35,047 nucleotides of DNA from Candidatus Coproplasma excrementavium (GTDB lineage: Bacteria > Bacillota > Clostridia > Christensenellales > Borkfalkiaceae). The notes beneath the pieces were generated by a model that was not told where the DNA came from, made no database searches, and saw only the letters and a program-made list of their open reading frames with translations. Numbering within the stretch: position 1 is the stretch's first letter; each line of letters begins with the position of its first letter. Of the stretch, positions 1 through 35,047 are shown one piece after another. A program made the translations under genes and the position numbers. The stretch is from assembly GCA_018715195.1 (NCBI GenBank), contig DVMA01000094.1:1-35047 (forward strand), in the 5' to 3' direction.

Positions 1-2
1 AA

Positions 3-31
3 GTGTCGGGACAGAAATTCTGTCCCGACAC
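3..31. terminator. Strong hairpin at window edge
   Basis: A near-perfect inverted repeat (GTGTCGGGACAGAA against TTCTGTCCCGACAC) forms a stem of at least 12 bp. It lies 77 bases past the stop of the minus-strand GH3 gene, so it probably ends that operon. The T-tract expected on the minus strand would fall outside the window, so the terminator role is inferred from position. Confidence 0.6.
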
Positions 32-107
32 CTGACAATAAATTTGCAGATACAAACGGTATATAATTTTGCAACTATGTTCTGTATATATAATATGGTA
101 TATACTC

Positions 108-3100
108 TTACTTGATTTCTACCGAAACGTTATCCTTTGAGCAATTTGCGGACTGTTGTTTTTTATACTTTAAGAACTTGCGAACAGCAAAGAATCCCCA
201 TACCGCAACGGCCGCCACTGCAACGCAGTCGATTACTATGACGGCTATTTTCCAGGGCGCCAGATTGTAATGGTCAACTTCGCCGTTGAGTGCATTGGAG
301 TTTGCAACCGTGTAAAGTATGTTCTTTACGCAATTGCGCAGTATGTAGAGATCGGCATTGTCGTTCTCGTCACACCAGTCGGGGTTGAGAACGGGAATTA
401 TGGTCATATCGTTGCCGAGGTTCAGATCGCCGCCTGCATACGCCATCTGCTCGAGATTTGCATACGTGGTGGTGTTGAAGTCGGTTATAACCATACCCTT
501 GAAGCCCCATTCGTTCCTGAGAATTTCGGTAAGCAGACGATAGTCGCCGCCCGTCCACTTTACGCCTATGCGGTTGAAGGATGACATTATGGCCGTAGCT
601 CCGCCTTCCTTTACGGCAATTTCAAAAGGCTTTAAGTACACCTCTCTCATTGCCTGCTCGGTAACCCACGAGCAGCTGCCGTTGGACGAACGGTGAGTTT
701 CCTGGTCGTTGAGCGCAAAGTGCTTTACAAAGCAGTATACACCCCTGGACCTTGCGCCCCTTATTTCTGCCGCGGCCATCTTGCCGGTGAATATGCCGTC
801 CTCGGAGAAATATTCAAAGTTGCGGCCGCCGAAAGGCGAACGGTGAATGTTTACGCCCGGAGCATACCAACCCGAATAGGGCAGATTGTTGCCCCTGCCG
901 TCCGCGCCGACAAGGCCTTCGTTGCCGACCATTCTGCCGAGCTCTTCTATCAGCTGAGTATTCCAGGTTGCACCCATTACCACTTCAGAGCAGTAATAGC
1001 AGGTATCCCAGTAGGTGCCGTCCGTACTCATGAAGTTGGTGAAGCCCGCAGGGCCGTCCGTATCGTTGGTGAGCGGCTTGGAAATTTCGGGCAGAGCATT
1101 GGACTTGAACGCGCCGAGGTTGCACATATCCTTCAGTTCGCCCACGGAGAGCTTGCTTATAAGTTCTTCCCAGCGCTCGTCGTCATAATCGGCATAGGAG
1201 CCGTCCTCGTTCTGAACGGGCTTGCCGTCCTCGAAGGCAATAAGGTCGCGCAGCACGAGCTGACTGGAGGTATCGCCGAACACGGGTTTTTCCATATCGT
1301 AATATGCGTCCGACTCGGTATTGTTGTGCGAAGTATCTTTGAGCGCATCAAGAAGACCTTCGCAGTTATTCACGTCGCGCTCCTCTTCGGTGGGTGAATT
1401 GGGCATAACCCAGTCCCCGCGGGAGAGAAGTTCCTCTTCTTTGAGGTGATAGTCAGAGCTGTACACGCCTACATCCGTATACCTGTTTTCAACGGTATTT
1501 TCGGTGACGGGGTCGTCATATATGACTATGTCCTCGGACACGGTAAAGGGAATGTCGAACTCTCTTTCGTGCGCGTTGTGACTTATGTACAGCGCGTATC
1601 CGTTACCATCTTCAGAGGCGTCCAGTTCGTAGCAGCTGTCGCCGTTTCCGTTGGCATCGCTATAGTCGTACGATGCGAGATAGTAGGGGTCGAAAGTAAG
1701 TTCCACCGTCTCCGACTGGCCGACTGCAAGTTCGCTCGTTTTGGCAAAATCGAGAAGTACGACCTCCGACTTTTCCACCTCGCCGTCATAATAGGGCGCG
1801 TGACCGTAGAGCTGAACCACCTCTTTGCCGGGCACACTGCCCGTATTGGTGACCTTTACGCTTACCGTGAACTGCGAACCAATGTCGTCATAAGTGAGGT
1901 CATAGTCGCGTATTTCGGAATCGTCCTCTATCTCCCACTCGAAAGTGGTGTACGAAAGACCATAACCGAAGGGATATACTACGGCGTCATCGTACCATTC
2001 CTCGTCTTCCGCTCCGCGCGTCTCGTAGTACTTGTAGCCTACATATATGCCCTCTTCATAGTCCACATAGTAGTATTTGTCGCTGCCGGTGCCGAGATAC
2101 TGGTCGCCGCTGACGCTGCCGTACTGAAGATTATCGCCGAAGTTTGCCCAGGAGGGACTGTCCTTGAAGTTGGCGGCATAGGTATCCACCGTTCTGCCAG
2201 AGGGGTTGACTTCGCCGTTTAAAATTCTGCCGAGAGCCATAGAGCCGCTGTCGCCGGGGAAGCCCATCCATATGGCGGCGTCTATGTTCTGCTGATATGC
2301 GTAATAACCGTCGTCCTCGAGGAAGGCGAGCTCCATGGGAGAACCGCTGTTTATCACAATTATTACCTTGCCGAAACCGTATTCGCACACGGCCTTTAAA
2401 AGGTCAGTTTCATTCTGGTCGAGCTGGAGATAGTGGTCGTCCTCGTTGCGGGCGCCCTCCACTCCCTTCATGCTGCGGGGAAGGTCAAAGCCTTCGCCGC
2501 CTATCCTCGTGAACACCACGAGAGCCACGTCCTTATACTCTGCGTACGAATTCTTTACTGTGTCATCGTACATGGACTGGGGCGTTTCGCCCGTGTTATA
2601 GAACACGGAGTCGCCCGTATCGAGGTCGCTGGAGTTTTCCGCGCGGCCGCTGCCCGAACGGGAAGAGCTCTGGTAGAACGCCCTGAGTTCGGGGTTGGTT
2701 TCAAAACCTGCCGCCTCCAGGCTGTCGTACAGATTTTTTGCATTAGCGTGCGTGCCGCCCGAAGAACCCGAGCCGCCGTAGGCGATATTTACGCTGTTTT
2801 TGCCGAATATGCTGACCTTTTCTCCGCCTGAGAGCGGGAGCGCGGGTCCGTTTGCGCCCGACTTATTTTTAAGGAGCACAAACCCCTCTTCGCACACCTC
2901 TTCATTGAGCTTGTTGGCGGCCTCGTATACCTCCTTCTTGGAGGAATACTCCAGCTCGTAAATGGGGTCGATGCCCTCCTTGAACACGGCTGTATCCCTG
3001 CCTATGACGGAAGAGATGAGGTCGACCATGACAAACTGGGTGAGTATGGTGACGACGAGCAGCAGAACAATTATAAAGCCGCCCACCGCACCCCATATGA

Positions 3101-3143
3101 TAAGGCCCTTTTTGCCGTTTTTTACTCCGTTATTTTTACTCAT
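108..3143 (-). CDS. Membrane-anchored, domain-permuted GH3 glycoside hydrolase
   Basis: Predicted exo-acting beta-glycosidase of family GH3 (1011 aa). Sugar specificity cannot be read from sequence. An N-terminal membrane helix (about residues 13-38) is followed by the GH3 alpha/beta sandwich domain (start motif EEGFVLLKN near residue 85, GGEGFDLPR, NPSGRTVDTY), the GYGLSYTTF segment and a fibronectin III-like domain. Only then comes the GH3 TIM barrel (INIHRSPFGGRNFEY-type motif, KHFALNDQETHR, GMVITDF). Asp888 in that last motif is the expected nucleophile. A second membrane helix (about 964-987) and a short Lys-rich tail end the protein, so both termini are probably cytoplasmic and the catalytic part outside. 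The domain order is the reverse of ordinary GH3 enzymes. The same inversion is known in Butyrivibrio fibrisolvens and Ruminococcus albus beta-glucosidases. It starts 14 bases after the preceding lipoprotein gene, with GGAGG spanning that gap, so translation is likely coupled. Confidence 0.9.
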   Translation of the reverse strand: MSKNNGVKNGKKGLIIWGAVGGFIIVLLLVVTILTQFVMVDLISSVIGRDTAVFKEGIDPIYELEYSSKKEVYEAANKLNEEVCEEGFVLLKNKSGANGPALPLSGGEKVSIFGKNSVNIAYGGSGSSGGTHANAKNLYDSLEAAGFETNPELRAFYQSSSRSGSGRAENSSDLDTGDSVFYNTGETPQSMYDDTVKNSYAEYKDVALVVFTRIGGEGFDLPRSMKGVEGARNEDDHYLQLDQNETDLLKAVCEYGFGKVIIVINSGSPMELAFLEDDGYYAYQQNIDAAIWMGFPGDSGSMALGRILNGEVNPSGRTVDTYAANFKDSPSWANFGDNLQYGSVSGDQYLGTGSDKYYYVDYEEGIYVGYKYYETRGAEDEEWYDDAVVYPFGYGLSYTTFEWEIEDDSEIRDYDLTYDDIGSQFTVSVKVTNTGSVPGKEVVQLYGHAPYYDGEVEKSEVVLLDFAKTSELAVGQSETVELTFDPYYLASYDYSDANGNGDSCYELDASEDGNGYALYISHNAHEREFDIPFTVSEDIVIYDDPVTENTVENRYTDVGVYSSDYHLKEEELLSRGDWVMPNSPTEEERDVNNCEGLLDALKDTSHNNTESDAYYDMEKPVFGDTSSQLVLRDLIAFEDGKPVQNEDGSYADYDDERWEELISKLSVGELKDMCNLGAFKSNALPEISKPLTNDTDGPAGFTNFMSTDGTYWDTCYYCSEVVMGATWNTQLIEELGRMVGNEGLVGADGRGNNLPYSGWYAPGVNIHRSPFGGRNFEYFSEDGIFTGKMAAAEIRGARSRGVYCFVKHFALNDQETHRSSNGSCSWVTEQAMREVYLKPFEIAVKEGGATAIMSSFNRIGVKWTGGDYRLLTEILRNEWGFKGMVITDFNTTTYANLEQMAYAGGDLNLGNDMTIIPVLNPDWCDENDNADLYILRNCVKNILYTVANSNALNGEVDHYNLAPWKIAVIVIDCVAVAAVAVWGFFAVRKFLKYKKQQSANCSKDNVSVEIK

Positions 3144-3157
3144 TGCAACCTCCGCCG

Positions 3158-4585
3158 TCAGATACCGTTATTCCAGGGCATGCCCTTGGCGCCGTCCCAT
3201 ATGACCACAGCCTCCGTTTCCAGAGTGATGCGGTCTACCATGGGCGCATACGTTTCGTACGTGCCGCCTGCAGGTTTGTCGCTGTCGCCCAGCTTGTGGG
3301 TTATGAGGCTTATGGTGTTGGCACCCTCCGTAAGCTGAACGTTCTGTATGGTTATGCCCACGACCGCACCGCCGCTCACAAGCGAGGTTTCGGCATAGGA
3401 GAGCTTTGTTTCGCCCTTTGAATTGATGAGTTTGACTTCATATTTATCGGGATTGAGCTTGACGCCGTCTATTTCCGCGCAAACATAGAATGTGAGCGTT
3501 GCCGTTGCGTCCTCGCTGCTGGCCAGACAGAAATCGACGTGTATGCCGTCCGCGTAGAGGTAGGATACAACCTTACCGCTCACGCCCTCATTCTTGGCAG
3601 TCACCATCATGCCCGAGCCGCCCGCCGCGCCCGAGAAGCCGGGACCTTCCTGTCCCTCCATGCTTACGTTTTCAGCCTCGAAAGTATAGGACGAACTGCC
3701 CTGCTTTGTCTTTGTCCACTTTGCGTATACCGTGGTATCCTTTGCAATCGCCGCATTTGCAGCGACGGCGGTCGTGCATGCCTCGTCCGTGAACCAGCCG
3801 CCGAACTCGAATTCGTTCCTCGAGGGCGTGAGACCGAGCGTCCTTGCCTTTTCACCGCTCTTTACAAGCTGCGTATATTCGTCCACGGCCACGCCGTAAT
3901 AGTTCAGGTTGTAAGTAAAGCTGAAGTACGTGGCGCCGTCCTGCTTCCAGCCTGCGTATACCGTAGTGTTGCTGTCCACGGGAGAATTGAAGATGTACTC
4001 CACCGTGCACGCGGCATCCGTATACCACTTGTCAAAGGTATAGCCCTCCCTCTCTGCGTCGGGAGCCTCCTCTGAAGTAAAATCTGTATCCTTTTCAGTC
4101 TGCACTTCCGTAGCCGCAGGCGCGTTCTGATAGTTGTAGTCAAATTTGAGCACGCCGCCCTTGGCCTTTATCTTTATGTAGAAAGTTGCACTCTTATTTT
4201 CAAACGTGACCTTGACAGCCTTGCTGGCAATGGCGTTATCCATATTGACGGCGGCAACCTCCACGCGCTCATCGGTCATTGAAATATCTTCCGTGCTCTT
4301 ATCCCTGTAAGTAACCGTTATCACGCCGCCCTCAACGGAAAACTGCTCGCCCGTCCAGTACTCTGTCTTTGTGGGTTCAGTCTTTATGGCTATCTTATTT
4401 ACCTTCTTTTCCTGATTATCGTCTTCTTCTTTGTCGTCGTCTTTATCATCGTCGTCGGGATTTACTATGCCGGGCTTATTATCCTCGTCGCCAGTCTTGT
4501 CGCCGCCTCCGCAGGCAGCAAAGCCGACGGAAAACGTCAGTAAAAGTCCCGTTAAAATTGCAACAAATGCAAGTTTTTTCTTCAT
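3158..4585 (-). CDS. Surface lipoprotein with Ig-like, InlB-repeat and CBM-like domains
   Basis: Secreted, probably lipid-anchored protein of 475 aa with no catalytic motif. The signal peptide ends at a lipobox-like FAAC (Cys25; Phe at -3 is not the usual Leu). A Gly/Asp-rich linker (about 26-60) follows, then a bacterial Ig-like domain of the Big_3 kind (about 62-140). Two InlB B-repeat (Listeria-Bacteroides) units sit at about 148-213 and 220-290, each with GYTFDKWYTDAAC- or FEFGGWFTDEAC-type motifs and TTVYAxW ends. The C-terminal domain (about 299-465) opens with YTFEAENVSMEG, like CBM6/35-type carbohydrate-binding beta-sandwiches. The ribosome site AAGGAG lies at good spacing. It sits between two GH3 genes on the same strand, so the likely job is to hold polysaccharide at the cell surface for them. 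The CBM family assignment is from pattern only. Confidence 0.8.
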   Translation of the reverse strand: MKKKLAFVAILTGLLLTFSVGFAACGGGDKTGDEDNKPGIVNPDDDDKDDDKEEDDNQEKKVNKIAIKTEPTKTEYWTGEQFSVEGGVITVTYRDKSTEDISMTDERVEVAAVNMDNAIASKAVKVTFENKSATFYIKIKAKGGVLKFDYNYQNAPAATEVQTEKDTDFTSEEAPDAEREGYTFDKWYTDAACTVEYIFNSPVDSNTTVYAGWKQDGATYFSFTYNLNYYGVAVDEYTQLVKSGEKARTLGLTPSRNEFEFGGWFTDEACTTAVAANAAIAKDTTVYAKWTKTKQGSSSYTFEAENVSMEGQEGPGFSGAAGGSGMMVTAKNEGVSGKVVSYLYADGIHVDFCLASSEDATATLTFYVCAEIDGVKLNPDKYEVKLINSKGETKLSYAETSLVSGGAVVGITIQNVQLTEGANTISLITHKLGDSDKPAGGTYETYAPMVDRITLETEAVVIWDGAKGMPWNNGI

Positions 4586-4623
4586 TTTAAAAACTCCTTG
4601 ATAAAATTTTTAAAAATTGTAAG

Positions 4624-4651
4624 GCCCTGCCCGCCCTATGACAGGCAGGGC
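4624..4651 (-). terminator. Intercistronic hairpin between GH3 and CBM lipoprotein
   Basis: GCCCTGCC and GGCAGGGC form an 8-bp GC-rich stem in the 96-base gap downstream of the first GH3 gene. The following minus-strand sequence is CTTACAATTTTT, a poor T-tract. It is more likely a partial terminator or an mRNA-processing/stability element that lowers the downstream genes than a full stop. Confidence 0.45.
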
Positions 4652-4681
4652 TCTTTGCTGTTTTTTATGTTTTTGACCGCA

Positions 4682-7600
4682 TTATTTAACGTTTACCGTT
4701 ACAGTTACGGGTATGTATGCCCAACCGTCCACATAGATTACGTAGCTTAAAGTAAAGCTGCCTGCCGCCGTGGGCGTGCCCGTGAGCATATTGTTGGCAA
4801 ATGCAAGTCCTGCGGGAAGGTTTTCGACCTCATCGGTATTGCTTACCACAGAAGATATATTGCTGCCTTCAGAGAGCTGAGGAGCTATCTTTGTAATTAT
4901 CTCCGATACAAGGTCGCAATCTGCCGCAGCATTCACTGCAAGGTCAACAGTCATGGCGAACTTGTAGTCGTTGCCGTTGAGTCCGCCCAGGCCGTTTACC
5001 ATTGAGTAGAGCACGCGCTGAGCCGCCTTTCTCACATTGAACCACTGTGTGGGGGATGCCGTATCCTCGTACTGCGAGCAATCGGCATATACGCCGCCTG
5101 CTACGCGCGCCGCTTCTGCTGCGAGAGCATTGGTTTCATCTGCGGCAACAAGCACCATATTTGCCTCTGCATCCCACGTGCCTTCCGTATAGGAGCTTAC
5201 GCCGCCCTTGCCCTTGCCTATGAGCTTATCGGGGCCGCCGAGAGGAAGTTCGTTGCCCGCGCGCACCATGAGGTTGGTATATCTGTAGGGTGCATAGTCC
5301 ATATAGTCGGTAACGTTGTGTCCGCTGAAGCCCCACTCGTTGCGGATGAGTCCTTCAAGCAGCGACCAGTTGGTGGAGCAGGTGGACTTGCCTATTCTGT
5401 TGAACGCCGTCATGAAGCCTGACGTGTTGCCTTCCTTTATTGCTATTTCGTAGCCCTTGCCGTAAATTTCGCGGATGGCCTGTTCGGTTGCCCACGTCAT
5501 AACGCCGCCCTGGTCGTTACGGTTGGTTTCCTGGTTGTTCATCATGAAGTGCTTTGTATATGTTACAAGGCCCATGTTGGTAACTTCCTTGTTTGCCGCC
5601 GCAATGAGTTTGCCGGTTAAAAGACCGTCCTCGGAGAGGTATTCGAAGTTACGTCCGCCGAAAGGTGAGCGGTGAATGTTAATGGAGAAGCCGTACAGCG
5701 CCTCAATGTTGAAGAACAGCGCCTCGTTGCCCGTCATTCTGCCTATTTTTGCAAGCAGGTCAACGTTCCAGGTGCAGCCCCATACTGCAGGCGTGCACCA
5801 GTTGGTACCCATCTGATTTTCGGGAGCCTGCGCACCGCCGAACATTCCGCCGTTCCAGAAAGGATGTGCTGCCGCGTCGTATGCGCCTGCGGCATTTTTG
5901 CCGATAGCCTCTATTTCAGGCTGACCGAAACCGCCGTAGGATACTATCGTGGCAAGCTCTTCCCAGCTGAGCTGGTTGAGATATTCGTCCCAGGCCTTGG
6001 TGCCTTCATCGGTGGCAGCCGTGACAACGCCGTCCTTCAGCGAAGGTTCGGTATAAGATACGCCGAACAGGTCCTTGAGCTGAACGGCCGTCTTGCCGTC
6101 CTTTCTTGCTGCAACGTCCTCCGCGGAGGCCTGAGTCCAGCCTGCGGGCACCTTGCTTACATAGTAAGGGTCGGTGGTTTCGTCCATATAGCTGTAATAT
6201 GTCTTCTGCGATTCAAGTTCCTGAATTTCGCCGGTAGACCACGTGCGCTCTTCCTTGGATACGGGAGCAGGTATCTGCAGGCCGTCTGCCCTGGTCATCA
6301 TGTTGGCTTCGAGCGTGTCGTTTGTGGACTTGTACTCTTCAAGACCGTCCTCGCCCGTGAACAGCGGCTTTATTTCCGCACCCGTGGTGTAGTCAGTCTT
6401 GCACTGTATGTCGCTCTCTATGTTGCGGGTGATTGTATCCAGAACATCGTGCGAGTTGTTGCGCAGCGATATGGTGTATTCGCCCTTCTCCAGCTCGTAG
6501 CCCACAAAATCATTACTGTTTGCGTCGTTCCAGTCGAAGGAAGCCATGTCCTGTGCAACGAACTGCAGGGTGAGCGTCTGGCTTTCGCCAGGCTGAAGCA
6601 TATCCGTCTTTGCGAACGCCGCAAGATTTACTTCCGCCTTTTCTATTCCGCCATCGGTGTAGGGTGCGGTGTAGTAGAGCTGAACAACGTCCTTGCCCGC
6701 AACCGAACCCGTGTTGGTAACTTTTACCTTTACCGTAACGGTTGAATTTGCCTTGGAAATCGTGCCCGTAGGCGCAATGTCGTCAGTTATCTCCTGCGAG
6801 AAAGTGGTATACGAAAGGCCGTAGCCTAAAGGATATACAACGTTGTTCTTGAACCAGTCGCCTCCCTCTATGGCCGCCTTGGTTTCGTAGTACTTGTAAC
6901 CTACGTATATGCCCTCGCGGTATTCCACCGAGAAGAAGTTGTACCCCTTCAGGTTGTCTTCCATCGTGTAGGGCGCGGAATCTTTGCCCTCTTCGTAGAT
7001 GTAAGTATCAAGCCTGTTGCCCTGGGCGTCAACATTCTGGCCATTGCTGCCGAAGTTGGTGAACGTGGGGTCCTTGGTGAAGTCCACCGCATAGGTATCG
7101 GCCGTTCTGCCCGAGGGGTTTACTTCGCCGTTTAAAATTTTGCCTATGGCTGCGGCACCATCGTTGCCCACGTGGCCTATCCAGAGTATGGCGTCCACGC
7201 CGAGGTTATCCTTCGTCTTTTCGGCATTGACTTCGCTCAGCTCCATTGCGTTGGAGGAGTTCACAAGCAGTATGACCTTATCAAAGTTTGCCTTTGCGTG
7301 CTTTATAAGCTGCTTTTCAACGTCAGTGAATTCAAGGTAGTGCTTGTCGCCGTCCACGCCGTAAGTTTTTTCATCGCTGCCTTCGGAACCCGAGCGCGAG
7401 AACATAACTATCGCTGCGTCGTTGAAGTCCTTATATGTACTCTGAACGGATGCAGGCAGAGTGCCAACTTCCTTTTTGTTTGCCGAATAATAGTTCAGCG
7501 TTGCGGGGTTCACGTCGAAACCTGCCTGTTTAAGGCCCATTTCAAGCGTGGTCTTGGGTACGCCGTACTGACCGGGTCTGCCAGAGCCAGAACCGCCGCC

Positions 7601-7963
7601 GCCCATCATTATGTCGTTGGTCTTATACCCGAGCAGCGTAAGAGTGGAATTCTTTTTGAGAGGAAGCGTGTTGTCGTCATTCTTCATGAGGACGTCGCCC
7701 TCGGAAGCAACTTCAATGTTGAGCTGCTTTGCCGCAGCGCGCTCCTCTTCGAGCGTGCCGTAGTCGGTACGATATTTACCGTTATCAACAAAACCTGACT
7801 GGTTGCCGCTTGCCGAAACTTCGCTCTCCTGCACGTACTCCGTAGTTGGCCCATCGGGGTCAGGATTGGGCTTATCAGGCTGGCAGGCTCCCAACGCGGT
7901 AAGACATACCGCGCAAGTACCTACGGTAAGCAACTTTAAAAGCCGTCTTGTTTTTCTCGTCAT
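4682..7963 (-). CDS. Domain-permuted GH3 glycoside hydrolase lipoprotein with C-terminal Ig-like domain
   Basis: Predicted extracellular GH3 beta-glycosidase, 1093 aa, anchored by lipid. The signal peptide has a good lipobox LGAC (Cys27) followed by a Pro/Asp linker. The alpha/beta sandwich domain comes first (ASEGDVLMKN, SRSGSEGSDEKTYG, NPSGRTADTYAVDF), then GYGLSYTTF and a fibronectin III-like domain. The TIM barrel follows (NIHRSPFGGRNFEYLSEDG, KHFMMNNQETNR, NVTDY with expected nucleophile Asp886). This is the same permuted order as the second GH3 in this locus. The last 70 residues or so, with ENLPAGLAFANNMLTGTPTA, look like a He_PIG-type Ig domain and replace the C-terminal membrane helix of the sister enzyme. 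The start is supported by AGGAG seven bases upstream. It is the first gene of a three-gene minus-strand cluster. The locus pairs a lipid-anchored and a membrane-spanning version of the same enzyme type. Confidence 0.9.
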   Translation of the reverse strand: MTRKTRRLLKLLTVGTCAVCLTALGACQPDKPNPDPDGPTTEYVQESEVSASGNQSGFVDNGKYRTDYGTLEEERAAAKQLNIEVASEGDVLMKNDDNTLPLKKNSTLTLLGYKTNDIMMGGGGSGSGRPGQYGVPKTTLEMGLKQAGFDVNPATLNYYSANKKEVGTLPASVQSTYKDFNDAAIVMFSRSGSEGSDEKTYGVDGDKHYLEFTDVEKQLIKHAKANFDKVILLVNSSNAMELSEVNAEKTKDNLGVDAILWIGHVGNDGAAAIGKILNGEVNPSGRTADTYAVDFTKDPTFTNFGSNGQNVDAQGNRLDTYIYEEGKDSAPYTMEDNLKGYNFFSVEYREGIYVGYKYYETKAAIEGGDWFKNNVVYPLGYGLSYTTFSQEITDDIAPTGTISKANSTVTVKVKVTNTGSVAGKDVVQLYYTAPYTDGGIEKAEVNLAAFAKTDMLQPGESQTLTLQFVAQDMASFDWNDANSNDFVGYELEKGEYTISLRNNSHDVLDTITRNIESDIQCKTDYTTGAEIKPLFTGEDGLEEYKSTNDTLEANMMTRADGLQIPAPVSKEERTWSTGEIQELESQKTYYSYMDETTDPYYVSKVPAGWTQASAEDVAARKDGKTAVQLKDLFGVSYTEPSLKDGVVTAATDEGTKAWDEYLNQLSWEELATIVSYGGFGQPEIEAIGKNAAGAYDAAAHPFWNGGMFGGAQAPENQMGTNWCTPAVWGCTWNVDLLAKIGRMTGNEALFFNIEALYGFSINIHRSPFGGRNFEYLSEDGLLTGKLIAAANKEVTNMGLVTYTKHFMMNNQETNRNDQGGVMTWATEQAIREIYGKGYEIAIKEGNTSGFMTAFNRIGKSTCSTNWSLLEGLIRNEWGFSGHNVTDYMDYAPYRYTNLMVRAGNELPLGGPDKLIGKGKGGVSSYTEGTWDAEANMVLVAADETNALAAEAARVAGGVYADCSQYEDTASPTQWFNVRKAAQRVLYSMVNGLGGLNGNDYKFAMTVDLAVNAAADCDLVSEIITKIAPQLSEGSNISSVVSNTDEVENLPAGLAFANNMLTGTPTAAGSFTLSYVIYVDGWAYIPVTVTVNVK

Positions 7964-8054
7964 TTCTCGTAATCTCCTTTACCTGTTAGTTTTGCTGCTA
8001 GAGCAAATTGCGTTTTATTAACACTTTATGTGCCTTTCACGCATTACATTTCCG

Positions 8055-8082
8055 ATTTTACACTCCAAAAAAACAAAATCAA
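8055..8082 (-). promoter_or_regulatory. Possible promoter of the GH3 cluster
   Basis: On the minus strand TTGATT (8077-8082) and TAAAAT (8055-8060) are separated by 16 bases, about 90 bases upstream of the first GH3 start. The match is moderate, and the sequence in between and downstream is AT-rich, so this is a candidate only. Confidence 0.4.
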
Positions 8083-8133
8083 CGGCTGACTGCTTATTCT
8101 TTGATTTACGCAACACGAATTGACATTACACAA

Positions 8134-8161
8134 AAAGAGACCTGCAACCGCAGGCCTCTTT
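8134..8161 (-). terminator. Terminator of the two-component operon
   Basis: On the minus strand AAAGAGGCCTGC pairs with GCAGGTCTCTTT (12 bp, one G-U) across a GGTT loop and runs into TTTTTG. It begins 15 bases past the histidine kinase stop. Confidence 0.8.
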
Positions 8162-8175
8162 ATCGGGCATTTTTT

Positions 8176-9459
8176 TCAGTTGTCTGCTGAAACGGGGAAA
8201 ATGCAGTCTATCTCGAAAACATCGTCGGAGGCGTTTATTCTGCACACGCCGCCGTGCTTTTTCACTATGTAGCCTATGCTCTTTACGCCAAATCCGTGGT
8301 AACGCTCGCTGTCCTTGGTCGTGCGCGGATAGCCGTCCACAAATTCAGGTCTGCCCTGGCAATAATTTTCCTCGTGAATGACAAATCTGCCCGCCGCGTC
8401 CGTGCCGGACACCACGGAAATTACCTTCTTTTCCGCATCGTCCAGCTTTTTGACAGCCTCTATTGCGTTGTCCAGCATATTGCCAAAGAGCGAATAAATC
8501 TCCTCTTCGCTGAGAAAATTCAGCTTGCCGCCGTCCACAAGGCAGGTAAACTGTATGCCGTGCTTTTCACACAGCATCCCCTTGCTTGTGAGCACAACGT
8601 CCAGAGAGGCGTTGCCCGTACTGTAAAAACTGTCGTACAGCTGAACAGTCTCGTTCATGTCTGCAAGACTCTCTTTCAGGCTCTCCCGCGAAAAACGGTG
8701 CTTTAAGTCGTGTACCTTCATGTTCACCACCTCCACCAGCTCCTTTTCAAGCGTATACTGCTCGCGAGAGTTATGGAGTATGCGGCGTATGGTGTCCTTT
8801 TTTATCTCCTCGTTTCTTGCGGCCAGCCAGCCGAACTCTATGTAGATTATGAGTATTGCGGCAAGCGCCGAAAATATCATGACGTAGATAGCGCCGTCGT
8901 CTCCCGCCGCACGCATTGCAAACGTATTGAGGAAAATTGTTATGAGAACAGCAAAAAAACTTACCGATATCTGCACTTTGTTATCCAGCATAGTGCCCGT
9001 ATACTCCGATTTTCTGATAAAAAAGAAGTATATCGCAGCATAATATGCAACCGTTATGCCAATAAGCACAACCATCCCCACATAAACGTTGCTGAGCTCT
9101 GCAAGGTGTGTGAGCACAAGATATGTGCGCTGACTCATGTGCTGCATACAGTAACCCGCGGTGGAGCAAAAGAGAGTGGCCCAGAAGTTACATTTGAAAC
9201 AGAGAGCTACGCTTGCGGCGCTTAAAACATACAGCACAAAGCTGTCAAGAGTGCGTATGACAAGCGTCAACGGCTCCTGCGTTTTTATGAGCGGCAGAAC
9301 GCAATCGAAGGTATACTTATACGCGCATATCACAGCAAAACACAGCGCCACGCGCAGGTAAAATTTACTGCGGCGGGGCATCTTCCACGCAACCATCATT
9401 ACCGCTATAAACAGCGCGAGTATGTACCCCATTGCTCCCCAGAATTTTGCAAAAGTCAT
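8176..9459 (-). CDS. AgrC-like GHKL sensor histidine kinase
   Basis: Sensor kinase of 427 aa of the AgrC/ComD-like (HPK10) type. The first 210 residues or so contain about six membrane helices and no periplasmic domain. The cytoplasmic part has the H-box HDLKH (His250 the likely phospho-acceptor), the N-box FGNMLDNAIEAV and a G-box GFGVKSIGYIVKKHGG, the short GHKL ATPase layout of this family. It lies 25 bases behind the LytTR response-regulator gene and is surely co-transcribed with it. In agr systems the membrane part senses a secreted cyclic peptide. No agrB (peptidase) or agrD (peptide) gene is visible in this window, so the ligand is unknown. Confidence 0.88.
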   Translation of the reverse strand: MTFAKFWGAMGYILALFIAVMMVAWKMPRRSKFYLRVALCFAVICAYKYTFDCVLPLIKTQEPLTLVIRTLDSFVLYVLSAASVALCFKCNFWATLFCSTAGYCMQHMSQRTYLVLTHLAELSNVYVGMVVLIGITVAYYAAIYFFFIRKSEYTGTMLDNKVQISVSFFAVLITIFLNTFAMRAAGDDGAIYVMIFSALAAILIIYIEFGWLAARNEEIKKDTIRRILHNSREQYTLEKELVEVVNMKVHDLKHRFSRESLKESLADMNETVQLYDSFYSTGNASLDVVLTSKGMLCEKHGIQFTCLVDGGKLNFLSEEEIYSLFGNMLDNAIEAVKKLDDAEKKVISVVSGTDAAGRFVIHEENYCQGRPEFVDGYPRTTKDSERYHGFGVKSIGYIVKKHGGVCRINASDDVFEIDCIFPVSADN

Positions 9460-9484
9460 ATTTTACTCATTCCCCCGCGATATT

Positions 9485-10198
9485 TTACTCATCCCTTACC
9501 GTTCTGATAAATTTTTTAAACGCCTCGGCAAAGCTCTTCTTCTGCGGACGGGATATCTGCAACTCCTCGTCGCCAACTTTTACCGTGTATCCGTCTATGT
9601 ACTTTACGCGCCGCAGATTTACAAGGTAACATCTGTTGCACAGCGCAAATCCCTTTCCGTCAAGCTCGCAGCTTACGTCCTTAAGCGTTCCGTACGACTG
9701 CACAGGCCCTTCCGTCGTATGAAAAATTATGTTGTGCGCACTGATTTCAACGTAATTTATTTCGTTGAGCGGCAGGCGCTTTGCGTTGCCCTTAAAGGTA
9801 ATCAGTATGGAATTTTCGCTCATTCTCCTACAATAGTTGACCACCTTGCGCATTTTCAGCGCAAAAGACTGGTATGAAAGCGGCTTTAAAATGTAGTCAA
9901 GCGCGTTCACCTCATATCCGTTTATGGCATAGCGGGCAAGATTGGTGACAAACACGAGCGCAACGGAATCATCCGCCTCACGCAGGCGATGCGCCGCACT
10001 CAGCCCGTTTATATAGGGCATTTCTATATCCATGAACACCAGGTCATACTGACAGCCGTACCCCGTTAAAAAGGACTCGGCGTCCTCAAAGCGGGTACAG
10101 TTGAACTGCAATCCGTTCTCCCTGCCGTATTTTTCAAGATATTCAGTCAGAACGTCGGCAGCCTCTTTTTCATCCTCCACTATCGCAACAAATAACAT
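9485..10198 (-). CDS. LytTR-family response regulator (AgrA-like)
   Basis: Response regulator, 237 aa from the preferred start. The receiver domain begins MLFVAIVEDE, with the acidic pair at residues 8-9, phospho-acceptor Asp57 in FMDIEMPY, and Lys105 in YILKPLSY. The C-terminal half (about 135-235) is a LytTR DNA-binding domain (motifs LPLNEINYVEI, CNRCYLVNLRRVKYIDGY). The start at 10198 is chosen because GAGGGGGGAG lies just upstream. An in-frame ATG nine codons earlier (10225) has no ribosome site. It precedes the sensor kinase in the operon. LytTR regulators usually bind pairs of ~9-bp direct repeats upstream of targets. No clear repeat of that kind was recognised here. Confidence 0.88.
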   Translation of the reverse strand: MLFVAIVEDEKEAADVLTEYLEKYGRENGLQFNCTRFEDAESFLTGYGCQYDLVFMDIEMPYINGLSAAHRLREADDSVALVFVTNLARYAINGYEVNALDYILKPLSYQSFALKMRKVVNYCRRMSENSILITFKGNAKRLPLNEINYVEISAHNIIFHTTEGPVQSYGTLKDVSCELDGKGFALCNRCYLVNLRRVKYIDGYTVKVGDEELQISRPQKKSFAEAFKKFIRTVRDE

Positions 10199-10262
10199 AT
10201 CTCCCCCCTCTACCATCTGCGGCATTTCTTATCGGCCGCGCCATTTTTCAAGTTGCGTATCT

Positions 10263-10291
10263 ACTATATCACGCAGATTTTTAAAAATCAA
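10263..10291 (-). promoter_or_regulatory. Promoter of the two-component operon
   Basis: On the minus strand TTGATT (10286-10291) is followed after 17 bases by TATAGT (10263-10268), with an extended -10 TGA. Predicted transcription start is near 10256, about 58 bases before the response-regulator start. Confidence 0.65.
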
Positions 10292-10580
10292 TAGTCTCTG
10301 CCTGTATGCCGCACACCCCTTTCGCGCGCAATACAAGTATATAATATGCTGCATTTTTTGCAAAAAAAATTTTTTTTGATTGTTGCAAAAATGGTCTTAT
10401 GAACAGCTGTCTGATACTCAACATGCGCATAAAATTATTTTTTTGCGTTTACTTTTATTGCAAATAATGACTGACATTAAGAACATTAGCAAATGATATT
10501 GCAATCATTCTGCAGAAAATATATTCACAAATTACATTTTCCGCTGTCCCAGCAAAAGTGCCTTTTCACTGCGCATCTTA

Positions 10581-10614
10581 AAAAAGCGGTGAAAAAAAGC
10601 CGCTGACCGCTTTT
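10581..10614 (-). terminator. Terminator of the candidate ncRNA
   Basis: On the minus strand AAAAGCGGT pairs with ACCGCTTTT (9 bp) and runs into further T residues. An alternative inner fold (AAAAGC/GCTTTT followed by TTT) is also possible. It lies between the structured region and the two-component promoter. Confidence 0.6.
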
Positions 10615-10720
10615 CGCATATCACCGACCTTAACCGTATTTAGCAACTTTGCATTGCTCTATGGTGGTTAGCCATTCTATTGTGGTGCCGACCGTTTAAC
10701 ACACTTCCATACTTCGACAT

Positions 10721-11063
10721 CGAAAATTGTACGTTTATAAAACCCGTCGCGGCACGTCTTAAAACACTCGATAACAACGGCTTTCCGCTTGAAAAACGGT
10801 ACTCTTATAATCGCAAAATAAATTTTGCGATTGCGATACCGGCAACTTTTGCTCAAATGCCGCTTCGCGCCGCTTGGCAAAAGTTTATGGAATCTTAAAA
10901 GCCTGTCATCGCGCGTCTTTTTCGGACAATGGGATATAACGGCTTTTTCGGAAAAATCGTATCACAAAAAAGCCCCTCATCGCCCGACGAAAAACGATAA
11001 CCAAACAAAGGCATTCGCGTTCAAAAATTTGTACGCTTATAAAGCCCTGTCTTGGCTCGTCTT
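10721..11063. repeat. Four degenerate direct repeats inside the ncRNA region
   Basis: Imperfect copies of an AAAGCCC-GTC-TCGC-CGTCTTT-like word occur at about 10721-10760, 10891-10920, 10965-10988 and 11021-11063 (plus strand). The first and last are the most alike, sharing AAAATT, GTACG, TTATAAA and CGTCTT in the same order and spacing. They may reflect repeated structural modules of the RNA. Confidence 0.45.
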
Positions 11064-11226
11064 TCAGACGGCTCGGGTGCAGCGCGTTCGCGCTGAAACA
11101 TTGCGGAAAGTATCACTCTCCGCGGCGCAATCCTATTATGCGCCACTCTCCCATAAGGGGAGTACGCCGTACTAATTTCAAAGCACGGCAAAAGAGTACA
11201 GACCATATCCCCGCCTGTACTCTCGC

Positions 11227-11255
11227 ATTATACCATATCAATTCCGTTTTGTCAA
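11227..11255 (-). promoter_or_regulatory. Consensus promoter of the candidate ncRNA
   Basis: On the minus strand TTGACA (11250-11255) and TATAAT (11227-11232) are both perfect and exactly 17 bases apart, with an extended -10 TGG. The predicted start is at 11220-11221, inside the first strand of the 5' hairpin. No open reading frame with a ribosome site follows, which is why a non-coding transcript is proposed. Confidence 0.75.
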
Positions 11256-11346
11256 TAAAATACAAACATTTGTTCACAATATTTTGTTTATTGTCTTACA
11301 ATACATTCAATTTACTAAAATAGTGAACCATATATTTTCACTCTTC

Positions 11347-11375
11347 TTGATTTTTTCTATGCTGAATGTTATAAT
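11347..11375 (+). promoter_or_regulatory. Promoter of the small lipoprotein gene
   Basis: TTGATT (11347-11352), 17 bases, then TATAAT (11370-11375) with an extended -10 TGT. The predicted start near 11382 leaves a leader of about 23 bases with AAGGA before the ATG at 11405. Confidence 0.7.
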
Positions 11376-11404
11376 ACAGTTAATTATTGAAGGAAAATTC
11401 TCGC

Positions 11405-12191
11405 ATGATTAAACAAGGTAAAGTCAAAAAATACAAATTTGCCGTAAAAGCATTTCCCATTTTTGCGTCAATCGTTATGATTGCGTCAATTACCATAATG
11501 ACGTCCGCATGTTCATTTTTGCCTAAATATAGTAATCCGGAAAGTATTGACATTGACGGCGAAACATATATGACCGGATTTTATGAGAATTTATGGGTGG
11601 AAGGCATTGTCTTTGGCGAGGACGATATCCCGGATTTTGAAACGAAATATCATATTTGGTGGAAAGTAGAAAATGCGCCGTTCGATATGTACTGCGCTCA
11701 AAATAAGGAAGCTCTGTGGTGGAATCCGACTATTTATTGTAAAAAAAAGTCAATTTGACACGGTAAAAAACTATTATGAGGACGCAGATAATTTTAATTA
11801 TTATGCGGGATTGTACGGCGACAGCAATAAAGACAGCCGCATTCTCTTGGACGGGAATCTGAATTATTCCTTTTTGGAAGAGGCGATTGTTTTGAATATG
11901 CAGATCAAGGCGAATTTAGAGAAAGGGTCTCTGACGGGCAAAGAAGATTTTTCTGATATAGAAGTTCATGTTCCTTCCGACGAAATTTTGCCGGTTCAAC
12001 CTGTCTTATATAGGATAAGCAAGGATGGCTTTTTTACAACCATTCAAAACAGTTGGATTGTAACAAAAAAAGAAATATATATAGAGGGTATGTACGACGG
12101 AGAAGCGGAACAAAGTTATACCGCCTATAAAATCAGTAGTGAATCAAATGAATACATCTTGAAATTGCTTTCTGAAAACGGCATAATATAA
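11405..12191 (+). pseudogene. Small lipoprotein gene with a frameshift at an A8 run
   Basis: A predicted secreted lipoprotein of unknown function, split over two frames. The first part (11405-11758) has a basic start, a hydrophobic stretch and a lipobox-like TSAC (Cys36), then a mature region with FYENLWVEGIVFGEDDIPDF. It stops shortly after eight A residues at 11741-11748. Removing one A gives a continuous 261-aa protein reading CKKSQFDTVKNYYEDADN, which continues in the other frame to 12191. The ATG at 11405 is preferred because AAGGA lies about ten bases upstream. A TTG at 11387 sits too near the predicted transcription start. The gene is AT-richer than its neighbours and has its own promoter and terminator, so it may be an acquired cassette. 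The shift could be a real mutation, transcriptional slippage or a sequencing/assembly error. Confidence 0.7.
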
Positions 12192-12290
12192 AGATACCAT
12201 ATAAGCCTATAGTGATTTGACTGCCGGCAAGAGTGGTGTATTTGTGTTTTTCTGATGAGCTGTTACTTCGCGATAGATATTTGATAACAG

Positions 12291-12332
12291 AAAAGAGAGC
12301 GAACTATCGTTTCCGATAGTTCGCTCTCTTTT
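12291..12332. terminator. Bidirectional terminator between convergent genes
   Basis: A 19-bp perfect stem (AAAAGAGAGCGAACTATCG against its complement, 4-base loop) is flanked by A and T runs on both sides. It serves the plus-strand lipoprotein gene and probably the minus-strand L15-like gene too. Confidence 0.85.
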
Positions 12333-12340
12333 CTCGCTTG

Positions 12341-12399
12341 AAAGTGCAATTCCTATTAAAATTTAATTTTAATTTTACTCCCTATGGGAATTGCGCTTT
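12341..12399. repeat. 59-bp imperfect palindrome with AT-rich core
   Basis: AAAGTGCAATTCC at 12341-12353 pairs with GGAATTGCGCTTT at 12387-12399 (13 bp, one G-U) around an AT-rich centre that can itself fold. It lies right beside a complete terminator, so it may be a second terminator for the minus-strand gene or a small mobile palindromic repeat. Confidence 0.5.
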
Positions 12400-12426
12400 T
12401 GGGCGCCCCTGTTTATCATTTACATT

Positions 12427-14175
12427 TTATTTTTTCTTTGTACGAATGGCGCGACCGCCCGTTAAAACTATCATTTTGACAGCTTCAAGCGAGAAGTCGT
12501 CCGCCACGACAACCAGCGGCTTGGAGAGCTTGCCGCGCGCAAGCACCTTTATGTAGGTGACGCTCTTTGCAACGAAAGGCACGCGTTTTTTGATTTCGTC
12601 AAGCGTTACTCTTTCGCCCTCTTCAAAGAACTGACCGAGCGTGTCTATGTTGATTACGCCCGACTTTGACTTATCGGAGAGCTCTTCGCCCTGCTGAACG
12701 CGCAGTTTTGCCTTGTCGTCCGCCATAAGCGAACCGACATCTGCCGCGCTGACCTCTTCAAGCTCGTCTTCGTCATCGTCGTCGAAGTCCTCGCCTTCAA
12801 AGTCGTCGTCATCTTCAAATTCTTCTTCAACGACGGGTGCCTGGCCTTCCGCCTCGGCGGGAAGCGCAACCTCTTCGTAGCTTACTATCTTGATAAGTCC
12901 CCTTTCGACAAGCGGCTGAGTTTCCTCATAGGGGATATCGGAGAAGTCCTCTTCCGTATGGTCGGAATGTTCAGCGCCGTCAAACAATTTGGCTATAAGC
13001 TCCTTTGCGTAGCGGCAACGTCTGTCGTTTTTGATGCGGTACAACAGCGGAGTATTGGCAAACTTTGCGTAGCGGGACATATCGTCCACTATGTACTTGC
13101 TCTCCGCATAGTCGGCGGGATTGAGCGCCAGACAGAGGCAGAGCGTCTTGCCGCGGATGACGAATTTAGCCACCGACGGTCTGCCGTAACGGAATGATTC
13201 GTGCCTCCAGCTTACGCGGGGAACGACCTTTTTATATGCGAGCAACGCATTTTTAAGCTCGGAATAGTAACGCTTTACCTTTTCTTCCGACTGAATGAGC
13301 TTTGCGGAAAAGCTGCGGTTGTAGCGGTACCTTATGAACATTCCAGGGTGAGGCTTTATGAAAGTTACGTGCCCCTGGTCGGCCTGTCTTTCAAGCTCGG
13401 CACGCTGTTCTTCTGAAAGTTGGCTTGCCGAATTCTGCGCGGGCGCAGACTCATTTTTCTGCTCTGACGGCTGTTCGGCAGCAATTACCGTCTGCGACTG
13501 CTGCGATTTTTCAGCCTTTTCAGATTCGGGCATTGTTGTTTCGGGTTTCTGCTCTTCAGCGGGCACATCTTCTGCCTTTTCGGGTTCGGCAGACTGCGCC
13601 GCAGTTTCAGCAGTCTGAACTGACTGTTCTTCTGAAGTTTCCGCTTTTCCAGATACTGCCTCTTCAGCAGGTTGTGAGTCCTTAACGGCGGGCTGCTGCT
13701 CTTGCTCCGTAACCTCGCTTACCTCCGACTGTGCGGCAGATTGCCCTGCGACTATTGCCGATTCAACGGGTTGTCCATCAGTTTCTGAGGACATTGCCGC
13801 AGTTTCAACGGGTTGCGTTGCGGGTTCGGCTGATTGCTCATTGGTTTCGGCAGATACAGCCATAGCCACAGATTCAGCGGGCTGCGTTGCGGGTTCGGCA
13901 AGATCCTCGGCCGAGGAAGCCACCTGCTTTTCAGATTCAGCGACGACGGGAACGTCGGGTAATTCTTGTTCAGCCTTTGCGATATCGGCAAGCCCCTCGC
14001 TTTCGCGCAGAGCGCGGCGGCGGGCCCTTTCCTTACGGATACGGGCGGAGCAGACGATTATTACGATGAGCGCAACAACTACGACTACCGCGCCTGCAAC
14101 TATGAGAACCGTGGAAAGGTTTGCCTTTAAAAACGCAAGGGCGTCAGATAAAACCGAGAGTAATGAATTTTTCAT
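12427..14175 (-). CDS. Membrane-anchored low-complexity protein with ribosomal L15-like C-terminal domain
   Basis: 582 aa; function unknown. An N-terminal membrane helix (about residues 16-42) is followed by a basic stretch, then roughly 200 residues of Ala/Glu/Ser/Gln/Pro-rich low complexity with imperfect SAEPATQPVE-type repeats. A globular region follows (about 275-410; HPGMFIRYRYNRSF, VPRVSWRHESFRYGRPSV) of a kind seen in clostridial hypothetical proteins. After a very acidic stretch (FEDDDDFEGEDFDDDDEDE), the last 75 residues or so (INIDTLGQFFEEGERVT, IKVLARGKLSKPLVVVADDF, EAVKMIVLTGGRAI) match the pattern of the uL15 C-terminal domain. Ordinary rplO is not anchored or fused like this. 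The ATG at 14175 is chosen over a GTG at 14199 that abuts GGGGG. The chosen start sits behind a hairpin that brings GGGGG to a usable distance. Confidence 0.7.
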   Translation of the reverse strand: MKNSLLSVLSDALAFLKANLSTVLIVAGAVVVVVALIVIIVCSARIRKERARRRALRESEGLADIAKAEQELPDVPVVAESEKQVASSAEDLAEPATQPAESVAMAVSAETNEQSAEPATQPVETAAMSSETDGQPVESAIVAGQSAAQSEVSEVTEQEQQPAVKDSQPAEEAVSGKAETSEEQSVQTAETAAQSAEPEKAEDVPAEEQKPETTMPESEKAEKSQQSQTVIAAEQPSEQKNESAPAQNSASQLSEEQRAELERQADQGHVTFIKPHPGMFIRYRYNRSFSAKLIQSEEKVKRYYSELKNALLAYKKVVPRVSWRHESFRYGRPSVAKFVIRGKTLCLCLALNPADYAESKYIVDDMSRYAKFANTPLLYRIKNDRRCRYAKELIAKLFDGAEHSDHTEEDFSDIPYEETQPLVERGLIKIVSYEEVALPAEAEGQAPVVEEEFEDDDDFEGEDFDDDDEDELEEVSAADVGSLMADDKAKLRVQQGEELSDKSKSGVINIDTLGQFFEEGERVTLDEIKKRVPFVAKSVTYIKVLARGKLSKPLVVVADDFSLEAVKMIVLTGGRAIRTKKK

Positions 14176-14205
14176 GACACCGTGCCAAAAAAATGGCACA
14201 CCCCC
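14176..14205 (-). promoter_or_regulatory. Hairpin between ribosome site and start codon
   Basis: On the minus strand GGGGG (14201-14205) is separated from the ATG at 14175 by 25 bases, 18 of which form a GTGCCA/TGGCAC hairpin with a T6 loop (14182-14199). With the hairpin folded, about seven bases remain between the ribosome site and the ATG. Structured spacing of this kind could tune translation. Confidence 0.45.
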
Positions 14206-14466
14206 TTTTTTTATTTTTATGTGACAAAAAAATTATATTAAAAATTATTTTTAATTATTTTGCCGCACGACTTTCTTGCTATCACATTATACATTAGATT
14301 ATACATATGTTGGGGTCATTTGTCAATAGCATATTAGAAAAACATATAGATGGTCAACTTTTTTCAGCGGCACTTATTTTTTAATTTTTTTGCTTTTTTA
14401 ATTAAAATAAATAATTTTTTAATTGATTTTACCTTATTTTTAATTATTTTCCGACAAAATAAAAAA
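14200..14466. other. AT-rich intergenic stretch
   Basis: Very AT-rich spacer holding the promoter and leader of the L15-like-domain gene. Poly-A/T runs lie between 14380 and 14465. No further gene or RNA was recognised. Confidence 0.6.
14298..14326 (-). promoter_or_regulatory. Consensus promoter of the L15-like-domain gene
   Basis: On the minus strand TTGACA (14321-14326) and TATAAT (14298-14303) are both perfect and 17 bases apart. The predicted start near 14291 gives a leader of about 115 bases, AT-rich, ending in the hairpin next to the start codon. Confidence 0.8.
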
Positions 14467-14500
14467 TAAGCGGCACAGAAATTTTCTGCACCGCTTAACC
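14467..14500 (-). terminator. Terminator of rplI
   Basis: On the minus strand TAAGCGGTGCAGAAA pairs with TTTCTGTGCCGCTTA (15 bp with two G-U) and is followed by TTTTTTATTTT. Confidence 0.85.
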
Positions 14501-14518
14501 TTTACATGTATTGATATT

Positions 14519-14968
14519 TCAGCCTGAAATGGCCTCTACCTTTACGCCTATCTTGACGCTTACGCCCTCAAACAGTCGGAGTTCCACCTCGTACTCACCC
14601 GCTTCGCGCAGAGGCGAGGAGAGAACAATCTTCTTTTTGTCCACGGTATAGCCGCCTTCTGCAAGCGCCGCGGAGATATCTGCCGCGGTTACCGAGCCAA
14701 ACAGTCTGCCGCCCGCGCCCGCCTTTACCTTTACCGTAAACTTTTTGCCCTTCAGCGTTGCGGCAACTTCGCGCGCGGCTTTGAGCTCTTCCGCCTTGTG
14801 GAAGTCGGCCGCCGCCTTTTTCTGAGCTATATCGTTAATTTTTACGGCGGTAGCCACCTCGGCATAGCCGCCCTTTATGAGATAGTTGCGGGCATAGCTG
14901 TCGGAAACGTCAACCACGTCGCCCTTTTTGCCCTGACCTTTTACATCTTTCAACAGTATAACGCGCAT
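14519..14968 (-). CDS. rplI: 50S ribosomal protein bL9
   Basis: 149 aa, the usual bL9 length. The N-terminal RNA-binding domain carries [17 protein letters not shown] and the signature [19 protein letters not shown]. The central helix is followed by the C-terminal domain with [17 protein letters not shown]. bL9 binds domain V of 23S rRNA at the base of the L1 stalk and helps keep reading frame. It is transcribed alone from its own strong promoter to its own terminator. In many Bacillota rplI sits with dhh/dnaB genes, but those are not here. Confidence 0.96.
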
Positions 14969-15024
14969 ATATGCACCCCTTTAAGCCGTGCGACAACTTT
15001 TGCGCACGTTTTTTCTTTTACATA

Positions 15025-15053
15025 ATTATAAGGTGTTTTTGCGTTTTTGTCAA
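15025..15053 (-). promoter_or_regulatory. Consensus promoter of rplI
   Basis: On the minus strand TTGACA (15048-15053) and TATAAT (15025-15030) are perfect hexamers 17 bases apart, starting transcription near 15018, about 50 bases before the rplI ATG. Confidence 0.85.
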
Positions 15054-15137
15054 CATAGGGCGGGGCAAACGGCGCTAAATATATGCCTTTCACGCGCGCA
15101 GAGAGCAGAATATTGCAGACTTTTTGATGCCGCGCCG

Positions 15138-15143
15138 TATAAT
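15138..15143 (+). promoter_or_regulatory. Probable -10 element of the DUF1540 gene
   Basis: TATAAT lies about 70 bases before the start codon. The -35 is unclear (TTGCAG at 19 bases), so the promoter is only partly supported. Confidence 0.4.
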
Positions 15144-15211
15144 ATCCGCGCAAATGGTGCAACATATAACTATGAACGGGCGGAAAGCCGCCCTCTTTAA
15201 GGAGGTTATTT

Positions 15212-15361
15212 ATGGAAAACATCAACAAGGGCGTAAAGTGCGAAGTAAAGAACTGCAAGTTTAACGAGGGCGGCATGAACTGCACGCTCAACAAGATTCA
15301 GGTAGGTTGCGGCGACGAACAGTGCACCTGCTGCGAAAGCTATGTAGAAAAGAAGCACTGA
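15212..15361 (+). CDS. DUF1540 cysteine-rich peptide
   Basis: 49-aa protein beginning MENINKGVKCEVKNCKFN. The eight cysteines are arranged as in DUF1540 proteins (CEVKNC, GGMNCTLNKIQVGC, QCTCCESY). The family is widespread in Clostridia and Bacilli, usually 45-120 aa, presumably metal binding, with no established function. The start is fixed by a full AAGGAGG seven bases upstream. It is a single-gene unit with its own terminator, convergent with the CvpA-like gene. Confidence 0.9.
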   Translation: MENINKGVKCEVKNCKFNEGGMNCTLNKIQVGCGDEQCTCCESYVEKKH

Positions 15362-15373
15362 AAATTGCGGTTC

Positions 15374-15403
15374 GCCGTCCGCGTATGCGGACGGCCTTTT
15401 TTT
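15374..15403 (+). terminator. Terminator of the DUF1540 gene
   Basis: GCCGTCCGC and GCGGACGGC form a 9-bp stem with a GTAT loop, followed by C and T7. Confidence 0.92.
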
Positions 15404-15411
15404 GCAAGCAA

Positions 15412-15437
15412 AAGGCCCGCCGTATACGGCGGGCCTT
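15412..15437 (-). terminator. Terminator of the CvpA-like gene
   Basis: AAGGCCCGCCG/CGGCGGGCCTT is an 11-bp perfect stem just past the minus-strand gene, running into TTTTGC on that strand. The T-tract is short. Confidence 0.75.
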
Positions 15438-15450
15438 ACTATGTATTTTT

Positions 15451-16692
15451 TTAAGCGAACCAGCCGCGCACGGGCAGTTTTGCAATGAATTCCAGTCCGT
15501 TGAGCGGGTTGTTTGTATAGAACACCGAGGCTATCGCCGCAGGCTTTACAATGCCCTTGGACGAGGTGTAGTACATATAGCTGTTGAACGTTTCCATGAA
15601 GGGAAGGTCCTGCATTGTCCAGAGAATTGCGCCGACAAACAGCATAACCGCGCCCGCTATTGCAAAGGCAACTATCGCGCCGAACACGCCGTCCACTACG
15701 CCGAAGGTCTTGCCCTCCCTTGCTCTGCCGATTATGCCCGCAACGACTATGCCGACTATGAGCAGAACAATAAACAGTACAAGGAACATTGCCGTGCCGA
15801 GTACGCCCTGCGCTATCATAAGCGCGGTTATGGGTTCTTTGGCGATGCCGAAACTGTTCACCGTATCGGCAATCTTCTGCGCGATGTCCTTTAAAGCGCC
15901 GTCGGCAAGGCTCTGCGCGGTGGCGATGAACGGGTCAGCGTTGAAGAACAGACCGTATGATATGTACGCTGCGCCGCATATGAGCGCAAGCACCGCGAGC
16001 ACCCACGCCACGCTGGCTATGCCCGAACGGAAGCCGCAACGTATGGCAAAGAAGAGTATGCCGATTACGAACGCATCCATAACGAATTTGGAAATAAATT
16101 TCCAAAGTCCGCTTGAATATATTGAATTTACGAAGTCGTTTACGGCGGCGAAATTCTGGTTTTTGACGGTATTGAGCTGGCTGAACTGATATACGACCAG
16201 CAGTATAACCGCAATGAGCCCGAATACAACCACAGCCTTTATCATGAGCGTTACCGCGCCGCAGATTCTGTCCGCAACGCCCGCTCCGCCGCGCTTTTCC
16301 TTGAACTTGCGCTTGGTGAGCTGTCTGTACGCCTTTTTATCGCCGCTTTCGATTGCATCGAGAATCTGCAGAGTGTTCTCCTCGCGGTCGCCGTACTGTT
16401 CGTAATACGAGCGCTTCTGCGCGGCGACTATGCCCTTTTTAAGCAGTGCCTTGCCGCGCGAAGAAAGTATTGCGAATACGAGTATGAACACCACCGCCGT
16501 GCCTATTTTGAGCACCGCGGCCACCCAGCCTTTCATTCCCGAAAGGTCGGCAAGCGAATAGATAAGCACCGATAAAATCACCGCGAACAGATATTCGGTG
16601 GCCCACGTCTTTGTTTTGGTGAAGCCCTTTACGAAACCCACCACAAAGGCGATTACCAGTATGACCGCCGCGGCTATGATTGCATATATCAT
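15451..16692 (-). CDS. CvpA-like multi-pass membrane protein
   Basis: 413 aa with about eight membrane helices and a basic cytoplasmic loop (about residues 85-140, KRSYYEQYGDREENT to KEKRGG). The N-terminal part (AFVVGFVKGFTKTKTW) and the C-terminal part (IGRAREGKTFGVVDGVFGAIVAFAIAGAVM) resemble the CvpA/colicin V production family, whose small members have four helices. This protein looks like an enlarged version. The molecular role of the family is poorly defined (envelope homeostasis). The start is supported by GGGGAGGAG. It lies downstream of glnS on the same strand. Confidence 0.6.
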   Translation of the reverse strand: MIYAIIAAAVILVIAFVVGFVKGFTKTKTWATEYLFAVILSVLIYSLADLSGMKGWVAAVLKIGTAVVFILVFAILSSRGKALLKKGIVAAQKRSYYEQYGDREENTLQILDAIESGDKKAYRQLTKRKFKEKRGGAGVADRICGAVTLMIKAVVVFGLIAVILLVVYQFSQLNTVKNQNFAAVNDFVNSIYSSGLWKFISKFVMDAFVIGILFFAIRCGFRSGIASVAWVLAVLALICGAAYISYGLFFNADPFIATAQSLADGALKDIAQKIADTVNSFGIAKEPITALMIAQGVLGTAMFLVLFIVLLIVGIVVAGIIGRAREGKTFGVVDGVFGAIVAFAIAGAVMLFVGAILWTMQDLPFMETFNSYMYYTSSKGIVKPAAIASVFYTNNPLNGLEFIAKLPVRGWFA

Positions 16693-16752
16693 AAAACTCC
16701 TCCCCGCCCGACTCGCGTCGGGGGTCTTTATGCGGCCGCGCGCACGCGGCCT

Positions 16753-16818
16753 TTACATTTTTTTCTTGTATATATTATGCGGAAAGGAACCGTACTGCCG
16801 CGGCTGCGGCAAACTCAT
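16753..16818 (-). CDS. Possible 21-aa peptide ORF
   Basis: A 22-codon frame (MSLPQPRQYGSFPHNIYKKK plus Met) starts right after GGAGGGGGA, 36 bases past glnS. It stops just before a GGCCGCG/CGCGGCC hairpin that precedes the CvpA-like gene. The only support is the ribosome site and the tidy placement, so it may be chance or a leader peptide. Confidence 0.25.
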   Translation of the reverse strand: MSLPQPRQYGSFPHNIYKKKM

Positions 16819-16854
16819 TCCCCCTCCGTATAGACGCCGCAAAAAGCAAACGCC

Positions 16855-18522
16855 TTATTTTTTGAAACTGTCCTTTAAAGATACTATCTCGGAAAGAACA
16901 AGCTTTCCATCTTGCGTGCACTTTTTATAATAACCCTCGCGCAGGAGCTGGAAGGGCTTATCCTCCTCCGCCTCCGCAAGATAGGGTTCGGCCTTGCCGA
17001 GGAAGATGTGCTCGCTGTCGTAATTGAGCCTTTCGGCATAGTCCTGGTCGGGATACTGCTCGTCCTTCAAAAGGCTTTCATACTGCCTGAATTCGGCGTC
17101 GCAGCCGTACTTTGCGTCCACCCACTGAATAACGCCCTTGGCCTTTACTTCGCAGGGCTGGTCTGAACCGCTGCGGCTTTCGGGGAAGTAGGTGCATTTA
17201 AGTTCGGTAACGTTGCCGTTTTCATCCTGCACAGCCTCGTCGCAGCGCACGATGTACGCGCCCTTGAGGCGAACCGTGCCGCCTACCGTGAGGCGCTTGT
17301 ACTTGGGCGGAGGTACCAGCGCGAAGTCCTCTTTGGAGATGTACACGGTGCCCGTGAACTTTATCTTTCTCGTGCCCTGTTCGGGTTTGAGCGGGTTCTT
17401 TTCAAAGTCCAAAAGCTCCTCGCCCTCGTAGTTGGTTATGGTGAGTTTGAGCGGCTCCTTTACGGCCATTGCGCGCTCTGCATTTTCGTTGAGGTTATCG
17501 CGCACGCAGCTGTCCAGCTGGGCGGCATTGACCACGGCATATGCCTTGGCTACGCCCACGTCGGCTACAAATTTTTTGAGTGCCTCGGCGGGTACGCCTC
17601 TGTTCTTAAGGCCTGCAAGCGTGGGCATGCGGGGGTCGTCCCAGCCCCTTACAACGCCTTCGTCCACCAGCTTTTTAAGGTAGCGCTTGGACATTAAGGT
17701 GTTGGTTATGTTGAGTCTTGCAAACTCTATCTGGCGGGGTACGGGTGCAGGGAAACCTGCCTTTTCGATTACCCAGTCATAGAGCGGGCGGTGATTTTCA
17801 AATTCAAGCGAGCACAGCGAATGGGTTATTCCCTCTATCGCGTCCGAAAGGGGATGAGCGAAGTCGTACATGGGATATATGCACCACTTGTCGCCCGTGC
17901 GGTAGTGGGATACGTGCGCTATGCGGTAGATTACGGGGTCGCGCATGTTGATGTTGGGCGACGACATATCTATCTTTGCGCGGAGCACCTTTGCTCCGTC
18001 GGGATATACGCCCGCCTTCATTTCGCGGAAGAGCTTTAAGTTTTCCTCCACGCTTCTGTTCCTGTACGGCGAGGGTATGCCCGGTTCGGTAAGCGTGCCG
18101 CGCGTGGCCGTTATCTCCTCTGCGGAGAGGTCGCACACGTACGCGTTGCCATCCATTATATATTTTTCTGCAATTTCGTAGAGCTTGTCATAGTAGTCGG
18201 AGGCGAATACCAGGCGGTCGTATTTGAGCCCCAGCCATTCAAGCGACTTGATTATGGCGTTTACGTATTCGTAATCTTCCTTGGCGGGGTTGGTATCGTC
18301 CATTCTCAGGTTGATTTCGCCGTGATATTTTTCCTTGACGCCGAAGTTTATGGAAAGCGCCTTTACGTGGCCGATGTGAAGATAGCCGTTGGGTTCGGGC
18401 GGGAAACGAACTTTTATTTTGTTGCCCACGCTTTCAAATTTGCCTGCGGCAAGTTCTTCGTTGATTATCTGTTCGATAAAGTTGGATGCTTCGGGTAATT
18501 CCAGTTTCTCTTTTTCTGACAT
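16855..18522 (-). CDS. glnS: Glutamine--tRNA ligase
   Basis: 555 aa, the normal GlnRS length. It charges tRNA-Gln directly with glutamine. The class I signature is PPEPNGYLHIGHVKA near residue 40, where EPNG identifies GlnRS rather than GluRS. The KMSKS-like loop appears as TLMSKRYLKKLV near 268. The C-terminal anticodon-binding beta-barrels follow (KPEQGTRKIKFTGTVYISKEDF). Having GlnRS means this organism need not rely only on the GatCAB amidation route for Gln-tRNA, although both can coexist in Clostridia. The ribosome site is weak (GGAATTGG about 10-15 bases upstream). It lies 119 bases behind fhs. Confidence 0.96.
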   Translation of the reverse strand: MSEKEKLELPEASNFIEQIINEELAAGKFESVGNKIKVRFPPEPNGYLHIGHVKALSINFGVKEKYHGEINLRMDDTNPAKEDYEYVNAIIKSLEWLGLKYDRLVFASDYYDKLYEIAEKYIMDGNAYVCDLSAEEITATRGTLTEPGIPSPYRNRSVEENLKLFREMKAGVYPDGAKVLRAKIDMSSPNINMRDPVIYRIAHVSHYRTGDKWCIYPMYDFAHPLSDAIEGITHSLCSLEFENHRPLYDWVIEKAGFPAPVPRQIEFARLNITNTLMSKRYLKKLVDEGVVRGWDDPRMPTLAGLKNRGVPAEALKKFVADVGVAKAYAVVNAAQLDSCVRDNLNENAERAMAVKEPLKLTITNYEGEELLDFEKNPLKPEQGTRKIKFTGTVYISKEDFALVPPPKYKRLTVGGTVRLKGAYIVRCDEAVQDENGNVTELKCTYFPESRSGSDQPCEVKAKGVIQWVDAKYGCDAEFRQYESLLKDEQYPDQDYAERLNYDSEHIFLGKAEPYLAEAEEDKPFQLLREGYYKKCTQDGKLVLSEIVSLKDSFKK

Positions 18523-18549
18523 AAAATTAAAGCCAATTCCTTTTACCTT

Positions 18550-18583
18550 ATATTTTCTTAAGCCTTATATTCTCTTAAGCCTT
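18550..18583. repeat. Two tandem 17-bp repeats upstream of glnS
   Basis: ATATTTTCTTAAGCCTT (18550-18566) and ATATTCTCTTAAGCCTT (18567-18583) differ at one base and abut head to tail. They lie in the fhs-glnS gap about 30 bases before the glnS start. Each contains the palindrome CTTAAG. Confidence 0.7.
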
Positions 18584-18641
18584 TTCAGACCGCTCTCTTC
18601 AGATTTCCGCGTCCTAAGACGCCTTATGCCTTTGCGCTCAA

Positions 18642-20303
18642 TCAGCTCAGACCCGTTATGTTGCCTTCGCCGTCTATGTCTATCTTTTCCGCCGCGGGCA
18701 CTTTGCCGAGGCCCGGCATGAGGTTTATGTCGCCCGCAATGGCAACTATGAAGTTTGCGCCGCCCTTGTAGATTATATCGCGCACGTGTATTTTGAAACC
18801 GCTGGGACGCGCAAGCTTTTTGGCGTCGTCCGAAAGCGAGTACTGCGTCTTTGCGATTATCACGGGCAGTCCCTTTATTCCCTTGCCCTCTATGTCGGCA
18901 ATCTTTCTTTCGGCCTCCTCGGAATATTCCGCGCCGTCGCCGCCGTATACCTTGGTTACTATGTCGTTTATCTTGGTCTTGATGTCGTCTTCCAGTCTGT
19001 ACGCATAGGTGAGCGAGGAATGCTTTTCGCACATCCAGATAACTTTTTCGGCAAGCGCTCTGCCGCCTTCGCCTCCCTTGAGGAACACGTCGGTGAATAC
19101 CGCGGGCGCGCCCGCCTCGTCGCAGGCGGAAATTACGGCGTCTATCTCGGCGCGCGTATCGGTTGCGAACCTGTTCATAGCCACGATTACGGGCTTGGAG
19201 AATACCTTTTTCATATTCTCCACGTGCTTTAAGAGATTGGGCATGCCTGCGCGCAGAGCGTCGAGATTTTCTTCGGCAAGGTTGTTTTTATCCGCCCCGC
19301 CGTGAAGTTTAAGCGCCTTTACGGTGGCTACCACAACTATGCAGTCGGGCTGAATGCCCGCCACCCTGCACTTGGTATCCAGGAACTTTTCCGCGCCGAG
19401 GTCTGCGCCGAAGCCCGCCTCGGTTACGGCATAGTCGGCAAGAGTCATTGCCGTATATGTGGCACGCACGGAGTTGCAGCCGTGCGCTATGTTTGCAAAG
19501 GGGCCGCCGTGTACTATGGCGGGAGTGCCTTCAAGCGTCTGCACAAGGTTGGGCTTTATGGCGTCCTTTAAAAGAGTGGCCATCGCGCCCGCCACGTGCA
19601 AATCGCGCGCATAGACAAAATTGCCCTGCTCGTCCTCGCCAACGACTATGTTTTCCAGCCTGCGCTTGAGGTCGGAAAGGTCGGTTGCAAGGCAGAGTAT
19701 GGCCATTATTTCGGACGCCGCTGTTATGTCGAAGTGTTCGCTCCTCGAATAGCTCTGGCAGCCCTTCATTTTGCCCGCTTCGCAGTTTATGGTGAGCGAA
19801 CGCAGCGCGCGGTCGTTCATGTCCATGCAGCGGTGAAAATATACTTCCTTTATTCTGAGCTGATTGCCGCGGAAGATGTGGTTATCTATGACAGCGCACA
19901 GCAGATTGTTTGCCGAAGTTATGGCGTGCAGATCGCCCGTAAAGTGCAGGTTTATGTCCGCCATGGGAACTACCTGGGCGTAGCCGCCGCCCGCCGCGCC
20001 GCCCTTTATGCCGAACACCGGTCCAAGCGAGGGTTCGCGAAGAGCCAGGCAGACCTTTTTGCCGAGCTTTGCAATTCCGTCCGCAAGGCCTATTGATACG
20101 GTGGTCTTGCCCTCGCCGCTGGCCGTGGGATTTATTGCGGTGACAAGCACAAGTTTTGCCTTGGGCTTTACCTCTTTGAGATTGATTTTTGCCTTGTACC
20201 TGCCGTAGAGTTCAAGGTCGTCCTCTTTAAGTCCGAGTTTGGCTGCAATTCGCGTGATGGGCTGCATTACGCAGCTTTCGGCAATTTCAATATCGGATAA
20301 CAT
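18642..20303 (-). CDS. fhs: Formate--tetrahydrofolate ligase
   Basis: 553 aa, full family length. It makes 10-formyl-THF from formate, THF and ATP, feeding purine synthesis and, in acetogens, the methyl branch of the Wood-Ljungdahl pathway. The ATP site is PTASGEGKTTVSIGLADG (about 60-77), followed by the family signature around REPSLGPVFGIKGGAAGGGY and HFTGDLHAITSANNLL. The C-terminal end is GDINLMPGLGKVP. The start has AAGGTG six bases upstream. The other folate or acetogenesis genes often next to fhs (folD, metF, fchA) are not in the window, so a one-carbon assimilation role is more likely than acetogenesis, but this is inference. Confidence 0.97.
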   Translation of the reverse strand: MLSDIEIAESCVMQPITRIAAKLGLKEDDLELYGRYKAKINLKEVKPKAKLVLVTAINPTASGEGKTTVSIGLADGIAKLGKKVCLALREPSLGPVFGIKGGAAGGGYAQVVPMADINLHFTGDLHAITSANNLLCAVIDNHIFRGNQLRIKEVYFHRCMDMNDRALRSLTINCEAGKMKGCQSYSRSEHFDITAASEIMAILCLATDLSDLKRRLENIVVGEDEQGNFVYARDLHVAGAMATLLKDAIKPNLVQTLEGTPAIVHGGPFANIAHGCNSVRATYTAMTLADYAVTEAGFGADLGAEKFLDTKCRVAGIQPDCIVVVATVKALKLHGGADKNNLAEENLDALRAGMPNLLKHVENMKKVFSKPVIVAMNRFATDTRAEIDAVISACDEAGAPAVFTDVFLKGGEGGRALAEKVIWMCEKHSSLTYAYRLEDDIKTKINDIVTKVYGGDGAEYSEEAERKIADIEGKGIKGLPVIIAKTQYSLSDDAKKLARPSGFKIHVRDIIYKGGANFIVAIAGDINLMPGLGKVPAAEKIDIDGEGNITGLS

Positions 20304-20346
20304 CTTTCACCTTATTAAAAACAAAATGTATTTCACAGTTTAATCA

Positions 20347-20352
20347 ATTATA
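20347..20352 (-). promoter_or_regulatory. Extended -10 promoter of fhs
   Basis: On the minus strand TGTGGTATAAT gives a perfect -10 with an extended TG, about 45 bases before the fhs start. No good -35 at 16-18 bases was found. Confidence 0.5.
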
Positions 20353-20478
20353 CCACACCTCGGGGGTGAAAGTACATAGTTTACGCCAAAAAAATTTTCT
20401 TAAACGGCGATTTTTTTATAACCCCGTCCGCCTTTGAGCTATTTTTTTGAACAGGGCGATACAGAGTGCGACATTTGC

Positions 20479-20507
20479 TTGACTTGACGCGCCTTTTTTA
20501 CTAAAAT
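20479..20507 (+). promoter_or_regulatory. Promoter of glyQS
   Basis: TTGACT (20479-20484), 17 bases, then TAAAAT (20502-20507). The leader of about 65 bases contains a GC-rich imperfect hairpin (about 20529-20556) and T6 just before the ribosome site, a possible attenuator. No T-box signature was found. Confidence 0.5.
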
Positions 20508-20579
20508 TTATATAAATTATATTCAGTTTGCGCGGCGCGGAAATCATTTCGGCGCGCACTTTTTTACGGGAGTATTATT

Positions 20580-21983
20580 ATGGCTGATAAAAAGAGAGCC
20601 GTAACGCAGGAAAAACTTGTGGCTCTGTGCAAAAACAGAGGCTTTATTTTCCCCGGCAGCGAAATTTACGGCGGACTTGCCAATACCTGGGACTACGGCC
20701 CCCTGGGCGTTGAACTCAAAAACAACATTAAAAGGGCCTGGTGGAAAAAGTTTGTGCAGGAAAACGTGCACAATACGGGCCTCGACTGCGCGATTTTAAT
20801 GAACCCCCGCACCTGGAAGGCCTCCGGCCACATCGGCGGCTTCTCCGACCCCCTCATGGACTGCAAAAACTGCAAGACCCGTCACAGAGCGGACAACCTT
20901 GTGGAAGATTACTGCAAAAAACATAACCTCGACGTCAAAGTAGAGGCCATGGATAACGACGCCCTCGAAGCGTTCATAAACGAACACAAAATCGTATGCC
21001 CCGTCTGCGGCAAGAGCGATTTCACGCCCATAAGAAAGTTCAACCTTATGTTCAAAACTTTCCAGGGCGTTACGGAAGATTCGGTCAACACCGTATACCT
21101 CCGCCCCGAAACCGCGCAGGGCATATTCGTAGATTTCAAAAACGTTCAGCGCTCCACGCGCATGCGCATACCCTTCGGCATAGGCCAAATTGGCAAGAGC
21201 TTCAGAAACGAAATAACGCCCGGCAACTTCATTTTCCGCGTGCGCGAATTCGAACAGATGGAACTTGAATTCTTCTGCAAGCCCGATACCGACCTCGAAT
21301 GGTTCTCCTACTGGAAGGAATACTGCAAAAACTGGCTGCTCTCCTTAGGCTTAAGGGAAGAAAACCTTAAACTGCGCGACCATTCGCCCGAGGAACTCTG
21401 CTTCTACTCCAAGGCCACTACAGACTTTGAGTACAACTTTGCATTCGGCTGGGGCGAACTCTGGGGCGTTGCCGACAGAACGGACTACGACCTCACCCAG
21501 CACCAGAACGAGAGCGGCGAGAGCATGGAATACACCGACCCCGTAACGGGCGAAAAGTATATTCCCTACGTTATCGAGCCTTCGCTCGGCGTAGAGAGAA
21601 TGGTGCTCGCCATTCTCACCGACGCATATGACGAACAGGTGCTCGACGCGGAAAAGAACGACGTGCGCACCGTGCTTCATCTGCATCCCTTCCTCGCTCC
21701 CTACAAGGCGGCAATTCTGCCTTTGCAGAAGAACCTTGCAGAAAAGGCGCAGACGCTGTATGCCGAACTTGCAAAGAGCTTTTCCGTTACCTACGACGTG
21801 ACGGGCTCCATAGGCAAGCGTTACCGCAGACAGGACGAAATAGGCACCCCTTGCTGCATTACGGTGGACTTCCAGACGCTTGAAGACAACACCGTCACCG
21901 TGCGCGACCGCGACACGATGGAGCAGATAAGAATAAACATAGACGAGCTTGAAGGCTACCTTACCAAGCTTACAAAGTTCTGA
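20580..21983 (+). CDS. glyQS: Glycine--tRNA ligase, single-chain (alpha2) type
   Basis: 467 aa class II synthetase of the homodimeric type shared by archaea, eukaryotes and some bacteria, not the two-subunit GlyQ/GlyS enzyme. The N-terminal end ([37 protein letters not shown]) is typical. A Cys-rich insertion ([12 protein letters not shown] and CPVCGKSDF) may bind zinc. Class II motif 2 is [21 protein letters not shown], and the motif 3 region is [14 protein letters not shown]. The anticodon-binding domain ends with [19 protein letters not shown] nine bases upstream supports the start. It is monocistronic, divergent from fhs, with its own terminator. Confidence 0.96.
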
Positions 21984-22003
21984 TAATAATTTTTAAAAAA
22001 TAC

Positions 22004-22039
22004 GGCCGCCCGCAGAAAAATCTGCGGGCGGCCTTTTTT
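22004..22039 (+). terminator. Terminator of glyQS
   Basis: GGCCGCCCGCAGA pairs with TCTGCGGGCGGCC (13 bp, AAAA loop) followed by T6. Confidence 0.93.
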
Positions 22040-22211
22040 ATTTCATTTTCAGACCAAATCCGACAACGTAAAGGTTGGCAACAGCAGCCGTTGCCTTCAG
22101 CCGTTAATTGTCCTGCTTTGATTTTTTACTGCGCCCTGTGAGTTCAGAAATGTTTAATAAAAATAATATTTTGCGCGTTATTTGCGGCATATGTGCGGGG
22201 CAATTGCACAT

Positions 22212-23294
22212 TTATTTATTCTGACTGTCGTCATCGAGGTAACTTTTTACTATCGACTTGCCTATCTTTTTGCCCCAGTCCATAAGGCGCGATTTTATTG
22301 TGCGGCGGGGCTTTTTCTGCGGCTCTTCCAGCGTATCGTCCAGCTCCAGCGTGCTTGTGGGGTTGTGGTTTACGTAGCCGCACTCCTCCGCATACGCGAA
22401 CACGCGCTTGAACACTCCCTCCGCTATCTCTTTGAGCTCCTCGGGCTGGGCGTCGACCGTGTCGTATATATCCTGCGCGTTTATGGAAGTTATGTACCTT
22501 TTGCCGAGCGCGGGAATGAGGTACCCGTCTATGCAGCGGTTGATTTCGTTCACATACTTATGCGCGATTCTGCTGGTGGAAGGCGATGAGTCCGCCCCTT
22601 TGCGCACGAGTTCGTACCATTCCAGAAGAACTACGGAAAAGCGCGCCCTGCCCTTCGCGGGAGCAAGCGCCCAGCGCGCCAGGTTGGAAAAACCTCCGAA
22701 TATGAGCGGCACGGCCTGCACTATTATTATAATTATGGAAAGAATTACCAGCACCGTCTGCACGGCCATTTCGGCGGGGGAAGTATCGCCATCCGCTCCC
22801 GCGGCTATCGCCACGATTGCCATTGCAATGGATACCACCCTTATGCAGAAGCGGAAAATTTTAAGCGCCTTGTTGTATTTATGTACCGTCTGCGTGGTTG
22901 CCCCGCCGGAAAACACGGTGACGAGCACAAGCGTTATTACAAGCGCGGCATATACGCCGAGCAGACAGTATGTGGTTATTTCCAGCCCCGCGCTGAGTTT
23001 GCCCGCAACCACCGAATAGACGATATATGCGGCATATATCAGGGTGAATACTATGCTGCATATCAGCGAGAACAGATTCAGCCTGCGTGCGATGACCGCG
23101 CGGTTTGAGTAAATGCTTTTGAAAAAGCTGCGGATATCGTACACGTCCTTTGCCAGCGTGAACGTCTCCTCCGCGGAAATTGTGTGGCGCACCGTGCGCG
23201 TTTCCGCCGCAGGCTGCTCCGAAGGCGTTTCGGGCGGGGCCTGCTCCTCGCTTTTCTGCTCTTCCGATGCAGGCTTTTGCTTTTTAAAGAACAT
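22212..23294 (-). CDS. Membrane protein with a tyrosine-recombinase core-binding-like domain
   Basis: 360 aa from the preferred start at 23294 (GGAG seven bases upstream). An upstream in-frame Met at 23420 has no ribosome site. A Glu/Pro-rich head (about 8-35) is followed by four predicted membrane helices (about 70-205). Then comes a cytoplasmic domain (about 220-318) that reads like the SAM-like core-binding domain of phage integrases: NEINRCIDGYLIPALGKRY, ITSINAQDIYD, a helix ending FKRVFAYAEECGYVNHNPTS. The usual integrase pattern is a P-x-LG turn, an I-x-x-x-D strand-helix, F-x-YA and NP. No catalytic recombinase domain (R-H-R-Y) follows. The protein ends in a basic/acidic tail (KKPRRTIKSRL). 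Function is unknown; a DNA-binding or structural use of the fold is only inference. It is last in the pflX-ABC-F gene run. Confidence 0.7.
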   Translation of the reverse strand: MFFKKQKPASEEQKSEEQAPPETPSEQPAAETRTVRHTISAEETFTLAKDVYDIRSFFKSIYSNRAVIARRLNLFSLICSIVFTLIYAAYIVYSVVAGKLSAGLEITTYCLLGVYAALVITLVLVTVFSGGATTQTVHKYNKALKIFRFCIRVVSIAMAIVAIAAGADGDTSPAEMAVQTVLVILSIIIIIVQAVPLIFGGFSNLARWALAPAKGRARFSVVLLEWYELVRKGADSSPSTSRIAHKYVNEINRCIDGYLIPALGKRYITSINAQDIYDTVDAQPEELKEIAEGVFKRVFAYAEECGYVNHNPTSTLELDDTLEEPQKKPRRTIKSRLMDWGKKIGKSIVKSYLDDDSQNK

Positions 23295-23477
23295 CTTTTT
23301 TCTCCTTGCGTCGCTTTTATTCAAAACCGGAAAACGGGTGTTTCCCAAGCGACGGCAAATATTTTGTAAATTGCAGAACTTTGTCCGCAACGTTGCGGCC
23401 AGAATTCCAATTCGTGCCATAGTATGGCCGAATTAACGGCTTTTTCCGCCTGCTGAAACAGCTGCGGATAAGCGGCG

Positions 23478-25370
23478 TTAAATCAGTTTTTCGTATTCCG
23501 AGTACAGTTCTTCCTGCCTGGTCTTTATCTCCTCAAGGCGGCGGCAGAGCTGTTCAACCTGCTTGTAATCTGCCGTGACGGCGGGGTCGACAAGCTGCTG
23601 CTGAATTTCCGCCTCCTCCGATTCGCCTAGGGATATCTCCGTCTCAATCTGCTTTATGCGCGCCTTTGCGGCCGCCTCTGCCGCGCGCTCCTTTTTGGAG
23701 CGGTAGCCCGCGGCCTTTCGCTCTGCATATTCGGCCTGTCTGCGTGCGGCCTCCTCCTCTTCAAGGCGGCGGGCAAGTTCGGCCTTCTGCGCACGGAACG
23801 CCTCGTATCCGCCCTGAACAAAGTTGAGCTTTCCGCCCTCTATCTCCGCAATGCCGTCGGCAAGGGCGGCTATGAAATAGCGGTCGTGACTGACAAAAAT
23901 TACAGTGCCTTCAAACTGCTTTATAGCTTTTTCCAGGCTCTCCCTTGCGGGCAGGTCAAGATGGTTTGTAGGCTCGTCCAGAAGAAGAAGGTTGCCCTCC
24001 TCCGACTCCATTACGCACAGCGCGAGTTTTGCACGCTCCCCGCCCGAAAGGTCGCCCACCTTTTTATACATATCCTCGGCCGAAAGTCCGCAGCGCGCAA
24101 GCTCCGCCCTGACATCTGTCTGCGAGGAGCTTACGTGCCTTTCCCACAGTTCGGCAAGCACTGTGTTTTCCGTATTGAGGTTGAGGTTCTCCTGGTCGTA
24201 GTAGGCTATGCGCACAAATCTGCCGAGAACGCAGCTTGCGTTCCCGCCGCGGGCAATGAGTTTTAAAAGCGTGGACTTGCCCGCCCCGTTTTCGCCGACT
24301 ATCGCCACGCGTCTGCCGCGCATAACCTGCATTTCGCCGTCCGATATGAGTTTCTTGCCGCCGATTTCAAGATTCAGGCCGTGCACGTTTAAAACCAGTT
24401 CCGCGCTCTGCGCGGGGAAGGTAAATTTAAAGCGCGGGGGCGCGGGCGGAGTGTACGGCTTTTCTAAAAGTTCCATCTTTTCAAGCTGCTTTACCCTGCT
24501 CTGCGCCGACTTAGCCGTGGTGGCACGCACAAGATTGCGGTCCACGTAGTCCTGCAACTTCGCCCTCTCCTCCTGCTGACGCTCGTACTCCTTTTGTTCG
24601 AGCGCGATGCGCTCCGCCTTGAGCACCTTGTACTTGCTGTAATTGCCCGGGTATGAGTAAAGTTTTTTGTTCTCTATTTCTAAAATTCTGCGCGACACCC
24701 TGTCCAGAAAATACCTGTCGTGCGATACGACTATCACCGCGCCCTTGAACGAGGCGAGGTAATCTTCCAGCCAGAACAGCGTCTTTATGTCGAGGTGGTT
24801 GGTGGGCTCGTCCAGAATGAGCAGGTCGGGCTCTTCCAGAAGCAGCCTTGCAAGTTTGAGCCTTGTCTTTTCCCCGCCGGACATAGTGGAGATTTTCTGC
24901 TCGTACAGTCCCGCAAAACCCATGCCCGAGAGCACCGTCTTTACGCGGACTTCGGCGTTGTAGCAGTCGTGCGCGGCAATGTACTTTTCAAGCGATTCAT
25001 ACTTTGCCGAAAGCACCTTGTACTGTTCGCCGCCGTATTCCGCATCCGAAAGGCTGCGCGAAATTTCAGAGAGCTTTGCCACCGCGTCCAGCTGCGGCTT
25101 TACGGCCTCAAGCATCTGCGAATACACAGTGCCCTCCGCCTCCAGACCGCCGTTCTGCGCGAGGAAACCGACAGTTATGCCGTTCTTTTTTATGACTTCT
25201 CCGCTTTCAGCCTCCAGAGGGCCGCATATAAGTTTTAAAAGCGTGGTCTTGCCCGCGCCGTTTTCACCGATAAGCCCTACGCGCTCGCCTTCGTTGACGG
25301 AAAAATTTATATCCTGCAGTATGGTATTGCCTGCATAGGCAAAACTTACGCTGTTGAATGTAATTAACAT
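23478..25370 (-). CDS. ABC-F family ATP-binding protein
   Basis: 630 aa soluble ATPase with two ABC domains and no membrane part, typical of ABC-F ribosome-associated factors. Domain 1 has GENGAGKTTLLKL, signature MSGGEKTRLKLARLLL and DLLILDEPTNHLD. The inter-domain linker (about 235-320, rich in Glu/Gln/Arg: ALEQKEYERQQEERAK) is the P-site tRNA interaction motif region. Domain 2 has GENGAGKSTLLKL, LSGGERAKLALCV and LLLLDEPTNHLD. A C-terminal coiled coil (about 535-630) follows. The closest housekeeping types are Uup/YdiF-like. Antibiotic-protection members exist, but nothing here singles one out. The ribosome site is weak. Confidence 0.92.
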   Translation of the reverse strand: MLITFNSVSFAYAGNTILQDINFSVNEGERVGLIGENGAGKTTLLKLICGPLEAESGEVIKKNGITVGFLAQNGGLEAEGTVYSQMLEAVKPQLDAVAKLSEISRSLSDAEYGGEQYKVLSAKYESLEKYIAAHDCYNAEVRVKTVLSGMGFAGLYEQKISTMSGGEKTRLKLARLLLEEPDLLILDEPTNHLDIKTLFWLEDYLASFKGAVIVVSHDRYFLDRVSRRILEIENKKLYSYPGNYSKYKVLKAERIALEQKEYERQQEERAKLQDYVDRNLVRATTAKSAQSRVKQLEKMELLEKPYTPPAPPRFKFTFPAQSAELVLNVHGLNLEIGGKKLISDGEMQVMRGRRVAIVGENGAGKSTLLKLIARGGNASCVLGRFVRIAYYDQENLNLNTENTVLAELWERHVSSSQTDVRAELARCGLSAEDMYKKVGDLSGGERAKLALCVMESEEGNLLLLDEPTNHLDLPARESLEKAIKQFEGTVIFVSHDRYFIAALADGIAEIEGGKLNFVQGGYEAFRAQKAELARRLEEEEAARRQAEYAERKAAGYRSKKERAAEAAAKARIKQIETEISLGESEEAEIQQQLVDPAVTADYKQVEQLCRRLEEIKTRQEELYSEYEKLI

Positions 25371-25461
25371 AATATCACAATTGCAATGTAAATAAAACTA
25401 TTCAGAATATGTAAAATTCTGGAAATTTACGCAAACAAAACTTTGCGTACTTAATATAGCG

Positions 25462-26313
25462 TCAGAAATCCCACTTGGGGATAAAACTTTCTGCGGCGCT
25501 GCTCCTGTCCTGCAGAAATACGTTTTCCAGTCCCGCCTCCCTCACGGCCGCAAGCACCTTTTTATACTCGCGCGAAGTTATCGGACGCTGAAGTTCGGGT
25601 ATGTCCTTTATGTCGCCGCACGGGGTGTACTGGCTCATTAAACTGAAATAGACCGTGCGCGGGAGCGTTGCCACAAAATTTACTATTTTTATGGAGTCTT
25701 CCACCCCCATCGGCATTATCAGGTGGCGCACCACGCAGCCCGTAAGCATTTTGCCGTTTTCATCGAACGTAGGCTCTTTCTGCGCCATGTACTCTATCGC
25801 GGGGAGCGCGTACTTTGCATAGTCCCTGCGCGAGGTGTAGCGCGCCGCCATTTCCTCGCTTATGAATTTGAGGTCGGGCAGCCATATGTCAACAAAGTCC
25901 GCCGCACGCTGAAGACTTTCAATTTTTTCATAGCCGTGGGTGTTGTACACTACGGGAATGTGAGGACGGTATATGGAAACCGCCTCCGCTATGTCAGAGA
26001 GGTAGTGCGTGGGGTTTACAAGGTTGATGTTGTCCGCGCCCATATCTTCAAGCTCTTTGAAGATGTCGGCAAGCTCCGCAGCCGTTATGTCCTTGCCTCG
26101 GGTCGCGCGGGAAACTTCAAAGTTCTGGCAGAACCTGCACTTTAAGGGACAGCCGCAGAAAAATATGCACCCGCTGCCCTTTCTGAAAGATATGAACGGC
26201 TCTTCAAACGGGTGAAGATAGTATTTTGCAATTTTAAGCCCCTGCACCGAGCAGACGCCGCTGCGAACAGAACGGTCGGCTCCGCAGCCAACGGGACACT
26301 GTGTACAATTCAT
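25462..26313 (-). CDS. Radical SAM protein, PflX/COG1313-like
   Basis: 283 aa. The radical SAM cluster motif CPLKCRFC (C-x3-C-x2-C, following FFCG near residue 52) is preceded by an extra N-terminal cysteine cluster (CTQCPVGC and SGVC) typical of PflX-type relatives of pyruvate formate-lyase activating enzyme. LVNPTHYLSDI and VYNTHGYE follow as in that family. The substrate is unknown for the family. Some members are thought to activate or modify glycyl-radical or other proteins, but no pfl gene is nearby. It lies 91 bases ahead of the ABC-F gene on the same strand. The leader carries a two-tier hairpin. Confidence 0.85.
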   Translation of the reverse strand: MNCTQCPVGCGADRSVRSGVCSVQGLKIAKYYLHPFEEPFISFRKGSGCIFFCGCPLKCRFCQNFEVSRATRGKDITAAELADIFKELEDMGADNINLVNPTHYLSDIAEAVSIYRPHIPVVYNTHGYEKIESLQRAADFVDIWLPDLKFISEEMAARYTSRRDYAKYALPAIEYMAQKEPTFDENGKMLTGCVVRHLIMPMGVEDSIKIVNFVATLPRTVYFSLMSQYTPCGDIKDIPELQRPITSREYKKVLAAVREAGLENVFLQDRSSAAESFIPKWDF

Positions 26314-26356
26314 TTTATTTACCGAAAAATTTTTTGTGTAAGCAGAGCTGTAAGTT

Positions 26357-26397
26357 TTCAGCTACGGCAAAGCGCTGCACGCTTTAAGATAGCTGAA
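26357..26397 (-). promoter_or_regulatory. Two-tier hairpin in the radical SAM gene leader
   Basis: TTCAGCTA/TAGCTGAA (8 bp) encloses AAAGCG/CGCTTT (6 bp, 5-base loop) in the 5' leader, about 45 bases before the start codon. A TATAAT on the minus strand at about 26420 could be its promoter. No T-tract follows, so this is a leader structure rather than a terminator. Confidence 0.5.
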
Positions 26398-26465
26398 TGC
26401 TTTTAACAACCGCGTACTATTATAAAACAATTTTTCCGATAATGCAATAAAAGCGGCTATTTTGT

Positions 26466-26494
26466 TTGACAGCGCGCCGACGGGATGATATACT
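26466..26494 (+). promoter_or_regulatory. Promoter of the metK riboswitch transcript
   Basis: TTGACA (26466-26471), 17 bases, TATACT (26489-26494) with an extended -10 TGA. Transcription would start near 26501, a few bases before the riboswitch P1 stem. Confidence 0.85.
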
Positions 26495-26503
26495 CTTTCC
26501 ACA

Positions 26504-26630
26504 ACCTATAAAGAGTGTGCGAGGGAACGGCCCTTTGACCACACAGCAACCTGCAAAGCAAGGTGCTAATGCCGTACCGATGGGGTAAATAATTAAGGTA
26601 AGTTTGCTCCGCGGGCGCGGGGCTTTTATT
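26504..26630 (+). ncRNA. SAM-I (S-box) riboswitch with intrinsic terminator
   Basis: Senses S-adenosylmethionine and shuts off metK when SAM is high. Core S-box words are present: AGAG, GAGGGAACGGCCC, TTTGACC, CAGCAACC and GCAAGGTGCTAAT. P1 is ACCT(A)TAA with TTAAGGT (26593-26599), P2 is GTGTG/CACAC, P3 is CC-TGC/GCA-GG and P4 is TACC/GGTA. The P2 loop ACGG can pair with CCGT after the CTAAT, the family pseudoknot with a co-varied sequence. The expression platform is a GCTCCGCG/CGCGGGGC hairpin (26606-26623) followed by TTTTATTTT. An antiterminator partner was not traced in detail. Confidence 0.93.
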
Positions 26631-26708
26631 TTACTCTTTTTTAAGCAGCCCGAAATCGCGCTTTTTTTACTATTTTTCGATAAAAAATTTAATTTTACAG
26701 GATATATT

Positions 26709-27872
26709 ATGAAGAAACTTTTTACAAGCGAAAGCGTTACGGAAGGGCATCCCGATAAGCTGTGCGACCAGATTTCAGACGGAATTCTGGACGCCGTTTT
26801 ATCGCAGGACAATATGGCCCGCTGCGCTATTGAATGCTGCGCGGCGTACAACCAGATTCTCATCATGGGAGAAATTACCACAACCGCAAATGTCAACTAC
26901 AAGAAAATTGCACGCGACGTCATTGCAAAAGTGGGTTATACATTCGGCAACTTCCGTGCGGACAACTGCAAAATTAACCTCGCTCTGCACAAGCAGAGCC
27001 CCGACATCGCCATGGGCGTGGACAGCTCGGTTGAAAACCGCATGGGCGGCGACATCGGTGACCTTATAGGCGCGGGCGACCAGGGAATGATGTTCGGCTA
27101 CGCCTGCAACGAAACGGCGGAACTTATGCCGCTTACCACTCACCTTGCTAACAGACTTGCAAAACAGCTTGCCGACGTGAGGAAATGCGGCCTTCTGCCC
27201 TACCTCCGCCCCGACGGAAAGACGCAGGTAACCGTTGAATACGAAAACAAAAAGCCCAAGCGCGTGGACACCGTTGTGGTTTCCTGCCAGCACAACGAAA
27301 ACGTTCAGCAGGATATGCTCCGCCGCGACATCAAAAAATATGTGATAGACAAGGTAATTCCCGCGGAACTTCTGGACGAGAATACCAAATATTACATCAA
27401 TCCCACGGGCAGGTTTGAAATAGGCGGCCCCGAGGGCGACAGCGGACTTACGGGCAGAAAGATTATCGTTGATACCTACGGCGGCAGATGCGCTCACGGC
27501 GGCGGCGCGTTCTCGGGCAAGGACCCCACGAAAGTTGACCGCTCCTCGGCATATATGGCGCGCTACGTATGCAAGAACATTGTGGCCGCAGGCCTTGCGG
27601 ACGAGGTTGAACTGCAGATTGCGTATGCGATAGGCGTTTCCAAACCCGTATCCATATTCGTGGACACGCACGGCACGGGCAAACTTTCGGACAGCGACAT
27701 TTCCGACATAATCGTGCGCGAATTTGACCTGCGCCCCTACTCCATTATAGAGACGCTCAATCTGCGCAGACCGATATATCTGCGCACGGCGGCATACGGT
27801 CACTTCGGCAAGCCCGACCTCCCCTGGGAGCAGACCGACCGCGTTGACGACCTTAAAAAATATCTTGGCTGA
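26709..27872 (+). CDS. metK: S-adenosylmethionine synthetase
   Basis: 387 aa, standard MetK length. It makes SAM from methionine and ATP in the cytosol. Motifs: [19 protein letters not shown] at the N-terminus (His in GHPDK is catalytic), the ATP-binding [15 protein letters not shown], the flexible-loop region and the P-loop-like [18 protein letters not shown]. The start at 26709 is chosen because AGGA lies about nine bases upstream and [17 protein letters not shown] is the usual beginning. An upstream in-frame start at 26604 lies inside the riboswitch terminator. The riboswitch directly in front gives feedback control by SAM. Confidence 0.97.
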
Positions 27873-27878
27873 AGAGAA

Positions 27879-27906
27879 GGCGGCGCGCTTAAAAAAGCGC
27901 GCCGCC
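27879..27906 (+). terminator. Hairpin between metK and comF
   Basis: GGCGGCGCGCTT and AAGCGCGCCGCC form a 12-bp stem with an A4 loop right after metK. The following GCATAATTTTT is only a partial T-tract, so read-through into comF is likely. Stability or partial termination are both possible. Confidence 0.6.
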
Positions 27907-27922
27907 GCATAATTTTTGCGAT

Positions 27923-28678
27923 ATGAAGCTGAAAGACTTACTTTTAAGCGTACGGAATGCGCTGTTCCCGCAAAACTTCACCTGCGATATATGCGGCGCG
28001 GAAATATTTGACGGCGGAAGATTCTGCCCCGCTTGCAAAAAGACCGTGCAGTTCAACGACAAGACTTTTTGCCCCGTATGCGGCAGAAGGACGGAGCGCG
28101 CGGAAATCTGCGCCGAGTGCAAGGCGTTTGCACCGAGATATAAAAAGGGTGTTTCCGCACTCATATACAGCGGCGGCGGGACGCAGCTTGTATTGAAATT
28201 CAAAAGGGGCGCAAAGTACCTTAAAGATTACTTTGGTCAGCTTTTGCAGGAAAAAGCAAAACTTTTGCCCGCGTGCGACTGCATAACTTACGTGCCCATA
28301 ACGGCAAAACGCAAAAGACAGCGCGGCTACAACCAGGGCGAACTGCTGGCAGAGGAGCTTTCCGCCAGGCTTAAGATTCCCGTTGCGCACGCGCTGACCA
28401 AAAAGAGAGAAACCAGCGATCAGAAGATCCTTACGATGAAGGAGCGAGCCGAAAATCTGCACGCCTGCTTTGCGATAGCCGACCGCGATTCGGTAAAAGG
28501 CAAAAGGGTGCTGCTTGTAGACGACGTGCTGACCACGGGCGCGACGGCCGACGAGGTATGCCGCGAATTGCAGATTGCGGGTGCAAAGGAAATTTACTTT
28601 ATGACCGTGGCGAGCGTGGAGTACAAACCCTTTTCCCGGCAAAAGAGCGACTCTGCGAACGTACAGGAAAAAGAATAA
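27923..28678 (+). CDS. comF: ComF family phosphoribosyltransferase-like protein
   Basis: 251 aa. The N-terminal zinc-ribbon region has paired cysteines (CDICGAEIF, FCPACKK, FCPVCGRR, ICAECK). The C-terminal type I PRTase fold carries the PRPP loop VLLVDDVLTTGATADE and YVPITAKRKRQRGYNQGELL. In naturally transformable bacteria ComFC helps move incoming single-stranded DNA into the cytoplasm, acting with the ComFA helicase. Here no comFA is adjacent, and comF homologues are also widespread in bacteria not known to take up DNA. There is no clear ribosome site before the ATG. The start rests on family alignment and on the position after the metK hairpin. Confidence 0.88.
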   Translation: MKLKDLLLSVRNALFPQNFTCDICGAEIFDGGRFCPACKKTVQFNDKTFCPVCGRRTERAEICAECKAFAPRYKKGVSALIYSGGGTQLVLKFKRGAKYLKDYFGQLLQEKAKLLPACDCITYVPITAKRKRQRGYNQGELLAEELSARLKIPVAHALTKKRETSDQKILTMKERAENLHACFAIADRDSVKGKRVLLVDDVLTTGATADEVCRELQIAGAKEIYFMTVASVEYKPFSRQKSDSANVQEKE

Positions 28679-28697
28679 ACCGCGCTTTGTAAACTAT

Positions 28698-28732
28698 AAG
28701 CGGCGGAAGCTTTTGCTTCCGCCGCTTTTTTT
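28698..28732. terminator. Bidirectional terminator between comF and ligA
   Basis: AAGCGGCGGAAGC/GCTTCCGCCGCTT (13 bp, TTTT loop) with T7 on the plus side. On the minus strand it lies about 25 bases past the ligA stop, but the T-tract there is poor. Confidence 0.9.
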
Positions 28733-28755
28733 AATAGTTGAGGCATATATACGGA

Positions 28756-30711
<1,956 letters not shown>

Positions 30712-30749
30712 TTACTGTTAATGCGGCATATTGCTGCACCAATTTATTT

Positions 30750-33056
30750 TCAGCCGATAATTTTAAGCGGTGCGAGCGAGGCGGAAAGTTCCTTTATGCC
30801 CTGCCCGTCGAAGGCAACGTTTATGACTGCGCCGCCGTTCCTTATGGCGACAACGGTACCATTGCCGAATTTGGCGTGGTATACCTTTGTGCCCACGCTG
30901 TACTTCCCTTTTGCCGCGGCCGCAGGTTTTGCGGGTGCGGAATATGAGGAAAATGAGCTTGCGGGGCTTGCATAGCTTGCGGGACGCTGTTCAAAGGGCT
31001 CGTCCGAGGAGTAGAGCGAACGGGAATATCCCCTGTCCTCCGCCGCATCCTCGCGCCTGCCGCGGGCGGCATAGGAATTGCCGTAAAAGTCGCCGCCGTA
31101 GCGCTGCTGCGAGCCGTACTCCGAACGCCCCGAATAGCGGTTGCCCGCATATACGGGCGTATCTTTTATGCCGAGAGGGCCCGCAAGTTCCTTTAAAAAG
31201 CGGGACATTGCCGTGCGTTCGCGGCGGCCGTAAAGGTTGCGCTCCTTGGCGCGGGTGAGGTACAACCTCTCCTCCGCACGCGTGATTGCAACGTACATCA
31301 GCCTGCGCTCCTCTTCCAGCTCCCTGCCCTCGCTCTCCGCGCGGGAGGAAGGCATTATGCCCTCTTCCAGTCCGACAATGAACACGGCACGGAATTCCAG
31401 TCCCTTTACCGAGTGAATGGTTGCGAGCGTGACATAGTTGCTTTCGTCCATATCGTCGGTATCGGAATAGAGCGTTACGGTGCTGAGGTACTCCGAGAGC
31501 GTGGCCTTGGGGTTCAGCCTGGAGAAGTCGTCCACGGATGCGACAAATTCGTCCACGTTGGCAAGGTCGTTTTCGTCCTCGCAGGAATTCTTTATTTCGG
31601 TGGCCTCTATGACCTGCCTCACAAACTGGTTTACGGGCGTGTCAATCGAGGATATTACCAGGTCTTTTAAAAGATTGCCGAAATCTTCAAGCTTTTTTTT
31701 CATGCCCGAAGTTATGGCAAGCTGATCGCAGTCAAGCACGGCGTCGTACAAAGAAAGACCGTTCTGCGAGGCGTACTCGTCCATGACTTCCAGCGTTCTG
31801 CCGCCTATGCCGCGCTTGGGAACGTTGATTATTCGCGTGAGCGCCTCCGAATCGTAGGGGTTGGATATCAGCCTTAAGTAGGCAAGCACGTCCTTTATTT
31901 CCTTACGTTCAAAGAACTTAAGGCCGCCGAATACCTTGTAAGGTATGTTGTACTTGGTAAATTCCTGTTCGTATGAGCGCGTGAGCGCGTTTATTCGCAT
32001 TAAAATTGCAAAGTCGGAATATTTGTACCCGCCGGTCAGCACAAGGTCGGTTATCGTGCGGGCGGCAAAAAGCGCCTCAGAAAGTTCGTCCTCGGCGGCA
32101 AAGTACTGCGGCTTGGGGCCTTCCGCCGCCTCCGTCCACAGCGTCTTTCCGCGGCGGCCCGCATTGTTCTTTATTATCTGGTTGGCAAGCTGCAGAATGC
32201 TGTTCGTTGAGCGATAGTTGCGCTCCAATTTGTAAATTTTGGCGTTCGGGAAGTCGCGGTCGAACTGCAGAATGTTCTCTATTTCCGCACCGCGCCAGCC
32301 GTAAATAGACTGGTCGTCATCGCCTACGCAGAACAGATTGCCGTGCACGCGCGTGAGCAGTTTTATTATGTCGTACTGCACGGAGTTGGTATCCTGAAAC
32401 TCGTCCACGAGCACGTACTTGAAACGGTCGGAAAGATACTCGCATACCTCCGCATTCCCGCGCAGAAGACGCCTTGCATACAGCAGAAGGTCGTCAAAGT
32501 CCAGCGCATTGTTCTCTTTGAGGTGCTCTTCGTAGCGGCGGTATATGCGCATATAGTCGTCCATCTTGTCCTCGTGGGTGTGCTTGCGCGCATACTGGTC
32601 GGGTTCAAGGCCGAGCATCTTTGCGTTGCCTATGTGGAACTTGGCGGTTTTAAGCAGCTTATCGTCGTCATAGTCCAGCTCTTTTAGGCACTTTTTTATG
32701 ATGTTGCGGCGCTCCGTTTCGCTGTATATGGAAAAATCGGGCTTTATGCCCGCCTCCGCGGTGTAGCGGCGGAGTATGCGCACGCACATCGAGTGGATGG
32801 TGCATATCCACATATCGCCCGTGTCGCCGCAGATGAGGCCTACCCTCTCCTTCATTTCCGCGGCGGCTTTGTTGGTGAATGTTATGGCCAGAATCTGCCG
32901 CGGGGAGGCCAGACCTTCCCTGAGTATGTATGCTATGCGCGAAGTGAGTACGCGCGTCTTGCCGCTGCCGGCGCCTGCCAGCACGAGAACGGGTCCTTCG
33001 GTATCCTCTACCGGTCTGACCTGTTCGGCATTAAGTTTATCCAATAATTCGTCCAT
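30750..33056 (-). CDS. pcrA: UvrD/PcrA-type superfamily 1 DNA helicase
   Basis: 768 aa from the preferred start. ATP-driven 3'-5' helicase for repair and for clearing RNA polymerase and rolling-circle intermediates. Motif I is LAGAGSGKTRVLTSR, motif II LVDEFQDTNSVQYD, motif III GDDDQSIYGWRGAE, motif V/VI VTLATIHSVKGLEFR and RLMYVAITRAEERL. After a Ser/Tyr/Arg-rich linker (about 640-715), the C-terminal Tudor-like domain (VGTKVYHAKFGNGTVVAI) matches the RNA-polymerase-binding tail of PcrA. The start MDELLDKLN at 33056 is typical for the family. An upstream in-frame Met at 33092 lies within the promoter -35 and is rejected. There is no ribosome site, which fits a leaderless mRNA. Confidence 0.96.
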   Translation of the reverse strand: MDELLDKLNAEQVRPVEDTEGPVLVLAGAGSGKTRVLTSRIAYILREGLASPRQILAITFTNKAAAEMKERVGLICGDTGDMWICTIHSMCVRILRRYTAEAGIKPDFSIYSETERRNIIKKCLKELDYDDDKLLKTAKFHIGNAKMLGLEPDQYARKHTHEDKMDDYMRIYRRYEEHLKENNALDFDDLLLYARRLLRGNAEVCEYLSDRFKYVLVDEFQDTNSVQYDIIKLLTRVHGNLFCVGDDDQSIYGWRGAEIENILQFDRDFPNAKIYKLERNYRSTNSILQLANQIIKNNAGRRGKTLWTEAAEGPKPQYFAAEDELSEALFAARTITDLVLTGGYKYSDFAILMRINALTRSYEQEFTKYNIPYKVFGGLKFFERKEIKDVLAYLRLISNPYDSEALTRIINVPKRGIGGRTLEVMDEYASQNGLSLYDAVLDCDQLAITSGMKKKLEDFGNLLKDLVISSIDTPVNQFVRQVIEATEIKNSCEDENDLANVDEFVASVDDFSRLNPKATLSEYLSTVTLYSDTDDMDESNYVTLATIHSVKGLEFRAVFIVGLEEGIMPSSRAESEGRELEEERRLMYVAITRAEERLYLTRAKERNLYGRRERTAMSRFLKELAGPLGIKDTPVYAGNRYSGRSEYGSQQRYGGDFYGNSYAARGRREDAAEDRGYSRSLYSSDEPFEQRPASYASPASSFSSYSAPAKPAAAAKGKYSVGTKVYHAKFGNGTVVAIRNGGAVINVAFDGQGIKELSASLAPLKIIG

Positions 33057-33063
33057 CTTTGAA

Positions 33064-33092
33064 ATTATAACACACCCCGCGCAAAAACACAA
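33064..33092 (-). promoter_or_regulatory. pcrA promoter placing +1 on the start codon
   Basis: On the minus strand TTGTGT (33087-33092), 17 bases, TATAAT (33064-33069) with an extended -10 TGT. Only seven bases separate the -10 from the A of the pcrA ATG, so transcription probably begins at the start codon. Confidence 0.65.
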
Positions 33093-33102
33093 TAGAAATT
33101 AA

Positions 33103-33123
33103 GCGGCAGGACAAGCCTGCCGC
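33103..33123 (-). terminator. Hairpin downstream of the 135-aa gene
   Basis: GCGGCAGG/CCTGCCGC (8 bp, 5-base loop), followed on the minus strand by TTAATTTC. A weak terminator just ahead of the pcrA promoter. Confidence 0.5.
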
Positions 33124-33201
33124 CGCTTTGCGCGTTCTCCCGTTTTTTTATGGTGAGTTTCCGCCCCCGACGTGTGCCGGAGCCTGCCCGACATAAAAAA
33201 T

Positions 33202-33609
33202 TCAGCCGAGCGGACTTTCCGCGTGCTCCTTTACCGCCTCCAGCTCCTTTTCCTTTCTGTACCGCTCCAGCGCGGCGAGATATTTTGCCGAAAGCTCCAA
33301 ATTATAGCGCTGCTTTTCCGCATACGAAAGCGTGGCATAATATGCCTTGTCCGTAAGCCTGCCGATGGCGTCCGATACTTCGCCGCACTCGTCCAGCATT
33401 GCCTTTACCTTTAAATAGAATGTATCGGGCGCATCGCCCTTTATCTGCCGCTGTACTTTTACGCCTATGTAGTTTTTAACCTTGTTTTCATTGAGTCCGA
33501 GGTTTTTTGCCTGAATTTCCCCCTGCTTTAAGTTGGTTTTGCAGTTTTCCCAGAAGTTATTTTTAAGCCTTTGTTTTGCCTGACGTGCCATACCTTTTAT
33601 GGTTTCCAT
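33202..33609 (-). CDS. Unknown small charged protein next to rpsU
   Basis: 135 aa from the ATG at 33609, which has GGAG eight bases upstream. An earlier in-frame Met at 33639 lacks one. No family recognised. It is soluble, lysine- and glutamate-rich, predicted largely helical, beginning METIKGMARQAKQRLKNNF. The last third (SYAEKQRYNLELSAKYLAAL, ERYRKEKELEAVKEH) could form a coiled coil. No signal peptide or membrane segment. It follows rpsU on the same strand but is separated by a strong terminator, so either some read-through or a promoter within 33610-33640 is needed. Confidence 0.75.
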   Translation of the reverse strand: METIKGMARQAKQRLKNNFWENCKTNLKQGEIQAKNLGLNENKVKNYIGVKVQRQIKGDAPDTFYLKVKAMLDECGEVSDAIGRLTDKAYYATLSYAEKQRYNLELSAKYLAALERYRKEKELEAVKEHAESPLG

Positions 33610-33640
33610 AATAACTCCTTTTGCGCAATTTTGCGACATT

Positions 33641-33683
33641 AAAATAAAAAGAAAAAGCCCGACCGACGTTGCGTCAGCCAGAC
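33641..33683 (-). terminator. Terminator of rpsU
   Basis: On the minus strand GTCTGGCTGACG pairs with CGTCGGTCGGGC (12 bp with several G-U) across CAA and is followed by TTTTTCTTTTTATTTT. Confidence 0.88.
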
Positions 33684-33692
33684 CTTTCGGAC

Positions 33693-33869
33693 TTAGTTCT
33701 TATTGCGTTTTCTTGCGGCTTCAGCCTTCTTGCGGCGCTTTACGGCAGGGGATTCGTAAAATTCCTTTCTTCTGAGGTCGCCGATTATGCCGTCGCGCGA
33801 GCACTTTCTCTTGAATCTTTTGATTGCGCTTTCAACGGATTCGTTTTCGCCTACTCTTATAGTGGACAT
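33693..33869 (-). CDS. rpsU: 30S ribosomal protein bS21
   Basis: 58 aa: [20 protein letters not shown] at the N-terminus, then the conserved basic stretch [20 protein letters not shown] and the Arg/Lys-rich end [14 protein letters not shown]. bS21 binds 16S rRNA near the anti-Shine-Dalgarno end and helps initiation. GGAGGG lies about eleven bases upstream. It has its own promoter and terminator. The leader holds a short GCCTT/AAGGC hairpin. Confidence 0.96.
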
Positions 33870-33930
33870 ACCTGTATACTACCCTCCTTCGCCTACGCAG
33901 TTATTTGCCTTATTTTTTCAAGGCTTTTGT

Positions 33931-33960
33931 ATTATAGCAGAATTTTTGACGGACTGTCAA
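33931..33960 (-). promoter_or_regulatory. Promoter of rpsU
   Basis: On the minus strand TTGACA (33955-33960) and TATAAT (33931-33936) are perfect, 18 bases apart, with an extended -10 TGC. Confidence 0.85.
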
Positions 33961-34023
33961 ACAATTAAACGTGAAAAATGACGCTTTTTTGCCCGATTTT
34001 TTTGTTTTTAGGGGGTACTGAAA

Positions 34024-34899
34024 TCATATCGCGCCCACAAGCAGAGCTATGCAGTTTATTATTATGCCCGCCGCCGCGCTTATCACGTACGTGGCCACAA
34101 TGAGGAGTATGTTCCTTTTGAGTTTGTGCGGGTTTTTAAGAAGAACCACAAATCCCAGCCCCGCGTTGGCGCAAAGTCCCGCAACGCAGCTGCCGAACGT
34201 TATGAAATTGTTTATATACGTATCGGTTATTATCACGCTGGAGGCGCAGTTGGGTATGAGTCCCACCGCCGCAGATATGAGCGGCTGGAGATACGGCCCG
34301 CCTATTATAAGAGAAGAGATTGCCTGCTCGCCTATGGCCGCGATTATGCAGCCGAGCGCCACGTTTATAATCAGCAGATAGAGCGTAATCTTGAGCGAGT
34401 GAAGCAGCGGGTCGATTAAAAATACTTTCAGCTCCGTCTTGCCGTCGTGTTCGCGTCCGCAGGAAAAGGCGTGTATGTCCTCCTCCGAAAGCGGAGCAAC
34501 GGCAATGCGCTCGTGCGGGAGAATGAAGTTCGCGCCGTAGCCCACCGCCACCGCCACTATCATCTTTATGACAACCAGCGGCACTATGACATACGCCCTC
34601 GAACCGTCCGAAAGCAGAATTATGAGCGCCTCGTCAGACGTTGCAAGAAACACCGCGAGCAGCGTGCCCGTGCGTATGAGTCCCTTATCGTACAGCTTTG
34701 CGGCCATGACCGAAAAGCCGCACTGGGGTATGATTCCCGTCGCCGCGCCGATAAGCGGCGCAAGCCTGCCCTGCAATCTTTCGTGATCCTTGGCGAACGA
34801 TGTCTTGTGTTCAAGCAGCTCTATCAGCACATAAATCACAAAGATGAACGGGAATATTTTAAGCGTGTCAAGCAACGCGTCCAGAACGGCATCCCACAT
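34024..34899 (-). CDS. ArsP_2-type putative heavy-metal/arsenic permease
   Basis: 291 aa with about eight membrane helices, resembling the ArsP_2 family annotated as putative 10-TM heavy-metal exporters. Substrate is not proven. The two halves carry matching motifs, GIIPQCGFSVMAAKLYDKG with LATSDEALIILL (about 54-95) and GLIPNCASSVIITDTYINN with ANAGLGFVVLL (about 205-250), an internal duplication typical of such carriers. A cytoplasmic or external loop (about 125-155) has a single Cys in AFSCGREHDGKTE. The gene starts only about 20 bases from what looks like an insertion-sequence end, so its native promoter may have been displaced. No ars or metal regulator is visible in the window. Confidence 0.75.
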   Translation of the reverse strand: MWDAVLDALLDTLKIFPFIFVIYVLIELLEHKTSFAKDHERLQGRLAPLIGAATGIIPQCGFSVMAAKLYDKGLIRTGTLLAVFLATSDEALIILLSDGSRAYVIVPLVVIKMIVAVAVGYGANFILPHERIAVAPLSEEDIHAFSCGREHDGKTELKVFLIDPLLHSLKITLYLLIINVALGCIIAAIGEQAISSLIIGGPYLQPLISAAVGLIPNCASSVIITDTYINNFITFGSCVAGLCANAGLGFVVLLKNPHKLKRNILLIVATYVISAAAGIIINCIALLVGAI

Positions 34900-34920
34900 A
34901 AAAACTCTTCTTTAAAAAAA

Positions 34921-35047
34921 GGCTCTGTCACAACAAATGGTTGATTTTTGACGAGAAATAGCGTATAATAATAGTAAGAAACAGTACCACCGAAGGAGGT
35001 AATTGGATATGCCTACTATCAAAGACGCATTAGATATTATCGGTAAG
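34921..35047 (+). mobile_element. Probable insertion-sequence left end, cut by the window
   Basis: GGCTCTGTCACAAC at 34921 resembles the terminal repeats of ISL3-like elements, which also begin GGCTCT. It abuts an A/T-rich tract (TTTAAAAAAA). A promoter (TTGATT at 34941, TATAAT at 34964, 17 bases) and AGGAGG (34994-34999) lead straight into a reading frame that leaves the window. The family and even the element status are inferred from layout. The other end is outside the window. Confidence 0.45.
35009..35047 (+). CDS. 5' fragment of a gene, possibly a transposase
   Basis: Thirteen codons are visible (MPTIKDALDIIGK), behind a strong AGGAGG at good spacing and a consensus-like promoter. Too little is left to identify the product. 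Transposase is suggested only by the terminal-repeat-like sequence just upstream. Confidence 0.5.
   Translation, partial: MPTIKDALDIIGK

Follow-up and report, generated by a model that had tools for sequence, protein, structure and literature searches.

The locus that concerns us lies on the minus strand of the window, by which we mean the whole 35,047-nt stretch of Candidatus Coproplasma excrementavium DNA that was analysed, and it poses a question: what is the product of a consensus promoter that reads into several hundred nucleotides of hairpins? The sequence-only reading had proposed a large structured RNA of unknown class, with an extended -10 promoter at its head, almost continuous stems in its 5' half and a terminator at its end. 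These elements were all found. The promoter stands at 11255-11227, the hairpins are dense and T-runs follow those at the 3' end, and the 5' stems at 11058-11223 are present and covary among homologues. Absent from that reading was a LexA-type box at 11275-11264. Along the minus strand (11275-10580), the unit comprises this box, the promoter, the RNA and the terminator, in that order:

11264..11275, minus: LexA/SOS-type operator GAACAAATGTTT, 8 nt 5' of the -35 element and of the palindrome class found at lexA; no binding data
11227..11255, minus: consensus promoter TTGACA-17-TATAAT with a TG extension, from the sequence and kept in a 28-copy alignment
10580..11220, minus: structured RNA, from fold z-score (-7.66), homologues and absence of an Rfam match; ends predicted, unmapped
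11055..11224, minus: 5' domain, from a 24-sequence alignment and covariation
~11224-11192, 11188-11167, 11123-11103 and 11095-11080, minus: hairpins of the 5' domain
11077-11058, minus: conserved core CCCGAGCCGTCTGAAAGACG of the 5' domain
10690..11054, minus: variable body with GGGCTTTT...TACAATTTTT-like hairpin modules, from comparison of copies
10584..10686, minus: 3' domain, from a 69-sequence alignment and covariation
10675-10661, minus: hairpin ATGG/CCAT of the 3' domain
10669-10666 with 10635-10632, minus: pseudoknot of the 3' domain, AACC with GGTT
10630-10597, then 10598-10592, minus: terminator stem, which follows hairpin AGC/GCT of the 3' domain, and its T-run

The promoter consists of TTGACA (11255-11250), a 17-nt spacer and TATAAT (11232-11227) with TGG ahead of it, which makes it an extended -10 promoter. 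The predicted RNA starts at about 11220 and is ~630-640 nt long; its 3' hairpins are followed by two T-runs (10598-10592 and 10585-10580). Its folding energy is -248.9 kcal/mol, vs. -192.25 (sd 7.4) for dinucleotide shuffles, and none of 20 shuffles folded as well. No Rfam model matched the RNA strand, either at the gathering score or at E values up to 5. ROOL, GOLLD, OLE, HEARO and raiA have Rfam models; with no match on the RNA strand, membership in these classes is not supported, and the earlier failure to place the RNA with ROOL, GOLLD or OLE stands. Seven relatives searched against Rfam gave tRNA matches only. The host genome carries a single copy.

Does the region code for protein instead? 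In 27 copies, 43 of the 390 indels relative to the window had a length divisible by three. The four small ORFs that the window contains were open and matched over 80% in 0, 0, 0 and 10 of these copies. Open stretches do occur in some copies, the longest being 177 codons. Because of the indel pattern and because the ORFs are not kept, we rejected a protein-coding reading; the initial impression that the region holds no credible gene was sound, as no protein frame is kept across the homologues. Judged from sequence, the existence of a structured, uncatalogued RNA is confirmed, and its transcription is inferred.

A DNA search of the host family returned matches in 52 of 301 genomes (host included) and 6 of 18 genera, often split into two to four pieces. 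Homology in most copies begins just 5' of the promoter and ends near the terminator; one copy, L124, has more of the upstream flank in common with the window than most. The 3'-domain pattern marked 79 stretches in named genomes (e.g. Borkfalkia, Coproplasma, Pumilibacter intestinalis and Anaerocaecibacter muris). Two named strains, P. intestinalis CLA-AA-M10 and A. muris CLA-AA-M11, carry the RNA, which makes it testable. The 118 matches from two sources were reduced to 79 distinct copies by merging identical 300-nt stretches; two 5' parts without a 3' domain by the pattern (L031 and L041) were left out of the 79. All counts are of distinct copies and not of independent events, as related genomes share copies.

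Within the order, a covariance model of the 3' domain matched 23 of 396 genomes, one of them the host; two of these matches were weak, one being tRNA-like and the other partial but ahead of a MobV gene. Applied with Infernal under stricter filters to 397 other genomes sampled from the phylum, the model matched none. Searches of phage and plasmid collections with blastn gave no match, nor did the 3'-domain pattern in viral contigs. Since the searches beyond the order, in phages and in plasmids found nothing, the family seems restricted to a single order. By inference, contigs that bear the labels Alphaproteobacteria, Traorella or Scatousia are probably misbinned.

We examined whether the fold is conserved domain by domain. 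For the 5' domain, the RNAalifold consensus of 24 sequences had 97.0% of its cells paired, with double changes in 10 of 36 pairs. Its covariation was 0.245, vs. 0.175 in shuffled alignments and at most 0.082 with partners slid; the number of pair types was not clearly above that of the shuffles, 32 of 500 of which reached the same value. The 3' domain (69 sequences) had 95.9% of its cells paired and double changes in 11 of 26 pairs, with covariation of 0.227 vs. 0.121 shuffled and at most 0.050 slid. Because the sequences were visible when this structure was drawn, the slide control is biased towards it. The last pair of ATGG/CCAT is U-A in seven copies and unpaired in three, and further genomes have ATGA/TCAT. 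AACC lies in the loop of this hairpin, and the outer pair of its pseudoknot with GGTT is A-U in 44 of the 69 sequences, G-C in 14, G-U in 4 and unpaired in 7. Five T positions 3' of the terminator stem are invariant in the same alignment. The sequence-only reading had named covarying base pairs among homologues as a check; such pairs are present in both domains by the shuffle and slide controls, and the criterion for a large structured RNA is met.

The alignments differ in the copies used. The 28-row alignment (window included) left out eight one-ended, three incomplete and two duplicate copies. The 3'-domain alignment, A3, holds 69 of 71 distinct segments; the two omitted are L040, which has lost part of the 3' domain by deletion, and L103, which runs into the end of its locus. 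Alignment A2 has 24 rows, and alignment A4 has 61 of 64.

Between the two domains, the body is variable. Its GGGCTTTT...TACAATTTTT modules number 97 in total and occur in 59 of 75 copies; those of the window lie at ~11033 and 10961 by script and at 10731 by eye. The stretch at ~10896-10810 is missing in several relatives. In 55 copies the distance from promoter to 3' domain was measured; it is 227-573 nt, except in three of these copies, where inserted genes bring it to 980-1451 nt. The inference of one transcript with a conserved fold is supported in that the unit recurs from promoter to terminator in dozens of genomes and its pairs covary, though its length is not fixed. Cargo was seen inside the RNA body in L124, L100 and L074 and just 5' of the 3' domain in L046 and L054, the ORFs being an unknown one of 166 aa, an HTH gene, a RES-like gene (just under the Pfam cut-off), a ParE toxin with a Phd-like partner, and one unnamed. 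Genes at these places indicate that the body tolerates or collects cargo.

Downstream sequence of 1300 nt or more is available for 57 distinct copies, and 51 of them have a co-oriented relaxase gene (MobV or MobP) within the next three ORFs. A MobV-type neighbour was found in 46 copies, as the first ORF in 42, and a MobC-plus-MobP pair in 7; Pfam searches of representatives gave Mob_Pre, and NikA-like/MobC with Relaxase. Six of the 57 have no intact relaxase ORF, namely the window, L046, L062, L074, L111 and L138; in L111 a MobV start is visible, and its close relative L221 has MobV. At the covariance-model loci, a relaxase lies downstream in 16 of 21. Of the 79 copies, many of them cut by contig ends, 16 have a serine recombinase no more than three ORFs away to one side or the other, and 6 have a tyrosine integrase at such a distance. 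With a relaxase adjoining and an integrase or recombinase nearby, the family as a whole meets the criterion for mobilizable elements. In the reverse direction, 18 MobV loci in 41 relatives were chosen regardless of the RNA, some of them truncated by contig ends; the 3' domain was clear in 6 and partial in 1. The RNA thus marks one class of such elements, not all.

What lies between the terminator and the relaxase gene? A ribosome-binding site and a micro-ORF follow, in nearly all cases ~67-83 nt 3' of the T-run. The micro-ORF ends in Arg-Pro-Pro-stop (e.g. MNKQTTIRPP or MTIRPP) in 63 of 77 distinct copies, against a background of 127 in 12,000 random 200-nt windows from the same loci, true ones included. 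(Unmerged, the count was 70 of 87, with two more by eye, and held copies from two collections.) Fourteen of the 77 copies are without it, and four of these have the endings GPP, GPP, IPP and RPL. Third-position codon changes and variation in the stop codon indicate that the peptide is conserved, not the DNA alone. Farther 3', an oriT-like TAGTGnGnTA was present in 50 of the 66 copies with enough gap, vs. 27 of 1320 mononucleotide shuffles. Of these sites, 38 are on the bottom strand and 12 on the top, which led us to drop the idea that the RNA always enters first in transfer. We also rejected a hairpin between terminator and micro-ORF: it appeared conserved by eye, failed the covariation analysis and received no pairs from RNAalifold.

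Few other consensus promoters could serve the micro-ORF. Between terminator and micro-ORF, a promoter score of at least 9 of 13 was reached in 1 of 58 copies, vs. 10% of shuffles; the scoring was limited to copies that have the micro-ORF, and promoters far from the consensus would escape it. From micro-ORF to relaxase gene, near the oriT-like site, the same score was reached in 8 of 43 copies vs. 9% of shuffles, and a weak promoter may exist there. The RNA's own promoter scores at least 10 in 60 of 71. The simplest view is therefore that the RNA's promoter also serves the micro-ORF. With consensus promoters so rare between terminator and micro-ORF, the RNA is probably the leader of the relaxase operon and attenuates it.

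The aligned MobV start codons of 43 copies (L033-L140, collected with one N-terminal motif) are ATA in 36, ATT in 4 and ATC in 3; a second way of locating them gave ATA in 22, ATT in 2 and TTG in 1 (n=25). Exceptions are L148, which the motif missed and which seems to start with ATG, and L115, with TTG. The non-ATG starts have a good ribosome-binding site ahead. We rejected these starts as an RNA-specific trait, because the MobV loci L257 and L261, which are without the RNA, also have ATA.

Is the promoter tied to the SOS response? Among 75 copies whose upstream sequence extends for 650 nt or more, 55 have the palindrome RAACRNNYGTTY 8-10 nt 5' of the -35 element; a further 7 have a promoter-like site but no box, and 13 have neither. 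Random 20-nt windows contained the palindrome in 33 of 24,000 cases. The palindrome also lies just 5' of the main lexA gene, near its promoter's -35 element, in 20 of 20 genomes, and at 1 of 4 second lexA-like genes. In the host, the boxes are GAACGTTTGTTT at lexA and GAACAAATGTTT at the RNA. No box was found near recA at 20 loci; the motif occurs in two of these loci, only more than 600 nt off. A stricter box had 10 matches in the host genome vs. 18 for the reversed control, and with a count below the control only the locations of the matches are informative. The lexA gene, a Y-family polymerase gene and the window RNA have one each, and a DNA-repair radical-SAM gene (a TIGR03916 match above cut-off) has two. 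Another is ~190 nt from a RarA-like ATPase gene (below the curated cut-offs), a palindrome ahead of an unknown gene was counted on both strands, and two lie inside ORFs. As a separate observation, a LexA-type palindrome stands ahead of an unknown 133-aa ORF (G000 C75:10093-10106), a possible SOS gene. A box at the promoter of the motif class found at the host's lexA satisfies the sequence criterion for the LexA/SOS regulon. SOS control of integrative elements is known elsewhere. LexA control of the RNA promoter appears likely from the motif and its position; its sign has not been shown, and binding and damage induction are inferred. Repression is not certain, since the box is 5' of the -35 element and not at it, as in lexA.

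The window copy stands apart from its family. No relaxase adjoins it, no micro-ORF follows its terminator, and no Mob_Pre or MobA/VirD2-type relaxase was found in the host genome (91% complete). It retains the operator, the promoter, both domains and the terminator. L124 is 90% identical over window positions 11823-10899, upstream flank included, and 94% in the 3' domain, and it has an inserted ORF inside the RNA body and the micro-ORF and MobV downstream. The best account of the window copy is that it became stranded from an L124-like relaxase element. The gene next 3' of the window RNA encodes a LytTR regulator. An agr/RNAIII-like arrangement of the RNA with the neighbouring LytTR/histidine-kinase pair was rejected, because such regulators occur in 93 of 93 genus-sample genomes, because identity outside the locus was at most 47% among the matches listed, and because neither the LytTR nor the kinase gene recurs beside any other of the 79 copies.

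Other features of the window deserve mention in their own right. At 11387-12191 (plus strand), two overlapping ORFs without a Pfam match diverge from the RNA; part of this stretch is common to L124, and it is perhaps a broken cargo gene. A strong palindromic hairpin at 12285-12401, with like sequence in L031, L091, L099 and L118, looks like a dispersed repeat. An ORF of 590 aa at 12427-14199 (minus strand), near the bL9 gene, has as its sole Pfam match a C-terminal ribosomal L15/L27A-type domain. A SAM riboswitch (RF00162, 59 bits) lies at 26503-26586 (plus strand).

What might the RNA do? The reading that we prefer, while judging it no safer than an even call, is that it is the structured 5' leader of the relaxase operon of mobilizable elements in one order of gut Clostridia, held by LexA and attenuating. 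LexA would keep the promoter down until DNA is damaged. A transcript would then pass through the 5' hairpins, the modules and the 3' pseudoknot-terminator domain, where most transcripts would stop; those reading through would bear the micro-ORF, then the oriT-like site, then the relaxase gene. Slow termination at Arg-Pro-Pro-stop may form a second, translational gate. The family, its fold, its position ahead of the relaxase gene, the box and the micro-ORF emerge from comparison of the copies. That the RNA is transcribed, that LexA controls it, that transcripts read through and ribosomes stall, and in which direction each effect works are inferences, there being no expression data. The terminator and the Arg-Pro-Pro micro-ORF are conserved; that they act as an attenuation leader is inferred, and the hairpin between them is not supported. 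Counting against a leader is the window copy, whose fold is kept without a relaxase gene and would be unneeded in a leader acting purely in cis; five other copies with enough flank are likewise without an intact relaxase ORF.

The window copy also keeps alive the thought that the RNA is a free-standing product, complete at its terminator and made upon induction of the element, that works in trans as a scaffold, sponge or anti-defence molecule, with relaxase adjacency reflecting only the order of a cassette. The intact fold in a host genome without a relaxase and the conserved terminator with its invariant T positions leave this reading open; the fold is very stable, and the repeated TACAATTTTT modules could be binding platforms. 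We nevertheless think it unlikely, if far from negligible, as the RNA is co-oriented 5' of a relaxase gene in 51 of 57 copies, the micro-ORF has few consensus promoters besides the RNA's own, and the body is of no fixed length and sometimes contains genes. Also unlikely, in our view, is a new class of large RNA that is made on DNA damage, acts itself in the transfer cycle (e.g. in an RNP or in anti-defence, co-expressed with the relaxase), is shared across relaxase and integrase types and still works in stranded copies. It is very unlikely that the structure acts chiefly as single-stranded DNA, as a single-strand origin or part of a transfer origin, with transcription secondary. It does adjoin the relaxase gene and the oriT-like site, and single-strand origins are known in ICEs (PMC4595007); a conserved promoter, operator and terminator followed by a micro-ORF are hard to square with such a role, and the oriT-like site occurs on either strand, so the transferred strand would not be constant. 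For the window copy alone, decay into a remnant with no present function, whatever the family does elsewhere, is a real possibility that we lean against. The missing relaxases speak for it, as does L124, which has the upstream flank in common and possesses the inserted ORF, micro-ORF and MobV gene; the intact box, promoter, 3'-domain helices and terminator speak against it.

If the leader reading is right, the leader would be unusually long; if the RNA works in trans, it adds a new member to the RNAs of mobile elements. Either way, one conserved block joins a DNA-damage box, a large RNA and a relaxase gene. From the sequences compared here, what is new is the family's relaxase adjacency, its micro-ORF and its lexA-type box, the RNA itself being uncatalogued. 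To our knowledge, no large structured RNA has been tied to conjugative mobilization. Among the matches listed in a search of the open-access literature none made that connection, which is no proof of absence.

How does the locus compare with known systems? Resemblances to tracrRNA, omega-RNA, a group II intron and kink-turns were considered in general terms only and set aside. ROOL and GOLLD are phage- or element-borne. Like ROOL, GOLLD and OLE, the present RNA has great size, dense stems and its own promoter and terminator; unlike them, it matches no Rfam model, differs in length from copy to copy, closes with a pseudoknot-terminator 3' domain and is accompanied by a relaxase gene and a micro-ORF. 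The picture of a ROOL/GOLLD/OLE-like RNA that could not be assigned to these classes, offered at the outset, was correct in that no Rfam model matches the RNA strand, but the RNA is probably a relaxase-operon leader and not free-standing. The tna and erm attenuator leaders similarly place a terminator and a short ORF with a stall-prone-looking end before a regulated gene. They differ in that here the structured part is hundreds of nucleotides long and 5' of the peptide, the gene is a relaxase gene, a LexA-type box is present and stalling is inferred. Structures of large RNAs of the ROOL/GOLLD/OLE type are reported in PMC12286853. In conAn and Tn916, termination and antitermination control conjugation operons of Gram-positive bacteria (PMC8955417, PMC11658703); the present locus shares termination-type control of such an operon as a proposal, and differs in that its conserved terminator ends a structured RNA. 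Plasmid pMV158 has a MobV-family relaxase with the nick region just 5' of mobM and two promoters in or beside oriT that drive mobM (PMC5863519). The family described here likewise places an oriT-like site just upstream of a MobV relaxase gene; in contrast to pMV158, it offers only weak promoter candidates at that site, and a large RNA and a micro-ORF come first.
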